From Candidatus Poribacteria bacterium (GTDB lineage: Bacteria; Poribacteria; WGA-4E; WGA-3G): DNA of 64,000 nt. The position numbers and the translations under genes were made by a program. The stretch lies in assembly GCA_022819945.1 (NCBI GenBank), contig JAJEGI010000115.1:1-64000 (forward strand), written 5' to 3'. Below are positions 1 through 64,000 of the stretch, piece after piece. Each line of letters starts with the position of its first letter. Position 1 is the first letter of the stretch. A model generated the notes under the pieces. That model had not been told where the DNA came from. It saw nothing but the letters and a program-made list of their open reading frames with translations, and did no database searches.

Positions 1-20
1 TGTAATGACTAATTACTTTA

Positions 21-49
21 ATTATACACGATAAAAAAAGATTTGTCAA
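21..49 (-). promoter_or_regulatory. Consensus sigma-70 promoter P1
   Basis: On the minus strand the -35 box is TTGACA (44-49) and the -10 box is TATAAT (21-26), with a 17-base spacer, a full match to the sigma-70 consensus. Transcription would start near base 14 and leave the window to the left. Its gene is not visible. Such a perfect promoter, present twice, suggests a strongly expressed target such as a stable RNA operon; this is inference. Confidence 0.8.
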
Positions 50-188
50 TATTAAATCCAATTTTATTTTGATTTATCGGGAATTAAAACATTTTAGATA
101 CAATTTCTCAAGATAAATTTGATAAAAAGCGGAGCAGGAAGGTCAACCCCGACCATCAAATTCGCGTTTGTAATGACTAATTACTTTA

Positions 189-217
189 ATTATACACGAT
201 AAAAAAAGATTTGTCAA
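189..217 (-). promoter_or_regulatory. Consensus sigma-70 promoter P2 (duplicate)
   Basis: Second copy of the same promoter inside the 124-bp repeat: TTGACA at 212-217, TATAAT at 189-194, 17-base spacer, reading left. It lies 168 bases upstream of P1, giving tandem promoters for the gene beyond the left edge. Confidence 0.8.
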
Positions 218-451
218 TATTAAATCCAATTTTATTTTGATTTATCGGGAATTAAAACATTTTAGATACAATTTCTCAAGATAAATTTGATAGAAGGGGG
301 TCGGAAGGGGTAAAGGATCGGAAAATGGGAGGTCTTTAAACCCAAAGATTTTTGGGTTGTATAATATTTTTGACGGTTTCTTCTGTGGCTGGTAAGGGGA
401 TGTTTTGCTGGGGTGCTTCTTCTGGGGGGTTGAGTTTGCCTTAAGGGTGTA

Positions 452-480
452 GCTATATATTAATGTATATACAATGTCAA
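452..480 (-). promoter_or_regulatory. Possible third leftward promoter
   Basis: On the minus strand TTGACA (475-480) is followed after 17 bases by TATAGC (452-457). The -35 box is perfect and the -10 box matches four of six positions. It points the same way as the two repeated promoters to its left. Confidence 0.4.
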
Positions 481-534
481 TTTATTTCTGAGGGTGATTT
501 AGTTTTATCGTAAAACCCGTAATTACCTATACAG

Positions 535-701
535 TCACAAAATGGCGAGGATAATGAAGTTTAAGAAAATAAATCGGTAATGCGGCGGGGATACAATCCC
601 CGCCTGCGGGGGAAGGGGTCTGTTCCTCGCCAGCAGGCGGAGGGGGCTGTTCACTCACAAAATGGCGAGGATAATGAAGTTTAAGAAAATAAATCGGTAA
701 T
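535..701. repeat. 47-bp direct repeat (535-581 and 655-701)
   Basis: The 47 bases at 535-581 recur exactly at 655-701, offset 120. The first copy is followed by the palindrome at 584-604 and the second precedes the palindrome at 725-745, so the copies bracket REP-like units. Confidence 0.9.
584..604. repeat. GC-rich palindrome (REP-like, type GCAGGCGGGG)
   Basis: Perfect 9-bp stem GGCGGGGAT / ATCCCCGCC with a 3-base loop. Close relatives lie at 3068-3088, 48638-48664 and 55105-55131, always between genes. No U-tract follows, so it is better described as a repeated palindrome than as a classical terminator. Confidence 0.75.
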
Positions 702-724
702 TCCATATTCCCCCAGGCACCGCA

Positions 725-745
725 GGTGCGGTTTGCAACCGCACC
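725..745. repeat. Palindrome of the GGTGCGGTT/AACCGCACC type
   Basis: Perfect 9-bp arms with a 3-base loop (TGC). It lies just downstream of rpmE on the minus strand. Related palindromes occur at 3013-3049 and, degenerate, near 9381-9403. Confidence 0.7.
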
Positions 746-793
746 GGACTTCGATCAAAAATTACCGAATTGGGAAATTTTGGAATTGTCTCT

Positions 794-1015
794 TTACTCT
801 TCCTCTGTTTCTTCGAGCAGCCCGTAACGTCGGCGGAAGCTTTCGACACGTCCAGCTGTATCAATGAACCGTGCTTGTTGTCCAGTGTAGAATGGATGAC
901 ATTTTCCACAAATATCTACGCGCATTTGGGGTTGGATAGCGAGTGTGTTGTGGGTCGCGCCACAAACGCATGTAATCACACATTCTACGATTTCAGGGTG
1001 TATTTCAGATTTCAT
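794..1015 (-). CDS. rpmE: Ribosomal protein bL31
   Basis: A 73-residue protein of the 50S large ribosomal subunit. It matches zinc-type bL31: HP after the N-terminal basic residues, a Cys pair at C16/C18 and a second pair at C36/C39 in the CGKCHPFYTG block, then a GRVESFRRRYG-type tail. The four cysteines mark the zinc-binding form rather than the zinc-free paralog. The ATG at 1015 follows an AAGGAAGG ribosome binding site. It lies 73 bases downstream of rho on the same strand. Rho-rpmE neighbourhood is common in bacteria, so cotranscription is likely. C12 is an additional cysteine near the first pair. Confidence 0.95.
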   Translation of the reverse strand: MKSEIHPEIVECVITCVCGATHNTLAIQPQMRVDICGKCHPFYTGQQARFIDTAGRVESFRRRYGLLEETEEE

Positions 1016-1088
1016 GATGTCCTTCCTTAAATTTGAGATTTTGGCTAAATTTCTGAGGCGTGCCGAGGCAGGCGTGTAGTGTTGACCT

Positions 1089-2423
1089 TTACCGCTTCGG
1101 ACGCGCGTTGTTCGATTTCACGGATGTAGTGGTAGTGTAGTTTGCATTGTCTACCATTCGTTCGAGGAATTCGGCGTTTGAGGAATTTTTGCCGAATTGC
1201 TCAATAAGCATTTCGAGCGATTCCGAGTTGTCCATCTGGCTTGTGAACTTCCGTAGCACCCAGACTTTGTTAAGGACATCAGGTGCCAACAAAAGTTCTT
1301 CACGCCGTGTTTTTGATTTTTCGATATTAATCGGCGGATAGATGCGGAGGTCTAACAAAGCGCGCTCCATGTGGATTTCCATATTGGCGGTGCCTTTAAA
1401 TTCTTCGTAGATGTATTCATCTTGACGGCTTTCGGTATCAACGAGTACGGATGCGATGACCGTTAAACTTCCGCCTTCTTCAAATTTCCGGGCTGCGCCG
1501 CAGAATTGACGAGGTTTCACGAATGCGAGTGCATCTAAACCGCCGCTCAAGGTTTTTCCGCTATGGGGTGTCATAACGTTATGCGCACGCGCCAATCGGG
1601 TCATACTATCGAGTAACACAACGACATCTTTCCCGTATTCCGCCCACCGTTTCGCCTTTTCAATCGCCATCTCTGCCACCTGTACGTGTCGTTCTGGGTG
1701 TTCATCGAAAGTGGAGCTGATGACTTCACCTTTCACAGAACGTGCGACGTCTGTAACTTCTTCAGGCCGCTCATCAATCAGGAGAAAGATGAGGATGACC
1801 TCTGGGTGATTTGCTTCAATACCGGCGGCAATATTCTTCAGTAGCGTTGTTTTTCCACTATAAGGCGGAGCGACAATCAATCCGCGTTGGCCTTTCCCGA
1901 TGGGTGCTATTAAATCCATCATTCGGGTCCCGTATTCGGATTGATTGTGTTCGAGTTTCAATTGTTCATAGGGGTGAATAGGGGTGAGGTTCTTGAAAAG
2001 GATTTTCTGTTTGACAGCTTCTGGCGGTTCACCGTTGACTTTCTCAATCTGTAGCATTGCGAAGTAACGTTCCGCTTTGTTCTCAGTCTTCTTCGGTGGA
2101 CGAATTACACCTTCAACGACATGCCCGGTCTGTAGATCAAAGCGCCGAATTTGCGATGAGGACACGTAAATATCCTCGTTGCTCTGCAAATAGTTGGAGC
2201 GTGATGAACGGAGGAACCCGTAGTGTTGATCCCGGTCATCAAGGATTTCCAGGACACCGCCACCGTAAAATTGGGTATCCCCCTCAGATTTAGCCTCTAT
2301 AATTTCGTTAATCAATTCCTCTTTCCGAGACCCGGTGTATTCATCGACGCCGAGCGTCAGTGCAAGGTCTTTGAGTTCCGAGAACTCCATTTCTTGGAGC
2401 TTGCCAATGTCCAAGCTCTCCAT
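1089..2423 (-). CDS. rho: Transcription termination factor Rho
   Basis: A 444-residue hexameric RNA helicase/translocase that ends transcription of untranslated RNA. An N-terminal Rho_N helical domain (about 5-48) is followed by an S1-like RNA-binding domain (about 52-127) and a RecA-type ATPase. Walker A APPYSGKT is at 185-192, Walker B VVVLLD at 267-272 and the SGKTLSGG loop at 288-295. The length is ordinary for the family. The P-loop carries Tyr188 where E. coli Rho has Lys181, a residue near the bicyclomycin site; the functional effect is unknown. An AGGAG sequence lies about a dozen bases before the ATG. A strong promoter about 500 bases upstream implies a long leader. Confidence 0.97.
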   Translation of the reverse strand: MESLDIGKLQEMEFSELKDLALTLGVDEYTGSRKEELINEIIEAKSEGDTQFYGGGVLEILDDRDQHYGFLRSSRSNYLQSNEDIYVSSSQIRRFDLQTGHVVEGVIRPPKKTENKAERYFAMLQIEKVNGEPPEAVKQKILFKNLTPIHPYEQLKLEHNQSEYGTRMMDLIAPIGKGQRGLIVAPPYSGKTTLLKNIAAGIEANHPEVILIFLLIDERPEEVTDVARSVKGEVISSTFDEHPERHVQVAEMAIEKAKRWAEYGKDVVVLLDSMTRLARAHNVMTPHSGKTLSGGLDALAFVKPRQFCGAARKFEEGGSLTVIASVLVDTESRQDEYIYEEFKGTANMEIHMERALLDLRIYPPINIEKSKTRREELLLAPDVLNKVWVLRKFTSQMDNSESLEMLIEQFGKNSSNAEFLERMVDNANYTTTTSVKSNNARPKR

Positions 2424-2923
2424 AGTTTATAGTACTCCTCATTGTGCCTGGTTCCAAGGCAACCGTTCTACTGGGGTGTTGACTTACCGATCTAACGAAT
2501 GCTTTGTTCACATGTAAATATGCGATCTATTAAAAGTGGATTCGCGAAAAGTAGGCTACGCAGCAGCGGTTAAAATGGAATCAAGGCTAATCTTGTAGAA
2601 TAGTTGACTATAGTTGGTTTCTATCGTTTTCGGTGCGCAGTTGGAAACCACGTCTACCGGATTTCCCAACAATGCCCTTTTTAATAAAGCAGCACAGGGA
2701 GACTGAGGCACAAAGCCGGTTAAACTGGTATGATACTCCGACCTAATGCATGAGGCTTCTGAAGATGCGCTTGCAAGCGGCGCGCTGTGCCCTCGAGGTG
2801 TGCAACAAGGCAAAACGCGAGGTATAAAGGGGTATCGGTGGAGTAGGTGCAATGTTGCCCGCGGGAATGTTTCTTGTATGGTTGCGTTGTAATGCATGCT
2901 GGAAGATGGTTTCAATAATATTA
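2424..2923 (-). promoter_or_regulatory. Long untranslated leader of rho (putative)
   Basis: About 490 bases separate the rho start from a good promoter on the same strand. No protein family is recognisable on either strand, and I could not fold it into tmRNA, SRP RNA, RNase P RNA or a tRNA. E. coli rho also has a long leader used for autogenous attenuation by Rho, so a similar role is plausible. An independent small RNA in this interval cannot be excluded. Confidence 0.4.
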
Positions 2924-2951
2924 ATTATACACAATTGACTTTAAAAGTCAA
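2924..2951 (-). promoter_or_regulatory. Sigma-70 promoter upstream of rho
   Basis: On the minus strand TTGACT (2946-2951) and TATAAT (2924-2929) are separated by 16 bases. The -10 region resembles that of the duplicated promoters at the left edge, both continuing as TATAATTAA. It would start near 2917 and read toward rho and rpmE. Confidence 0.7.
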
Positions 2952-3012
2952 GTTTTTTTTCAAAAAAAGATGGATTTTTCGGAAAAAACGGGGAATTCTA
3001 TGTTTTCCCCAG

Positions 3013-3049
3013 GCCCGGTAGGTACGGTTTGGAACCGAACCTACCGGGC
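3013..3049. repeat. Long palindrome GCCCGGTAGGT.../...ACCTACCGGGC
   Basis: Arms GCCCGGTAGGT and ACCTACCGGGC extend inward through CGGTT/AACCG with one mismatch around a short loop. It sits between the rho promoter and the end of the TPR lipoprotein gene, next to the palindrome at 3068-3088. Together they may end leftward transcription from the lipoprotein gene before the rho promoter. Confidence 0.75.
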
Positions 3050-3067
3050 TTCAGCACCCCCACTGCA

Positions 3068-3088
3068 GGCGGGGATTGTATCCCCGCC
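3068..3088. repeat. GC-rich palindrome (REP-like)
   Basis: GGCGGGGAT, a 3-base loop, ATCCCCGCC: the same arms as at 584-604 with a different loop. It lies 16 bases beyond the stop of the TPR lipoprotein gene. Confidence 0.75.
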
Positions 3089-3104
3089 GCATTACTTTGT
3101 TAAC

Positions 3105-5096
3105 CTACTTTTCAGTCTCAGTCTCATCTTCCGTCCCGGCTTCACCTTTCAACGCTTTAAGGCTTCGTTGGACGTTCCGGTTGTACTGGTTATTCGCGAG
3201 AAACCCTTCCCAGAGGGCTGTTGCATCGTCGTTATAGCCTTGTGAGACATAGTAGTTTCCAAGGGCTACCACTGGGATGTCAGCGTGTGGGTTTTTCTCA
3301 ATGGATGCTTTGAATTCAGCGACAGCGGTTTCCGGATCGCCGTTGAGAAGTGCCAACTCACCTCTACCGTACGGGATGAGCGCATGTTCTGGATATTCCG
3401 CTGTCAATTCGTCTATGATCTTCTGGGCGTCTTCCGGTTTCCCGCGTTGATGGGTCGCACGTGCAGCAAGAATCGTTGCATAGACGATCTGATTGCGGAG
3501 TTCTCGTTTTTCTGCGTCGTTTTCTGCCCTATTGAGCAACCGTTTCGCTGTTCGAGCGGCGGCTTTATATCTTGCAGTGGCTTGAACGTAATTCTCATAT
3601 TTATAGGTAAGGTCTCCGAGCGTTTTGGCACCAATGTAGGTATCACCTTTTTGATCAACCAGGTCTTGGAAGATGACTGCTGTTTTTCGATCTTTTAACC
3701 GGTAGTGGAGTACCTCGGCGAGGCTTTGCAGTGCGTCTGTATTCTGGGTGTTCGCGGCGACGGCACGTTCAAGCGCTTCTCGCTCTTTCTCTGGTTCACC
3801 AAGTTTTTTGTGTGCAAGCGAAATGAGCCAGTAAACCTCGGAGTCTTTGCTTCGGCTCATCCCGATGACGGAATTGTAGGTTTCTATCGCTTGCTCATAG
3901 GATTCGGCAGTATAGTGATTTCGACCGGTGTTGATAACGGCTTCGACAACTTCACCATCTCGACTCGCGGCTTTTCTGAGTACCTCTTTCGCGCGTTGAT
4001 GCATCCCGACTTTTCGGTAGCAAATTGAGAGGCTGAGATAAGTGTAGGGGTCGATTTTTACTTTTTCGGCTTCAGCCCGTGCGATGGCATCAAAGAATAA
4101 CGCGCCTGCGTCCCGAAAACTTTCATCGCCATAGAGGAAATTCGCGATCATAAGTTCAGCATCGTGGTAACTGCCTTGATCATCGCCTGCGATCCCAGTC
4201 TGTCCCCCGAAATTCCGCATCACCTCTGTCGCGCTAACCCCAAACCCAGAGTCCGGGATTTCGACATTTGTGTTGCCCATTGCTGGACTTTTCTCAACGC
4301 CGCCGCGCGGTCGATCGCGTTCACGTCGGGCTTCAAACTGTGCCAACGCTCTACCTTGCTGTGTGGCTAATGGATCATCGGGTTCAGGGATAGTGGCGTT
4401 GAAATCTTTGAGTTCTTGCTTGGCTTTTTCGACCGATTCTTGTGCACCTTCGACTTTCCCATATCTTTTAACGAGCAATTGGTTCGTGCGTTTCGCTTCC
4501 TCTTCGTCCTTGAGATGTTGGCGTTGGATGCGCGCCTTATTCTCAAGTGCCAATGCGGCTCGTTTGCTGCGCGGGTTACGGTTGGCGAAATTATCGAAAA
4601 CCTCTGCGGCTTGTTCAAAGCTTTTCGCTTCCTCGTAACTTTTCGCCAACATCAGGTGCGCGTTGTGACTGAGTTCGAGTTGCGGGTATTTATTGACAAC
4701 TGCGTCAAATTGGGTTTGTGCAGCCTTGAAATCTTTTTCCCTAAAATAGTGCATACCGAGTTCGTAGTATGCTTCAGCGGCTTGCTCGCTTTCAGGGGCA
4801 GCGGCGATGACGGCTTCATAAGCCTTGATACCTTCCGCCGGTCTGTTCATCTGCTGAATAGACAGTTCAGCGATAGCAAGTTGTGCGTCAAGTGCTGCCG
4901 GTGTGCCGGGTTGGGTGTCTACAATGTTTTGGTAAGCCTCAACAGCGCCATAGTAATCTTTGTTTTCCGCCAGTTTCTCTGCGTTGCTTAGAGCACCACC
5001 AGATAAGCATCCGATTTGCGATGCGGCTACCAAGATAATAGCCGTAAATGCGAAACACTTCATACTATTAAGAGCGAGTTGTGTCAAAAATTTCAC
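3105..5096 (-). CDS. TPR-repeat lipoprotein
   Basis: A 663-residue tetratricopeptide-repeat protein, probably membrane-anchored on the outer side. An N-terminal hydrophobic segment ends in Q-I-G-C, giving a weak lipobox at Cys30. TPR-like helices rich in A-Y-G-A and Y-P motifs cover about 38-230. A charged, Pro/Gly-rich linker follows, and a second TPR block covers about 300-640. The C-terminus is acidic. Similar proteins act as scaffolds in envelope biogenesis, but no specific partner is shown here. The GTG start at 5096 is chosen because GGAG precedes it by 7 bases. A later ATG (codon 12) would give a more typical short lipoprotein signal but has no ribosome binding site. Confidence 0.85.
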   Translation of the reverse strand: MKFLTQLALNSMKCFAFTAIILVAASQIGCLSGGALSNAEKLAENKDYYGAVEAYQNIVDTQPGTPAALDAQLAIAELSIQQMNRPAEGIKAYEAVIAAAPESEQAAEAYYELGMHYFREKDFKAAQTQFDAVVNKYPQLELSHNAHLMLAKSYEEAKSFEQAAEVFDNFANRNPRSKRAALALENKARIQRQHLKDEEEAKRTNQLLVKRYGKVEGAQESVEKAKQELKDFNATIPEPDDPLATQQGRALAQFEARRERDRPRGGVEKSPAMGNTNVEIPDSGFGVSATEVMRNFGGQTGIAGDDQGSYHDAELMIANFLYGDESFRDAGALFFDAIARAEAEKVKIDPYTYLSLSICYRKVGMHQRAKEVLRKAASRDGEVVEAVINTGRNHYTAESYEQAIETYNSVIGMSRSKDSEVYWLISLAHKKLGEPEKEREALERAVAANTQNTDALQSLAEVLHYRLKDRKTAVIFQDLVDQKGDTYIGAKTLGDLTYKYENYVQATARYKAAARTAKRLLNRAENDAEKRELRNQIVYATILAARATHQRGKPEDAQKIIDELTAEYPEHALIPYGRGELALLNGDPETAVAEFKASIEKNPHADIPVVALGNYYVSQGYNDDATALWEGFLANNQYNRNVQRSLKALKGEAGTEDETETEK

Positions 5097-5146
5097 GGTT
5101 TTTCTCCTTTCTTCATAGCAAATCCACAGGAATGGACGCTCGTACT

Positions 5147-6283
5147 TTAGTAGTACGATTTGGACGCGCTTTCATCAATCAGTGCTAAGACCTCTTGTCG
5201 GGTGTACCCCTCTTTTTCGATGAGTTCGTCGCAATCCACTCTATTTTTAGCGTCGGGCCCTCTGCCTGCTTCAAGGATCGAATTTGTCAACCAACTGGTG
5301 CGTACCCCGTTGATGCCGGAGGTATAATTTGCTGCGTATTCACCTTTCGCTAAACCGACGAGTTGGTCGACTTTATTGCGTGGATAGCCTTCCGGGCGCG
5401 GGTAAGCCAGCGGTTCTGCCTCTCCCCCCTTCGGTGTATAGCGGATCCCGCCTTTGATTTCAATAGTGCCTTCGTCGCCCTCAAGAATAACCCATTCTTC
5501 AAACCCGACACGCGTGTTACCGAGGATGGTGATTGTTCCTTCAGCCCCGTTATCCAGTGTTACATCGGAGTAAGAATTAATTTCGACGAATTTTGGGACG
5601 AGGTTTCCGTCATCGTCCTCGAATTTCATATCGGTTGTCCCATAGACTTCAGCGGGTAATGCCCCGGTCATCCATAAGAATATGTCTTGGAGATGGCTGC
5701 CAGAGTCATTGGGTTGCCCACCGCCGGAGAAGCGTGGGTCTCCGCGCCATCCGCCTGCGCCCCATCGCTGTGCAATATAGACCTCAAATTTTTGAAGGTT
5801 TCCGATACGTCCTTCAGCGATTGCGCGTCTCCCTGCTATATAGGTATCTTCGTAGTGCCGTTGATACCCGCCGACGAGGTGTAAGCCGCTGCCCATCGCA
5901 ATTTTGGTTATGGAGATCGCATCACCGACGACGTTCGCCATCGGTTTTTCGACGATGACATGGCAACCGGCACGGAGTGCGTACTTCACGTGAATATCGT
6001 GTAAGGAATGAGGTGAGAAAACGCCGACGATATCCAGATCTTCGTGATTGAGCATCTCAACAAATTCGTAGTCGCCGAGGTAGCGAGTAAAACTGTTCGC
6101 CTTGTAGCCGTCAACGCGTTCTTGGAGTGCGTTCTCTAAAGCGTCTAAACTGCCTTCGTGTGTATCCGCTGCGGCGACAACTTCAGCATCGGGACGGGTT
6201 GCGAAACCGAGTGTGTTACCACGTCCTGCCCCCCCGGGTCCAATTACACCGACTCTTAAAATATCATTCTTGCTGGTTCCCAT
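5147..6283 (-). CDS. Gfo/Idh/MocA family oxidoreductase
   Basis: A 378-residue NAD(P)-dependent sugar or cyclitol dehydrogenase. The Rossmann motif GPGGAG is at 15-20 and the family signature EKP at 112-114, followed by the alpha/beta substrate domain. The substrate cannot be read from sequence. The ATG at 6283 is preferred because GGAG lies 11 bases upstream; a TTG nine codons earlier is unsupported. It has its own promoter at 6371-6399 and stands alone, convergent with nothing. Confidence 0.88.
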   Translation of the reverse strand: MGTSKNDILRVGVIGPGGAGRGNTLGFATRPDAEVVAAADTHEGSLDALENALQERVDGYKANSFTRYLGDYEFVEMLNHEDLDIVGVFSPHSLHDIHVKYALRAGCHVIVEKPMANVVGDAISITKIAMGSGLHLVGGYQRHYEDTYIAGRRAIAEGRIGNLQKFEVYIAQRWGAGGWRGDPRFSGGGQPNDSGSHLQDIFLWMTGALPAEVYGTTDMKFEDDDGNLVPKFVEINSYSDVTLDNGAEGTITILGNTRVGFEEWVILEGDEGTIEIKGGIRYTPKGGEAEPLAYPRPEGYPRNKVDQLVGLAKGEYAANYTSGINGVRTSWLTNSILEAGRGPDAKNRVDCDELIEKEGYTRQEVLALIDESASKSYY

Positions 6284-6370
6284 GATTCTAATATCTCCGA
6301 AGTAGGTCAAAAGAAATTATGGACATTGTTATGTCGGATTCGTAAATTCATATACAAGTAAGGCAGATAA

Positions 6371-6399
6371 AGTCTACCACAAATTTTCAGGAAAGTCAA
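6371..6399 (-). promoter_or_regulatory. Sigma-70 promoter for the Gfo/Idh/MocA gene
   Basis: Minus strand TTGACT (6394-6399), 17-base spacer, TAGACT (6371-6376). It lies about 90 bases upstream of the start at 6283 and just after the sdhB stop. Confidence 0.6.
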
Positions 6400-6428
6400 C
6401 CCATTTTCTCTTAATCCGAGCAACGTGC

Positions 6429-7169
6429 TTAGCGACTAAAGACGCGGAAGAGTTTCTTTATCGGATCGTAGAACTGGTCAACGACACGCTCTTTAAGCGG
6501 GATGATAGCGTTATCCGTAATTGTGATATGCTCTGGACATACCTGCGTGCAACATTTCGTGATATTACAGTACCCGATACCGTCTGAATCTTTCAATTCT
6601 TCGAGTCGGTTCTCAGTGTCAATCGGATGCATTTCCAGAGACGCGGCATAGACGAAGTATCTCGGTCCGATGAATTCGTCGTGAAGGTCGTGTTCGCGAA
6701 GGACATGGCAGACATCTTGGCAGAGGAAGCACTCTATGCACTTCCGAAACTCTTGGACGTGGTCGATGTCCTCCTGTTCCATTCGCCATGTACCGTCTTC
6801 AGCATCAGGTGGCCGCGGCGTAAAGGGTTTCATCTTCTCTTTGACTTTGAAGTTCCACGACACGTCTGCAACGAGGTCTTTGATGAGCGGGAACGCGCGC
6901 ATCGGTTCAACCGTGACGGGTTCGTCGAGCGGTAGGTCATTGAGGCGCGTCATGCACATCAATTTCGGTTGCCCGTTGACTTCGGCGGAACAGGAGCCGC
7001 ATTTGCCTGCTTTGCAGTTCCATCGAACAGCCATGTCATTTGCCTGTTCCGCTTGGATACGATGAACGGCATCTAAGACGACCATGCCCTCAGAAACCTC
7101 AGTGTCGTAATCGACAAATTCGGCACCATCTGCGTTGCCACGCCATATTCTAAAAGTTGCTTTCGCCAT
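6429..7169 (-). CDS. sdhB: Succinate dehydrogenase iron-sulfur subunit
   Basis: A 246-residue subunit that passes electrons from the flavoprotein to quinone through Fe-S clusters. Ferredoxin-type ligands C52, C57, C60 and C72 bind [2Fe-2S]. Two further clusters are served by C144/C147/C150/C154 and C201/C206/C207/C211, the last followed by Pro. The ATG at 7169 is chosen because AAGGAAAG lies 9 bases upstream; an in-frame upstream extension lies in repeat DNA and has no family match. It is the last gene of the order sdhC-sdhA-sdhB. About 290 bases of repeat-containing DNA separate it from sdhA. The arrangement resembles the Sdh1-type operon known from mycobacteria. Confidence 0.95.
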   Translation of the reverse strand: MAKATFRIWRGNADGAEFVDYDTEVSEGMVVLDAVHRIQAEQANDMAVRWNCKAGKCGSCSAEVNGQPKLMCMTRLNDLPLDEPVTVEPMRAFPLIKDLVADVSWNFKVKEKMKPFTPRPPDAEDGTWRMEQEDIDHVQEFRKCIECFLCQDVCHVLREHDLHDEFIGPRYFVYAASLEMHPIDTENRLEELKDSDGIGYCNITKCCTQVCPEHITITDNAIIPLKERVVDQFYDPIKKLFRVFSR

Positions 7170-7400
7170 ATTTTTAACTTTCCTTGCGGTTCGGTCAAGC
7201 CAGTTTGATAAATGAAGTGCCTTTCCGTAGACCCGTCCTCCACTACGCTTCGGACTACATGCTTGACGGATCACGAGTCCTTACCTTTCCTTGCAGTTCG
7301 TTTTTTTACTTTTCCTTGCGGTTCGGTTAGGTGGATTGAGGGTTAAAAGTGTTCTCCCGTAGATCCGCTTTCCACTTCGTTCCAAGCTGCGTATACTTTT
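7170..7400. repeat. Two diverged copies of a leader-like repeat
   Basis: Read on the minus strand, two blocks (about 7309-7391 and 7170-7254) share the order 'purine-rich GTGGA segment ... CCGAACCGCAAGGAAA ... A-rich'. The second block ends directly at the sdhB ATG, so its AAGGAAA serves as the ribosome binding site. A related block precedes dtd (62766-62852), and the terminal motif alone occurs at 44580-44605 and 62288-62315. Confidence 0.6.
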
Positions 7401-7460
7401 GAAAAAAGGATTATAAACCAAATCAATCCAATGGTTGTAACTTGGAAGAGACTCCCAGTG

Positions 7461-9293
7461 TTATCCTATTTCGTCTATGATTTCTTGTAGGTCGGCTCGG
7501 AGTTCGTCAACCGGTTCTCGACGGATTCCCATCGTGCCATCGTCCGCCTTTTTGATAATCGTATTATATTTACCTGCACCGGGTTCCTCTTTCTCAGGAT
7601 GGTCGTCCCGTGAATGTGCACCGATGCTTGCTCGTCGTTCCAATGCCGCGAGTGCGATCGCTTCGGAGACTGTGAGTAGGCAGTCGAGGTCAAGCGCGGT
7701 ATGCCATCCGGCATTGTATTCGCGGTTGCCGATAGCGTGGACATTTTCCGCTTTTTCACGCAGGTTTTGGATCTCCGCTAAGGCTTGCGCGAGGCTCTCT
7801 TGGCTTCGGGCAATTCCGACGAGTTCCTGCATTTTATCTTGGAGTTGTGCCTGAATATCATAGGGCCCCACCTTGTCTCCGTTGCCATCTTCTGGCGGGT
7901 TCTCAAAGGGTTTCAGCGTGTGCGCAGCGATTGTATCAATTTCTGATTCATCAAGCGATACTGCTTTATTTTCTATTGCAAACCGTGCTGCGTATTCGCC
8001 TGCACGTTTACCGAAAACAAGCAGGTCGGATAGTGAATTCCCGCCGAGCCTATTGGCACCGTGTAAACCGGCTGCACATTCGCCTGCTGCAAAGAGTCCG
8101 GGCACCGCTGTCATCTGAGAATCGGCATCGACGCGGATACCGCCCATGATATAGTGCGTTGTAGGACCGACCTCCATCGGTTCTTGTGTGATGTCGATGT
8201 CGGCAAGTTCTTTGAATTGATGGTACATGCTCGGCAGTTTCCTACGGATATGCTCAGGGGCGTTCGGCATCTTTTCCTTAATCCATGCGATATCCAAGAA
8301 AACGCCGCCGTGCGGGCTGCCTCTGCCTTCTTGTACTTCTCGGACGATGCAGCGTGCGACGTGATCACGTGTGAGGAGTTCAGGTGGGCGGCGCGCTTCT
8401 CGATCCCCTTGCGTATACAGCCACCCCTCTTCAGGGTTATCCGCCGTCTGATCCACATAGAGTTCCGGGATGTCGTCGAACATGAAACGGTTGCCTTCGC
8501 TGTTTGTAAGGATACCGCCTTCACCGCGGACCCCCTCTGTAACCAAGATGCCGCGAACACTGGGGGGCCATACCATACCTGTCGGATGGAATTGGACGAA
8601 CTCCATATCAATGAGTTCCGCGCCAGCGTGATAGGCAAGCGAGTGCCCATCACCCGTATATTCCCAACTATTGCTCGTAACTTTATAGGCTTTCCCGACA
8701 CCGCCAGTTGCCAAAACGACGGCTTTCGCAGCAAAGATTTTGAAGCGTCCTTTTTCGCGTTCATAACCGAAGGCACCCGATACCCTGTCCCCTGTTTTCA
8801 GGAGCGAAACAACCGTATTCTCCATGTGCACTTCAATACCTTGATGAATACCGTGATCCTGTAGTGCCCGGATCATTTCCAATCCCGTCCGGTCGCCGAC
8901 GTGTGCGAGGCGTGGGTATTGGTGTCCACCGAAGTTTCGCTGGAGGATACCTCCATCTTGTGTCCGGTCAAAGAGTGCGCCCCATGCTTCAAGTTCGCGG
9001 ACGCGGTCGGGTGATTCCTGCGCGTGGAGTTCTGCCATCCGTGCGTCGGAGAGATACTGTCCGCCGCGCATGGTGTCGGCAAAATGCACACGCCAACTGT
9101 CTCTTTCATCGACGTTCGCTAAGGCAGCAGCGACACCACCTTCTGCCATGACGGTGTGTGCTTTACCGAGCAAGGATTTGCATACGAGTCCGACTTTAAG
9201 ATCACCTACAGCGGCTTCAATGGCGGCACGCAGTCCAGCCCCACCGGCTCCAATTATTAATACATCATATTCATGCGTTTCGTAAGATGCCAC
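7461..9293 (-). CDS. sdhA: Succinate dehydrogenase flavoprotein subunit
   Basis: A 610-residue catalytic subunit that oxidises succinate to fumarate with covalently bound FAD. The dinucleotide motif GAGGAG is at 15-20. His46 in the AHTVMAEGG block is the expected FAD-linkage histidine. The substrate-site motif HPTG and the C-terminal helical domain are present. The start is GTG at 9293, preceded by AGAGGA at good spacing. It lies between sdhC and sdhB on the same strand, with a 166-base gap from sdhC that holds a degenerate palindrome. Confidence 0.96.
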   Translation of the reverse strand: MASYETHEYDVLIIGAGGAGLRAAIEAAVGDLKVGLVCKSLLGKAHTVMAEGGVAAALANVDERDSWRVHFADTMRGGQYLSDARMAELHAQESPDRVRELEAWGALFDRTQDGGILQRNFGGHQYPRLAHVGDRTGLEMIRALQDHGIHQGIEVHMENTVVSLLKTGDRVSGAFGYEREKGRFKIFAAKAVVLATGGVGKAYKVTSNSWEYTGDGHSLAYHAGAELIDMEFVQFHPTGMVWPPSVRGILVTEGVRGEGGILTNSEGNRFMFDDIPELYVDQTADNPEEGWLYTQGDREARRPPELLTRDHVARCIVREVQEGRGSPHGGVFLDIAWIKEKMPNAPEHIRRKLPSMYHQFKELADIDITQEPMEVGPTTHYIMGGIRVDADSQMTAVPGLFAAGECAAGLHGANRLGGNSLSDLLVFGKRAGEYAARFAIENKAVSLDESEIDTIAAHTLKPFENPPEDGNGDKVGPYDIQAQLQDKMQELVGIARSQESLAQALAEIQNLREKAENVHAIGNREYNAGWHTALDLDCLLTVSEAIALAALERRASIGAHSRDDHPEKEEPGAGKYNTIIKKADDGTMGIRREPVDELRADLQEIIDEIG

Positions 9294-9380
9294 GTTAATG
9301 TTCCTCTTTCTTCTCTACTAAAATGTCAAGGTGATTTAGTTTTAAGAAATTCGCGGGTTTTATGCTTTCTGTTACAGATC

Positions 9381-9418
9381 CGGTGCGGTTAGAAACACGC
9401 ACCTACCGGGCCTGGGGG
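9381..9418. repeat. Degenerate palindrome between sdhC and sdhA
   Basis: GGTGCGGTT...CGCACCTACCGGGCC resembles the palindromes at 725-745 and 3013-3049, but the stem carries mismatches. It sits inside the sdh operon, where it could partly end transcription or stabilise an mRNA end. Confidence 0.5.
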
Positions 9419-9459
9419 TCCAAAATTGGACGAAAAAACCGAGAACTAAATAGCCCTGA

Positions 9460-10275
9460 CTAAAATGTAATCCAGTCCTGGCCGAGTGCCGGTGCTATAA
9501 AGCGGACATATACATCAGAAAAACCGACCCAGCAGAGACTCATCCATGCCCAAAGCATGTGCCGACGGTTTAAGCAACTGACACAGTTATAAGCACCCCG
9601 ACGGATTGGTGCCTTGGAGAGCAGATCGACCACCCCGCCGACTAAGTGTCGTAAAGAGTGGCACCCGAGCGTATAACCGCCTAAAAGGACGACATTACCT
9701 GCCAAAATGATGGTGCCCACGCCGATACCGAAGGTTGTCCCACCGTTACCATCGTCGAACCAGAGTGCTTTCCATACATCATAAGCGAGAATACCGAGAA
9801 AGATAATCGCGATATAAAGGAAATATCTATGGATATTCTGTATAATCAATGGAAACGAATGTTCACCCCTATAGTTATTACGGGGTTCTGACACTGTACA
9901 GGAGGGTGGGTCTGCCCAGAACGCTTTGTAATATGCGCCGCGGTAGTAATAGCAGGTAAAGCGAAATCCGAGTGGCATCCACATAATCAGGACTGCTGGA
10001 GTAATGAAACCTGGTATCCAAGATGGCATGACACCAAACCAACTGTGTTCAACGCTATGCGCGACCGCTTCAGTACCGAAAAGCACCGGTGAGTAGAGCG
10101 GTGACAGGTAGGGTCCGTGAATGAAATGGTTCCCTTCAAAAACGCGGAAGAGACCGTAAAGGACGAAGAGTCCCAACCCGATAAATACAGCTAAGGGTTG
10201 CAACCACCATGTATCTCGGCGTTGGGTTTGGAAAGGGCGGTTTTCTGTTAAGGTGAGTTCTGGATGTTGGGTCAT
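9460..10275 (-). CDS. sdhC: Succinate dehydrogenase membrane anchor subunit
   Basis: A 271-residue integral membrane protein with about five hydrophobic segments. It resembles the anchor of the mycobacterial Sdh1 type rather than the short two-subunit anchors. Several histidines (for example in the HSLRHLVGG segment) could ligate heme; a CVSC pair lies near the C-terminus. The anchor role is inferred from family resemblance and from the adjacent sdhA and sdhB. The ATG at 10275 is chosen because AAGGAAAA lies 7 bases upstream; the upstream extension has no ribosome binding site. Confidence 0.85.
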   Translation of the reverse strand: MTQHPELTLTENRPFQTQRRDTWWLQPLAVFIGLGLFVLYGLFRVFEGNHFIHGPYLSPLYSPVLFGTEAVAHSVEHSWFGVMPSWIPGFITPAVLIMWMPLGFRFTCYYYRGAYYKAFWADPPSCTVSEPRNNYRGEHSFPLIIQNIHRYFLYIAIIFLGILAYDVWKALWFDDGNGGTTFGIGVGTIILAGNVVLLGGYTLGCHSLRHLVGGVVDLLSKAPIRRGAYNCVSCLNRRHMLWAWMSLCWVGFSDVYVRFIAPALGQDWITF

Positions 10276-10460
10276 AGACGATTTTTCCTTACCTTCAATA
10301 AATAAACAATACAAGTACAAGCAAGTCTGGAAATTGTTATATCAGACATATTTTGCTATTCTATGTTTTTTAATTTTTTGCGAAGCACAGTACCTTGCCC
10401 CATGCGGATGCTCACAAAAACGAAAACTCAGTGAAGTCTAAAGGGTTCCGAGTGAATAGG

Positions 10461-10658
10461 TTAATCCTTCTCATTGTGTTTGGTTCGGGGCTGCGGTGGA
10501 GGGAGATATTTCCAACCGAGCGCTTTGAATTTTTTTTGTTCTGCCTTCAAATAATCGTAGAGTTCCTATGCGGAGTTGAATTGGGCAGCAAATTCTTCTT
10601 TCATCCGATAGCACTCTTCTAAAACAGGGTCCATGCGTGGGTCAATTTTGTCTTTCAT
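10461..10658 (-). pseudogene. Small ORF broken by one in-frame TAG
   Basis: From the ATG at 10658 (GAGGGG 6 bases upstream) a 65-residue, charged protein reads to the TAA at 10461-10463, interrupted only by TAG at 10566-10568 (codon 31). The peptide before the stop contains DPVLEEC and MKEEFAAQFN; after it come ELYDYLKAEQKKFKALGW and a Pro-rich end. Both halves read as one amphipathic helical small protein, so a single nonsense mutation is the simplest reading. I do not recognise a function. No frameshift is needed to join the halves. Confidence 0.6.
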
Positions 10659-10751
10659 TTGAATCCCCTCAATAAGTTCTATAGGTGTGCAGAGGGTTGT
10701 AGGTTGAAATCCAGCTGCGTGACAAATGTCGCATTATATAGTATCATACGA

Positions 10752-10850
10752 TTAGATTTTTGTCAAATTACGGAGCCATTCGCTGGCAAGCATGCGTCCA
10801 TCCGGACTGAATGCTACATTCCAAATATCTCTCGTATGCCCAGTGAGCGT
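10752..10850 (-). pseudogene. WD40-repeat gene remnant
   Basis: One WD40 blade survives: GHTRDIWNVAFSPDGRMLAS, read from 10850 down to a TAA at 10752-10754. An in-frame TAA lies just upstream, and no start codon or further blades are found. It is a leftover of a WD40 gene like the complete one at 15603-17603. It sits between the NAD-epimerase gene and the broken small ORF. Confidence 0.65.
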
Positions 10851-10853
10851 TTT

Positions 10854-11591
10854 TTACACACGCGTATGCGTCAACGGTTCCCAGCCGAGCAGGCGTTTCG
10901 CTTTTGAGAGGTTAATCTCCTTCTGTTCATGGTCGCCAGCAATAAAGAAGGCATCAAAACCTTCGTGCTCGACCGAAATCGCAGCGAGATAAGCAGTCGC
11001 TAAGTCTTCCTCATCTGTCCACCAGATATGCACTGAGGCATCTTTCGGTTGGTTGTAACGCTCAAGCCACTGTTCACGTGTGGATGGACCCGTAATGCGC
11101 AAAGCGATCAGCGACATACCGTGTTCCCGCGAGAAGTATTCGCAGACCTGTTCACCAAATCCCTTGGTTAACCCATAAACACCTGGGTTATCGCGCGGCA
11201 CGACATCTTCGTACGGGAAATTGTTTCGCGTCCGCTCATGCACGGTGAAAGTGCTTGTGTAGACAGCGTGCCGAATGCCTGCCTCCTTCGCTGCATGTAG
11301 AACGATATGCAGCCCTTTTGCGTTTACCTCGTAGTTTGCGACAATGTCGCTGAAATCCGCCACAGAGGACCGGTCGCTTGTCGGTTGCAGCATCACCATA
11401 TAAACAAACGTATCCATCCCTTTCAACGCTTCTTGAACGATGTCGGGGTCGGTAACGGAGCCTTGGATGTAATCTATAGAGGTATCTTTAGGTGGGTTAA
11501 CATCAAGCACTCGGAAATTGTGATGACTCTTCATATAAGGAAGCGTCATTGTTCCGACGTGCCCCGAACCACCTATCAGTAAAACGTTCAT
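10854..11591 (-). CDS. NAD-dependent epimerase/dehydratase family protein
   Basis: A 245-residue extended short-chain dehydrogenase. The N-terminal NAD motif GGSGHVG is at 7-13, and the catalytic YxxxK appears as YGLTK in mid-protein. The family acts on nucleotide sugars or similar hydroxylated substrates; the substrate here is unknown. The ATG at 11591 has GGAG 7 bases upstream. It is the third gene of a probable operon (kinase-like, PhyH, epimerase), with 45 bases between it and the PhyH gene. That gap holds a GGCAC/GTGCC palindrome. Confidence 0.85.
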   Translation of the reverse strand: MNVLLIGGSGHVGTMTLPYMKSHHNFRVLDVNPPKDTSIDYIQGSVTDPDIVQEALKGMDTFVYMVMLQPTSDRSSVADFSDIVANYEVNAKGLHIVLHAAKEAGIRHAVYTSTFTVHERTRNNFPYEDVVPRDNPGVYGLTKGFGEQVCEYFSREHGMSLIALRITGPSTREQWLERYNQPKDASVHIWWTDEEDLATAYLAAISVEHEGFDAFFIAGDHEQKEINLSKAKRLLGWEPLTHTRV

Positions 11592-11636
11592 ATTTAGTCT
11601 CCACTGGCTACGGCACAACGGCGTGTGCCTGCTACT

Positions 11637-12494
11637 TTATTGATGGGCATACGCGCGATGCTGGATTCGCAGATCAAAATCGTCGTTTGGATCCCATGTC
11701 GGCATGTCTGACGGCACTTCGTAAGCAAACTGCTCTGTGTCTGACGAATAGGGGTTCGTACGGCGTTCATGAAGGGCGCGTTGATACATTTTGCACCGCT
11801 GCGTCAGGAATTCGTTTTGCCACCACTTATACCGCTCGTTCCACCGCGGGGTGCGTTGATCGAAGTAGATAACCCGACGGAGTGTGTCGCTTGTGTTGAT
11901 TTTGCTGCCGTGCAAGACTTTGGTATGATGGAGCAGAATATCACCGGGTTCTACCTCTGCTGGCACTGCGTCTTCCCGCTCAAAATTGACTTCACCGCGG
12001 TCAATAACTTCCTGTGCCTCTTCAATCCCCCAGAGATGGCTTTTTGGAACGACCCAGACGCATCCGTTATCGACGGTGGAGTCATCAAGATATATGTCAA
12101 CGTTGAAGATCGGGTGATTTTCTTTAATCGCATTTCCATCACGGTGCCACCGGACAGAAGAACCGTGTTTCGGCAGTTTGAAAACAAGGGATTCATAGCA
12201 TGGGATAAAATCAGGACCAATAATCCGATGCAGCAGATCACCAATAGAAGGATGTCCAAGAAGCCGAAGCGAGAATTCATTCGGATGGGAATGTAGATAG
12301 GTCAGATAGTAAGGGATCCCTTCCGGTCCACGGTTGCACCATTCATCTGCCGGTCCGCCTGCCAAAATTTCGTCAATAAGCCGTTGACTTTCGTTTTGCG
12401 TAACAGCGAGTTCATCGGGTTGGATAACGCCTTTCAGAATGAGATAGCCGTTATCGTTAAAGAATTGGATTTCGTTGTCAGTAATTTTTTTCAT
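11637..12494 (-). CDS. Phytanoyl-CoA dioxygenase (PhyH) family protein
   Basis: A 285-residue Fe(II)/2-oxoglutarate-dependent oxygenase. The iron triad is visible as H117-x-D119 in RWHRDG and distal H195 in KVLHGS, with Arg206/207 placed to bind 2-oxoglutarate. The family hydroxylates varied small molecules; the substrate is unknown. The ATG at 12494 is the usual N-terminus; AAGGAGG lies 15 bases upstream, longer than usual. An upstream ATG at 12521 overlaps that ribosome binding site and is rejected. It is the middle gene of the kinase-PhyH-epimerase set. Confidence 0.9.
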   Translation of the reverse strand: MKKITDNEIQFFNDNGYLILKGVIQPDELAVTQNESQRLIDEILAGGPADEWCNRGPEGIPYYLTYLHSHPNEFSLRLLGHPSIGDLLHRIIGPDFIPCYESLVFKLPKHGSSVRWHRDGNAIKENHPIFNVDIYLDDSTVDNGCVWVVPKSHLWGIEEAQEVIDRGEVNFEREDAVPAEVEPGDILLHHTKVLHGSKINTSDTLRRVIYFDQRTPRWNERYKWWQNEFLTQRCKMYQRALHERRTNPYSSDTEQFAYEVPSDMPTWDPNDDFDLRIQHRAYAHQ

Positions 12495-12526
12495 TTTTTT
12501 AACTATGAACCTCCTTGGCATTATTT

Positions 12527-13342
12527 TTAGTTATCGACAATTGCGGCGTGCCATGCCGAAACGAATTCGTGGACAGATGGGTATCGCATCTGTTTGTCTG
12601 TATTCGTTGCTTTTTTCGCGACGTGCCACATCGCATCGTTTCCCTTCCAAGCGTTTCGGGCATCGCAGTTGTTAGCGAGCAGTACGAATGCTGTACGCCC
12701 TAACATAAAGACGTTTGTCCTTTCGTCGATGCGTTCGCCTTTCTGAAATTCCTCCGGTGCCATAAAGCGAGACGAGCCGTACAGCCGTCCTCGGTCGTTT
12801 ATGAAGGGGCCCGGATGGTAGTGGTCGAAATCGTACAGATGTATCCGCTTTTTCTGAAAATCATAGATGATACAACCATCATAAAAATCTTCAGCGATGA
12901 AACCCTTTTTTTCGATAAGCATGTGGACATCATAAATAACGTTAAGTGCATCAATAATTTCAGCTGCTGGTAACGCACAAAACCTGTCGCGTGGATGGAC
13001 TTCATCAGCACGGAGTTCCCTTTCAGGGCGCAAACCCTCACCGTCTACCCAGTCATAGACCAGTGTAAATCCATCAGTTGTCGTGAAAGCGTTGTACAAT
13101 TGCGGGAGTGCCTCGTGCTGGACAGCGGCTTGGAAGCGAACAGCCTGTTTGAGCCACGTGATGCTTTGTGGGATGTTACTGTATTTGACAAACCAGCGTT
13201 GATCGTCCATCACTGTCTGAAATGATTGACATCCGGAATCGTGTTCTGGGAACGGATATGTGGTTTGGGCGATCTGATTCAAGTATGTTTCGATATCTGT
13301 GTCAATCTTTGTAACGTTCAGAAGTGGGTGCTGGATGGGCAT
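12527..13342 (-). CDS. Atypical protein kinase-like protein
   Basis: A 271-residue protein with a eukaryotic-like kinase fold but altered motifs. Lys53 in RWFVKYS fits the ATP-binding lysine. The catalytic loop HRDxxxxN is replaced by AEDFYDGC (150-157), DFG is replaced by DFD (171-173), and the APE motif is kept as APEEF (195-199). It could be an unusual active kinase or a pseudokinase. It lies 32 bases upstream of the PhyH gene on the same strand and probably starts the operon. A moderate promoter precedes it at 13415-13444. Confidence 0.75.
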   Translation of the reverse strand: MPIQHPLLNVTKIDTDIETYLNQIAQTTYPFPEHDSGCQSFQTVMDDQRWFVKYSNIPQSITWLKQAVRFQAAVQHEALPQLYNAFTTTDGFTLVYDWVDGEGLRPERELRADEVHPRDRFCALPAAEIIDALNVIYDVHMLIEKKGFIAEDFYDGCIIYDFQKKRIHLYDFDHYHPGPFINDRGRLYGSSRFMAPEEFQKGERIDERTNVFMLGRTAFVLLANNCDARNAWKGNDAMWHVAKKATNTDKQMRYPSVHEFVSAWHAAIVDN

Positions 13343-13414
13343 CTCTTATGTCCTCATTACGTGCGGCAAAATTGTTTCTAACCGCTTTGCGTTGGTTATG
13401 TAGGTTGGGATAAG

Positions 13415-13444
13415 AGTATACACCAAAAGAAGAAAAAAGTCACA
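13415..13444 (-). promoter_or_regulatory. Possible promoter of the kinase-PhyH-epimerase operon
   Basis: Minus strand TGTGAC (13439-13444), 18-base spacer, TATACT (13415-13420). The -10 box is good and the -35 box is weak. It lies about 70 bases upstream of the kinase-like gene. Confidence 0.4.
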
Positions 13445-13506
13445 TTAATTGACAGGCAAAGAGTTGTGCAAGGACGAACAGCCCGTAAGTTTAGGCTGGC
13501 AAACCG

Positions 13507-15126
13507 CTAAATAGATGATAGTTGTTCTTGCATCACGGGAATCACGTAGCTCCGAATCGTCACGTTATCAACAGTTTCTGTCTCTATCCGTGGTTCCGGC
13601 TCACTGCGATGATCGAAGACTACATAGTATCCTTCCACTGTGCTCTCTAATTTAAGGTAGGCGGCGAGTTGCTGCTTGCCTGCCTGATAGCGGTGGAGGC
13701 CCTCCCAAATCTTGGTCTCAACGATATATTTTTGCTGATTGAAATTGACGAGCAGGTCCATCCGCCCCCGTCCTGTTGGCACTTCAAGGAACATCGCGCC
13801 CCCGACGGTCCGAACAAATTGGTCGAGATAGGTAGAAAGCAGGTACTGCCCAATAAACTCCTGTGGGGTTTCTGGTACTTGGAGAATCTTGTACCCTGCG
13901 CGCGCGATAAAATCCTTGAAGTTATCAAGAAGGCGTGTCATCTCAATCTGTCCATCCGGGGTGAGATAATCGGACAGGTCTGTTCTGGTATTTTCAGGGA
14001 AGTATTCGCTCTCCAGTCCGTTAATCACGGGTCGCAATGTCTGGAGAATACACTGTTGGTAAATCGGGTTGACAATTTCACACATCCCATCGCTACCCTC
14101 AGCAATGATGCCGTAAGTGGTGAGTTCGCTAATTCGCTCATCGTATAGGATAAACGGAACACCTTTGTCGTAGGAGGCTATCCGCATGAGGAGCGTCTCA
14201 AACCGTCGGTCTCTACGGATATTGGTTACCAGATGCGTCAGGTTCGTGTTGCGTTCCCGAAGAAGCTGGGCGTGGGCGTGTGAAAAGTGCACCATTGTAA
14301 TCGGTTCACTTTTCGGGATGTCCATCTCTTCGGTAAGGATTTGTGCGAGACGATTGACGAGGAAGGGTTGGCCGGCAGTCTGTTTATGAACGGCTGCAAC
14401 GGTCTCAGGGAGGAGAGCATGTCCTCCTTCAGCCGTATACTGTTGAAAGAGTTCGTCAACCTGTTCAAGTCTGAAGTTCGGCAATTTGAACTCATCTTGG
14501 ATATTAAATGGCGAGACGGACCTATCGTAGTCAAGCTGCGCGGTGCTTTTAACCCCGACAATGCCAACGCTGTGTGGACAGCACATCTCATCGGAGAGGT
14601 AGATCTCGCGGAGCGCGTATAGAAAATCGCTTATGACAGTTTGCGGGATGCCGTCAAACTCATCAATGAGGAGTACAACCCTCTTGAAAGCGGGGACATC
14701 CTTATGTGCATCACTGTCGAGAAAACTTCCGAGGTCTTGAAAGAAATTTACCATTGAAAAATTGTCGGTTGGCGTTGCGTTCTCCAGAAAGTGTGTGAGT
14801 GCCTCAGAAGGCGCGCCGCCGCGTTTTTGGAAGACACTCTCAATTTGCATGCGTATCCTATAGTGGAGCCGCTCGTAAAATGTAGTGGGTGTAGCATTGC
14901 GCATCGCTTGGAAATCTAACTGAATGGGAAAATAGGTCGGCTCTTCTGCCGTGAGTCTGTCAAGTGCCAATCGGAAAAAGGTGGTCTTCCCTGTCTGACG
15001 TGGTGCGAAGAGCACGATGTACCTGCCATCTTTGGTGCGGTTAATGAAATCCGTGATCTCCTCTGTGCGGGGGACAATATAGTGCCGTTCTGGGCGGACG
15101 CGACCCTGGGTGCCGAAACTTCTCAT
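13507..15126 (-). CDS. AAA ATPase with C-terminal PD-(D/E)xK-like nuclease domain
   Basis: A 539-residue protein. The N-terminal AAA-like domain has Walker A PRQTGKTT (42-49) and Walker B VVLLIDEFD (150-158). A middle winged-helix-like region follows. Near the C-terminus G-R-x-D457 and E470-T-K472 form a PD-(D/E)xK-type nuclease motif. Proteins of this design are widespread, multicopy and of unproven function; roles in defence or mobile DNA have been proposed. The ATG at 15126 has GGAGG 8 bases upstream. It stands alone. Its 5' side is the repeat-rich gap before the WD40 gene. Confidence 0.85.
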   Translation of the reverse strand: MRSFGTQGRVRPERHYIVPRTEEITDFINRTKDGRYIVLFAPRQTGKTTFFRLALDRLTAEEPTYFPIQLDFQAMRNATPTTFYERLHYRIRMQIESVFQKRGGAPSEALTHFLENATPTDNFSMVNFFQDLGSFLDSDAHKDVPAFKRVVLLIDEFDGIPQTVISDFLYALREIYLSDEMCCPHSVGIVGVKSTAQLDYDRSVSPFNIQDEFKLPNFRLEQVDELFQQYTAEGGHALLPETVAAVHKQTAGQPFLVNRLAQILTEEMDIPKSEPITMVHFSHAHAQLLRERNTNLTHLVTNIRRDRRFETLLMRIASYDKGVPFILYDERISELTTYGIIAEGSDGMCEIVNPIYQQCILQTLRPVINGLESEYFPENTRTDLSDYLTPDGQIEMTRLLDNFKDFIARAGYKILQVPETPQEFIGQYLLSTYLDQFVRTVGGAMFLEVPTGRGRMDLLVNFNQQKYIVETKIWEGLHRYQAGKQQLAAYLKLESTVEGYYVVFDHRSEPEPRIETETVDNVTIRSYVIPVMQEQLSSI

Positions 15127-15257
15127 TTTTTGCTCCTCCGCCTTCTATTGTATCGTACTGCTATGTGAAAGTCCATTCCTAATTTCTGAGTCCGCATTAT
15201 GCAAATGATACGTGCCAAACTGGCCATATTAGATTGCCGTCAAAATATTTCCTTAAG

Positions 15258-15328
15258 TCCTATAGATAAGGCGTTAGGTCCCAAAGATAGATGGCACCAT
15301 CGTGCCCACCACTTACTAATAAAGGCGC
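15258..15328 (-). pseudogene. Duplicated 3' end of the WD40 gene
   Basis: On the minus strand it reads PLLVSGGHDGAIYLWDLTPYL and then a stop. This nearly equals the C-terminus of the complete WD40 protein at 15603-17603, which ends LLVSGGHDGAIYLWDLKPYHL. It begins exactly where the repeat element at 15331 ends. The copy and its parent flank the element pair, which points to a local duplication linked to element insertion. Confidence 0.8.
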
Positions 15329-15330
15329 GT

Positions 15331-15433
15331 AGGTTGGGTTGAACGGAAACCTACTAACGATTACACAGAAAAGGTAGGTGTCAAATTCATCTGGAAACCT
15401 AAAACAACCAAAAACCGAGTGAAACCCAACGTA
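15331..15433 (+). mobile_element. MITE-like element, copy A
   Basis: About 100 bases beginning GTAGGTTGGGTTGAACGG and ending GTGAAACCCAACG. The ends form an imperfect inverted repeat (GTTGGGTT / AACCCAAC) and the inside is unrelated to the other copies. No coding capacity is seen. Ends of this type are common in intergenic repeats of cyanobacteria and related uncultured lineages. Confidence 0.65.
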
Positions 15434-15450
15434 TTATCATACCGCCAGCG

Positions 15451-15560
15451 TTTGGGTTGTTGGGTTTCGCTATACCTATTAACTGGAATAGTTTACTGAA
15501 GATCAAAATTCTCCGTATCAATAAAATGAATCTGGAGTTTACCGCTCAACCCAACCTACG
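15451..15560 (-). mobile_element. MITE-like element, copy B (inverted)
   Basis: On the minus strand it begins CGTAGGTTGGGTTGAGCGGT and ends GGTATAGCGAAACCCAACAA. It is inverted relative to copy A, 17 bases away. Its ends match copy C at 31148-31260 almost exactly, while the interior differs. Confidence 0.7.
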
Positions 15561-15602
15561 TCTGATTTGCATTTTTATTATCGAACTCACGTTCCTTATG
15601 TC

Positions 15603-17603
15603 CTACAGATGATAAGGTTTTAGATCCCAAAGGTAGATCGCTCCGTCGTGTCCACCACTTACTAATAGGGTGCTATCCTGTGAAAATGCGAAACATTGCA
15701 CATCGGTGCTGTGTCCCTTGAAGGTAGCGATGTTCTTACCGGTTGCCACCTCCCATAAACAGATGGCGGTCTTTTTCTTTCCTACTGCACTTTTCCACCA
15801 AGCACCCGCAGCCAAATATTGACTGCACGGCGAAAAGCACAATGTAACTGACCTCTGATTTTCTTCCGATTGCGGGATCGTCATAAGCGTTTTTCCGTCT
15901 GTCGCATCCCACAAGACGATCTCGTGCCACAGTCCGCCAGCGATGAGATTACCGTCTGGTGAAAATGCTATTCCGGTGTCGGATTCACGATATGATCGGC
16001 GTCTTGGGGCCGGTGTTAAAGGGAGTTCAGTAATCTGTTTACCTGTATCAACGTCCCACAAACCGGCTTTCCAATCCCGCGACCTTGACATACTTGCGAG
16101 TCGTTTTCCATCAGGACTAAATGCCAGACCAGCCGGACTAAACCGCAACCCGTAAATAAATTCCGCATCGTTGATGACCGTGGGGTGCTTTTTCCAACCT
16201 TCGCCTTCCGTCATATCATCTAAGGTTGACGTACGTTCCCAGATATGTATGTTGTCGTTTTTATCTACGCTTGCGATCCGGTGTCCTGTGGGTGAAAAGG
16301 CTTTCGCGCGTCCTAAACCCGCTTCCAGTGGCGGGAGTTCAACAACAGATTCACTCTTGCCTACCTCTGATATCTTTAAATTATCTCCATGTTGGTTGAG
16401 AGAAATAATTCGTCCGTCATTTAAGCGATAAACAACATGCGAAGTTGCGGGCAGTTTCTCGCCTTGTGGTCGGTCCGAACGTCTACTCGTAAGATTCCAT
16501 AAGAGAACATTGTCGCGCCAAAGCCCGACGGCAAGCGTCTTTTCGTCCGCCGAAAAAGCTAACGTATCCATGGAAGGGATATGTCCATGAAGGGTTGAAA
16601 GGGTGTGGGATTCGGCGTTATCACCTTTCGTCCAAATTTTGATTTCACTCTCGCCTGCGAATGCTAATTGTGTTCCACTATCCGAAAAATGAACCGTACC
16701 ACTGCTCCAGCGATGCGCAAACTCGTCGAGTTTCTCACTTTTTTCTTCACACCAAACCTCAACCTTACGTTCAGAAACAGCAGCGGTAATCAGTTCACCC
16801 TCTGGCAGGAAATATGGATATACCTCGGAGTCCCCATAATCGGCATAGGTCCTCTCCAGTTGTCCACTTACCACATCCCAGACATGTATTGTGCCGTGCC
16901 AATTGCCAGCGGCAAGGAATCTTCCGCACGGAGAAAAGCAGAGCCTTCGCACCCGATCAGGATATCCCGTGATGTTGGCGATTTGTTCCCCAGTTTCTAC
17001 TTGCCAGATCGTAATTGAATCGCCGTCCCCGATATTTCTACCCATATCATTTGAGGTACTGTTCTTACCCGCCAACAGGCTTAAATCCGGGGAAAAGCAG
17101 AGCGGATAGGCTTCGTAGGGCGGCTGTATTTGCGTTTCTCTTACTTTTTCACCTGTGTGTGAGCACCAAATGTAAAACCTGCTATCTCTTCCCTCACTGA
17201 TCGTGGCAATGTGCTGTCCGTCTTGAGAAAAGGCAGGATAGGAAATTTGTCGTTTATCCGGTTTCTCAATTTGTGTTAGGCAAACACCGCTCTGAACATC
17301 CCATACCTTTACGGTTTCGGAAAAAGTGCGTGTGACAATCCGTTGACTGTCAGGTGAAAAACCGACGTGCCCGGTCATTCCGCGTTCGGTATCCCAGAGC
17401 GCAATCGGGGACAGCGTCGGAAGTTCGTATAACCAAAGTCCAACTGATGTGCCAACGGCGAAATACTTCCCGTCTGGTGAGAATGCCATATCACCACCCT
17501 TACCCCGTCCCAATCGTGCAACGGCACCTTCGGGAAGTGCCCAAGTCGTCACATCTTCACCATCTACACTGTGCAGCGCGGCAGCAGAACTTTTATTTTT
17601 CAT
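15603..17603 (-). CDS. WD40-repeat protein
   Basis: A 666-residue protein made almost entirely of WD40 blades, recognisable by repeated FSPDG(K/Q)...(L/V)A(S/A/V)G...(V/L)W(D/E) units; at least ten are visible, enough for one or two beta-propellers. There is no signal peptide or other domain. Such proteins are scaffolds for protein complexes; no partner is indicated. The ATG at 17603 is chosen because GGAG lies 7 bases upstream. An in-frame upstream extension is not propeller-like and is rejected. The last 20 codons are duplicated at 15258-15328, and a lone blade of a similar gene survives at 10752-10850. Confidence 0.85.
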   Translation of the reverse strand: MKNKSSAAALHSVDGEDVTTWALPEGAVARLGRGKGGDMAFSPDGKYFAVGTSVGLWLYELPTLSPIALWDTERGMTGHVGFSPDSQRIVTRTFSETVKVWDVQSGVCLTQIEKPDKRQISYPAFSQDGQHIATISEGRDSRFYIWCSHTGEKVRETQIQPPYEAYPLCFSPDLSLLAGKNSTSNDMGRNIGDGDSITIWQVETGEQIANITGYPDRVRRLCFSPCGRFLAAGNWHGTIHVWDVVSGQLERTYADYGDSEVYPYFLPEGELITAAVSERKVEVWCEEKSEKLDEFAHRWSSGTVHFSDSGTQLAFAGESEIKIWTKGDNAESHTLSTLHGHIPSMDTLAFSADEKTLAVGLWRDNVLLWNLTSRRSDRPQGEKLPATSHVVYRLNDGRIISLNQHGDNLKISEVGKSESVVELPPLEAGLGRAKAFSPTGHRIASVDKNDNIHIWERTSTLDDMTEGEGWKKHPTVINDAEFIYGLRFSPAGLAFSPDGKRLASMSRSRDWKAGLWDVDTGKQITELPLTPAPRRRSYRESDTGIAFSPDGNLIAGGLWHEIVLWDATDGKTLMTIPQSEENQRSVTLCFSPCSQYLAAGAWWKSAVGKKKTAICLWEVATGKNIATFKGHSTDVQCFAFSQDSTLLVSGGHDGAIYLWDLKPYHL

Positions 17604-17730
17604 CAAAAATCTCCTACGAAACACCTGCAATCTATGTTTAGCAGGCGCAGTTGGGTTCATGTTATCTGGAAGAAATACTACGTACGGACAAAACGGTTGA
17701 TGAGAAAAACAGGGTTGGAGAAAAATAAAG

Positions 17731-17765
17731 CGCGACTGACTGCTGATCGCCGATAGCCGACTGCT
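17731..17765. repeat. CTGACTGCTGATCGCCGATAG-type simple repeat
   Basis: A low-complexity run of CTGA/GCCGATAGCC units lies between the WD40 and HIT genes. Similar runs occur at 54198-54296 and, in the TGTCAGTCATCAG form, at 27285-27412. They look like one dispersed intergenic family. Confidence 0.5.
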
Positions 17766-17778
17766 AATAATTATCCGC

Positions 17779-17807
17779 TTGCACGCTTTATTGAAATAGT
17801 ATATCAT
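17779..17807 (+). promoter_or_regulatory. Sigma-70 promoter of the HIT-rhamnose isomerase operon
   Basis: TTGCAC (17779-17784), 17-base spacer, TATCAT (17802-17807). It lies about 50 bases before the HIT gene start. Confidence 0.55.
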
Positions 17808-17859
17808 ATATGTATCAGAAATTCAATCCTTTTGATTTCAAAATATAGGGAACGCTTCT

Positions 17860-18375
17860 ATGCGACACAACCTCTTCGTACCGAACAAAATGCCTTATGC
17901 CAAAGGAAAAAACCGCCCAGATGTACCGTGTATTCTGTGTGCAATTGTTGAGAAAAACGATAAAGTTGAACGCCTTGAGGTACATCGAACCGAACGCTTT
18001 ACCATATCGCTTAATCTCTATCCTTACAGTCCAGGGCATCTTTTAATCTTTCCGAATCGGCATATCGTTGATGTACGGGAGTTGGATCAGGAAGAGGTTC
18101 AAGAACTTCACGAACTCCAATGTCTCTGTTTTGAGGTGTTGACACAAGCCTATCAGCCACGCGGCTTCAACGTTGGTTACAATATGGGTGATGCCTCCGG
18201 TGCGAGTATCCCACATTATCATCTACACGTGGTCCCTCGCTATCCGCGTGAATTGGGGTTCATGGACGTTATCGGTGGCGCGCGCATCATCATTGAAGAT
18301 CCGAACGCTACGCAAGAGAAACTTGTACAGATATTTCAGGAATTGATAACTACTCAAGAAAGGAAAACACAATGA
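17860..18375 (+). CDS. HIT family nucleotide hydrolase/transferase
   Basis: A 171-residue histidine-triad protein. The motif HYHLHVV is at 119-125, after Gly/Asn-rich loop residues ([10 protein letters not shown]). Cys24 and Cys27 in PCILC may bind zinc, as in Ap4A-phosphorylase-like HIT proteins. HIT proteins hydrolyse or transfer nucleotides such as diadenosine polyphosphates; the exact substrate is not readable. The reading frame overlaps the L-rhamnose isomerase start by four bases (ATGA at 18372-18375), so the two are translationally coupled. It is the first gene after the promoter at 17779-17807. Confidence 0.9.
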
Positions 18376-19586
18376 GCAATCTCGCTTATGATCTTTTAGC
18401 CGAAAAGTTAGAAAAACAGGGAGTCCAGATAGAAACGGTCAAGGCGCATCTCAAAGCACAACACATCGAAACGCCATCGTGGGGCTACGGGAATTCCGGT
18501 ACCCGATTCGGGGTCTTTGAACAACCCGGTGCAGCACGGAATGCAGCCGAGCGTTTGGAAGACGCTGCCACCGTTCACCGCTTTACTGGCATTGCCCCTA
18601 CGGTCGCACTCCACATCCCTTGGGATAAAACCGACGATTGGGGTGCCTTGAAACAGTACGCCGCGGATGTCGGTATCGGTATCGGTGCGATTAACCCGAA
18701 CGTCTTCCAAGATCAGGCGTATAAACTCGGCAGTGTCTGTAACCCAGATGCGGATATCCGTAGACTCGCCATCGACCACATGCTTGAGTGTGTTGACATC
18801 ATGGAAAAAACAGGTTCCGATCTGCTGAGTTTGTGGTTCGCAGACGGCACCAACTTCCCCGGTCAGTCGAACTTCAGAAAGCGTAAACGGTGGATGCAGG
18901 AGGCGTTAGCCGAGATCTACGACGCACTGCCAGATGCCACGCGTATGCTGATTGAGTATAAATTCTTTGAGCCAGCGTTTTACCATACCGACCTCGCCGA
19001 TTGGGGTACCGCCTATCTCATGGCGATGAAACTCGGTGAGAAAGCACAGGTCCTCATCGACTTAGGACACCATCCGCAAGGCACGAATATTGAGTTCATC
19101 GTCGCTTATCTGATTGATGAAGGAAAACTCGGCGGATTCCACTTCAACTGCCGAAAATACGCAGATGACGATCTGACAGTCGGTTCTATCAATCCGCAGG
19201 AGCTTTTCCTGATTTATACCGAATTGGTCGCTGCGGAACTGGATCCCGATACTGAAACCGACATCGCCTACATGATTGATCAGAGCCATAACTTGAAGCC
19301 GAAGGTAGAAGCGAGTATCCAATCCGTCTGTAACCTGCAAAAGGCTTATGCGAAAGCCCTGCTTGTTGACAGGGAAGCACTTGCAGCTGCACAAGATGCC
19401 GCCGACTTGGTTGAAGCGGAGTCCATCCTTCAACGCGCCTACGAGACGGATGTGAATCCGCTTTTGGAACAGGTGCGCTCAGAAGTGGGACGTGACCCAC
19501 ACCCGTTGGCAGCCTATCGGAAAAGCGGTTATTATGAGAAGATTAGTGCCGCCCGGGTCGGTGGTGAAAGTCAAGGCTGGGCATAA
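18372..19586 (+). CDS. rhaI: L-rhamnose isomerase (RhaI / Pseudomonas-rhizobial type)
   Basis: A 404-residue TIM-barrel isomerase converting L-rhamnose to L-rhamnulose. It resembles the Pseudomonas stutzeri/rhizobial type, not E. coli RhaA. Candidate divalent-metal ligands are Glu195 (EYKFFEP), Asp230 (DLGHHP), His257 (GFHFN) and an Asp in the following KYADDD stretch. AAGGAAAA lies upstream of the ATG at the end of the HIT gene. The rest of a rhamnose pathway is not clustered here, but a Gfo/Idh/MocA dehydrogenase follows. Confidence 0.88.
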
Positions 19587-19685
19587 GGATGGAAGGATGG
19601 AAGCAAAAATTAAAAACGTGGAAGGTAAGCGTAAACAGTTGGAAGATTGAGGATCCTCCATCCTTCCCTTCTTCCTTCTGTCGTT
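19587..19685. repeat. Inverted GGAAGGATGGAAG / CCATCCTTCC repeat
   Basis: A purine-rich run (19587-19605) is mirrored by a pyrimidine-rich run (19651-19685), so the intergenic RNA can fold into a long imperfect hairpin. It lies between the rhamnose isomerase and the next oxidoreductase and could act as an mRNA end or spacer. Confidence 0.5.
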
Positions 19686-19748
19686 CCAGTCAAACGCATC
19701 CGCTCTCGTAAGCAAACTCAGCGTTCTTGCGTTCGTCCTATAGAAAAT

Positions 19749-20693
19749 ATGAGCAAAATTAAAATCGGAATTATCGGTTCAGGCGGGATGGCGCGCCACC
19801 ATCTGGCGCGATTTTCTGCTATGGAAACCGCGGATCTTGTCGCAATCGCTTCCAGAAACGAACAGACAGGCAGCCATCTCGCTACGGAACATGGAGCAGT
19901 TTTTATTTCTGAATGGCACCGTCTTATTGAACGGAAGGATATAGACGGCGTTGTTATCTGTACGCACAACGACAGCCACGGTGAGATTGTCCTCGCAGCG
20001 TTGCAAGCGGATAAACATGTCTTTGTGGAATATCCACTCGCCAGTGATATTGATGCAGGAGAAGCGGCACTTCGGCTCGCTGAGAAACGGGGTCGTGTGC
20101 TGCGGGTCTCACATCCAGAAGTCGTTTCTAACACCCACAAGGCACTCAAGCAGAAAATAGGCGAACTCGGCGATTTGCTGCTGACCTCCTTTGTACGTCT
20201 CACACCCAGTCGCGGTTCTCGTCCTGAAATCCTTTTCAACTTACCAGTGTCAGGAACACCCGCGCATTTCTTTATCTACCATATCTATCCGATTGTCGAT
20301 TTCTTCGGCGGTGCTACGTCTGTGAAAAAGAACGAGGTCTATGAAGGCTTACGGGAAAATGGGCAATACGATCGGTTTGTCAACACACTCACCGTCGAGT
20401 TTGAACGGGGTGGTATCGGGCAGTGGACATGGGCAGGCGGCATTGCGATTAACACAGCAGAGGAACATGAACGCTACGTCCTCACTGAAGGCACAATCAG
20501 CGATGCTGGTGGCGAATGGCACTGTACGACACCCACTGGCGTAACACCGCTCTCAATCTCGGATTCACCGCAACCGACGCTTCAGGAACTATGGTTCTCC
20601 GAGATCCGAGATGCCGCCGATCAGCTGCCCTGTTTGGCGGACGCAGCAGTTGCGCTGGAGGCAGTCCGTATCAGCCTTTCGTCTGGAGAATAA
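19749..20693 (+). CDS. Gfo/Idh/MocA family oxidoreductase (short)
   Basis: A 314-residue NAD(P)-dependent dehydrogenase with GSGGMA at the Rossmann turn. The usual EKP is replaced by EYP in HVFVEYPLA, so the family lysine is missing from its normal place. The protein is shorter than the other family members in this window. The ATG at 19749 fits the conserved N-terminus, although no clear ribosome binding site is seen. Its 3' end overlaps the antitoxin gene on the opposite strand by 73 bases. Confidence 0.82.
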   Translation: MSKIKIGIIGSGGMARHHLARFSAMETADLVAIASRNEQTGSHLATEHGAVFISEWHRLIERKDIDGVVICTHNDSHGEIVLAALQADKHVFVEYPLASDIDAGEAALRLAEKRGRVLRVSHPEVVSNTHKALKQKIGELGDLLLTSFVRLTPSRGSRPEILFNLPVSGTPAHFFIYHIYPIVDFFGGATSVKKNEVYEGLRENGQYDRFVNTLTVEFERGGIGQWTWAGGIAINTAEEHERYVLTEGTISDAGGEWHCTTPTGVTPLSISDSPQPTLQELWFSEIRDAADQLPCLADAAVALEAVRISLSSGE

Positions 20694-21025
20694 GCAGTGC
20701 GATGATGAGGATTTTCTGTTTCCAGAGGTTCAATTGAAAGTCTACATCCAAATGCATTAAGAATGGTTTTGAGCGTATCAATCGTCAAAGCTTTGTCGCT
20801 TGATAATTCTTCCGAGAGTGCCTCCGGTTCAATGTCAATTCTCTTGGCAAGTGCTGATATACCTCCCTCTGCCTCCGCAACGGTTTGAAGTGCCAGCAGG
20901 ACTACTCGCGGATCTCCAAAAGTTTGGTATTCTTCCATAATCGCTTGAAGATAGCCCTTTATCCGTTCTTGATCAGTGGCAAGGCGTTGAACCATATATT
21001 CTCGCCATGTTCCCGAATTTTTCAT
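20621..21025 (-). CDS. Antitoxin of a HigBA/HI1420-like module
   Basis: A 134-residue helix-turn-helix antitoxin (addiction module antidote family). The HTH region covers about 55-95: ISALAKRIDI followed by TIDTLKTILNAFG. It neutralises the toxin encoded just upstream and probably represses the operon. It overlaps the toxin gene by four bases. The last 24 or so residues are encoded antisense to the end of the oxidoreductase gene and look low in complexity, so the natural antitoxin may once have ended earlier. Confidence 0.85.
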   Translation of the reverse strand: MKNSGTWREYMVQRLATDQERIKGYLQAIMEEYQTFGDPRVVLLALQTVAEAEGGISALAKRIDIEPEALSEELSSDKALTIDTLKTILNAFGCRLSIEPLETENPHHRTAYSPDERLIRTASSATAASAKQGS

Positions 21026-21369
21026 CGTTGTGTCTCCTTATATTCTCGCCAATAATTTTTTGCGCGCGCAATATCTCGTGCCTGTGAGGACTTAGCACCA
21101 CCAGAAAGTAAAAGAACAATTGTGTTATCCACCTCACCAAAATAGATACGATAGCCTGGACCGAAGTGGAGACGTAGTTCAAAGACACCACCGCTACCAC
21201 GAATAGGTGTGCAATCACCAAAATTGCCGCCGCTTTCAATGGATTCAATTCGTGCAAGAATTCGGTCTTGTGTCCGTTGATCTCGTATGGATTCAACCCA
21301 TTCGGTGAAAGGTTCACTGCCGTTTGGAGTCCGGTAGCGTTGTATTTGCCGTGGATATGCCTCACGCAT
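21022..21369 (-). CDS. Toxin of a HigB/RelE-like addiction module
   Basis: A 115-residue RelE/HigB-superfamily toxin of the 'addiction module killer protein' type, expected to cut mRNA at the ribosome. Visible hallmarks are the central LRLHFGPGYRIYFG strand pair and the C-terminal KSSQARDIARAKNYWREY motif typical of the group. The toxin gene precedes the antitoxin, as in higBA. A clear promoter lies at 21447-21476. The ORF is full length and appears intact. Confidence 0.9.
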   Translation of the reverse strand: MREAYPRQIQRYRTPNGSEPFTEWVESIRDQRTQDRILARIESIESGGNFGDCTPIRGSGGVFELRLHFGPGYRIYFGEVDNTIVLLLSGGAKSSQARDIARAKNYWREYKETQR

Positions 21370-21446
21370 GGTTAAATCTTAACTATTTATGTCTTTGTCG
21401 CCGGAGGGTGTGTTATCAAATTTTGGACCTGCTAAGAACAAATCTC

Positions 21447-21476
21447 ATTATACCACACATTTGATGTTTTTGACAA
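21447..21476 (-). promoter_or_regulatory. Promoter of the toxin-antitoxin operon
   Basis: Minus strand TTGTCA (21471-21476), 18-base spacer, TATAAT (21447-21452). It lies about 80 bases upstream of the toxin gene. Confidence 0.6.
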
Positions 21477-21525
21477 ATTCTTTTTTGTATAACTTGACGT
21501 TAAAAGCTGCTTGTAATGAGTGCTG

Positions 21526-22305
21526 TTATCCTAAGGTACGTTGGAACCACGCAACCGATTTGGTGATGACCGCTTGCTCCCATCCAAGAGTATTGAAGGT
21601 GTGATCTGCTTCATCTATAATTTCGAGTTCCGTCAAGGCATCGCGTTCGCGCATCAATTCGTAGTAGCGTTTGCCGTGGGAGACCGGCACCACGTCGTCA
21701 CCGCTGCCGTGGATGACGAGAAGCGGACCCGTAAACTGCTGAATGATACTTGACGGAGATATGTTAGGAAGTTCTTCATAGAACGCCTTTCCAACAACGT
21801 TCGCGTTTGATTGTGCAATCTCTTCTGGTGTCGGTGTGTGCTTGGACCGCTCCAAGATTTCCTGTTTTCGGTCTGGCGGATCGTCCGAGAGCGGTGCCCA
21901 CATCACTGTTGACTTCACACGATCATCTTGCCCTGAGACACACGCTGCGACACAGCCCCCCATGCTCAATCCCAAAATACCGATACGTTCAGTATCTACG
22001 CCTTGCATAGTGGCGAGAACATCAATCGACTTGATAGCGTCCGAAATCTCACCACCGATGGTCATCTCCGAAAAATCACCCGCACTGTCTCCAGAACCCC
22101 GAAAATCGAAGCGGAGCGCGTAAAATCCGATACTGGTAAGTGCTCGCGCTGTTTTAACGAATATTCTATGCGGTTCAACCTTCGTCCCTGTGAATCCGTG
22201 GAAGAAAGCAACCGCTGGACACGGGGTATCGTAATCCATCGGTGCATGTAATATCCCGTTTATCTGTTGCCCTTTATTGTAAAATACGATCGGTCTTTCT
22301 ATCAT
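21526..22305 (-). CDS. Alpha/beta hydrolase
   Basis: A 259-residue serine hydrolase of the dienelactone hydrolase/esterase-like group. The oxyanion region HGFTG is at 36-40 and the nucleophile elbow GLSMGG has Ser114. Asp in HGSGDD and His in DEADHTF complete the triad near the C-terminus. The substrate is unknown. The ATG at 22305 follows GAGGGA at good spacing. It stands alone between the toxin-antitoxin module and the acetoacetate-decarboxylase-like gene. Confidence 0.88.
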   Translation of the reverse strand: MIERPIVFYNKGQQINGILHAPMDYDTPCPAVAFFHGFTGTKVEPHRIFVKTARALTSIGFYALRFDFRGSGDSAGDFSEMTIGGEISDAIKSIDVLATMQGVDTERIGILGLSMGGCVAACVSGQDDRVKSTVMWAPLSDDPPDRKQEILERSKHTPTPEEIAQSNANVVGKAFYEELPNISPSSIIQQFTGPLLVIHGSGDDVVPVSHGKRYYELMRERDALTELEIIDEADHTFNTLGWEQAVITKSVAWFQRTLG

Positions 22306-22443
22306 ATTTTCCCTCTTTTTTGTAGAGACCTTTTTCTCTAAGTTTTTCCAATTTCGCTCATCTTTTCTGGTAAAATCTACCATACTTCTTTGATGGTGTC
22401 AATCTTTTGCTCGAGGTCCGGGTGTGGGGGGTGTGGAAAGTGG

Positions 22444-22494
22444 ATTTCTTGTAAGCAAAACACCAAAATCTGTTAGTAACAAATTGGGTTATAA
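22444..22494 (+). repeat. Dispersed intergenic repeat (copy at 53367-53418)
   Basis: Reads TTTCTTGTAAGCAAAACACC, then AAAATCTGTTAGTAACAAATT and GGGTTATAA. A diverged copy with the same order lies at 53367-53418, upstream of neither a homologous gene nor the same strand context. Confidence 0.65.
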
Positions 22495-22497
22495 TGC

Positions 22498-22525
22498 TTG
22501 ACATTCCACGCCATATTGATACAAT
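22498..22525 (+). promoter_or_regulatory. Sigma-70 promoter
   Basis: TTGACA (22498-22503), 16-base spacer, TACAAT (22520-22525), about 30 bases before the acetoacetate-decarboxylase-like gene, which also has a GGAGG ribosome binding site. Confidence 0.65.
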
Positions 22526-22555
22526 AAAAATATATCACAACATGGAGGGAATCAG

Positions 22556-23404
22556 ATGGGATATAAGTTTGATCCGAAGGCGATGTATCGGATGCCGACG
22601 CATTTTGGACCGAGGACGGGACCGAGATACGGACCCGACGGCAGAAAATTCGAGTGTAAAGATAACCCGAAATCGACATCAGTTTCTGTGAGTTTCTTGA
22701 CAAACAGCGAACAACTTGAGGCTTTTTTACCGCCGGGTTTCGCGCTTAACGGTGAACCCGTAGTCTCCGTGTCCGGGGGCTATATGAAAGAAATTGAGTG
22801 GTTAGCCGGACGCGGCTATAATACGCTCGGCGTGAGTTTTCCAGCGGTTTTCAACGGCGAGGTAGACCGAGCGACGGGCTCGCTTTTGACGGTGTTGTGG
22901 GAAAATCTGACGGATCCGATTCTGACAGGACGCGAGGAATTGGGTTTCTCCAAAATCTATTGCGAATTGCCAGACCCGCTAACGTTTAATGGCGAAACAC
23001 ACTGCACCGCCAGCTGGATGGGTTTTAAGTTTATGGATATGCACGTGAGCGCAACAGAGCAGGTTCCGATACAACCCGCCGCTTCGCCACCGAAACAACC
23101 GAGTGGTGAACAACCACTCACTGGTACACTCCACTATAAATACATGCCGAGAACGGGTGAATGGGGGACTGCGGATGTCGCCTACGCTGTGCTAACGCCT
23201 GCGAGTACGCCGAATCGGGTCGTTCAAGAGCATTGGCGCGGTGAAGGGACTGTGCAATTCCACAAAGCCCGTTGGGAAGACCTACCGACGCAATACAACA
23301 TCGTTAACGCCTTTCATGAACTGGAAGTCAAGGAATGGCGTGGCGCGTCCATCGTCAAAACAGTCGGTGGAAAAGACCTCAGCGATCAACGCATTTTGCG
23401 TTAA
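22556..23404 (+). CDS. Acetoacetate decarboxylase (ADC) family protein
   Basis: A 282-residue protein with the ADC fold. The conserved segment GREELGFSK carries the lysine expected to form the Schiff base in true decarboxylases, followed by PDP. Many ADC-like proteins catalyse aldol or hydration reactions instead, so the reaction is not certain. The start ATG has GGAGG 8 bases upstream and a good promoter just before. It is convergent with the SDR gene 4 bases away. Confidence 0.8.
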   Translation: MGYKFDPKAMYRMPTHFGPRTGPRYGPDGRKFECKDNPKSTSVSVSFLTNSEQLEAFLPPGFALNGEPVVSVSGGYMKEIEWLAGRGYNTLGVSFPAVFNGEVDRATGSLLTVLWENLTDPILTGREELGFSKIYCELPDPLTFNGETHCTASWMGFKFMDMHVSATEQVPIQPAASPPKQPSGEQPLTGTLHYKYMPRTGEWGTADVAYAVLTPASTPNRVVQEHWRGEGTVQFHKARWEDLPTQYNIVNAFHELEVKEWRGASIVKTVGGKDLSDQRILR

Positions 23405-23407
23405 TTC

Positions 23408-24244
23408 TTAGTCCATCACTGTGCCACCTGAAACGGTGATAGAGACCCCTGATAAGTAAGCGGCTTCATCTGAGGCGAGGAACGCAGCCATCTTGGCGAC
23501 ATCTGTTCCCTCGGCGAGTCGCCCGATGGGTACGGCTGCCTCGGAGCGGCGTTCGTATTCCGCGAGTTTTTCATCAGCAGAAAGATTCTCAGGCATTAGC
23601 ACAGATGCAAGATGTCCAAACCGCTCTGTCTCTACAAGCCCAGGGCAAATCGCGTTGACATTAACACCATAAGGTGCGAGTTCACAGGCGAGCGATTGCG
23701 TGAAGCCGATCACAGCGAATTTCGAGGAACTGTATGCAGCGAAGCGCGCTGACCCCCGTTTCCCCGTAACAGAAGACATATTGATAATTTTGCCACCGGT
23801 TCCTTGTGCGATGAGATGACGTGCCACCGCTTGTGAACAGAGGAACACACCTTTTACATTGACGCGCTGCACCCTGTCCCAATCTTCTTCAGCGAGATCT
23901 ACGACAGGCACCCGATCCTTGCCCGCCATTGTACCGGCGTTGTTGACGAGAATGTCGATTTTCCCGAAATGTGCAACGGTTTTGTCCACCATCGCTTTCA
24001 CCTGTTTCGCGTTCCCTACATCCGCAACGACGCTGATGGCATTTTGACCCATCGCCTCAATTTCACGCACGACATCAGGTAATCCTTGCCAGTCCGCCTG
24101 ATCCGCGGCGTACGGATGCTCGGTAATATCGTTGACAGCGACATCGGCACCTTCTTTTGCGAAACGGGTCGCAATGGCACGTCCGATGCCGTTTTTGCCT
24201 CCTGCCCCTGTCACCAAGGCGATTTTTCCGTTTAAGTTGTACAT
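23408..24244 (-). CDS. Short-chain dehydrogenase/reductase (SDR)
   Basis: A 278-residue classical SDR. The cofactor motif TGAGGKNGIG is at 12-21 and NNAG follows in the body. Ser of NMSSVTG and YSSSK supply the catalytic Ser-Tyr-Lys set. It probably oxidises or reduces a hydroxy/keto group on a small metabolite, with NAD(P). The ATG at 24244 has AGGAG 10 bases upstream; the longer upstream reading is unsupported. Confidence 0.9.
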   Translation of the reverse strand: MYNLNGKIALVTGAGGKNGIGRAIATRFAKEGADVAVNDITEHPYAADQADWQGLPDVVREIEAMGQNAISVVADVGNAKQVKAMVDKTVAHFGKIDILVNNAGTMAGKDRVPVVDLAEEDWDRVQRVNVKGVFLCSQAVARHLIAQGTGGKIINMSSVTGKRGSARFAAYSSSKFAVIGFTQSLACELAPYGVNVNAICPGLVETERFGHLASVLMPENLSADEKLAEYERRSEAAVPIGRLAEGTDVAKMAAFLASDEAAYLSGVSITVSGGTVMD

Positions 24245-24343
24245 TGGGATATAACTCCTATGAATTGAATGCTGCAGAGTATAGCAAATTTCCACGGAGA
24301 TGTCAAATTGGCGAATCAGGAAGCGTAGACAGCCCAAAAACCT

Positions 24344-24372
24344 TTGATTTTTCGCGGAATCTATGATATACT
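24344..24372 (+). promoter_or_regulatory. Promoter of the orphan antitoxin gene
   Basis: TTGATT (24344-24349), 17-base spacer, TATACT (24367-24372), about 50 bases before the Phd-like antitoxin gene. Confidence 0.6.
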
Positions 24373-24423
24373 TTGTGATACACTTCCTGTCTTGTATACT
24401 AACAACACTAATCGGAGAAAGCA

Positions 24424-24726
24424 ATGAGGAAAGAAGTTTCAGCAGCTGAATTGCATCAGAAGCTTAGTGAATTGCTCGAGGGGGTCTACCGCAACGGGGA
24501 TCGGCTGATAGTCAAACGCGCCGACACACCACTTGCCGCGATTGTTCCAATTGAAATCTATGAAGATATACTTCAACAGCGAGAGCAAGCTTTCTCGGTA
24601 TTGGATAGAATATGGGAGAAAGTGCCAGGCTTGAATGAAGAGGAAGCACAAGACGATATTGAGCAGGCAATTGCCGAGGCACGCGCTGAGAAAATACGTA
24701 AATCGCTTCTACAGGAGGCCATGTGA
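24424..24726 (+). CDS. Phd/YefM-like antitoxin without visible toxin
   Basis: A 100-residue type II antitoxin. The N-terminal DNA-binding part has the Phd pattern: V-S-A-A-E-L-x-x-K-L, then V-K-R-A-D-T-P-L-A-A-I-V-P. An acidic helical C-terminus would bind a toxin. GGAGA lies 6 bases upstream of the ATG. Downstream I find only a nine-codon reading frame (24727 onward) and no PIN or Doc/RelE-type partner, so the toxin is absent or elsewhere. Confidence 0.8.
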   Translation: MRKEVSAAELHQKLSELLEGVYRNGDRLIVKRADTPLAAIVPIEIYEDILQQREQAFSVLDRIWEKVPGLNEEEAQDDIEQAIAEARAEKIRKSLLQEAM

Positions 24727-24916
24727 TGTGGCGATCGTCCCTAACGGGAAACTGAATGACTCTGTAGACGGTCCAATTTAATTTGATTTGATTCAACTTT
24801 TAACCTATAATTGAAAAAAGGCTGTTCCGAAGTTAGCCAATTTCTATAGCAGATGGACAACGAACGGTTGTCTATGTTTAAAACACAGGACTACGTGTTT
24901 AGACCTGGGTTCACCC

Positions 24917-25357
24917 ATGAATCAAAACGGAAATGACTATGTATCGTTAGTGAGAATCCCTCGTAAGTGGTTTAATGTATTTGTCTGGACTTTTTCAAGT
25001 TTGGTCATTGCCAATGTTTTAATTGAACTTTGCACCGGCTGGGCTTCGGAACTTTTAGGTGAAACGTTATTAACACGAACGGCTGTTCTAATGACGCTAA
25101 TAGTCGGCTGGTTCTTCATATTAGCACATATATGGGAGTTTATCATGTTAGGGTATGCAAAACTATTCAAAGACAAAATCCTTGCGCAAGGCAGAGCAGA
25201 AGGTAAAGCAGAGGGTAAAGCGGAAGGTAAAGCAGAAGGCAGAGCAGAAGTGTATCGTGAGTTGCAGCAAGCACAAAGAGAGGGTATAACGCTTGAAGAG
25301 TTGCTGAAAACACACGATGCCAAAAACGGTAAAAACGAAGGGGACGAGCCGTCTTAG
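24917..25357 (+). CDS. Small membrane protein with GKAE repeats
   Basis: A 146-residue protein with two hydrophobic segments (about 18-38 and 55-78), then tandem GKAE/GRAE repeats (about 94-111) encoded by an imperfect 12-base repeat at 25196-25248, and a charged helical C-terminus. The repeat would form a long charged helix. I recognise no function. Similar short E/G/K/A repeats end many Rpn-like nuclease proteins. It overlaps the last bases of the opposite-strand membrane protein gene. Confidence 0.6.
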   Translation: MNQNGNDYVSLVRIPRKWFNVFVWTFSSLVIANVLIELCTGWASELLGETLLTRTAVLMTLIVGWFFILAHIWEFIMLGYAKLFKDKILAQGRAEGKAEGKAEGKAEGRAEVYRELQQAQREGITLEELLKTHDAKNGKNEGDEPS

Positions 25358-27282
25358 GGCGACCAGAGGACGTACGTCGGGATATTAAACAGCGTCCCCA
25401 GCAGTGCCCACATTCCGACAAATACATAATCGCCCATGACCAAGCCTAAAAAGAACGGGATTGCGCGTTGATGTGCCCGTAAACCGAAAACCGCGAGGAT
25501 GATGAACTTTACCAACCAACCGAGGAAAACAGAAAACCAGAAATCGGCAAGCCCACCCCACGCAGCGGCGGTCATCACATACCCGATCGGATGGAAGGGC
25601 CACCACATAAATTTATGGCGCAGGAAATAGAGGATCCACGTCATCGCTGCCCCGATCCCCATAGATTGTGTCCCCTCCCAATTGGGACCCGTGGGGTTGT
25701 TAATCCACCGTTCTAAACGTCTCCCGAACACTTCGTTGCCGATACCGACAATATACCCATGCACCGCCAGCGCGCCCGTGTCATAGAGTAGATAAAGAAA
25801 CGCCCAAAACGAGGCGAGCGTGCCGATAACGATTGCGAACATCATCACCCAGACCAGTTTTCGACTATTTATACCTGAGCGTTCCGCAAGCTTGAACCCC
25901 TCCAATTGATTCGGCATCGGATGCGAGACGTTAAGCCGATTCAGCCAATAGTAGAACGAAATAATTGTGAGATTACCCGTGCCGACAAACCGCGGTCCGA
26001 AAGTGACTGCCATCAATCGTGCAGGGTCGAGGGCGAGAATCTCGTGCGAGGGCGGACCGAATTCGGCACGGACCCGCGTTACACCGAGTGCCATTAAGCT
26101 GAAAATCACAATGAAACCGAGCACACCGCCTAAGGACATACCCGCCTTCACCGAAAACAGCGTCAGCGCGATGCCCCCGATGATTAACCCGCCAACAGCG
26201 ACGCGGTAAGGCATCGGTTCACTTGAATCATCGAACGCTTTTTGGGTTGTCCAGCAATTCTTGATGACATCCCGCAGATGCTTCCGGGTCCCCCACAAGG
26301 CGAGTGCCCCGACAGCGAGCCATGCGCCGCCTGCACGCTCCGCGAAATAGAGTTCTCCTTCCCCCAACATCCCGATGCGAACGATCCGCTCTGCTTTGCC
26401 AAATAGATAGAAAAACCACGCTGACATCGAAATATCTAAAGGCACGAAGAAGGTCAACCCAATAATAAACGGGTAGGCGGATAGCGAGATCCACCCGATC
26501 GCATTCCACGGTTTATCTGTGAACAGATGCGTGATCGAATAGTAGTTGAGTTGGATAGAAGGAACCTGAGGGAATAGGTAACTCAATCCTGCGAGGAGTT
26601 CAATAAATCCGGCGACCGAAAAACCTATCCACATCGTGCCGTTCCTGAAAAAACTTTTCCGTCCTTGCGCCATCTGGAGCGGTAACTGGATGATCGGATA
26701 CGCCAACTTTTCACGCTCTGTCCACTGGACGCGGATAATCGTAATCAGACATATTAGCGTAAACCAGAGCAGTGTGACAAACCCTGTCCAGACGAGGATT
26801 GGCACCAGCCAACCGCGTAGATGCTTCGGGAGATAAAAGGTCGAACCGCCTTTAAAGTAGGCATCCAGTGCGTAGTCTTCGGGTACAAACCATGTCGGGA
26901 TGTAACGCCAGAAGAGCGATGCCCACTCATTTTCAGGCGTAGCGAATCGGAACGGATGCGCCAGCGTTCCGATCAAAAAGGTCATCATCGAGTGCCCACC
27001 GATGGTGGATACCATGACAACCATGATGTAGATAACGAGGAGTTCCTGCGTAGTTAGCGCGGTGCGAGGGGAAAGCTTTTTCCAAGCGAGATTAAAACCG
27101 ATAACAACGAAAAGCGTAAAAACAGCGTTGAAAAAAAGCGAAACGAAGTTAAGGAGGAACTGCGGTTGAATCATCTCCGCAGCGTAGGCGAGCCAATAGG
27201 CGTTCCCGATAACAAGGAGTGTACCAATCAAGAGGGCGCGGAGCGTAATCCCAGATGTAAAGGAGGTACGAGATTCTGGCAT
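25354..27282 (-). CDS. Polytopic membrane protein (DUF6785-like)
   Basis: A 642-residue integral membrane protein with about a dozen or more transmembrane segments and no soluble domain. It resembles the large uncharacterised DUF6785/6784 family seen in Planctomycetes and Poribacteria, which may be transporter-like. The TTQELLVIYIM segment and the W-R-rich loops are typical. No ribosome binding site is obvious before the ATG at 27282. Transport is inference only. Confidence 0.7.
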   Translation of the reverse strand: MPESRTSFTSGITLRALLIGTLLVIGNAYWLAYAAEMIQPQFLLNFVSLFFNAVFTLFVVIGFNLAWKKLSPRTALTTQELLVIYIMVVMVSTIGGHSMMTFLIGTLAHPFRFATPENEWASLFWRYIPTWFVPEDYALDAYFKGGSTFYLPKHLRGWLVPILVWTGFVTLLWFTLICLITIIRVQWTEREKLAYPIIQLPLQMAQGRKSFFRNGTMWIGFSVAGFIELLAGLSYLFPQVPSIQLNYYSITHLFTDKPWNAIGWISLSAYPFIIGLTFFVPLDISMSAWFFYLFGKAERIVRIGMLGEGELYFAERAGGAWLAVGALALWGTRKHLRDVIKNCWTTQKAFDDSSEPMPYRVAVGGLIIGGIALTLFSVKAGMSLGGVLGFIVIFSLMALGVTRVRAEFGPPSHEILALDPARLMAVTFGPRFVGTGNLTIISFYYWLNRLNVSHPMPNQLEGFKLAERSGINSRKLVWVMMFAIVIGTLASFWAFLYLLYDTGALAVHGYIVGIGNEVFGRRLERWINNPTGPNWEGTQSMGIGAAMTWILYFLRHKFMWWPFHPIGYVMTAAAWGGLADFWFSVFLGWLVKFIILAVFGLRAHQRAIPFFLGLVMGDYVFVGMWALLGTLFNIPTYVLWSP

Positions 27283-27284
27283 GT

Positions 27285-27412
27285 GTTGAATGGTTGTCAG
27301 TCATCAGTCATCGGTTTTCGGTTAACGTCTTGTAGCAGCTTAGATATCCTGTAAGACACAAGACATATCTGATGCCATAAGAAACCTACTGACAACTGAC
27401 AACTGGTAACCT
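27285..27412. repeat. TGTCAGTCATCAG ... CTGACAACTGACAACTGG element
   Basis: The gap between two genes is bounded by TGTCAGTCATCAGTCATCGG on one side and CTACTGACAACTGACAACTG on the other, which form an imperfect inverted pair. Related text occurs at 54198-54296. Confidence 0.5.
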
Positions 27413-27414
27413 CT

Positions 27415-28194
27415 CTACTGTTTAAGGGAACCCCAGACCACTGTGAGTTTGCCTGTAGGTTCAACGGCTAATATCTCTTCGTCAAATGTAAGGTCTCCGT
27501 AGGCGAGGGCATCCCATGCGCCGCCGGGTATCCATCCGATTTGGTGTTCGCGTGTGCCGTTCTCACAATCGTTCATGTGAAAACTGAGTCCGATTGTTAA
27601 TCCAGCTTCCGCTTTAAATTTATCGCCGACTCCGGGATTTGCAAACTGCGGGTTGCCGCGCGGTTTCGTCGGGTCAATAGCGACTTCATAGATGTAATCG
27701 TTTCCATTTTTGACAAGCACCCATTCGGTGTTTTGCTTCGACGCGGCGGCGGATAGGTCTTTGCCATTGGCACCGAGCGTCCACTGGACAAGGCTATCTC
27801 TGACCATGCCGTTATCAAAATCAAACATAAATTCGACGCTATCATCTTCCCACCATCTGGCATCAGGGGGATTGATGTCTTGGAGTTCGTCGTCGGTAAT
27901 TTCGACAGCGAAATAGATACGGGTCGGGTCTTGGGCACTCCATGCGACTCTCCCTTGACCAGTAAAATCATTGGCTTTCGGGATACCTTGACCGACATCC
28001 TTCAACTCATCGAAGGCCACAATTTCAGCGCGTTCCCATTCATCAAGTTTCCCATCTATTTTAAGGTTTCTAATCTGTTTGGCGACATATTCTTTATCGC
28101 GTTTCGCATCAACAGGTAAACTTGTTGTATAGAACAACAACGCAGCCGCTGTCAGTATCGTGACTGCGATTTTAAACGTCATAAACTTTTTCAT
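27415..28194 (-). CDS. Secreted CBM9-like carbohydrate-binding protein
   Basis: A 259-residue exported protein. A signal peptide ends near VDA (residue 30). The rest matches a family-9 carbohydrate-binding/DOMON-like sandwich: IDGKLDEWE at the start, WSAQDPTRIYFAVEITDDE in the middle, and DSVEFMFDFDN. It probably binds sugar outside the cytoplasm. The C-terminus ends KLTVVWGSLKQ, a tail shared with the LamG proteins at 29449, 31344 and 33121. The ATG at 28194 has GGAG 7 bases upstream. It starts directly after the methyltransferase stop. Confidence 0.8.
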   Translation of the reverse strand: MKKFMTFKIAVTILTAAALLFYTTSLPVDAKRDKEYVAKQIRNLKIDGKLDEWERAEIVAFDELKDVGQGIPKANDFTGQGRVAWSAQDPTRIYFAVEITDDELQDINPPDARWWEDDSVEFMFDFDNGMVRDSLVQWTLGANGKDLSAAASKQNTEWVLVKNGNDYIYEVAIDPTKPRGNPQFANPGVGDKFKAEAGLTIGLSFHMNDCENGTREHQIGWIPGGAWDALAYGDLTFDEEILAVEPTGKLTVVWGSLKQ

Positions 28195-28195
28195 T

Positions 28196-29344
28196 TCAGA
28201 ACTCCTTTGTTTGTACACTTAGGACTGTTTTCCGGTGGATGACCGGTTTGATAATACCGCTTTGTTCGAGACGTGACTGCGCGAGTTGATACGATTTAGG
28301 ACTTAAATCAATCCCGATCCACTGGCGTTTTAACCGTTCAGCGGCGACGCACGTGGTGGCACACCCGCAGAACGGATCGAGTACCATATCATCAGGGTTG
28401 CTACTCGCGCGAATAATGCGCTCTAACAGCGCGATCGGTTTCTGGGTAGGGTATCCAATACGTTCTTTACTTCTGGCGGTTAAATTTGGGATATCTACCC
28501 AGATGTTGTTTAACCTTTTACCCTTTTGTTCGTCAAGATACCGCTTGTATCGTGGTACATTTCCCGGACGCGTTTGAACGATGCGTCCTGCTTCAATCTC
28601 CTTGCGCATCCGATCTTCCGCCCAACGCCACGTTCTAACGATTCCCATCACCGCATAAGTTAGATGAGAATCGGGATCGTAGGTCTGCGCGGTTATGGAA
28701 GTGAGCGAAAAGCGGCGTCCGGTTTCGGGTTCAACACAATAATATTGGCGTTTCGTTTTTTCGTCTAAATTCGCCATGTCATAGGGAATCGTGACCGCCT
28801 CAACGTTCCAGACGTACGTATCGCTTTTTGAATACCGGAGGATACTATCGGAATCGCGTGCCAATCCTTTTTTGAGATTCCCTTTGGTGGTTATTGCTCG
28901 TTGCCAGATAATCTCGTTTCTAAAATTATCTTTCCCAAAAACAGTATCCATCATCATTTTGAGATAGTGGCTGGCGTTATCATCACAATGGAGATAGAGC
29001 GTTCCAGTCGGTTTGAGGATTCGGAACATCTCCAGCATCCGGATGCTCATCATGATGAGATAGGCTTTCATGGATTTCCCATGACTGAACGCTGCGGCAC
29101 TGATGGCGTGATAGAGTTCGGGTTCTCTCTTGGCGAGTTCATCGTGGGATATATTATCAAGATCATCCAACGTCCAGAAGTCTTTGAACGTTGCGCCTGC
29201 GGCTTCGCTGCCTACGGGTGCTTCAAAGGTACGGTTGGAATTGAAGGGCGGATCCAGATAAATTAGGTCAATAGAATCGGTGTCAAGCCCACGAAGTACA
29301 TGAAGATTATCGTTTTCAAAAATGGTTCGATTCTCGACATTCAT
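28196..29344 (-). CDS. Site-specific DNA methyltransferase (beta class)
   Basis: A 382-residue N6-adenine or N4-cytosine methyltransferase. The catalytic motif DPPF (31-34) comes before the AdoMet-binding motif DPFCGCAT (323-330), which is the beta-class order. The target-recognition region lies between. No restriction enzyme gene is adjacent, so it may be an orphan methylase. AGGAG precedes the ATG at 29344. Its stop lies one base from the CBM9 gene start, so the pair may share a transcript. Confidence 0.9.
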   Translation of the reverse strand: MNVENRTIFENDNLHVLRGLDTDSIDLIYLDPPFNSNRTFEAPVGSEAAGATFKDFWTLDDLDNISHDELAKREPELYHAISAAAFSHGKSMKAYLIMMSIRMLEMFRILKPTGTLYLHCDDNASHYLKMMMDTVFGKDNFRNEIIWQRAITTKGNLKKGLARDSDSILRYSKSDTYVWNVEAVTIPYDMANLDEKTKRQYYCVEPETGRRFSLTSITAQTYDPDSHLTYAVMGIVRTWRWAEDRMRKEIEAGRIVQTRPGNVPRYKRYLDEQKGKRLNNIWVDIPNLTARSKERIGYPTQKPIALLERIIRASSNPDDMVLDPFCGCATTCVAAERLKRQWIGIDLSPKSYQLAQSRLEQSGIIKPVIHRKTVLSVQTKEF

Positions 29345-29367
29345 TCTATCTCCTACAATACGGCGCA

Positions 29368-29388
29368 GGCGCGCTTCAGAAGCGCGCC
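29368..29388. repeat. Perfect palindrome GGCGCGCTTC-A-GAAGCGCGCC
   Basis: Ten-base perfect arms around a single A, between the end of the LamG gene and the methyltransferase start on the minus strand. It may end the LamG transcript; no U-tract is present. Confidence 0.65.
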
Positions 29389-29448
29389 GCTATGAAGAAC
29401 AGAAAACACACCGAAAAGAACACACTCACGGGAAATGTATAGACGGTC

Positions 29449-30240
29449 TTATTGGCGCGCTTTGATAGCACCCCACGTCGCGGCGAGCTTCCCGTTCGGG
29501 TCAACAGCGAGTCCTGTCTCAGCCTCGAAGTTCTGATTGACTTCGGCTTCTTCAAGGACTCTATCGTAGACGCTGAATTCGTCAATGATACCTGTGAACA
29601 CCCCAAATTCGCCGTCAGCTCTACCGTCCAGACCGATGAACACATGGTTTTCCCATTCGTCTTCTGGGAATTCGGCGAGGTTAAGCACGCCTTTAGCGGT
29701 TGCTTTACCGTCAACGAAGAATTGGACTGCGCTATCCTCCGGTGTCCCTGCAACAGCGATGTGGTGCCACTTGTTATCATCAATGTTGTTTCCCGCGTCT
29801 TCGACATTGCCGACCCAGCCAGTGTCGAGGTTAAGGACTCCATTGCGAACCCACAAGGTTTTGGGCCCCATATCATCAGTGCCGGGACCGCCCGTTTTCG
29901 CGAAGATTACACCCGGACCACCACTGTCGGTCTTAATCCATGCTGACCAAGTAAAATCGGCGTTGAAATCAAATTCTTCGGGTTTGTCAATTTCGACGAA
30001 GTTCGCTGCGTTTCCATCAAATTCTAATGCATCGCCGATTTTACCAGCGGCTTTTTTGAGGTTACCCTTGATAGTACCGTTGTAGTTACCTGTTCCATCT
30101 GTGACGGTTTTTCCACTGATCTTGTCCGCATCAAAACTCCAATAACTGACCAATCCGTCCTCAACGATTTGGGCAAGAAGGTTGGTTGCGATTAGACTCA
30201 TAGTGAGAATGAATATCACAAAGTTAACTTTTTGTAGCAT
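29449..30240 (-). CDS. Secreted LamG-domain protein
   Basis: A 263-residue exported concanavalin-like (LamG/Laminin_G_3) protein. A signal peptide ends near Ala23. The domain starts LVSYWSFD and carries GNAANFVEI, FTWSAWIKT, WHHIAVAG and IDEFSVYDRVL, the usual LamG landmarks. These domains often bind glycans or proteins outside the cell. The tail ends KLAATWGAIKARQ, like that of its secreted neighbours. The ATG at 30240 has GGAG 8 bases upstream. Confidence 0.88.
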   Translation of the reverse strand: MLQKVNFVIFILTMSLIATNLLAQIVEDGLVSYWSFDADKISGKTVTDGTGNYNGTIKGNLKKAAGKIGDALEFDGNAANFVEIDKPEEFDFNADFTWSAWIKTDSGGPGVIFAKTGGPGTDDMGPKTLWVRNGVLNLDTGWVGNVEDAGNNIDDNKWHHIAVAGTPEDSAVQFFVDGKATAKGVLNLAEFPEDEWENHVFIGLDGRADGEFGVFTGIIDEFSVYDRVLEEAEVNQNFEAETGLAVDPNGKLAATWGAIKARQ

Positions 30241-30297
30241 AGTAGCATCTCCTTTGATTCGTAGAAAGTATCGAAAATCTGCAATCAAAATTTTGTG

Positions 30298-31086
30298 TTA
30301 TGGCGTTGCGCGGCGTTTGCCGCCATCCATATACAGCGCGGTCCCAAACATATAGGAACAGGCTTCAGAGGCTAAGAAGGTTACGACATTCGCGACCTCT
30401 TCGGGTTCCGCGATACGACCTGCCGGAAGTTCTTCTCCGAGTGCCTGCAACAATTCCTCAACATCGCGTCCTTCGCGCTCGGCTCTTGCCTCTTGCTGCG
30501 TTCGCGCGCGACCGGTATTGGTTAATCCCGGACAAACGGTGTTTACCAAGATACCATCCCTCGAAACCGCATCCGAGAGCGCGCGTGTTATGTTCAGAAT
30601 AGTGATATTGGCGGCACCGGTAGGTATATTCCCGCGAGTCGGACTCGTACCTGCTGAACCTGCGATATTGATAATTCGTCCCCACCGATTTTCCTTCATA
30701 TAGGGAATAACCAATTGGGACATTCGCAGGTAACTATAAGTTTTCAATGTAAGTGCATCATCAATCAGATCGGGTGATAATTCCAGAATATCAGCATTCC
30801 GCGCGGCACCGACGTTGTTGACAAGAATATCAACACCTCCCCAGCGCGCAATTGTCGCCTGCACCACTTTTTCACAATTCGCCTGTGTGGTCAAGTCTCC
30901 AGCAACAGCGTGCCCTTTATGTCCAGTCTGATTGATTTCTGTGAGTGCTTGGTTTAGCGTATCTTGTGTTCGGGCAGCGATACAGACATGAACGCCCTCG
31001 CGTGCGAGTGCAAGCGCGCACTGTTTACCGATGCCTCGACTGCCGCCGGTAACAATTGCGCGTTTTCCGTTGAGTCCTAAATCCAT
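30298..31086 (-). CDS. SDR family protein lacking the catalytic Tyr-Lys pair
   Basis: A 262-residue short-chain dehydrogenase-like protein. The cofactor motif TGGSRGIG and NNVGAAR are intact. Ser is present in NIAGSAG, but the YxxxK position reads PTGAAN, so Tyr and Lys are both missing. Some SDR-like sugar dehydrogenase groups share this loss. It may use another mechanism or be non-catalytic. No strong ribosome binding site precedes the ATG. Confidence 0.82.
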   Translation of the reverse strand: MDLGLNGKRAIVTGGSRGIGKQCALALAREGVHVCIAARTQDTLNQALTEINQTGHKGHAVAGDLTTQANCEKVVQATIARWGGVDILVNNVGAARNADILELSPDLIDDALTLKTYSYLRMSQLVIPYMKENRWGRIINIAGSAGTSPTRGNIPTGAANITILNITRALSDAVSRDGILVNTVCPGLTNTGRARTQQEARAEREGRDVEELLQALGEELPAGRIAEPEEVANVVTFLASEACSYMFGTALYMDGGKRRATP

Positions 31087-31147
31087 GTCTTACGTGTCCC
31101 TAAATTACCCAAATGTGAGTGAAGTCTCACACATTATTACTGTATAG

Positions 31148-31260
31148 GGTTTGAGTTGTTGGGTTTCGCTATACCGACTTGTTACGAATAGACCCCCAAA
31201 AGCGTAACCTTCTCGGATAGAAACGCCTTTTTGTCCGTTACCGCTCAACCCAACCTACGT
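31148..31260 (-). mobile_element. MITE-like element, copy C
   Basis: On the minus strand it begins CGTAGGTTGGGTTGAGCGGT and ends GGTATAGCGAAACCCAACAA, the same ends as copy B at 15451-15560. The interior is unrelated. It occupies most of the gap between the SDR-like and LamG genes. Confidence 0.7.
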
Positions 31261-31343
31261 TTTGCTGATAGAAATTTTCATCACTACTGATTCACTATAG
31301 GCGGTATGTTTAAGATAATTAGCGATCAGGGATTTCGCCTATT

Positions 31344-32102
31344 CTATTTTTTTAGGCTTCCCCATGTAACAGCCAATTTCTCTTTTGGGTCCACAGCGAG
31401 CGCTGTTTCCAAACCGTCATCCATAACGGCTTGAATATCGCCTTCGTCGAGAACAGTGTTGAAGATAATGAACTCGTCTATCTGCCCTTCCCACTGTCTT
31501 GATTGATTCCAGTCACCAATCCGAGCAGGATCAAGGACACCCGGATTCCCACCCCAATCGTTTTCGATGTCAAGTTCGCCGTTAATGTAAAATCGGATTT
31601 TCTTTTCTGGCGCGCTATAGGCGGTTGTGATGTGGACCCACTTGTCCATCTCACCGCCTGCTAACATATAGTTCGCGAAGGTATCGTTCCCACCCGGGTT
31701 ACTGTGAATGGAAAACTCGACCTTATTATTCGGGTGCATCTGGTAATGGATGTCCCCGGCTTTCCAACCGTTGACATTAAAGAACACACGCCATGCTCCC
31801 TCGCGCCCAGTGGACTTGACCCAATGCGCGAAGGTGATTTCTTCAAACTCACCGATCCGTTTCGGAATTTCGACCCACTCGTCTGAGCCGTTGAGTTCAA
31901 GCGCATCGCCGATTTTGCCAGCGACGAATTTACCGCCTTTCACTTCTCCATCGAACCCGTTTCCAGAAACATCTTCGGCATCGCCATCAAACAGCCACGC
32001 TGCTGCAACCATATCTTCGGTAATCTCGGCGGAACCGGTTAGACTGATACTCAACATGAGCATCACACCGAAAGTGATTGTAATAGCCTTTGCGTTTAAC
32101 AA
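31344..32102 (-). CDS. Secreted LamG-domain protein
   Basis: A 252-residue exported LamG protein. Starting from TTG at 32102, which has GGGAGG upstream, gives a clean signal peptide ending near residue 24; an earlier ATG gives a poor N-terminus and overlaps the ribosome binding site. Landmarks include AAAWLFDGDAEDVSGNG, ITFAHWVKS, WVHITTAY, KKIRFYING and IDEFIIFNTVL. The C-terminus ends KLAVTWGSLKK, sharing the tail motif of 27415, 29449 and 33121. The ligand is unknown. Confidence 0.85.
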   Translation of the reverse strand: MLNAKAITITFGVMLMLSISLTGSAEITEDMVAAAWLFDGDAEDVSGNGFDGEVKGGKFVAGKIGDALELNGSDEWVEIPKRIGEFEEITFAHWVKSTGREGAWRVFFNVNGWKAGDIHYQMHPNNKVEFSIHSNPGGNDTFANYMLAGGEMDKWVHITTAYSAPEKKIRFYINGELDIENDWGGNPGVLDPARIGDWNQSRQWEGQIDEFIIFNTVLDEGDIQAVMDDGLETALAVDPKEKLAVTWGSLKK

Positions 32103-32262
32103 AATAACCTCCCGTGTATTGCCAGAGGATCCGGTAAACTGCATCCATTCACCGACTCCTGTATGACACATTCTTGTTTCGCGTTACATCTAAAGAACAA
32201 TTATAACACAGAAAATACAAAAATACAATTTCTGATTAAAACAAAGGCATTATGCCCGTCCT

Positions 32263-33114
32263 CTAAACAAACCTTCCCTTATGCGGACTGGCTTCCCATT
32301 GGGCAGCCCAATCTTGCCACGACGTTGGACATCGTCGGGTTTCGCGTGCACGAGCCGGACACGCGATCGCTTCGTGCCAGAGTCGATCTAATGAGGTGCC
32401 AGTCGGGCTGAACCGAAAATCTACTGACCAACGGATGATGTCGCTGCGATTGAATAGCGACCGATGAAAGACGAGATTGTTGAAAACGAGTAAATCACCT
32501 TTTTTCATCTCTAAAGTATCAATCTCGGTATGGGATGAGGTAGGTGGGAGAACCGGAACGGCAAACGCTTCGCCGGGGACACGGTGATACGTCTGTAAAC
32601 CTGCTTTGTGGCTACCGGGTAAGAATTGCAAAGCACCATTCTCGGTTTTGACATCGACTAACGGTAGCCACACAGTCAGATGCGTATCGTTTTCGGTGTC
32701 CGGCATATACGCGCTGTCTTGGTGCCATGGAAGCGTGGTCAGTTTTTCGTTAGGGAGTTTCGGACGCACCCAAAAATCGCCGTTGAATTGAATATCGCTA
32801 CCGATAAGATGCTCAAGCACGTCCAGCACCTTGGGATGGGTTATCAGGTCAAAGAGTGCCTCGCTAAAGACAAGCGTATGCCAGCCAAAGACCTCGTTCT
32901 CCCGACCACACGCCTTTAGGATCGCATGCCAACGGTGTTCAAAAGGCAGGTCTTCATAGATGTCAGAGATGACCCCTTCGTTATAGAGTTCGGCGGCACG
33001 TTTGTTAACGACTTCAGAGACAACAGCAATTAACGGCGCGAGATCCACCTCACACAATGCCGATTTCACGACAAGATAGCCGTGTTCTGCAAATTTTTCA
33101 GAATTCGTTCCCAT
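32263..33114 (-). CDS. Phytanoyl-CoA dioxygenase (PhyH) family protein
   Basis: A 283-residue Fe(II)/2-oxoglutarate oxygenase. H131-x-D133 in PWHQDS and distal H217 in VFHRS make the iron triad, and Arg228 fits the 2-oxoglutarate contact. The substrate is unknown. It is not closely alike to the PhyH protein at 11637-12494. The ATG at 33114 has no clear ribosome binding site; it begins 6 bases after the stop of the LamG remnant, so it may rely on upstream transcription from the Gfo array. Confidence 0.88.
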   Translation of the reverse strand: MGTNSEKFAEHGYLVVKSALCEVDLAPLIAVVSEVVNKRAAELYNEGVISDIYEDLPFEHRWHAILKACGRENEVFGWHTLVFSEALFDLITHPKVLDVLEHLIGSDIQFNGDFWVRPKLPNEKLTTLPWHQDSAYMPDTENDTHLTVWLPLVDVKTENGALQFLPGSHKAGLQTYHRVPGEAFAVPVLPPTSSHTEIDTLEMKKGDLLVFNNLVFHRSLFNRSDIIRWSVDFRFSPTGTSLDRLWHEAIACPARARETRRCPTSWQDWAAQWEASPHKGRFV

Positions 33115-33120
33115 CGTTTT

Positions 33121-33315
33121 TTATCGGTACGCTTTTATCGCGCCCCAAACAGTTGTCAGTTTATCCTTTGGCCTCACAGGAAGCGGCTCCATCGATGCCT
33201 CAACAGAGATTGCTTCGTCCCAGAACGCTACATCGTCAACAGCACCCCCAAAATGGTTCTGACCATTACGACTCCCGATAGTGAAGGGGAGTCCTAAGGA
33301 GAACAAGCATCTATC
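33121..33315 (-). pseudogene. C-terminal remnant of a LamG-domain protein
   Basis: About 64 codons in one open frame encode the end of a LamG domain (TIGSRNGQNHFGGAVDD, then VAFWDEA) and the tail KLTTVWGAIKAYR. No start, signal peptide or N-terminal half exists. The frame continues directly and in phase from the TAG stop of the neighbouring Gfo/Idh/MocA gene (33316-33318). The N-terminal part was probably removed when the paralog array recombined into it. Confidence 0.75.
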
Positions 33316-34353
33316 CTACAACTTGGCACGCAGTTGATCCATCAACCCATCTGGCGGATCAAAAGGAAGATCAATCACTTCGTTGGTGATACCGCTATAG
33401 TAAATCCCCAAAAGCAGGTTGAACTCGGCGAGGGATTGTTCAAGATGCGTGGGATGCACCTTACTCTCGTCGTCAAGCCAATCAAAAACTGCTTCAGTAA
33501 GGTTGCCTTGTGCCGCGACATCCTGTTCGCCATAGTTTAGCGGACCGCCTTCATAGCCACCCTCTGGCGTTGAACGCTCCCAACTGCTGAACCGCCAATG
33601 TACAAAACCCTTCATCCCCACGACAAAGACACGCTTATGAAAAAAGACGACTGGATCATCGGATGCAGTCGGCGCGATGGCTGTCCCGAATGCGACAGAG
33701 ACGTGGAGTCCATTCTCATACTGGACGCGTGCGGATGCGTATTGCGGCGAAGGTTGTGCTGAATCTAAGTGTTCGCCGCCTGAGATTTGCCCCAACACAC
33801 GTACAGGACGCGAGTTATCAATATAAGAAGACACCAACTGGAGCACATGCGGACCTTGGTCAACTGGTGTGCTGCGTGCGCTGGCATCAATGAACTTAAT
33901 CTCACCGATCCGTCCTTCTGCGACATCCTGCTTTAATTCTAAATTTTGGGGGTGGAAGTTGAGCTGCGTATTGACAACGAACTTCGTTTTTGTCTCTTTG
34001 GAAAGTCCCGAAATTTGCTTCCAATCCTCACTTTCAACAGCAATCGGTTTTTCTACTATTGCCGCAGGTACACCGGCATCGGACGCCTGTTTCATCAACG
34101 GATAACGGATCCGTTCGTTGCTACCCCGTAGCACGGGTGCGGTGACGATATGGAGGACATCGGGTTTCTCTTTTTCAAGCATTTCATCAAGGTCGGTGTA
34201 GCGTGAAGAGATACCGAAGTCATCCCCGAATTTATTGAGTAGTTCTTCGTTCAGATCGCAGACGGCGGCGAGTTTACCACCTTTCACAAAGCGGTAGGCA
34301 TCAGCGTGTGCACGGGCGCGGCCACCACACCCTAACATCGCGGTTTTATACAC
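33316..34353 (-). CDS. Gfo/Idh/MocA oxidoreductase, tandem paralog 1
   Basis: A 345-residue NAD(P)-dependent dehydrogenase and the last gene of a five-copy array. The N-terminus has GCGGRARAH as the Rossmann turn, VEKPIAVES contains EKP, and the mid-protein GPHVLQL block holds the candidate catalytic His. The start is GTG at 34353, preceded by GGAG 8 bases away; the other copies use ATG. It differs most from its siblings in the segment after GTAIAP. It is separated from paralog 2 by a broken Rpn-like gene. The substrate is unknown, probably a sugar or derivative. Confidence 0.9.
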   Translation of the reverse strand: MYKTAMLGCGGRARAHADAYRFVKGGKLAAVCDLNEELLNKFGDDFGISSRYTDLDEMLEKEKPDVLHIVTAPVLRGSNERIRYPLMKQASDAGVPAAIVEKPIAVESEDWKQISGLSKETKTKFVVNTQLNFHPQNLELKQDVAEGRIGEIKFIDASARSTPVDQGPHVLQLVSSYIDNSRPVRVLGQISGGEHLDSAQPSPQYASARVQYENGLHVSVAFGTAIAPTASDDPVVFFHKRVFVVGMKGFVHWRFSSWERSTPEGGYEGGPLNYGEQDVAAQGNLTEAVFDWLDDESKVHPTHLEQSLAEFNLLLGIYYSGITNEVIDLPFDPPDGLMDQLRAKL

Positions 34354-34434
34354 AGAAATGTCTCCTTTAATATTTATAATATTTAAGTTCTGTAACGTTA
34401 AGCCAAAATAATTTGCCAAAAAAGACCGCACGTT

Positions 34435-35340
34435 TCATTCGCCATTTTCGCTCAACGCTTGCGTGAAATCTTCAGGAGTTTCTACTTGCATCGCGGCATC
34501 AAACAGATGTTCAAGGCACTGCAGATCCTCAATCGCATCCAGCGTTGATTTGAAGATCTGCGATGCGTCAAACTGGAATCGACGTGTCAGGATTCCAAGA
34601 ATGTGCTTGCGAGTAGTCTCTTGAGCACCTTGTTGAATTCCTTGTTGAATTCCTTGTTCACGTGCTTCTGGTGCTAAGTATTCAGCGATAGAAGATTGTT
34701 GCATGGTTTCCTCCGAAATAATCTCTAAAATCGTTTGCGCATCGTAGATTAAATTCCCCAAAACAGCGAGACTTCCAAGATACTCCGGCTTGTTCGGAAC
34801 ATCGATGTTATCAGCAGTTTGAACACAACGGCGAAGCCACTCTTCTTCATTCATACGCGCTGGAGGCTTCATGAGCGGGGTGAACGGTATCAATCCTACA
34901 GGTTTCAAATCAAGGATTTCTTGACCATCCATCTCAATGAGACGGAAAACCTGATACTCAATTGAAATATTATGACCTTCCAGATTTTGTGCAAATTTGC
35001 CTGGGTCGTTATTACCGGCATCAGGACGTAGGTAGATAACATTGGAATATACTGGTAACCGATAGACTTCAATCGCTCGAATAATATAGCCTGCCATTCG
35101 GAGCGGCATCTCAGGATCATAACTATCAGTAGTTTGAAACTCGAAATGCACAAGTACCTCTTGCCCATCGTGCAATGCTTTGATGAGCGTATCTGCTTGG
35201 TGCATCTCAACGGTAGGTTATTCAGGTGTAACGACCTCCAGTACAGTGATATTTGTTAAGCCGAATTTGAAGCAGAGGTTTACGAAATCCTGAGGGTTCG
35301 TTTCGATCTGTTTCTTAGAGGCAGTATCAAAACTTGCCAT
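34435..35340 (-). pseudogene. Rpn-like nuclease gene broken by one TAA
   Basis: From the ATG at 35340 (AAAGGAA upstream) 40 codons read to TAA at 35218-35220. The frame then continues without shift through 259 more codons to 34435. The protein resembles Rpn/PD-(D/E)xK transposase-like nucleases: HFEFQTTDSYDPEMP in the nuclease core and IQQGIQQG repeats near the end. A single CAA-to-TAA-type change explains the break. An internal ATG (codon 46) could give a 256-residue product lacking the N-terminus. It lies inside the Gfo/Idh/MocA array, so it probably inserted there. Confidence 0.75.
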
Positions 35341-35462
35341 CTTATTCCTTTCGGGGTTTTAGTGCTGCTTTCTTTGCAAATTATAGCATGTTTTGGGAGG
35401 TATGTCAATTTTTGGGATAGTTTGCGGCAAGCGATCACTCGCCTGCCGCTATGTTTGTCGGT

Positions 35463-36500
35463 TTATAACTGCTCTCGAAGCGAATCCATCAGACCATCTG
35501 GCGGTTCAAACGGGAGATCAATAATCTCGTTTGTGATTCCGCTGTAGTAAAGACCTAAGAGCAGGTTGAACTCTGCAAGGGACTGCTTGAGATGCGTCGG
35601 ATGCACGTTGTTTTCATCGTCGAGCCAGTCAAAGACCGCCTCAGTGAGGTTGCCCTGTGCAGCAATATCTTGTTCCCCATAATTCAGCGGACCGCCTTCG
35701 TAGCCACCCTCCGGAGTCGCGCGCTCCCAACTGCTGAAACGCCAATGCACAAAGCCCTTTGTTCCGACGACAAAGACACGTTTATGCGCAACAGTGCTTT
35801 CGCTGTCTGATGCCAACGTTCCCATACCTGTCCCAAATGCAAGCGAGACATGGAGACCGTTCTCATATATGGCTTGTCCAGCGGCATGCATTGGGGACGG
35901 CTGTGCGGACTCTAACTGATCTCTCCCAGCGATTTGACCGAGTACACGTACCGGACGTGAGTTGTCAATATAAGAGGACACCAACTGCAGCACGTGCGGT
36001 GCTTGGTCAACGGGTGTGCTGCGTGCGCTGGCATCAATAAACTTAATCTCACCGATTTTGCCTTCTGCGACATCGCGTTTTAATTCCAAGTTTTGGGGGT
36101 GGAAGTTAAGTTGCGTGTTGACGACGAACTTTGTTTGCGTCTCTTCCGCTAACCCAGCAATCTGTTTCCAATCCTCACTCTCAACGGCAATCGGTTTTTC
36201 GACGATCGCTGCTGGCACACCGTGATCGGATGCCTGTTTCATCAACGAATACCGAATCCGTTGGTTGGTCCCGCGTAGCACCGGTGCCGTGACGATGTGG
36301 AGGACATCCGGTTTTTCTTTCTCCAGCATCTCATCAAGGTCAGTGTAGCGCGAGGAAACGTCAAAGTCGTCTCCAAAACTGTTGAGTAACTCTTCATTCA
36401 TATCACAGATTGCAGCGATTTTGCCGCGCTTGACAAAACGGTAGGCACTTGCATGCGCACGGGCGCGACCCCCGCATCCTAAGAACGCTGTTTTATACAT
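35463..36500 (-). CDS. Gfo/Idh/MocA oxidoreductase, tandem paralog 2
   Basis: A 345-residue member of the five-copy array. GCGGRARAH, VEKPIAVES and the PHVLQL block are intact. Over its first 200 residues it differs from paralog 3 at only about nine positions, so the two are recent duplicates. Differences concentrate in the segment following GTGMGTLA. GGAG lies 8 bases before the ATG at 36500. The upstream gap to paralog 3 is 81 bases. Confidence 0.92.
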   Translation of the reverse strand: MYKTAFLGCGGRARAHASAYRFVKRGKIAAICDMNEELLNSFGDDFDVSSRYTDLDEMLEKEKPDVLHIVTAPVLRGTNQRIRYSLMKQASDHGVPAAIVEKPIAVESEDWKQIAGLAEETQTKFVVNTQLNFHPQNLELKRDVAEGKIGEIKFIDASARSTPVDQAPHVLQLVSSYIDNSRPVRVLGQIAGRDQLESAQPSPMHAAGQAIYENGLHVSLAFGTGMGTLASDSESTVAHKRVFVVGTKGFVHWRFSSWERATPEGGYEGGPLNYGEQDIAAQGNLTEAVFDWLDDENNVHPTHLKQSLAEFNLLLGLYYSGITNEIIDLPFEPPDGLMDSLREQL

Positions 36501-36581
36501 AAAAATATCTCCTTGAATACTATTTCCAATATCAGGCCAAAACGGGTTAGATGTTAACAGCGGAAAAGACAAGTTAACTTT

Positions 36582-37625
36582 TTAGAGTTTCTCTCGGAGT
36601 ATATCAATTAACCCATCCGGCGGTTCAAACGGGAGATCTATAATCTCATTTGTTACACCGCTGTAGTAGATGCCTAAAAGGAGGTTAAACTCCGCGAGCG
36701 ACTGCTTGAGATGTGTCGGATGCTGCTTGTTCTCGTCATCCAGCCAATCGAAAACGGCTTCCGTGAGGTTACCCTGCGCGACGACATCCTGCTCGCCGTA
36801 GTCAAGCGGGCCGCTTTCGTAACCACCCTCTGGTGTCGCACGTTCCCAACTGCTAAACCGCCAGTGCACGAACCCTTTCGTCCCGACGACAAAGACACGT
36901 TTGTGGGTGTGGTTCCCGGCATCCGGTTCTTTAGGTACTTTCTGTCCTAAACCTGTCCCGAACGCGAGGGAGACGTGAAGACCGTTTGCATATAAAGCCT
37001 GAGCGGCGGCATGCATCGGAGAGGGCTGCGTGGAATCCAAATCCTGACCGCCAGAAACCTGTCCGAGTACCCGCACCGGACGCGAGTTATCAATGTAGGA
37101 AGAGACGAGTTGCAACACATGCGGTGCTTGGTCAACAGGCGTGCTGCGTGCGCTGGCATCAATAAACTTGATTTCACCGATTCGGCCTTCTGCGACATCT
37201 CGCTTCAGTTCTAAGTTTTTCGGGTGAAAATTGAGTTGTGTGTTAACGACGAACTTCGTTTGCGTCTCTTCTGCTAATCCGGCGAGCTGCTTCCAGTCCT
37301 CGCTTTCAACGGCAATCGGCTTTTCCACAATCGCCGCTGGCACACCGTGATCCGATGCCTGCTTCATCAACGAATACCGAATACGCTGATTGGTCCCCCG
37401 TAGCACCGGGGCAGTGACAATATGCAGGACATCCGGTTTTTCCTTTTCAAGCATCGCATCCAAGTCGGTGTAGCGGGTTGAAACCCCAAAGTCGTCCCCG
37501 AAACTGTTGAGCAGTTCTTCGTTCATATCGCAAATTGCGGCGATTTTGCCGCGTTTGACGAAGCGGTAGGCATCCGCGTGCGCACGGGCACGCCCCCCAC
37601 ACCCTAAGAACGCAGTTTTGTACAT
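36582..37625 (-). CDS. Gfo/Idh/MocA oxidoreductase, tandem paralog 3
   Basis: A 347-residue member of the array with the same motifs. It carries a two-residue longer, distinct loop after GTGLGQ (KVPKEPDAGNHTHK) compared with its siblings. A GGAGAC leader precedes the ATG at 37625. The gap before paralog 4 contains the GCACGCCAGCAGCGC motif also found before paralog 4's own start, as expected for a tandem duplication unit. Confidence 0.92.
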   Translation of the reverse strand: MYKTAFLGCGGRARAHADAYRFVKRGKIAAICDMNEELLNSFGDDFGVSTRYTDLDAMLEKEKPDVLHIVTAPVLRGTNQRIRYSLMKQASDHGVPAAIVEKPIAVESEDWKQLAGLAEETQTKFVVNTQLNFHPKNLELKRDVAEGRIGEIKFIDASARSTPVDQAPHVLQLVSSYIDNSRPVRVLGQVSGGQDLDSTQPSPMHAAAQALYANGLHVSLAFGTGLGQKVPKEPDAGNHTHKRVFVVGTKGFVHWRFSSWERATPEGGYESGPLDYGEQDVVAQGNLTEAVFDWLDDENKQHPTHLKQSLAEFNLLLGIYYSGVTNEIIDLPFEPPDGLIDILREKL

Positions 37626-37732
37626 GAAAATGTCTCCTCTAATCTTAAAATAGCACGCCAGCAGCGCGCCAGAACTTAGCATCAGGTAAAGGCAGAGTGT
37701 CCTCAACCACAATACTGATCTATTTTATTAAA

Positions 37733-38770
37733 TCACAATCTTTCTCGAAGCGAGTCCATTAAGCCATCCGGTGGTTCAAATGGAAGGTCGATAATTTCGT
37801 TTGTGATTCCGCTGTAGTAAAGGCCTAAGAGCAGGTTGAACTCCGCAAGCGACTGCTTGAGGTGTGTCGGATGTACCTTGTTCTCGTCCTCCAACCAATC
37901 AAAGACAGCTTCGGTGAGGTTGCCTTGCGCAACGATGTTTTGATCACCATAGTTCAGCGGACCGCCTTCATAGCCACCCTCTTGTGTTGCGCGCTCCCAA
38001 CTCCTGAAACGCCAATGCACGAAACCCTTCGTTCCGACAACAAAGACGCGTTTGTGACCGTAGATACCCGGATTATCGGATGCCATTGTCCCCATGCCTG
38101 TCCCGAAGGCAACAGAGACGTGGAGCCCGTTCTCATACAAGACTTGTCCTGCGGCATGCATCGGAGACGGTTGATCTGAATCCAAACCCTCGCTGCCAGC
38201 GATTTGTCCAAGCACTCGCACGGGACGCGAGTTGTCAATGTAAGAGGACACTAATTGGAGCACATGCGGCCCCTGATCGACCGGTGTGCTACGCGCACTC
38301 GCATCAATGAACTTAATTTCACCGATACGTCCCTCTGCGACATCCTGTTTTAATTCCAGATTTTTTGGGTGAAAGTTGAGTTGTGTATTAACGGCAAACT
38401 TCGTTTTTGTTTCTTCCGCCAATCCCGCAATTTGCTTCCAATCTTCACTCTCAACGGCAATCGGTTTTTCGATAATCACTGCAGGTACACCCGCATCGGA
38501 CGCTTGTTTCATCAACGGATAACGGATGCGTTCACTCGTTCCACGCAACACCGGTGCCGTGACAATGTGCAGGACATCCGGCTTCTCTTTCTCAAGCATC
38601 TCGTCCAAGTCGGTGTAGCGGGATGAGATATTGAATTCGTCTCCAAATTCGTTGAGCCGTTCCTCGTTCATATCACAGATTGCAGCGACTTTGCCGCGTT
38701 TGACGAAGCGATACGCATTTGCGTGCGCACGGGCACGACCCCTGCACCCCAATATCGCGGTTTTATACAT
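37733..38770 (-). CDS. Gfo/Idh/MocA oxidoreductase, tandem paralog 4
   Basis: A 345-residue member of the array. The first glycine motif reads GCRGRARAH, so one Gly of the dinucleotide motif is replaced by Arg, which may weaken or alter cofactor binding. EKP and the PHVLQL block are intact. The variable segment is GTGMGTMASDNPGIYGHK, close to that of paralog 5. GAGAGGAAA precedes the ATG at 38770. Confidence 0.9.
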   Translation of the reverse strand: MYKTAILGCRGRARAHANAYRFVKRGKVAAICDMNEERLNEFGDEFNISSRYTDLDEMLEKEKPDVLHIVTAPVLRGTSERIRYPLMKQASDAGVPAVIIEKPIAVESEDWKQIAGLAEETKTKFAVNTQLNFHPKNLELKQDVAEGRIGEIKFIDASARSTPVDQGPHVLQLVSSYIDNSRPVRVLGQIAGSEGLDSDQPSPMHAAGQVLYENGLHVSVAFGTGMGTMASDNPGIYGHKRVFVVGTKGFVHWRFRSWERATQEGGYEGGPLNYGDQNIVAQGNLTEAVFDWLEDENKVHPTHLKQSLAEFNLLLGLYYSGITNEIIDLPFEPPDGLMDSLRERL

Positions 38771-38866
38771 AAAATCGTTTCCTCTCAATGTTAACAACAG
38801 CACGCCAGCAGCGCACCAAACGTAGAGCGGGCAAAGGCTGAAGCTCTTGCCTACAATATAGATAAA

Positions 38867-39910
38867 TTACAACTTCTCTCGGAGTGCATCCATTAACCCA
38901 TCGGGCGGATCAAATGGGAGGTCAACAATCTCGTTTGTTAGCCCGCTGTGGTACATCCCTAAGATGAGGTTATTCTCAACGAGGGATTGCTTGAGATGCG
39001 TCGGGTGCACCTGATTCTCATCTTCTAACCAATCAAAGATGGCTTCGGTGAAGTTAGCCTGTGCAACGACATCTTGCTCCCCGTAGTTCAGTGGACCGCC
39101 CTCATAACCCCCCTCCAATGTTGAACGTTCCCAGCTGCTGAAACGCCAATGTACGAAACCCTTCGTCCCGACAACAAACACACGTTTGTGACCGTAGATA
39201 CCCGGATCATCGGATGCCATTTGTGCCATCTCTGTTCCAAATGCGATAGAAACGTGGACACCGTTCTCATACAAAACCTGCGCGGCAGCATGCGTCGGAG
39301 AAGGATGCCCAGCAGGAGAATTTAAATGCTCGCTGCCAGCGATTTGTCCAAGCACCCGGATCGGATGTGCGTCATCAATGTAGGAAGACACCAACTGCAG
39401 CACATGTCCGCCCTGTTCGGCGGATCTACTCCGCGCACTGGCATCAATAAACTGAATCTCGCCGATCCGTCCTTCCGCGACATCCTGTTTTAACTCCAAG
39501 TTTTTCGGGTGGAAGTTGAGCTGCGTATTGACGACAAATTTCGTTTGCGTCTCTTCCGCTAATCCTGCAAGCTGCTTCCAATCCTCGCCTTCAATAGCGA
39601 CCGGTTTTTCAATAATCGCCGCAGGTACACCCGCATCGGACGCCTGTTTCATCAACGGATAACGAATCCGTTCATCGCTATTCGGAACCACAGGACTTGT
39701 GACGATATGCAGAACATCGGGTTTCTCTTTTTCAAGCATCGCGTCCAAGTCAGTGTAGCGTGAAGAGATACCGAAATCATCCCCGAAGGTGTTGAGTCGT
39801 GCTGCGTCCATATCGCAAATCGCGGCGAGTTTCCCACGTTTGACGAAGCGATACGCATCTGTGTGTCCACGGGCGCGACCGCCACACCCCAACATCGCAG
39901 TTTTGTACAT
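38867..39910 (-). CDS. Gfo/Idh/MocA oxidoreductase, tandem paralog 5
   Basis: A 347-residue protein and the first transcribed copy of the array. It has GCGGRARGH and IEKPVAIEG. The conserved STPVDQGPHVLQ block is changed to SRSAEQGGHVLQ, so it is the most diverged copy around the catalytic His. AAGGAGAC precedes the ATG at 39910. About 120 bases separate it from the sixth, distantly related Gfo/Idh/MocA gene upstream. Confidence 0.9.
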   Translation of the reverse strand: MYKTAMLGCGGRARGHTDAYRFVKRGKLAAICDMDAARLNTFGDDFGISSRYTDLDAMLEKEKPDVLHIVTSPVVPNSDERIRYPLMKQASDAGVPAAIIEKPVAIEGEDWKQLAGLAEETQTKFVVNTQLNFHPKNLELKQDVAEGRIGEIQFIDASARSRSAEQGGHVLQLVSSYIDDAHPIRVLGQIAGSEHLNSPAGHPSPTHAAAQVLYENGVHVSIAFGTEMAQMASDDPGIYGHKRVFVVGTKGFVHWRFSSWERSTLEGGYEGGPLNYGEQDVVAQANFTEAIFDWLEDENQVHPTHLKQSLVENNLILGMYHSGLTNEIVDLPFDPPDGLMDALREKL

Positions 39911-40032
39911 GGAAGTGTCTCCTTAGTCCCCTTGATGGGAAAAATCTAAGCCGTAGGGTTAAAAATAAGAACGGACTGCATCAGGTTAACAGTAGGGCAA
40001 GTTTTTGTCAAACGTTATTTCAGGGTTCACTG

Positions 40033-41073
40033 CTACGCGGAGATGTCCACTTTCTCGCCGCTTTTTGCGCTGTCGTAAAACGCATCCAAGATTTGCATGA
40101 AAGTATACGCATCCGGCGCAGAAACATCGGGGGCAACCTCTCCCGCGATCGCCATGCCGAAGTGGTTGAGTTCGTAGTAAAAGACATGCACCTCTTCAGG
40201 GAGTTCACCGTGATCAATCTCAAGCGGTTCATCAATGGCTTCTCGGACAAATTCACCGTCTTTGAAGCGCGATATACCGCCGTTTGTGATTGCGCCGGTC
40301 GTGCCGTAAAGCTCTACGACGCTCCCAGAATCGGAATGGCTCATCCGGGAGCAGTCGATCTGAATCGTTTTCCCACCTTCGCATCCGAGGAGACCCGTGA
40401 AATAGTCTTCCGCTGCGCCTTCAGGTCCATCATATTGTGGATAAAGCACGTGCTTCGCAGCAAACGCCCATTCCGGTTTCGGGCACCCCATCCACCACCA
40501 CGTCAAGTTGAGTTCGTGCGAGTAGTGCTGCCCTAACGAACCGCCTTTCTGTCCGTAGACATGCAACCAGCGACTGTTATCGTCGAAGTCTGGGATAAAG
40601 TTATATTTCCCGAAGACGCGAGCGTGATACAGGTCGCCGATTGCACCGTTCAGGACGGCGCGCCGAATCTTCCGGTTATTTGGGAAATGGCGCATAAAAT
40701 AGCAGAATTGAAGGGTTTTGCCGGATTGTTGTGCCGCTGCCTCCATCTCTAAAATTTCGGGGGCGCGGATGGCGTGCGGCTTTTGCACCAAGACGTGTTT
40801 ACCCGCATTGAGCGTATCCAGCACCTGTTGCAGTCTACCATCGGGAGAAGTCGCGAGATAGACGGCTTCAACAGCCGGATCGTTAAGGAGTTCGTGATAG
40901 TCGGCGTAGCGATGCGGGACTGCACTCTCATCTCCTGCTTCCGCACGACGAACAGGATCGCGCTCCGCAATCGCAATAACGTTTAGGCGAGAGGTGGCGT
41001 TGGCAGCTTGGATAGCTTGACGACCTGCCCATCCGCATCCAACGACACCGAGTTGTGTAATTTGATTCGTCAT
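40033..41073 (-). CDS. Gfo/Idh/MocA family oxidoreductase (divergent)
   Basis: A 346-residue NAD(P)-dependent dehydrogenase of the same superfamily but not of the tandem clade. The Rossmann turn reads GCGWAGRQA and the usual EKP is QKP in LVQKPHA. A Trp/His-rich stretch (SHELNLTWWWMG) marks its substrate domain. GGAGG lies 8 bases before the ATG at 41073. It is upstream of the array on the same strand and may be cotranscribed with it. Confidence 0.88.
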   Translation of the reverse strand: MTNQITQLGVVGCGWAGRQAIQAANATSRLNVIAIAERDPVRRAEAGDESAVPHRYADYHELLNDPAVEAVYLATSPDGRLQQVLDTLNAGKHVLVQKPHAIRAPEILEMEAAAQQSGKTLQFCYFMRHFPNNRKIRRAVLNGAIGDLYHARVFGKYNFIPDFDDNSRWLHVYGQKGGSLGQHYSHELNLTWWWMGCPKPEWAFAAKHVLYPQYDGPEGAAEDYFTGLLGCEGGKTIQIDCSRMSHSDSGSVVELYGTTGAITNGGISRFKDGEFVREAIDEPLEIDHGELPEEVHVFYYELNHFGMAIAGEVAPDVSAPDAYTFMQILDAFYDSAKSGEKVDISA

Positions 41074-41120
41074 AAGTAGTGCCTCCGACGCTTCTATGGA
41101 AAAGTATAAAGAAATATTGT

Positions 41121-41891
41121 TTAGAACATATTCGGCAATTCTGCAATGCTATTAAGCACCCACGTTGGCTCCGCGACCGGGTTTTTCAACTGATTGGGTT
41201 TAAACTTCCCAGTTTTGATAAGAATACTCCGCATCTTCATGTTTTCCGCACCGACTATATCGGAAGTGATGTCGTCGCCTATCACAACTACCTCACTTGG
41301 CGAGCATTGAAGACTCTCAAGCGCGATTTTGAAGAATGTTTCACTCGGCTTGCCCATCACGGTTGCGGTTTTGCCCGCGGCTGCTTCCAGAAGCGTCACG
41401 AAGGCACCACAATCCAAGAACATCCCTTCAGCAGAAAACCAATAGAGATTCTTCTGCAATGCTATCAGTTCAGCACCATCCATGAGTAGACGAAAAGCGT
41501 GATTTAAAACGTGAAAATCAAACCCCTCGCCGTAGTCCCCAACAACGACAAAATCCGGTGTATCGTCATCTACGGGTATCTCCTTGAAAAACGCTTTCAC
41601 GGCATCATCGACCATAAAGTGGCAACTTGCGCCAGGCTGCGAGCGTAAGTACTGGAGACAGGCGTAAGTTGCATTAAAGATCTCATCTTCGTAGATGTCG
41701 AAACCGAGTGCTTGCATCTGTTCGTGAAGCATCTTTGGCGTTTTGGCAGTCGTATTCGTCAGGAATCGGAGTTGATAGTTCTCCCGCCGTAGGTAGTTCA
41801 CAACATCAATTGCGCCAGGGCAAGGCTCGCCCTTAAAATAGAGCGTTCCATCCATGTCAATCAAAAAAGCGTTAGGCTGTGTTGGTCTCAT
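41121..41891 (-). CDS. HAD-superfamily phosphatase (subclass IIA, NagD/LHPP-like)
   Basis: A 256-residue haloacid-dehalogenase phosphatase. The nucleophile motif DMDGT is at 12-16. TNTT supplies motif II, GKPSETFF the motif III lysine, and GDDITSD motif IV. The cap type is C2, as in NagD, p-nitrophenyl phosphatases and human LHPP. The substrate is unknown. It lies 24 bases downstream of the solute-binding lipoprotein gene on the same strand. Confidence 0.9.
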   Translation of the reverse strand: MRPTQPNAFLIDMDGTLYFKGEPCPGAIDVVNYLRRENYQLRFLTNTTAKTPKMLHEQMQALGFDIYEDEIFNATYACLQYLRSQPGASCHFMVDDAVKAFFKEIPVDDDTPDFVVVGDYGEGFDFHVLNHAFRLLMDGAELIALQKNLYWFSAEGMFLDCGAFVTLLEAAAGKTATVMGKPSETFFKIALESLQCSPSEVVVIGDDITSDIVGAENMKMRSILIKTGKFKPNQLKNPVAEPTWVLNSIAELPNMF

Positions 41892-41914
41892 CTTCCGCTG
41901 TTATCCTCGGAGCG

Positions 41915-43096
41915 TTAGGGTTCCACAACCTTGTAGTGTTCAACCTGCCCGCCACTAATTTTCTGGATTGTGAGGCTTTTGACAGGGTGTCGGTTCGCGT
42001 CGTAATGCGAAATAGTTGTCGCCCCTTTGTAACCACTGACTGCAGCGAATGCGTCCCGAACTGCAACCGGATCAAGCGAACCCGCTGTCTCTATCGCCAA
42101 TGCTAAAAGCCGCATTGCATCGTAGCCCGACGCGGCGATGCCGTCCGGTGGACTTCCGAAGAGTACGTTGTAAGCCATCACAAATTCCTGAACATTTGGG
42201 TCTTGTGTAGCAACCGAGAAATTGGTCGGATAGTAGCTGCCATCCAAAACACTGTTATCGTCTAATATGCTGAGGAATCGTTCCCTGTCATCCCACGCGC
42301 TGCCACCGAGAAAAGTCCCTGTGATACCGATTTGCCGCGCTTCGTTGATCAAGGATGGTACTTCTGGCTGAAAACCGGGACAGAAGATAACATCAGGCAC
42401 TGCCTCGTGAATTTCTGTAAGCAGTGCGGTGAAGTTGGTATCGCCTACGGTATAGGCACCGCTATAGACGATTTCTCCACCATTTGCCTGAAAAGCCTCC
42501 TCGAATGCCGCTACAAGATCTATCGTATAGGCATCGCCTTCCTCAATAATAGTTGCTGCTGTTGTGGCATCGAGTTCGTCAGGATTCATTGCGAAACTCG
42601 CCATCACCTTCCCTTGAAACGGGTTTGGCACCGTAATAAGGAACACATAATCTCCAGTTTCAGGGACGTTTGAACCGCTGGAACCGGGCAGCATGAGTCG
42701 TTGTGCCTGTTGCGCAATAGGACCCACTTCAACAGCATTCGTGGAATAAACAGGCCCTAAGAGTGCGAAAACGGCTTCCATCTCAATAAGTTCTTTCGCT
42801 GCGCTGACACTCGCTTCTGGCGTTGGGGGTTCGCTCGCGATGGGTTGATTGTTTCGAGTGATAAATTCTACTTCCATACCGAGCACACCACCCTTTTCAT
42901 TAATTTGGACGCGAGCGGTTTCAGCCCCTTGGCTAAAGGTTGTAAAGGTATTGGCGGGTTGAATCACACCTATCTTTAACGCCACTTCTGTCGGTGGAGT
43001 TGGGGTTTCGGGTTGAACCATCTCACCGACTCGTTCACATCCTGTCAAGGCGGCGAGTAGAATAGCCGAAATTAAGATAAAAATTCTCATAGACAT
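41915..43096 (-). CDS. Branched-chain amino acid-type ABC solute-binding lipoprotein
   Basis: A 393-residue periplasmic-binding (Peripla_BP_6/LivJ-like) lipoprotein. The lipobox LTGC places the lipidated Cys at residue 20. A Pro/Thr-rich linker follows, then KIGVIQPANTF and the two-lobe domain with LLGPVYSTNA and PGFQPE. It should bind a small ligand outside the membrane, but no permease or ATPase genes lie nearby. A promoter is at 43182-43210. GGAG lies 12 bases upstream of the ATG; a second ATG two codons later is also possible. Confidence 0.85.
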   Translation of the reverse strand: MSMRIFILISAILLAALTGCERVGEMVQPETPTPPTEVALKIGVIQPANTFTTFSQGAETARVQINEKGGVLGMEVEFITRNNQPIASEPPTPEASVSAAKELIEMEAVFALLGPVYSTNAVEVGPIAQQAQRLMLPGSSGSNVPETGDYVFLITVPNPFQGKVMASFAMNPDELDATTAATIIEEGDAYTIDLVAAFEEAFQANGGEIVYSGAYTVGDTNFTALLTEIHEAVPDVIFCPGFQPEVPSLINEARQIGITGTFLGGSAWDDRERFLSILDDNSVLDGSYYPTNFSVATQDPNVQEFVMAYNVLFGSPPDGIAASGYDAMRLLALAIETAGSLDPVAVRDAFAAVSGYKGATTISHYDANRHPVKSLTIQKISGGQVEHYKVVEP

Positions 43097-43181
43097 AACG
43101 TAACTTTTCTCCTTTAGTGAAAACGCTTGAAAAATATTTGAGTTTGTGGTAAGTTCTTACCAGTACTCTAAAATATGATAA

Positions 43182-43210
43182 AAAATAGCATACGCAACCG
43201 ATTTTGTCAA
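43182..43210 (-). promoter_or_regulatory. Promoter of the solute-binding lipoprotein gene
   Basis: Minus strand TTGACA (43205-43210), 17-base spacer, TATTTT (43182-43187). Confidence 0.55.
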
Positions 43211-43364
43211 GTTTTCAAAATATACGCGCAAATTGCCTTTTCCGTGACAGCATATCGTGTATAACAGACTTAGCCCGCAACGTAAAAGGACATAGACGAA
43301 GATGATGGTCTCGTCAGGCTAATTCCCTACTCCGATCCGTTTCAAACATACAAAGGAGCTCTCC

Positions 43365-44423
43365 ATGGAACTCGGTTTTTTCACAATGCCTTTGCATCCA
43401 CCCGGCAGCAACACGACTAAGACATTAGACGACGATCTTGAGCAGATGATAGTCCTCGATGAACTCGGCTACAAAGAGGCTTATGTCGGTGAACATTTCA
43501 CGTTTACGTGGGAGAATATTCCGTCTCCTGACCTTTTTATTGCAAAAGCGGCTGCAATGACGGAGAACATTATTTTCGGCACGGGGATTACCTGTATGCC
43601 GATCCACAACCCTGCCGTTGTCGCGCATCGCATCGCGCAACTGGATCACCAAACGCATGGACGCTTTCATTGGGGGGTCGGTTCAAGTTCTACACCGAGC
43701 GATGCGGAGATGTTCATGGCTGGCGAAGACAGGCGTAGATCAACACGAGAGGGGATTGATGCCGTTCTCAAGATATGGACAGACCCGGAACCCGGACATT
43801 ACAAGACCGATTTCTGGGAATTTAAGATCCCCGAGTACCGTCCGAACATTGTGAGTGTCCACATGAAACCCTATCAGAAACCGCATCCGCCAATTGCGTT
43901 GGCAGGGTCTTCCGCAAGGTCGGACACGCTAATCTTTGCAGGTGAGCGCGGCTGGATTCCGATGAGTATTAATTTAGCGCATGTGCCTACCATCAAAACG
44001 CACTGGGACGCGGTGGAAGAAGGCGCGGAAAAGACCGGCTTATCGCCGTCTCGTTCAACGTGGCGTATTGCCCGTGAAGTCTATGTTGCGGATACCACCG
44101 AACAGGCACGCAAAGAGGCTATTGAAGGTACGCTCGGACGCGATTTCAGGGACTACTGGTTTAAGTTATTTAGTCCAGCACACTTCAAACCGAGTCAAGA
44201 TATAGAAGACGCAGATATGAGCCTTGAACATCTGCTGGATACCTTGTGGATTGTCGGAAGTCCGGATCACGTTGCCAATCGTTTACGTGAACTCTACGAT
44301 GAGGTCGGTGGTTTTGGTGTCTTACTCGCTATGGGACATGAATGGGATCCTAAAGAGCAGTGGTTGAACTCAATGACACTCCTCAAGAACGAGGTAATGC
44401 CACAACTCACAGATTTGACTTAA
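43365..44423 (+). CDS. LLM-class flavin-dependent oxidoreductase
   Basis: A 352-residue bacterial-luciferase-like monooxygenase, expected to use reduced FMN or F420. The N-terminus ELGFFTMPLHPPG and the conserved EHF block are visible, as is the GVGSSSTPSDAEMF loop that binds flavin phosphate. The substrate is unknown. GGAG lies 6 bases before the ATG. A hairpin with a T-run (44432-44456) follows the stop. Confidence 0.9.
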   Translation: MELGFFTMPLHPPGSNTTKTLDDDLEQMIVLDELGYKEAYVGEHFTFTWENIPSPDLFIAKAAAMTENIIFGTGITCMPIHNPAVVAHRIAQLDHQTHGRFHWGVGSSSTPSDAEMFMAGEDRRRSTREGIDAVLKIWTDPEPGHYKTDFWEFKIPEYRPNIVSVHMKPYQKPHPPIALAGSSARSDTLIFAGERGWIPMSINLAHVPTIKTHWDAVEEGAEKTGLSPSRSTWRIAREVYVADTTEQARKEAIEGTLGRDFRDYWFKLFSPAHFKPSQDIEDADMSLEHLLDTLWIVGSPDHVANRLRELYDEVGGFGVLLAMGHEWDPKEQWLNSMTLLKNEVMPQLTDLT

Positions 44424-44431
44424 AAGTAGTA

Positions 44432-44456
44432 GGCACACGCCGTGTGCCGCTTTTTT
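44432..44456 (+). terminator. Intrinsic terminator
   Basis: GGCACAC / GTGTGCC stem with a 3-base loop, followed after GC by TTTTTT. It lies 9 bases beyond the stop of the LLM oxidoreductase. Variants of the same palindrome lie at 11610-11635 and 57711-57737. Confidence 0.75.
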
Positions 44457-44464
44457 AAATATTA

Positions 44465-44508
44465 GGTTTCTGCTCCGATTTTTCCGTTGTCAAAATCGGG
44501 TTTCTGAC
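44465..44508 (+). repeat. Dispersed repeat (copy at 62082-62124)
   Basis: A 44-base block, TTTCTGCTCCGATTTTTCCG then TTGTCAAAATCGGGTTTCTGAC, is repeated with few changes at 62082-62124. Its CCGATTT/AAATCGG arms can form a hairpin. Both copies lie upstream of an ACCGAACCGC-AGG-type ribosome-binding leader. Confidence 0.75.
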
Positions 44509-44605
44509 GCAAGAACATAGCAGGGCAACAACGGAGCACTGCAGATATACGGAACTACACTTGAAATCTCGTACTCACCTTACCGAACCGCGAGGAAATA
44601 TAAAA

Positions 44606-45847
44606 ATGCTCATGGCAGGTGCTGCAGAAACACCCATTACCGCTATAAAGGACAAACCCGAAGTCTATGCCGAGTTGTATGCCCGCGCGTTAGTGCTTGC
44701 CGATGGCGAAAAGCAACTTGCCATTGTGACTGCCGACTACGGTCAGTTCCCGCTTCAATACAATAAAGTGCTGCTCGACGCGATTGCGAATGCTACAGGC
44801 ATACCACCAGAGCATGTCGTCATCAACTGTAGCCATACACATAATGCCCCGGGTGTTGATGGACGGTCAATAACCGAGGCATCCGAGACGTGGTTAGCGA
44901 ACTGCCTCGCCGGGTTGGTGAAAGATGCAGTAGGTGCACTTGAACCTGCGACCTTGCGCGTCGGGCGCGCGCCTGTCCAAATCGGTTATAACCGTCGCCT
45001 GATGAATGATGAAGGTTATATTACAATGGCACCGAACCCGGAAGGCTCTGTTGTGCCGTGGGTTGATGTGTTAGGGGCTTATGACGAAAACGGACAGATT
45101 ATCGCTGTACTGTTCTCACATGCTGCGCATCCGGTGATTGTCCATTGGTCGAGCGAAGAGATCGGTGCCGATTATCCCGGATACGCCGTTGAACATCTGC
45201 GCAACTTCTTGGATCTGAAGCCGGAAAGCGTTTTGCTATTTGCCCAAGGCTGCGCGGCGGATATTAACGGGTATCCGTTGCGAGGGGGGTTCAGTGCATG
45301 CGATGTCGCCGGGTTCGCACTTGCATTTGCGACACATCAAGCCTTAAAGATTGCAGAGGAAATTCCTGCAGCACCGCTTAAAGCGCGTTCGAGACTTGTC
45401 AATTTGCCGTTCCGAGATCCGCCATCGGTTGCGGAGTGCGAGCAGTTAATAAAAGAATTCCCTGACGATGAACGCTACGTCGACTTGTTAGAAGTCGCTA
45501 AAAGTGGTGAAAAACGCACCTTACCTTTTCCAATGCGTGCATTTGCGGTCGGCGACGCGCTCTGCTTCCTATCTGTATCCCATGAACTCTTTTCGGAGTA
45601 CCAACTTTTTGCTGACGAAACATCGCCGTTCTCACACACCTTTGTTTTCGGATACACAAATGGCAGTGAAGTCTATATTGCGACCAAAGCGGCTTACGAT
45701 TTGGGATTGCGAGGGGGTTATGAAGCGGGACCGCGGAATCATGCGCTTAGTGGGCCTTACCGGTTGGCGTTGTTGCCGTCAGTTGAAGCACAAATTCAGG
45801 CAGAGATAAGGAATCTGTTAGAAGCAACTACGGTAAAGCACCTATAG
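44606..45847 (+). CDS. Neutral/alkaline ceramidase-like protein
   Basis: A 413-residue protein resembling the N-terminal domain of neutral ceramidases (PF04734-like). The zinc-site motif HTHNAPG is at 77-83 and SHAAHP is found downstream. It starts MAGAAETPIT-like, matching the family N-terminus. There is no signal peptide, so a cytoplasmic hydrolase role is likely, on an unknown substrate. The ATG at 44606 follows GAGGAA by 8 bases. An earlier in-frame ATG at 44561 is rejected because it lies in the repeated leader. Confidence 0.78.
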   Translation: MLMAGAAETPITAIKDKPEVYAELYARALVLADGEKQLAIVTADYGQFPLQYNKVLLDAIANATGIPPEHVVINCSHTHNAPGVDGRSITEASETWLANCLAGLVKDAVGALEPATLRVGRAPVQIGYNRRLMNDEGYITMAPNPEGSVVPWVDVLGAYDENGQIIAVLFSHAAHPVIVHWSSEEIGADYPGYAVEHLRNFLDLKPESVLLFAQGCAADINGYPLRGGFSACDVAGFALAFATHQALKIAEEIPAAPLKARSRLVNLPFRDPPSVAECEQLIKEFPDDERYVDLLEVAKSGEKRTLPFPMRAFAVGDALCFLSVSHELFSEYQLFADETSPFSHTFVFGYTNGSEVYIATKAAYDLGLRGGYEAGPRNHALSGPYRLALLPSVEAQIQAEIRNLLEATTVKHL

Positions 45848-45878
45848 ACGCAAAAAACGAAATTTCTGTACTTTAAAT

Positions 45879-45930
45879 CCGCTAAATCCTCCTTATCAAG
45901 CGGACTTTAAGAGGCGGTCCGTAAGTCCTA
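45879..45930 (-). repeat. Dispersed repeat (copy at 53302-53354)
   Basis: On the minus strand: TAGGACTTACGG, ACCGC, then CTTAAAGTCCGCTTGATAAG and GAGGATTTAG. The plus-strand copy at 53302-53354 keeps the order with few changes. The TAGGACTTACGCA start also occurs at 55083 and, in part, at 48622. Confidence 0.7.
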
Positions 45931-46226
45931 CCCAATCTATAATGCGCTAAAATTTCCTTCGCATTCTCCATTTTGTATCTTCCTCTTTTTCCATCAGCGA
46001 TAAAGATAGCAATGTCCTTTACCAAGTTTTGTGCCAAACCTCTAACAAAGCCGCGCCGGCATCACACCCTGAGCCCCAAAGGTATTTTCAAGCGAAATTA
46101 GCGACTTTTATGGATATAATTTGCTTTTTGTCTTAGAATATTGTATAGTGTAGAGTTAGATGTAGGCTTAATTGTTTTTAAATTAAAAAATATTCAAAAT
46201 CGACTCATTATAACCCAAATTGCCAT

Positions 46227-46255
46227 TTGTAAACCCATGGAATTTCCGATATAGT
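46227..46255 (+). promoter_or_regulatory. Possible promoter of the cadherin/lamin-tail gene
   Basis: TTGTAA (46227-46232), 17-base spacer, TATAGT (46250-46255), about 140 bases upstream of the surface-protein gene. Both boxes are imperfect. Confidence 0.4.
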
Positions 46256-46395
46256 ATTTTATGAAAAAACAAAAGGGGAACCCCATGAACCTAACCATTG
46301 TAGCAGTTTATACGATCTGGAACGCCCTTTTTAAATGATTATATATCATTAGCAGTTTTTAGAAATAAGGCGATAGCAATAACGGAGAGGTTACT

Positions 46396-48612
46396 ATGAA
46401 ACTACCAAATGGACTGACGTTTTTCATAATTTTTTCTGTTTTATGGGTTGCCGTGTTTGCGTCCACCACAACGGCACGGTTTATAGAAAACGAGTTTGAA
46501 CATGACTTTAGTTTGGGCTTCGTGGGAGCGTGTAAGACAGTAACAGATACGGATCCTGACACAATAGGGAACCAACCAGGTGTCGACTGTACAATAACGG
46601 CCCCAGATAACTATCCAGAGGATTTTACTGGCACCGTAGGAGAAGATACCTTTTCCTTTACTGACTGGTCCGATAATATACTTAAAAAGTTTGAGGTCTT
46701 GGAAGAAGATAAAAAATTTAGATACGTATGGTACATTTCCGGTTGGGATCTTGATGGCAACTATAATCCGTACTTTTCGGAGGGATCCTCAACGACACGG
46801 AGTATCTCTGAAAACACAGGGACAGGTGCAGCTATAGGTGGTCCTGTATCCGCAACAGGTGTCGACGAAGATGATATACTTACTTATAGCCTCAGTGGCA
46901 CGGATGCAGCATCATTTAGTATTGATAGTAGCACCGGACAATTGCGCACTGCTGCAGCTTTGGATTATGAAACGAAAAATACCTATGCTGTAACGGTAAT
47001 TGTTTCTGATGAGTACGGAGGTGCAGATACTATGGATGTTACTATTAATATCACAAAGGTCAGTGAAACGGTAGTCCAGCAACCGTCTATGCAGCAGAAC
47101 AATCTACCAGTATTTTCCGATGGCACCTCGACGACACGAAGCATAACAGAAAACACGGGTTCTGGTATAGCTATAGGTAATCCTGTATCGGCAACAGATG
47201 CCGACACGGGTAATACACTCACTTACAGCCTCAGTGGCACGGATGCAGCATCGTTTAGTATCGTTAGCACGTCTGGGCAACTGCAGACCGGTGCTGCGTT
47301 AGACTATGAAACCAAGTCGTCTTATTCTGTGTCGGTTTCCGTCTCTGATGGTAATGTCGGCAGTGATAGCATCACCGTCACTATCAACGTTATAGATGTC
47401 AACGAAACGGTAGTACCACAACCGCCCGTGAAGCAGCCTGATGACACACAACAACCACAGCAACCGGTGAGTCCACCTGTACAGCAACCCGATGATACAC
47501 AGCAAACAACTGTTCAGACTCCTGTGTCTACAGGCGGTGGAGGCGGTCAAATAACCAATCCAACCCCCACAGAACCTGTAAACCATACGGTAAAACCTTT
47601 TGATTACGAAAGAAAAGGGGTTGGTAAAATTGTGTTTAGTGAATGGATGCTATCAACACTAAATGACACACCGCAGTGGATAGAATTGTATAACACCACC
47701 CATAAAGCCATCAGCCTCAAAAATTGGAAAATTGTCGGTAGATTTATGGACGGTAATAATAACGTTCATTTACTGAAAACGCACACGATCAGTTCTCTAA
47801 GGATAAAAGCAAAACAAACGCATTTAATAGTTGCTTATTCAGCCACTCTCCGTGGTGGGTTTCTATCTGACAACGTGCGGGGTAAAGTCTACTCTTTGCA
47901 TCAGAATGGAAAGTTGTGGGGGGGTAAAGCCTTCGTGTTAGAGTTACAAGACGCTAACGGCACCCCTATTGACAGGATCGGTAATATAAATGAACAAGAC
48001 CAAATTGCCTGGAAGATTCCTTCACGAACTCGCCAGTGGGGTAATACGCGGCATAGAATCTCACTCATTAGAAGGTTGAAATCCGTAAAATCTCGTAAAT
48101 ACACTTTCCGTTTCGGTATGACAGCGTATGGCTGGTTCCCTGCTAACAAAGTCGAAAAACTCACTGAGAAGAAAAGGAGCGAATACTTCTATGGGAGTCC
48201 TACAGATATAGGGACCCCTGGTTATAGAACCGAAGGTGCGGACCCGTTGCCTGTGACGTTGTCTTATTTCGCACCGCAAGTATCAGAAGATGGTAGTGTT
48301 GTTCTGAGTTGGACGACAGCATCGGAGCTTGAGAATGCTGGCTTTAACATCTTTCGGAGTGAAGAGAAAGAAGGTGTGTTTGTCAAAGTCAATAGGAGTC
48401 TTATTCAAGGTGCGGGGACAACGAGTGACCGCAACGCATACACTTGGATAGATACCACGGCTAAACCGAATGTTGAGTATTACTATCAAATTGAGGATGT
48501 ATCTTTTGATGGCCTCAGTGAAGCGATTGCTATGCAACGTTTGAAAGGTATCTTTACGGCAAAGCATAGGCTTCTTACAAGTTGGGCAAGAGTAAAGAAT
48601 GGAACAGAATAA
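46396..48612 (+). CDS. Secreted cadherin-repeat / lamin-tail surface protein
   Basis: A 738-residue exported protein. A signal peptide covers about residues 1-25. Two closely similar cadherin-like repeats follow (131-222 and 243-335), each with SxTTRSIxENTG, LTYSLSGTDAASFSI and ALDYETK; a Pro/Gln-rich linker covers 340-395. A lamin-tail domain starts near 408 (KIVFSEWML, PQWIELYNTT). A fibronectin-III-like end begins near 608. The final residues LLTSWARVKNG faintly resemble the secreted-protein tail found at 27415 and others. It probably acts in cell-surface adhesion. GGAGAGG lies 5 bases before the ATG. Confidence 0.85.
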   Translation: MKLPNGLTFFIIFSVLWVAVFASTTTARFIENEFEHDFSLGFVGACKTVTDTDPDTIGNQPGVDCTITAPDNYPEDFTGTVGEDTFSFTDWSDNILKKFEVLEEDKKFRYVWYISGWDLDGNYNPYFSEGSSTTRSISENTGTGAAIGGPVSATGVDEDDILTYSLSGTDAASFSIDSSTGQLRTAAALDYETKNTYAVTVIVSDEYGGADTMDVTINITKVSETVVQQPSMQQNNLPVFSDGTSTTRSITENTGSGIAIGNPVSATDADTGNTLTYSLSGTDAASFSIVSTSGQLQTGAALDYETKSSYSVSVSVSDGNVGSDSITVTINVIDVNETVVPQPPVKQPDDTQQPQQPVSPPVQQPDDTQQTTVQTPVSTGGGGGQITNPTPTEPVNHTVKPFDYERKGVGKIVFSEWMLSTLNDTPQWIELYNTTHKAISLKNWKIVGRFMDGNNNVHLLKTHTISSLRIKAKQTHLIVAYSATLRGGFLSDNVRGKVYSLHQNGKLWGGKAFVLELQDANGTPIDRIGNINEQDQIAWKIPSRTRQWGNTRHRISLIRRLKSVKSRKYTFRFGMTAYGWFPANKVEKLTEKKRSEYFYGSPTDIGTPGYRTEGADPLPVTLSYFAPQVSEDGSVVLSWTTASELENAGFNIFRSEEKEGVFVKVNRSLIQGAGTTSDRNAYTWIDTTAKPNVEYYYQIEDVSFDGLSEAIAMQRLKGIFTAKHRLLTSWARVKNGTE

Positions 48613-48637
48613 GTAATAGAATTTACGCAGCCCCTTT

Positions 48638-48664
48638 GCAGGCGGTGTTTCAAACACCGCCTGC
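48638..48664. terminator. GC palindrome after the surface-protein gene
   Basis: Perfect 13-bp arms GCAGGCGGTGTTT / AAACACCGCCTGC around one base, 25 bases beyond the stop of the cadherin/lamin-tail gene and before the convergent sigma-M16 gene. There is no long T-run, so bidirectional termination is inferred from position and stem strength. It belongs to the same REP-like family as 584-604, 3068-3088 and 55105-55131. Confidence 0.6.
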
Positions 48665-48738
48665 AGTGCGCAATACGTCCGTTATCATGGAAAAATGCGT
48701 AAGCCCTGAGTAATCTTGAGATGGAAAAGCGTTACATC

Positions 48739-50931
48739 TCATTCAAAAGCACGTGGCGTGAGAACTAACGTCATCCGGCGGTCTTCAGATAGATATCGGT
48801 TAACCACCCTGGCAACATCTGCCGCGGAGACATTGACAAAGGCACTTGCAAGTTCGGATAAGGTGTCGCCGTGTTGGTATTCCCGCATCCCCCACTGTAC
48901 CCCAATGTTCCCAAGTACCATAGTTTCTGACACGCCCACAGGTTGCTGTTGCATCACCCGCTTTACATCTAAGGGTGCCTTGAATTGCATGGCGAAAAAC
49001 GGAGCAGCCGTAGCGGCCTGCGCGTTATTTTTGGGTTGCTTTAACCGGTTTATCAGTTGTCTAATCCGCTGCTTGACCTTTTCTATATCTGCATCCGGTT
49101 TCAGCGAAGTATTAATCTGTAAATAAGTCCCTTCCGGAGTGATTAGGTCAAGGTTACAGAAAGCACCACCTGTCAATTCTTTTAATTGCGTATCCTGCGT
49201 GAATGCTAAACTCAGCAGGGCACTCGCTATATACAATGCCGGATAGTCTGCGTCCTTAGAGTGCGGGACCGCGTAGGTTTCCATATAGTGGGTTACGTTG
49301 ATATCCCAAGTAGCGTTTTGATCTTTCACTATCTCTGGAGTGACTGTTGGATACGGAAGCGTTTTTTCGGTTAAATTGATAACGCCAAGTTGTCTTTCCA
49401 TAGTCCCTTTCAATATTTCGGGATCAATACCACCAGTGACGCACAAAAGGACGCGATCTGCTTGGACCAAATGCTGATCGCGATACGCTTGGAGTTCACT
49501 GAGTTGCGCCGATTGAACGCCCTCACGTATTGCTAAATCGGTTTCACCATGCCGAAAGACTTGGTTCCACGCAGCGTAAGCCAATTTATGTGTCGCCAAA
49601 TTCTCTTCAATATAATCAAACTCAGATAAAGCATTCGGTCGTGCCTTAGCAAGACTTTCTGCTGAAAAAGGTAGTTCAGAAAGCCATTTCGCATGGCGTT
49701 CTAAACCCTGTGTCCAGTTATCCGTGTTGCCGATAAACTCCAAGCGTATATTGTCAGCCAATGTCTCTCCATTACCCGTGTTGTAGTCAATAGGTCCTAT
49801 GGTTCGGAATGTTAGATAATTAATGAGGTGGCTCCAATATGCTTTTGCTTTCCCGTCAGTCGCGAGGCCGAGGGGCAAATAACTGAGGATAATGACATCT
49901 GTGGAATCCTCAACGTGGAGATTGACAACACGGATGCCGTTGCTTAAAGTAAAACGGCTCACTTCAGGGGTGGCATCAGTAGCAAAAAGCGTAGCGAAAT
50001 CCTCAGAAGCATTAGGTGCCTCAAGATCCTCAGAAACCTGTGAACCGACACTGTTGTTTGTATTGGGGGTGGCAGCCTGTCCGATTTGATTGCGGATAGC
50101 CGGTTTCGCGTCAGTCTCAAGAATAACAGCCGCCTCAATAATTTCAATAGTCGGTTCGGACTGCGCCTCGAAACTATACGGTCTCTGAAATCTGGCAAGA
50201 TATTGATGACTCACACCGAGCAGCAATACGACCAGAACCGTAGCCGTACTCAGAGCCATCCAAGGTAACAACGGTTTTCCAGTCGGCGGTGATACCGGGT
50301 TTATATCAGCAACCTCCCGCATGATATTTTCGTATAGATTGTTAGACAATTGCCAACCGCCGAGCGTCTCGTTAATCAAACGTTCATCTGATGTTTGTAA
50401 ACGCTCCCGCGCCCGCCGAAGCCGACTCGTAATCGTGTTCGCCGATACCCCCAAGAATTTGCCAATTTCCTTGGTGGTCATCTCGCCGAGATAGTAGAGC
50501 GTTACGACAGTGCGTTCGCTCTCTGGTAATTTGTCCAGGAGTTGCTTGACGACTTCACGACGACGCTCAGTCGCTTCTGCCTCGCGTTGTTCCAATACAT
50601 AACGCTCATAGGTTAACTTATCTATTGATTTCACAGACGCGTCCCCCAGCGGTTGCATCGCAGGTTTTTTCCGTCGAAGCCAATCGGTGCATAGATTATT
50701 GGTGATAACATACAGCCACCCTGCAAATTGATTGCGATTCTTGAGTGTCGAGAGTTTCTCATAAGCTTGAAGGAAAGTGTCTTGCGTAATCTCCTCAGCA
50801 TAATGAAAATCACCGATCTTTCGCCACGCCAAGGCGTGAACACTCTTTTGGTATCTTTGAACCAAGGTACCGAACGCCTCATCGTTACCAGACAAGGTGC
50901 TATGAATCAACTGAACGTCGTCTTTATCCAT
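48739..50931 (-). CDS. ECF sigma factor fused to a membrane helix and an M16 pseudopeptidase domain
   Basis: A 730-residue single reading frame. Residues 1-180 are an ECF sigma-70 factor: region 2 about 20-90 (with AEEITQDTFLQAY), region 4 about 128-178 (LPESERTVVTLYYL, then the MTTKEIGKFLGVS helix-turn-helix). A lone transmembrane helix lies at 221-241. A low-complexity linker follows, then an M16 domain (about 324-730) paralogous to the next gene upstream. Its zinc motif HxxEH reads HLINY (368-372), so the general base Glu and the second His are gone; a distal Glu (437) remains. With the sigma part cytoplasmic, the M16 part would lie outside. GGGAGAG precedes the ATG. The fusion is unusual and intact. 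Confidence 0.88.
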   Translation of the reverse strand: MDKDDVQLIHSTLSGNDEAFGTLVQRYQKSVHALAWRKIGDFHYAEEITQDTFLQAYEKLSTLKNRNQFAGWLYVITNNLCTDWLRRKKPAMQPLGDASVKSIDKLTYERYVLEQREAEATERRREVVKQLLDKLPESERTVVTLYYLGEMTTKEIGKFLGVSANTITSRLRRARERLQTSDERLINETLGGWQLSNNLYENIMREVADINPVSPPTGKPLLPWMALSTATVLVVLLLGVSHQYLARFQRPYSFEAQSEPTIEIIEAAVILETDAKPAIRNQIGQAATPNTNNSVGSQVSEDLEAPNASEDFATLFATDATPEVSRFTLSNGIRVVNLHVEDSTDVIILSYLPLGLATDGKAKAYWSHLINYLTFRTIGPIDYNTGNGETLADNIRLEFIGNTDNWTQGLERHAKWLSELPFSAESLAKARPNALSEFDYIEENLATHKLAYAAWNQVFRHGETDLAIREGVQSAQLSELQAYRDQHLVQADRVLLCVTGGIDPEILKGTMERQLGVINLTEKTLPYPTVTPEIVKDQNATWDINVTHYMETYAVPHSKDADYPALYIASALLSLAFTQDTQLKELTGGAFCNLDLITPEGTYLQINTSLKPDADIEKVKQRIRQLINRLKQPKNNAQAATAAPFFAMQFKAPLDVKRVMQQQPVGVSETMVLGNIGVQWGMREYQHGDTLSELASAFVNVSAADVARVVNRYLSEDRRMTLVLTPRAFE

Positions 50932-50955
50932 CAGAACTCTCCCTAATGCCTCACA

Positions 50956-52263
50956 TCACTCCGCGGCACGCGGCGTGAGAACTAACGTCATCCGCTTATT
51001 TTCGGTTAACTCCCTACTAACAACGTCAGCGACATCAGCTGCAGAGATATTGGCAAGCGCGCTCGCAAACTGCGGTAAGGTATCACCATATTGATATTCA
51101 AGCAAACCCCACTGTAAACCCAGGTTTCCGAGCATCATAGTTTCCGTCATACCCGTAGGTTTGTGCTGCTGCATTACCATCTCTATGTCCATGGGGGCAC
51201 TAAATTGCTGAGAGAGGGTCGGAGCGGCCATTGGAACCTGCCAGTTGTTCTCTGGTTGTTTTAGTTGATCTATCAGCTGCTTAATCCGTTGCTTAACCTT
51301 TTCTACATCTGAATCCGGTTTGAGTGCCGCAGTGACATATAAATATGTCTGTTCCGGAGTGACGAGATCTACACCACAGAAAATGCTACCTGTCAGCTGC
51401 TTTAGTTCCGAATCCATCATGAGCGATTGATTCAAAAGAACATTCGCTACGAAAAACGCAGGATAGCTTTCATGTGTTGCGCCAGGAATTGCATAACTTT
51501 CCATATAATGTGTTACGTTCACGTCCCAAGTAGCATTTCGATTTTTTTCCGCTGTGGGTGTTGTTGCACTCGGAAGCGTGTTAGCAGTTAATTTAATTTG
51601 CCCAAGTTGTTCTTCCATCGCTGATTGTAATGTTTCGGGTTCAATTCCACCGATGACACATAAAAGCACGCGATCTCCTTGGACCAAATGGCGGTTTCTA
51701 TACGCCTGGAGTTCACTCAACTCTGCTGACTCAATCGCGCCGCGCATGGCTATATCGGTCTCGCCATGCCGAAAAACTTGGTTCCACGCTGCCATTGCGA
51801 AGAGCCCGGTATGCAGGTTATTGGTAACAAAGTCGAGTTCGCTCAAGGCTTTGGGCAATTCTTCGGCTAAATCTGTCTCTGAAAGCGGTGAATTGGACAG
51901 CCATTTGGCTTGCAATTCTAAACCTTGCTTCCAATTGTCCGTTGTGCCTATAAAATCCAGATGCATCCCGTGATGCGTTGTTTGTCCGTTACGTTCTACA
52001 TAGTTGTGAATGGGTCCCGTAGTTCGTAATACCAAATGCTCAATCAGATGGCTCCACTGTGTTTTTGCTTTTCCATCAGCGACAAGCCCGAGGGGCAGAT
52101 AACTGAAAATACATACATCTGTGGAATTCTCAACATAAAGATTGACAACCTTAATGCCGTTGCTTAATGCAAAGCGTGTCACCTCAGGCGGTGCAGCGAA
52201 AGCGAGAGAAAAATTGCCAAGAATAAAGAATATCACCACAGCGTGTTTAATTCTGCTAATCAT
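50956..52263 (-). CDS. Secreted M16-family peptidase, active motif intact
   Basis: A 435-residue M16B-type zinc peptidase. A signal peptide ends near AFA (residue 23). The inverted zinc motif HLIEH is at 72-76, with Glu142 in LSELDF as the expected third ligand. It aligns along its whole length with the M16 part of the downstream sigma fusion, for example HYMESYAIP against HYMETYAVP and an LVLTPRA end in both. M16B enzymes often pair an active with an inactive subunit, which these two genes could supply. GGAGG lies 7 bases before the ATG; the gap to the sigma fusion is 24 bases. Confidence 0.9.
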   Translation of the reverse strand: MISRIKHAVVIFFILGNFSLAFAAPPEVTRFALSNGIKVVNLYVENSTDVCIFSYLPLGLVADGKAKTQWSHLIEHLVLRTTGPIHNYVERNGQTTHHGMHLDFIGTTDNWKQGLELQAKWLSNSPLSETDLAEELPKALSELDFVTNNLHTGLFAMAAWNQVFRHGETDIAMRGAIESAELSELQAYRNRHLVQGDRVLLCVIGGIEPETLQSAMEEQLGQIKLTANTLPSATTPTAEKNRNATWDVNVTHYMESYAIPGATHESYPAFFVANVLLNQSLMMDSELKQLTGSIFCGVDLVTPEQTYLYVTAALKPDSDVEKVKQRIKQLIDQLKQPENNWQVPMAAPTLSQQFSAPMDIEMVMQQHKPTGMTETMMLGNLGLQWGLLEYQYGDTLPQFASALANISAADVADVVSRELTENKRMTLVLTPRAAE

Positions 52264-52370
52264 CTTTTTACCTCCAAATATTAGGTCTTCAAAAATCTTG
52301 TAGGACTACGTTAGTGCATACGGTGTGTTCCGCATGCTTTTCAATCGCTCTGCACGTCAGCTTAGGACGG

Positions 52371-52934
52371 TTATGCATACACCTTCTTAAACTTTCGGAG
52401 ACAGCGGGTAAAGAGTGTGACAGCCTTTGTATCTTGGCGTTCCGGTGAAAACTGATAAACACCATTACCTTTTCTTTCATAGGAGAGCGCGTATACGCCG
52501 CTTGCATGCCGACCGATCGCTATAACCCCAAAAGCATTGCCACCGACCCGGGAAGTTACCCCAGTTGAACCTGTAGAAATGGCGATAAGTCCAACAGCGG
52601 AGGCATTTCCAAAAGCAAAAGTCCCCGCGGATATTGCGCCGATCGCGATGATCCCGCAAGATACACTGCCAATAGCTATGCAACCAAAGGAAACAGCACC
52701 AATCGAAACAACGCCAAAAGAGACGGCTCCAAAGGAGACAATACCAGATGAAATTGCCCCAAAAGTTATGTCGTCCAAGATAGGTATCCATGAAAAATCC
52801 AAATATTGCGCTATGCCGTACGCTAAGAAAGGTAAGAAAGCCAAAATCAATAAGACGGCTTCCGATATATGCCACCTTAGGATATAGGCATCGAATGTTT
52901 TCTTGAAAGTTTCCGAACTAAAAGTTTTTGACAT
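52371..52934 (-). CDS. Membrane protein with G-x-[IV]-[SA]-x pentad repeats
   Basis: A 187-residue protein. One hydrophobic helix (about 25-45) is followed by about 18 near-perfect five-residue units of the form G-[AVIC]-[IV]-[SA]-[FISAC] (about 59-153), then a basic tail. The period-5 pattern suggests a small right- or left-handed solenoid but differs from the standard A(D/N)Lxx pentapeptide. I know no assigned function. It is the first gene of a same-strand set with the M16 peptidase and the sigma-M16 fusion; the gap to the peptidase gene is 107 bases. GGAG lies 7 bases before the ATG at 52934. Confidence 0.8.
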   Translation of the reverse strand: MSKTFSSETFKKTFDAYILRWHISEAVLLILAFLPFLAYGIAQYLDFSWIPILDDITFGAISSGIVSFGAVSFGVVSIGAVSFGCIAIGSVSCGIIAIGAISAGTFAFGNASAVGLIAISTGSTGVTSRVGGNAFGVIAIGRHASGVYALSYERKGNGVYQFSPERQDTKAVTLFTRCLRKFKKVYA

Positions 52935-53414
52935 CTTTTTTCTCCGTTCAGATATTAAACGAAAATCGTTAAACAAACCGATTTTTTACCGCTTGATTTC
53001 TAAAGACGTAATTTGGGGACGGAAAACGTGCATAATCTGAAAAAAAATGAAAATTCCTATTTTTTTAACGGTTATTCCGAAGGCAGGTCGGGTTTCAGGG
53101 ACATGATAAACCGCAGATTATATAAAGTTCGGAAGTGTTAGCACACAACACTACAGACGTTTTTATTTTAATCCGATTAAATGTTGAGTAATGAGAATGA
53201 GATAAGGACGAGGTGGGGACGAAATGAGGGCGAAATCCAAAACATTAACAATAGAAAAATCCGAGATGAAATTTGTATATAATGAAGAGTTCTCAGATTT
53301 TTTAGGACTTATGCACCGCTGCTTAAAGTCCCGTTGATAAGGAGGATTTAGGGGTGTTTTTCTGCGGTGTTTCTTGTAAACACAAACACCAGAATCTGTT
53401 AATAGTAAGTTAGG
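52935..53414. other. Gene-free stretch upstream of the sigma-M16 operon
   Basis: No gene is supported. It contains dispersed repeats at 53302-53354 and 53367-53418. I see no clear sigma-70 promoter for the leftward operon; an ECF-type promoter recognised by the operon's own sigma factor is possible but cannot be identified here. Confidence 0.6.
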
Positions 53415-53418
53415 TTAA
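53302..53418 (+). repeat. Two adjacent dispersed repeats
   Basis: 53302-53354 matches 45879-45930 (minus) and 53367-53418 matches 22444-22494 (plus). Here the two repeat types sit next to each other, suggesting they are halves of one larger element that is fragmentary elsewhere. Confidence 0.6.
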
Positions 53419-54173
53419 AAATAGGTTTCTAACTTCGCACGCGCGTTTAAGACACCCTCAATAATCGGTTGCGGGGTTTCCGCCTTCAACCCTAAATAGA
53501 TAAGCATAATCTCCTCAGTATAGCCGACACGGTCTATCTCCTGACAGATAGCAGGAAAATCCATCTCCGGTGCCCAGAACGGTTCGCTGCCTGTTTGCGA
53601 ATCGACACCACAGTTGAAATAGACACTACGCAACCGCTCTGATAAGGTTTGTAATGCGACAACTGGATCGTCTCCAGCACGATGAAAATGGAACGGACTG
53701 TAGTAAAAGCCGAAATTGTCAGCAGGGATCGCGTTGAGGATCTGCTGCGTGCGTTCCAGGTTGTAAGCGAGACTCCCTTCGTGCGCATAGAGGACGAGCG
53801 TCAGATTCCGAGCCGCCGCTTCCTCGGTGACCGTTTTGAGATGCCCAATAATTGCGTCAATCTCACAAGCAGTAGCGGTTTCATTGCCACCACTCGCGAT
53901 GCTGACGATTGGAACGGAAAGCCTTTCGGCAGTGTCAAGAATCGAGATGAGTGCTTCAACTCCGTCTGGCGCGTCAACCCGTACCGTGCTTAGCATGGAT
54001 TTGAAATGGACTCCCGTCTCTTCCCGAAGTTCGGCGATGGTTTCGGCTGCCACATCTGAAAAATGGGGTTGGGCAAGTTCAATAGCGGACACACCACCTT
54101 CGGATAACTTGCCAACAAACTCCGTCAAATCGAAAGCGGAAAATGGAAGGGTGCTTGCACAATAAGCTCTCAT
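53415..54173 (-). CDS. Sugar phosphate isomerase/epimerase-like TIM barrel
   Basis: A 252-residue AP-endonuclease-2/xylose-isomerase-like barrel. The pattern AIELAQPHFSD at the second strand and the later acidic/His residues fit the family, but the metal ligands are not as clear as in typical members. The substrate is unknown; sugars or inositols are usual. The ribosome binding site is weak (GGGGT). It heads a series of sugar-metabolism genes running to 62023. Confidence 0.75.
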   Translation of the reverse strand: MRAYCASTLPFSAFDLTEFVGKLSEGGVSAIELAQPHFSDVAAETIAELREETGVHFKSMLSTVRVDAPDGVEALISILDTAERLSVPIVSIASGGNETATACEIDAIIGHLKTVTEEAAARNLTLVLYAHEGSLAYNLERTQQILNAIPADNFGFYYSPFHFHRAGDDPVVALQTLSERLRSVYFNCGVDSQTGSEPFWAPEMDFPAICQEIDRVGYTEEIMLIYLGLKAETPQPIIEGVLNARAKLETYF

Positions 54174-54197
54174 AATTTTTACCCCAATTAAAATTTA

Positions 54198-54296
54198 ATT
54201 AGTTGTCAGTTTTCAGTTGTCAGGGGAGTGGCTATCAGCAAGAATGGCTCTCGGCTATCGGCTATTCCCCTGACCGCTGATGGCTGACCGCTATTT
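54198..54296. repeat. GTCAGGGGA ... TCCCCTGAC inverted repeat with CTGA-type units
   Basis: GTTGTCAGGGGA and TCCCCTGACCGC bracket a run of GGCTATCGGCTAT units, giving a hairpin with a 9-bp closing stem. Its flanks share the CTGACAACTG and GCCGATAG vocabulary with 17731-17765 and 27285-27412. Confidence 0.6.
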
Positions 54297-55067
54297 ACCC
54301 ATTTCCTTCAATGCGGTTAGGCAGCGTTCAACAGCCTCAAGTGGTGGGTAGGCATCGCTTTCATATTCAACGATATACCACTCCGTGCCGCCGGTCGTTT
54401 CGCAGACTCGGAAGATTTCGTCCCACTGCACACTGTCCTCACCGATAATAGGACGGAAACCTTCGTGTCCATCTGATTTACCTTCTGATTGCGTGAAAGG
54501 TTTGAGATGCACTGTGCCAGCACGTCCCGGGTACCTCTCCAGAATACCGACGAGATCGGCGCCACCATAGAGCGCGTTGCCCATATCCAGCTGCATCACG
54601 ACACCGTCATTTGTATTGCCGAAGAAGGTGTCCCACGGTTGTTCGCCATCAAGCGGTGTAAATTCGACGTGATGGTTATGGTAACCGGTCACCATATCGT
54701 GTTCGGCGAGTTTGTCAGCGATTTCGTTGAAAGTATTGGCTAACTTCAACCAATCCGCGCGCGACTGACGCAGTTCACCCGGTATCCCCGGAACGATGAT
54801 ATAACGGTTTTCCAAAACCTTGTTGAATTCAATCGTTTCGGCGAGGGTGTCTTCTTGGACGAGGTTGAACGGCGTGTGCCAGCCACAGCAGACCAAGTTG
54901 AACTCGTCAAGATAGCCTTTCAACTCTTGCGCGGGATGTCGGGGCGGTCCCGCGAATTCAACGCCTTCGTACCCCATCTCCGCGACCGCTTTGATCGTGC
55001 CGCGGACATCCTCCGCTAACTCATTTCGGACTGAAAACAATTCTAAACCAATCGGTACTCTTGCCAT
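54291..55067 (-). CDS. Sugar phosphate isomerase/epimerase family protein
   Basis: A 258-residue TIM-barrel isomerase/epimerase. GYEGVEFAG at strand two, GYHNHHVEF in the middle and MQLDMGNALYGG followed by TVHLKPF near the end supply the usual metal-binding Glu, Asp and His residues. The closest functional types include IolE/hydroxypyruvate isomerase-like enzymes; the exact reaction is open. AAGGAAAA precedes the ATG at 55067. Confidence 0.85.
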   Translation of the reverse strand: MARVPIGLELFSVRNELAEDVRGTIKAVAEMGYEGVEFAGPPRHPAQELKGYLDEFNLVCCGWHTPFNLVQEDTLAETIEFNKVLENRYIIVPGIPGELRQSRADWLKLANTFNEIADKLAEHDMVTGYHNHHVEFTPLDGEQPWDTFFGNTNDGVVMQLDMGNALYGGADLVGILERYPGRAGTVHLKPFTQSEGKSDGHEGFRPIIGEDSVQWDEIFRVCETTGGTEWYIVEYESDAYPPLEAVERCLTALKEMGK

Positions 55068-55104
55068 GATTTTCCTTTCTTTTTAGGACTTACGCAGCCC
55101 CTTC

Positions 55105-55131
55105 GCAGGCGGGGTTTCAAACCCCGCCTGC
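55105..55131. repeat. GC palindrome (REP-like)
   Basis: Perfect 13-bp arms GCAGGCGGGGTTT / AAACCCCGCCTGC around one base. With the preceding TTACGCAGCCCCTT it matches the unit at 48623-48664. It lies beyond the stop of the alpha-barrel gene on the minus strand. Confidence 0.75.
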
Positions 55132-55254
55132 AATGCCAATGGGCGATAATGCACTTCGCAAATGTAAAACTAAGACAAATTTTGCCGCGTGTGGGCAAAA
55201 TTTGGGCGAGTACGCCGCAAAATCGCCCTACTACAAACTTTTCTCTTCGCCTCT

Positions 55255-56676
55255 TCATCGGGCAGTATAATTGGGTGCAAGCGGACATGTTTGGTGAAGT
55301 GATAGCAGTGCCACTCGCGCCAAACCGTGAATCAGGAACGCTGTTCCCATCTGTGATTCATACCAATCAATCACAGATGCACCGTAGGGCAGCGTATCGG
55401 GAAAATAGACTTCCAACACCGTCTCCGCAAGTTCAACCCCGCCTTCCAACCACACCGATTCACCGGTGATGTCGTAGAGATCCGCAAACAATTCAAGCGT
55501 GAGACCCGCATCCGATGCTGGAATCTTGAACGCCTCCGCGTGAACCTGGTCAACCGGAAACTTCTCATCAAGGTAGGTCCTGCCAACGGTGCGTGCGTAT
55601 TCCATCAACCTTTCATTTTCTGTCAATCGCCATCCTGCAAGACATAGCACCCCTGTGCTGCACACAGTTCCCGAACCGTAGACGCTTCCCCAAGAGGACA
55701 TACGTTCAACAATCCGATCCGTCTCACACTGGCATAAACTGATAAACTCGCGCGCTTCAAGGTTATGCGGGGCGGCGAGGAATCCGTCAATGTAGATTAA
55801 GCCATATTGCCGCATCTGGTCTGCCAATTCCGGTAGAAGCGATGCTATCAACGCTGCAGATTCAAGCAGACTTACCCCCAATGAAAACGTCTGCGTCGGC
55901 GCGTTCATCTCAAAAAACCGTTCATCCGTTTTCGGTGAACGACTCTCGATCCGTAAAAGCCCACGCGCGTCCCGTTTTTCCCACCAGTAATCGGTATAAT
56001 TCTGGATCTGCTGAAGGGTTTCAGGACGCTGGTCTTGCGTATACGCGAACACCAAATCGAAAATATAAAAACCTGAATGCCGTGGAAAATCACACGCGCG
56101 TCCCCCGCGAACGAGATGTGCTTTTGTGTCGATATTCGCATGGCGGATGTATTCAAGTCCGTCGCCTTCTGTCCAGTGGTAATCCAGTCCATCAGCGAAA
56201 CTCTGCACACATGCCGGATTATACGCATTCAGTTTTTGCCAGAGCCAGAGTGGAACCTTACGCAGATGATCGTGAATTGCTGCACCACCGTCTGGATTCC
56301 GAGAACACCCGACCCGTTCTTCGATAAGCTGCCAAAACGAATGTTCACCCCAAGGAAACAATCCAGATGTCGTATCCGTGCAATTCCGGGCAAAGTGTTC
56401 CAAGTAGCGATCCACCGCTTCGGTGTATTCCGGCTTTGATTGCGTCTCAGCGAGTGCGTTCATCGTGGCGAGCAACGGTTCATCGTGAATCAAGTTCGTG
56501 CCGAGATGTGCGCGATCACCATCCCTTTGCCCCGGAATCTTAGGCGGTTTCTCTGTTAGCATCTCACCCGTTTTCGGATGTAGCATAGATGGAAACAGCC
56601 CTTTGTATGGCTTACTGCTTTCGATCATCAGATCAATAGCGTCGCATATTTTAGTGATAATCAATTCCGAGTTCAT
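55255..56676 (-). CDS. Alpha/alpha-barrel (six-hairpin glycosidase-like) protein
   Basis: A 473-residue protein without signal peptide, probably an (alpha/alpha)6 barrel. Repeated Trp-, His- and Asp-rich helices such as WGEHSFWQL and SSWGSVYGSGTV resemble polysaccharide-active or epimerase-like barrels. I cannot assign a family with certainty; a pectate-lyase-like or uronyl hydrolase-like role would suit the neighbourhood. GGAGG lies 11 bases before the ATG at 56676. A promoter is seen at 56711-56740. Confidence 0.6.
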   Translation of the reverse strand: MNSELIITKICDAIDLMIESSKPYKGLFPSMLHPKTGEMLTEKPPKIPGQRDGDRAHLGTNLIHDEPLLATMNALAETQSKPEYTEAVDRYLEHFARNCTDTTSGLFPWGEHSFWQLIEERVGCSRNPDGGAAIHDHLRKVPLWLWQKLNAYNPACVQSFADGLDYHWTEGDGLEYIRHANIDTKAHLVRGGRACDFPRHSGFYIFDLVFAYTQDQRPETLQQIQNYTDYWWEKRDARGLLRIESRSPKTDERFFEMNAPTQTFSLGVSLLESAALIASLLPELADQMRQYGLIYIDGFLAAPHNLEAREFISLCQCETDRIVERMSSWGSVYGSGTVCSTGVLCLAGWRLTENERLMEYARTVGRTYLDEKFPVDQVHAEAFKIPASDAGLTLELFADLYDITGESVWLEGGVELAETVLEVYFPDTLPYGASVIDWYESQMGTAFLIHGLARVALLSLHQTCPLAPNYTAR

Positions 56677-56710
56677 TGTAGACAATACCTCCGCACTGCT
56701 GAATAAAAAT

Positions 56711-56740
56711 ATCGTATCATGAATGCAGAAATAATGTCAA
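56711..56740 (-). promoter_or_regulatory. Promoter of the alpha-barrel gene
   Basis: Minus strand TTGACA (56735-56740), 18-base spacer, TACGAT (56711-56716), about 35 bases before the start. Confidence 0.55.
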
Positions 56741-56900
56741 GATACCAAAATAGCGAAGTACTTCAGTATTCCTCACTTACGCGATACCCCATTTTACTTG
56801 TCATCTCATCTTTTGTGTTGTATAATCGCTGTGTTTTCTGGGAGATTCCTATTTTTTTCCGCTAAACCTACCGCAAATTATCATTCAACAGGAGAAATTT

Positions 56901-57704
56901 ATGCACGTTGGACTCATGGAAGGCACAATTCGCCGAAAAACACTCACCGAGAATCTTAATGCCGTTGTGGAACACGGTGTCCATCATCTACAGTATCATG
57001 TGCCTGCATCGGGACCGTCGGTTGCCGAGATCCGCGAAGAGATGGACGCTCGACAGATTACGATCTCAGCACTTTCAGGCACTTATAACATGATTGATCC
57101 AGATGTTGAGAAACGCCACGCCGGGCTGCGGATGTTGCGCTCCGTCGCAGAGACCTGCGCAACGCTCGGCACATCGGTCATTACGCTCTGCACCGGCTCT
57201 CGCGACCCACAAAGCATGTGGCGTGCACATCCTGATAACAATACGCCAGAAGCATGGCACGATCTCGTTGAATCCATGAAACAGGCGTTAGCAGTGGCAG
57301 AAGAATACGACGTAGTGCTTGCACTTGAACCTGAAGTCGCGAATGTGATTGACTCTGCGCAGAAAGCGCGTCGCTTGCTTGATGAGATGCAATCCCCTTA
57401 CCTAAAGGTGTGTATGGACGGCGCGAATATCTTCCACAAAGGTGAGCTGCCAAAGATGCGTGAAATCCTTGATGAGGCGTTTGCACTGCTCAGCGGAGAC
57501 ATCGCGCTTGCACACGCTAAAGATTTGGATAGAGACGGACAGGCAGGACACCTCGCCGCGGGGACAGGGTTGCTCGACTACGACCAATATCTCGGTCTGC
57601 TAAAGGAAAGCGGTTATGACGGCGCAGTCGTACTGCACGGGTTATCGGAAGAACAGGTGCCTTTTTGTACGGACTTCCTGCGGGAGAAGATCGCTGCGTT
57701 GTAG
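56901..57704 (+). CDS. Sugar phosphate isomerase/epimerase family protein
   Basis: A 267-residue TIM-barrel isomerase/epimerase. LALEPEVANV, VCMDGANIFHKGE and IALAHAKDLD carry the expected metal ligands (Glu, Asp, His/Lys region). The substrate is unknown. GGAG lies 6 bases before the ATG. It runs opposite to its neighbours and converges with the decarboxylase gene, with a GGCACG palindrome between them. Confidence 0.87.
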   Translation: MHVGLMEGTIRRKTLTENLNAVVEHGVHHLQYHVPASGPSVAEIREEMDARQITISALSGTYNMIDPDVEKRHAGLRMLRSVAETCATLGTSVITLCTGSRDPQSMWRAHPDNNTPEAWHDLVESMKQALAVAEEYDVVLALEPEVANVIDSAQKARRLLDEMQSPYLKVCMDGANIFHKGELPKMREILDEAFALLSGDIALAHAKDLDRDGQAGHLAAGTGLLDYDQYLGLLKESGYDGAVVLHGLSEEQVPFCTDFLREKIAAL

Positions 57705-57710
57705 AAGTAT

Positions 57711-57737
57711 ACGGCACGTCGGCGCGTGCCTACTACT
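57711..57737. terminator. GGCACG/CGTGCC palindrome between convergent genes
   Basis: Located exactly between the stops of two convergent genes. It is a variant of the terminator at 44432-44456 and of the palindrome at 11610-11635, but lacks a T-run. Confidence 0.45.
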
Positions 57738-57738
57738 A

Positions 57739-59379
57739 TTAAACTGTTCCAGACATCCGTTCCGCTAACCGAGCGAGTGCGGGCGATGTATCTAATTTGT
57801 CGAGTTCCGCTTCAATCAGCGTAAAGTGTTGCGTCTCAGCGAGTGCGGTTTTGATGGCAGTTTCAAACTCACCTTCCGTCCGGACATGGATGCCGCGACC
57901 CGCACTAAAGAGGGCTGGCATGCTACTATAGTTCCAGCACCCTATATCGTTGAAAGTTCCCTCAAGAAGGTGCCGTTCCGTACCATACCCGTGGTTGTTT
58001 AAAAGCAGGATAATCGGATTGAGTCCGTAACGCACGGTTGTTGAGAGTTCGGCACCAGTCATCTGGAAGGCACCATCTCCAACGATAACGAGCGGACGTT
58101 TGTTCCGCATGCTGAGTTGCGCACCAACAGATGCGGGGACGGCAAACCCCATCGAGGTATAGTACGCAGGACTGATAAAATCGGTGTCTTGAGACATTCG
58201 CAATTCTACAGCACCGAAGAGGCTATCGCCGACATCAGCAATAACGACTAACTCATCATTAATAAATTCGTTGAGATGTCGGAATAACCGACGCACCGTT
58301 AAAGGGGCATTAGGTTCAACCACGAACGGCTTTGAATCCCGGTGTATCCACTCCAAATTCGGTTTCCTTCGTTTTCGGAGTTTCGGCGAATTGATGCCGT
58401 CAATAAAATCATCAAACATTACCTCTTCATAAGAATGATAGCGAACTGTGATTTTTTCTGACGTGGCATAGATAGAACGCGAGCGGTCGAGGTTTGCCGT
58501 GTAAATCCCAAGATTGACATCCGTCATGAATGCACCGAGGATGATAACACAATCCGAATCTTCAACGAATTGTCTGACTTCTTCCCGCCCCATCGCACCT
58601 TCATAAATGCCCAAGTAGAGCGGATGTGATTCTGAGATAACAGATTTCCCAAGGAGCGTCGCCACCACAGGAATGCGTTTCTCTTCTACGAACCGGGTCA
58701 ATTTGTTTCGATAGCCAAATCTGTGTACCTCTACGCCCGCGAGAACCACCGGTTTCTTGCTCTGATTAATGAAATCAATGGCATCCGTAACAGCGGCATC
58801 TAATGTGTCCGGGTCACTGAGATGTCCACCCGTTGAGGGACGTTGGTAGAGCGTGCCGCGAACATCCACCATATCGCGTGGGAGTTCCAAGTAGCCAGGG
58901 CGTTTATAGCGATCCACTGCATCAAGCACCCGATCAATTTCGTTGAAAGCCGTAAAGGGTTCATCGAGCAGCGCAGTCGCGACGGTAATCTCGTCATAGA
59001 TATGTTGTTGTGTATGGAAATCCCTAACTTTATGGTGGAGCAGCGCATCTTTCCCGCGTTCTCTGATACCCGGCGCGCCACTAATGACAACGACAGGCGA
59101 TTTCTCGGCGTAAGCACCCGCAACAGCGTTCACCATTGATAATCCACCGACGCAATAGGTAACACAGGCAGCCCCCATCCCGTTTGTGCGTGCATAAGCA
59201 TCTGCCGCATAGCCTGCTGCGTCCTCACGGGTCATACCGATATGCCGAATTGAACTTTTCTCTATGAGATCATAAAACCGCAGCACATAATCGCCAGGGA
59301 TACCGAAGATATGTTGAATATCGTAACTTTCCAGTTTCCTGAGTAGGTATTCACCGATGGTTGGGGGTCTATTAAACAT
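57739..59379 (-). CDS. Thiamine diphosphate 2-keto-acid decarboxylase (pyruvate/indolepyruvate type)
   Basis: A 546-residue ThDP enzyme. Glu52 in TREDAAGYAADAYAR activates the cofactor. The His115-His116 pair in LLHHKVRDF is the hallmark of pyruvate and indolepyruvate decarboxylases. The ThDP/Mg site GDG (434-436) to NN (461-462) is intact. It should release CO2 from a 2-keto acid to give an aldehyde; pyruvate, indolepyruvate or phenylpyruvate cannot be told apart here. GAGGTG lies 5 bases before the ATG at 59379. Confidence 0.88.
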   Translation of the reverse strand: MFNRPPTIGEYLLRKLESYDIQHIFGIPGDYVLRFYDLIEKSSIRHIGMTREDAAGYAADAYARTNGMGAACVTYCVGGLSMVNAVAGAYAEKSPVVVISGAPGIRERGKDALLHHKVRDFHTQQHIYDEITVATALLDEPFTAFNEIDRVLDAVDRYKRPGYLELPRDMVDVRGTLYQRPSTGGHLSDPDTLDAAVTDAIDFINQSKKPVVLAGVEVHRFGYRNKLTRFVEEKRIPVVATLLGKSVISESHPLYLGIYEGAMGREEVRQFVEDSDCVIILGAFMTDVNLGIYTANLDRSRSIYATSEKITVRYHSYEEVMFDDFIDGINSPKLRKRRKPNLEWIHRDSKPFVVEPNAPLTVRRLFRHLNEFINDELVVIADVGDSLFGAVELRMSQDTDFISPAYYTSMGFAVPASVGAQLSMRNKRPLVIVGDGAFQMTGAELSTTVRYGLNPIILLLNNHGYGTERHLLEGTFNDIGCWNYSSMPALFSAGRGIHVRTEGEFETAIKTALAETQHFTLIEAELDKLDTSPALARLAERMSGTV

Positions 59380-59472
59380 GATGTCACCTCGTTGTGTATA
59401 TTATTTTGACACGCCATGGTATTACGCCGTATATTCCCGAAAGAGAAGAATTAAAAAAGTGGAAACCGGCGT

Positions 59473-60246
59473 TTAGGATTGTCTTAGTTTTTCGATCTCT
59501 GCTTCTGGAATGCCTGTTGTTCTTGCGATGACCTCGGTGCTTAATCCTTCACTAATCATTGCGCGTGCAATCTTTTCCTTTTCCCGCTGCATCACATCTA
59601 TTAAGGTGTCCTCCCAAGACTCTTCATCTTTGAGTACCCTGCGCTCCGCTGGCGAAATGTTGTCCAATTTAACTGCATCAATCACCCTCTCGAAAATCGG
59701 GGAGTTATAGCGACTCTCGTCCATCTCTCCATCCAGAGAATCCAGCACGAGTTCCAACCACGCTTTGATGCCAGACGGGGTCTTATCGTTGACCATACGC
59801 GGGACCACAAATACAAGTTGATGCGGATAGACATCGACTTTGCGGCTAAATTCGTTGACCGGATTGAAATCTGTGATAGCCACACTAAAGTCAATTGCAT
59901 CCTCGCTATAAGGACTCGTTAAGACAACAATCGTGTAAACTGTCCGATCAAACTGATACGCCTTGCTATTTTTCACCTGCCGATGATAATAGCGGGAACG
60001 ATCACGAAAGTTGCGTTCTCTGACGTGTTGTATCTCAACCACAATACGAGATTCTGGATCCTCAGCAAACAAATCGTATTCAATATCGACCTGTCCGATA
60101 GGTTCAAGGAATTTGTACCCGCGATGCACCTCATCGGTATGGAATTTGATACCTAAAACGTCTTCGACGAATTGACAGAAGATCTCGGGTTGACCGAACG
60201 CTTTTTTAAATGCAGTATCGTATCGTAACGGAACAACTTGCGCCAT
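59473..60246 (-). CDS. Rpn-family / PD-(D/E)xK transposase-like nuclease
   Basis: A 257-residue protein of the recombination-promoting nuclease type. DTAFKKAFG opens it, QVDIEYDLFAED and RIVVEIQ supply the Asp and Glu-x-Gln of a PD-(D/E)xK core, and the acidic C-terminus ends in the STEVIARTTGIPEAEIEKL helix-turn typical of the group. These proteins are multicopy and their natural role is unclear. AAGGA lies 7 bases before the ATG. It is intact, unlike the relative at 34435-35340, and is 13 bases upstream of the methyltransferase stop region on the same strand. Confidence 0.82.
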   Translation of the reverse strand: MAQVVPLRYDTAFKKAFGQPEIFCQFVEDVLGIKFHTDEVHRGYKFLEPIGQVDIEYDLFAEDPESRIVVEIQHVRERNFRDRSRYYHRQVKNSKAYQFDRTVYTIVVLTSPYSEDAIDFSVAITDFNPVNEFSRKVDVYPHQLVFVVPRMVNDKTPSGIKAWLELVLDSLDGEMDESRYNSPIFERVIDAVKLDNISPAERRVLKDEESWEDTLIDVMQREKEKIARAMISEGLSTEVIARTTGIPEAEIEKLRQS

Positions 60247-60259
60247 ATTGTAGTCCTTT

Positions 60260-61039
60260 TCATACTATTTTCTGAATCAAATATTTTCCCGACTCAAGTC
60301 GGTCAAGTGCGAATTCATAATACGCTGGCACAATCTCAAAACCTATGTAGTGCCGTCCCTTTATTTTGCTGACAACAGCAACCTGCCCAGAGCCTAAAAA
60401 CGGATCTAAAACGACATCGCCTTTTTCGCTGGAATAATCAAGAATTTTATCAATAAGCTCAGCGGGCAGCTTCGTTGGCGTTTTGATCGCGCCTTGCCAA
60501 TACTCTCTCTTAATTTCCCAGACATCCTCTTTATCTTTGTAGTGTGCCGACCCTCCGCTTTCAGTCTTTGCATCTTTATCAAATCGGCGATAGGGATAAA
60601 ACTTTCGTTTCTTATCGTTTTTGCACACGAAAAGACAGTGGTAGTGAGAAGTTACGTACCTACGTTTGGTAACAACGCCAAACTGATATTTCCAAATTAG
60701 GTGATTGACCGTCGTAAGTTCGCATAAATCGATCGCTATTAAGAGGTCCTTTAGGTGATTCCAACCGGAGAAGATATACATACTGCCGGAATCTTTTAGC
60801 ACTCTCGTCGCAGCGGAAAGCCAGTTAAGCGTAAAAGCAAGGTAATCACTTCCCTTGACTTCATTGTAACCTTCAAGGACGCGACTCCCTTTTCGATTGT
60901 AGTTGTGGCGAGTCGCTTTGAAGTCGATGGCAAAAGGCGGATCCGTTATGATGAGGTCAACACATTCCTCCGGCATTTCGGACATCAACTTAACGCAGTC
61001 ACCCTGCTTGATAGTGTCAATGTATTCAGGCTGGTTCAT
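60260..61039 (-). CDS. Site-specific DNA methyltransferase (beta class, short)
   Basis: A 259-residue adenine-N6/cytosine-N4 methyltransferase. DPPF (33-36) precedes DPFLGSG (212-218), the beta-class order. The short length leaves a small target-recognition region. No restriction endonuclease is adjacent, and the Rpn-like gene 13 bases downstream is not a known restriction partner. AAGGAA lies directly before the ATG. It follows the mannonate dehydratase-like gene by 18 bases. Confidence 0.9.
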   Translation of the reverse strand: MNQPEYIDTIKQGDCVKLMSEMPEECVDLIITDPPFAIDFKATRHNYNRKGSRVLEGYNEVKGSDYLAFTLNWLSAATRVLKDSGSMYIFSGWNHLKDLLIAIDLCELTTVNHLIWKYQFGVVTKRRYVTSHYHCLFVCKNDKKRKFYPYRRFDKDAKTESGGSAHYKDKEDVWEIKREYWQGAIKTPTKLPAELIDKILDYSSEKGDVVLDPFLGSGQVAVVSKIKGRHYIGFEIVPAYYEFALDRLESGKYLIQKIV

Positions 61040-61057
61040 TTCCTTCTCTATCCATTT

Positions 61058-62023
61058 CTACGTCGCCATCAAGATTTCAAGGAACGCCGTCATGTATCCG
61101 ATCGCATACGCGCGGCCCCGGTGTCCCCAACCTGTATCATCTACGATGTGTGGGACATGGTCAGTAATCATGAAGCCTGTGAAGCCGACCTCTTTCAGCG
61201 TCCGCATCACATCAAACATATCGCAATTGCCGGTGTCAACAAAGGATTCAGCAAATTTCGGAACATGACCTTCCACGTCGCGGAAGTGAACGTAGAAAAT
61301 CTTGTCGCGTTCTCCGAAATAGCGGATCGCATCCGTGACACCCGGTCCCATCTCCGACCAAGAGCCGACACAGAAATCGAGTCCATGTATCGGACTGTCA
61401 GCGATCTCCATGCCGCGCTTAAAACCTTCAAAGTTGCGGAACAGGCGCGGCACGCCTGCAAGAATTTCGACAGGCGGATCATCGGGGTGAAGTGCCAGTT
61501 TAACGCCCGCCTCTTCAGCAACAGGCAAGATGGCACTCATGTAATACTCGTAATTCTCCCACATCTCGGCTTCAGTGAAAACGCGTCCATGGGATAAGGG
61601 AGCGTCTTTAACTTCGTCCATATCAAAACTGGTAACCTCAGCACCGCCTCGACCGGGTGTGGTGCGGGAAGTCCGCCAGACGCCGCTCGGCATCCAGTGG
61701 TATCCGAAGATTTCAACGCCAGCCTTACCGATATTACGAATCGTCGTTGCCATATTCTCAATCTGTTCATCACGACCCGGCAGACCGAGCATCGCTTTGT
61801 CGTAAAATGGGACAGGCACGTTTTCAAGTGCCGCCAACCGTAAGCCAACCGCTTCAACCTCTGTCCGAAGTTGCAAGATGTCCTCATACTCCCATCGCTC
61901 CGTACCGGGAAGTCGTGGCGTATTGAGCAAGACATCCTCAACACCGAGTTGTTTGATGAATTTCAACCGTTCTTCACTAAGTTCACTGAATTGACCTAAA
62001 CCGAGACGCATTTTCCGGGTCAT
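61058..62023 (-). CDS. Mannonate dehydratase (UxuA)-like protein
   Basis: A 321-residue TIM-barrel protein with strong similarity to UxuA-type D-mannonate dehydratases, which act in hexuronate breakdown. Visible landmarks are LALHPDDPP, LDFCVGSWSEMG, FYVHFRDVEG and the HVPHI end, which hold the His/Asp/Cys metal-site residues. The protein is shorter than E. coli UxuA. The ATG at 62023 has GGAG 6 bases upstream; the longer upstream reading is unsupported. Confidence 0.83.
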   Translation of the reverse strand: MTRKMRLGLGQFSELSEERLKFIKQLGVEDVLLNTPRLPGTERWEYEDILQLRTEVEAVGLRLAALENVPVPFYDKAMLGLPGRDEQIENMATTIRNIGKAGVEIFGYHWMPSGVWRTSRTTPGRGGAEVTSFDMDEVKDAPLSHGRVFTEAEMWENYEYYMSAILPVAEEAGVKLALHPDDPPVEILAGVPRLFRNFEGFKRGMEIADSPIHGLDFCVGSWSEMGPGVTDAIRYFGERDKIFYVHFRDVEGHVPKFAESFVDTGNCDMFDVMRTLKEVGFTGFMITDHVPHIVDDTGWGHRGRAYAIGYMTAFLEILMAT

Positions 62024-62081
62024 CGTTGTCTCCTTTGTGAATCCAAATTCGCTAAGTTTTTCCTGAACTTCCAAATATTGG

Positions 62082-62315
62082 GGTTCCGTTCCGATTTGTC
62101 CGATGTCCAAATCGGGTTTCTGACTTATAGTAGATTCCGTAATTACCTATACACGCATATCGTCGTGTGAACTGTGAAGTTTTGTATCCCGATAGCACAG
62201 GCTAACAGCCTATGCTACACAAGAATCGTAAGCGCAACCAACGGGCGCGCTGGATAAACGGTGAAGCCCGTTTTTGGAACGGAGACTCTGACCGAACCGC
62301 AAGGTAATATAAAAA
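62082..62315 (+). repeat. Repeat-filled gap with an orphan ribosome-binding leader
   Basis: From the left: the 62082-62124 copy of the 44465-44508 repeat; the 17-base motif CCGTAATTACCTATACA (62147-62163, also 517-533); a 10-bp stem palindrome AGCACAGGCT/AGCCTATGCT (62194-62216); and GACCGAACCGCAAGGTAATA (62288 on), like the leader of the ceramidase-like gene at 44580-44605. No gene follows the leader on the plus strand here. Confidence 0.6.
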
Positions 62316-62765
62316 TCAAAATTGCTTGTCGCTATCCAATAGAATGGTGACGGGACCGTCGTTAATGAGTTGCACATCCATCATCGCCTGAAACGTGCCA
62401 CCTTGTGTCGGGATATGCTGCTGTTTTAGGAGGGCGATGAACTGCTCATAAAGCGTGTTCGCGACTTCGGGGCGGGCAGCATTAATAAAACTCGGTCGCC
62501 GTCCTTTACGACAATCACCGTAGAGCGTGAATTGCGAGACGACGAGCGCAGCACCTCCTGTTTCAAGGAGCGAAAGATTCATTTTGCCGTCTTCATCTTC
62601 AAAAATACGCAAGTTAGCGATTTTGTTGGCGATATATTCCAGTTGCGTGGCAGTATCGTCACGCGCAACGCCGAGGAAGACAAGCACCCCTGCCTCAATC
62701 TCGGAAACGCGTTCACCATCTACCGTAACACTGGCAGATTTAACACGCTGAACGACTGCTCTCAT
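62316..62765 (-). CDS. dtd: D-aminoacyl-tRNA deacylase
   Basis: A 149-residue homodimeric proofreading enzyme that removes D-amino acids from tRNA. The SQFTLYGD motif is at 77-84 and the Gly-Pro of NDGPVT (135-140) forms the chiral-selective cross-subunit site. Length and ends match the family. Its AAGGAAAA ribosome binding site belongs to a repeated leader shared with sdhB. It stands alone. Confidence 0.96.
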
Positions 62766-62852
62766 CTTTTTAATTTTCCTTGCGGGTAAATAACGCGGTT
62801 TAAGGCCTTGACGTTTTCTGTGTTCGAGCCGTCCTCCACTACGTTACGGACG
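62766..62852 (-). repeat. Leader repeat of dtd
   Basis: On the minus strand GTCCGTAACGTAGTGGAGGA leads after about 45 bases to CCGCAAGGAAAATTAAAAAG and the dtd ATG. The same order precedes sdhB (GTCCGAAGCGTAGTGGAGGA ... CCGCAAGGAAAG). The genes are unrelated, so the leader is a repeated unit. Confidence 0.65.
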
Positions 62853-62933
62853 ACTGATTAGTTGATATCAAACGGGGATGGACTCTGATTGTGAGATACT
62901 GCTTGCATCTTCACGAATTCTCCTTTTTTATTC

Positions 62934-63956
62934 CTAAAACAGCAAATTCTCACCGCCAAGTGTCTGTGCTTTCTCGCCACCGAAGGTTAGATTGAATTGG
63001 AAGCCGGGACGACTGTTGAACCCAAGTTGGAATGCAAGCGTATCTGAAACCTCATAGCGGAATGCGAGTCCAAAGAGATTTTTCAGATGCATACCGGCAT
63101 ACGCGAGTTCACGTGAGAAATCACCTGTCAGCCGCATATTATCTGCAATAGCAACTTCACCGCCCAACTGCCAATTGAACCGAAAAAAGTCCGTTGTTTT
63201 CAGCGACTTTGACGTTAAGAAAACGCCGACACCGGCATGGACTTTGAAAAGGCTGCCTAACCTTTGGGTACCGACCATATAGGTGTTAATTCCAAAAAAC
63301 GGAAATCCGTCGGCAGGACTATAGTCGAGGAATTCATTGTCGGAATTAAGTTGATCGTCGGCAGTGAAACCGACCTGTACATCACCGCCCATAGAGATGC
63401 TCGGTAAGTTATCATTTCGATCCGGTTTGATGTTATACTTTAGCCCGATAACACCCTCAAATAGAGATTGATCATAAACGCGGCGATCAGCGGTTGGGTC
63501 GATGTCGGTCTCTTCAGCAACACTATAGAAATCGTAAACGATTTTCTGTGCACCGCCTGTCGAAAACGTGCCGCCCAGTACGAGGTCGAGTTCATCGGTT
63601 AAGCCGTAATTGAATCTGACTGGCACGAGGAAGGTTTCGACTTGGAGTGATACGCGATGAAGTTCGTCAAATCCGCCGATATTTACGTTTTGCCGATGCT
63701 CCGATCCCACCGTGTCTTCTGCGTACTGAAGGAGCCCAAACGAGGTGCTCGAACCCCCTTTGCCGACCGGTTCCGCAGTCTGAATGGTACTCAGATGTGG
63801 GACGGCTGGCAATTGTGCTGCGAGTGGCGATGCCATGCTTATAAAAAGCAGACCACAGATCATATATATGAAGACTTGTATGTTGTGCTGTCTCTTTTTT
63901 TCGGCGTAACTTATCCGTCTCCACCGAAAATTTGATCCAGAAAAGTTAGTGTGCAT
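62934..63956 (-). CDS. Outer-membrane beta-barrel candidate
   Basis: A 340-residue exported protein. A long basic N-region and a hydrophobic core end at PLAAQ, a good signal peptidase site near residue 48. The mature part is rich in alternating aromatic/glycine strands (TSFGLLQYAED, VPVRFNYGLTD, FQFNLTFGGE) and resembles OmpA-like or transporter-type barrels of about a dozen strands. The extreme C-terminus LLF ends in Phe, as many barrels do. The function is unknown. AAAGGA lies before the ATG at 63956; the promoter lies near or beyond the window end. Confidence 0.7.
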   Translation of the reverse strand: MHTNFSGSNFRWRRISYAEKKRQHNIQVFIYMICGLLFISMASPLAAQLPAVPHLSTIQTAEPVGKGGSSTSFGLLQYAEDTVGSEHRQNVNIGGFDELHRVSLQVETFLVPVRFNYGLTDELDLVLGGTFSTGGAQKIVYDFYSVAEETDIDPTADRRVYDQSLFEGVIGLKYNIKPDRNDNLPSISMGGDVQVGFTADDQLNSDNEFLDYSPADGFPFFGINTYMVGTQRLGSLFKVHAGVGVFLTSKSLKTTDFFRFNWQLGGEVAIADNMRLTGDFSRELAYAGMHLKNLFGLAFRYEVSDTLAFQLGFNSRPGFQFNLTFGGEKAQTLGGENLLF

Positions 63957-64000
63957 TGACTTATCCTTTAGAGTTATATTGTTAGCTGAAACCATTTGTG

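Follow-up and report, generated by a model that had tools for sequence, protein, structure and literature searches.

Closest described oxidoreductases and the layout of the array

The Gfo/Idh/MocA oxidoreductases (PF01408, PF22725) are characterized by an N-terminal Rossmann domain, an EKP lysine, a DxxxH-type histidine motif and a two-domain fold. All of these are shared by five proteins encoded in a 64,000-nucleotide stretch of DNA (the window) from a sponge-associated Candidatus Poribacteria MAG, a draft genome of 5.8 Mb in 182 contigs, whose nearest relatives among named records are also Candidatus Poribacteria MAGs. The five proteins, here called A to E, differ from the described family in their C-terminal domain, which matched PF22725 weakly, below the cut-off of 27 bits, in the two copies scanned (22.8 and 19.6 bits). 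The best PDB sequence match was to the glycoside 3-dehydrogenases DgpA/DgpA1 (7xr9, 9m3d; profile E 3e-30), which were also among the top fold matches, yet at about 20% identity; no DgpB/DgpC-like gene is evident among the neighbours. Other top fold matches were an Agrobacterium radiobacter oxidoreductase (5uhw) and the SqgA-type NAD-dependent sulfoquinovosidases (8qc2, 8qc6), both with a TM of about 0.76 and 14–21% identity.

The AlphaFold models of D and E were confidently folded, their best PDB matches were sugar-type oxidoreductases, and the fold matches extended over the whole protein length. The best structural matches, many of them sugar, glycoside or cyclitol oxidoreductases, had TM values of about 0.65–0.80 but were only 14–22% identical, and the substrate is therefore not transferable from them. 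Attempts to name a substrate from NCBIfam, the PDB or the neighbouring genes failed; no NCBIfam equivalog came near its own cut-off for the array proteins, and myo-inositol 2-dehydrogenase IolG (TIGR04380) was rejected at 54.1 bits against a cut-off of 355.

A poribacterial single-cell genome study from 2014 reported many PhyH-domain genes in poribacterial genomes (PMC3909097), and a PhyH gene likewise flanks the array described here; the words dehydrogenase and oxidoreductase do not occur in the main text of that paper. A literature search found no paper describing the array, which is weak evidence given that many papers in subscription journals lie outside such a search. The features of the locus are as follows.

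32263..33114, minus strand: PhyH-type 2-oxoglutarate oxygenase, conserved neighbour downstream of A (PF05721, E 3e-28; synteny)
33316..34353, minus strand: copy A, Gfo/Idh/MocA-type oxidoreductase, 345 aa, GTG start (PF01408, E 4.7e-15; tree group A)
34435..35205, minus strand: insert ORF, 256 aa, weakly like an Rpn-family recombination-promoting nuclease/transposase (TIGR01784, 20.3 bits against a cut-off of 52.1)
35380..35408, minus strand: promoter-like site preceding both the insert ORF and copy A (sigma-70-type consensus match only, 12 of 12 bases)
35463..36500, minus strand: copy B, 345 aa (ortholog group B in the tree)
36582..37625, minus strand: copy C, 347 aa, with a 2-residue insert (ortholog group C; own sequence in the 225–238 loop)
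37733..38770, minus strand: copy D, 345 aa, with Arg10 and Ile6 (accessory ortholog group D; AlphaFold pLDDT 95.5)
38867..39910, minus strand: copy E, 347 aa, with Glu165 (fastest-evolving ortholog group; AlphaFold pLDDT 94.3)
40033..41073, minus strand: distant Gfo/Idh/MocA gene, the sixth, conserved neighbour upstream of E (PF01408 and PF02894; synteny)
41121..41891, minus strand: HAD-type hydrolase, conserved neighbour (PF13344/PF13242; synteny)
41915..43096, minus strand: periplasmic binding protein-like gene, conserved neighbour, likely the first of the run (PF13458; synteny)

The initial annotation described a five-copy tandem array of same-strand genes of 345–347 codons. Five such minus-strand coding sequences were found, all matching one another over their full length and all matching PF01408 (hmmscan, 56.8 bits for A and 60.2 for E; genome search, 62–70 bits for B, C and D; cut-off 24). 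They do not, however, form an uninterrupted run. The spacers between B, C, D and E measure 81–107 bp, whereas the gap between A and B is 1,109 bp and contains a separate ORF (34435–35205); because this ORF and a promoter-like match separate A from B, the array is best described as a run of four plus one. The promoter-like site in the gap consists of TTGACA, a spacing of 17 nucleotides with TG before the second hexamer, and TATAAT (an extended -10), and a further site upstream of the binding protein-like gene (43210–43182) matched 10 of 12 consensus bases. The start regions and intergenic motif that were said to be common to the copies were confirmed as a ribosome-binding-site-like AGGAGAYA and as GCGCTGCTGGCGTGCT, the latter found upstream of C and of D.

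Several other genes were observed around the array. Between A and the PhyH gene (33115–33315, minus strand) lies a LamG-type gene remnant of ~65 codons, truncated in the window genome; it matches almost exactly the C-terminal end of a gene that is intact at the same place in two relatives (L048, L059). A weakly neutral ceramidase-like protein (PF04734, below cut-off) is encoded at 44561–45847 on the plus strand and is kept near the array in relatives, and the window additionally carries xylose-isomerase-like and PhyH genes.

Divergence between the copies

Pairwise comparison of A to E gave protein identities of 76–88% and DNA identities of 74–80%, with dN/dS between 0.035 and 0.10 and dS between 1.2 and 3.1. 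Because silent sites are saturated (dS above 1.2), the five copies are old duplicates. Whichever 20-codon window was taken, third-position differences amounted to 0.39–0.58, and identical DNA stretches reached at most 32 bases for any pair of copies. The most variable stretch covered aligned columns 181–240, with a peak at 221–240. Over the first 200 aligned residues the closest pair, B and C, differed at 13 positions, rather than the nine or so reported earlier for copies 2 and 3, and all other pairs at 23–45; the term near-identical N-terminal halves is thus too strong and applies, loosely, to B and C only. As judged from these alignments, the likeness of the copies sits at the protein level and is held there by selection.

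The codon comparison and dN/dS estimates proposed in the initial annotation, with their saturated dS, speak against recent amplification. Recent tandem amplification was rejected on this dS range, the lack of near-identical copies among A to E and the presence of ortholog groups across species. Gene conversion keeping the N-terminal halves alike was also rejected, as no converted tract was found and the longest common run was only 32 bases.

The same divergence bears on the assembly. Collapse or expansion of repeats might be suspected in a draft MAG of 182 contigs, but the copies differ from one another at 20–26% of bases, and the same arrays occur in five congeners with single-contig genomes (L062, L063, L064, L066 and L074) as well as on contigs from many independent assemblies. 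The worry raised earlier is unfounded, and an artefact of this kind is hardly credible.

Ortholog groups and conservation of the locus

To place the copies among their relatives, a FastTree phylogeny of 222 distinct copies and a rooted maximum-likelihood tree of 108 rows, drawn from a wider sample, were used. In the 222-copy tree A, B, C, D and E fall into five separate ortholog groups. Groups A (40 sequences), C and E each include several genera of the family and predate the genus split; group B is confined to the level of the genus, its related groups F and H lying elsewhere, and group D (12 sequences) lies within the genus. Further groups (F, H and I) were found in sister genera. Copy D is 92–97% identical to its orthologs in other members of the genus, clearly more than the 80–87% it has with the four copies beside it. 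The median dN/dS within groups was 0.02–0.04, rising to 0.106 in E and 0.089 in I, and each ortholog group is thus under strong purifying selection.

All array members formed one clade in the 108-row tree (SH-aLRT 100). A further copy, 70% identical and located on another contig (C127) of the window genome, fell outside this clade together with its orthologs. In the 222-copy tree, which had a single very distant outgroup, the group of this paralog stood beside A on a long branch; the placement in the wider 108-row tree was preferred. The array thus originated by tandem duplication in the lineage leading to this family of Poribacteria, once it had split from the dispersed 70% paralog.

The surroundings of the array are conserved across the family, and nearly all relatives have it at this place: the binding protein gene comes first, followed by the HAD hydrolase and the distant Gfo gene, then by the array with two to six copies, and last by PhyH. 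Comparison of copy number, suggested in the initial annotation, gave this family range and four copies in each of the five single-contig congeners. The order of the copies in relatives varies (E-D-C-B-A, E-C-B-A and E-B-C-A). One relative, L059, carries A, B and C at 97–99% identity to those of the window but is without D, and its E–C spacer resembles the D–C spacer of the window. The history is one of birth and death of tandem copies, with a core that stays stable: at one fixed place copies have come and gone, while individual ones settled into stable ortholog groups under purifying selection. New copies may arise and vanish through unequal recombination between neighbours.

The ORF between A and B may be relevant to this process. 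It matched DUF4351 at an E of 0.16 and has eight matches in its own genome, itself included (seven further). Rpn-like ORFs occupy different array gaps in different relatives (L091, L076 and L081), with up to four tblastn segments within one array gap in L091. Because its homologs occupy several different gaps, mobility is suggested; on these sequence matches the Rpn-like ORF is a likely mobile element, and such an element may promote rearrangement of the array.

The array had been called uncommon, which holds in a relative sense only, as close homologs were found in every member of the genus searched and the same genome carries a second tandem trio. This trio of Gfo/Idh/MocA genes (contig C36, 13500–17900; locus L141) belongs to a different subfamily, with 82–92% protein identity. 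In another relative (G001) array copies were located on two contigs (C24 and C32), with 11 matches in all, which could represent either a second array or a mixture of strains in the bin. Around the homolog in order-level and more distant relatives the array neighbours were not found, except as weak PhyH, SDR or LamG matches, and this context therefore gives no clue to an ancestral pathway.

Dosage selection had been offered as one reason for the array, the five copies being kept since more of the same enzyme was favoured. The common strand, the 81–107 bp spacers from B to E and a conserved upstream run that is maybe one operon are compatible with such a function. However, silent sites are saturated and long identical runs are lacking, the copies group by ortholog across species and not by genome, their number is steady at four in the single-contig congeners, and positions of the cofactor and catalytic motifs carry differences that are fixed between groups. 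Dosage is not supported by these results; it is already largely refuted and is regarded as very unlikely.

Group-fixed residues and probable specialization of the copies

Residues were considered diagnostic when fixed in one of the five groups (A–E) and absent from the others. Of the 14 diagnostic residues of A, B and C, 12 lie within positions 225–238 (hypergeometric P about 2e-18), which in the predicted structure of D form a connection between two C-terminal sheet strands. E101, K102, P103 and H169 are present in every member of all nine groups, and Asp33, at the end of strand 2, presumably indicates NAD rather than NADP by the general Rossmann rule. The GxGxxG/A cofactor loop is intact in A, B, C and E. 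In group D the second glycine of GxGxxG is replaced by arginine (G10R, 12/12 sequences). The aspartate of the DxxxH motif is replaced by glutamate in group E (D165E, 38/38) and by asparagine in group I of the sister genera (D165N, 12/12). Deeper homologs have Gly or Ala at position 165, and so a change of D165 may matter less than the motif suggests.

Arg10 has at least three origins on the tree, and Ile6 accompanies it in 28 of 28 Arg10 sequences. A chimeric origin of D with an Arg10 lineage was rejected, since windowed identities were nowhere nearest to the Arg10 outgroups; in these comparisons Arg10 in D looks like a parallel change and not recombination.

Gfo/Idh/MocA enzymes commonly form oligomers, and D, possibly also E, could be a regulatory or structural subunit in mixed oligomers with A to C, in which case some of the paralogs would be partly non-catalytic. 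The invariable arginine of group D, its intact predicted fold and its strong purifying selection are consistent with this proposal. Against it, D retains Asp33, Lys102, Asp165 and His169, and GCRGRG and GCRSRG, with arginine at the same place, are found in other Gfo proteins that this genome encodes outside the array, because of which Arg10 is likely compatible with cofactor binding. Non-catalytic subunits are unlikely. Also unlikely is a further reading, that the copies are enzymes or subunits tuned in different ways and that the repeated change to Arg10, always with Ile6, created a class of cofactor loop which differs in its use of the cofactor, or serves as an oxidoreductase with bound cofactor, in concert with the ordinary copies.

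The explanation that we favour, with reasonable confidence, is an old family of tandem Gfo/Idh/MocA dehydrogenases, of NAD type, with specialized members. A to E are predicted sister enzymes that diverged long ago and are conserved separately; they are not the product of recent amplification and are probably specialized. If active, the copies would differ in their specificity for related sugars, cyclitols or glycosides. This specificity may be set mainly by the C-terminal-domain loop at 225–238, and the cofactor-loop or catalytic chemistry may be altered in D and E. The substrate diversification proposed earlier is supported indirectly, as functional diversification in general, by the ortholog groups and the group-fixed changes; drift and lineage sorting can also produce group-fixed residues.

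The evolution of tandem paralog families by birth and death is an already known process, of which the array on its own is a well-kept case. Five to eight aligned paralogs that separated long ago share a single locus here, and they provide a natural series in a phylum of uncultured sponge symbionts; the window genome alone holds about a hundred such dehydrogenases (about 108 PF01408 matches). The diagnostic loop, together with G10R and D165E/N, points to residues worth testing.
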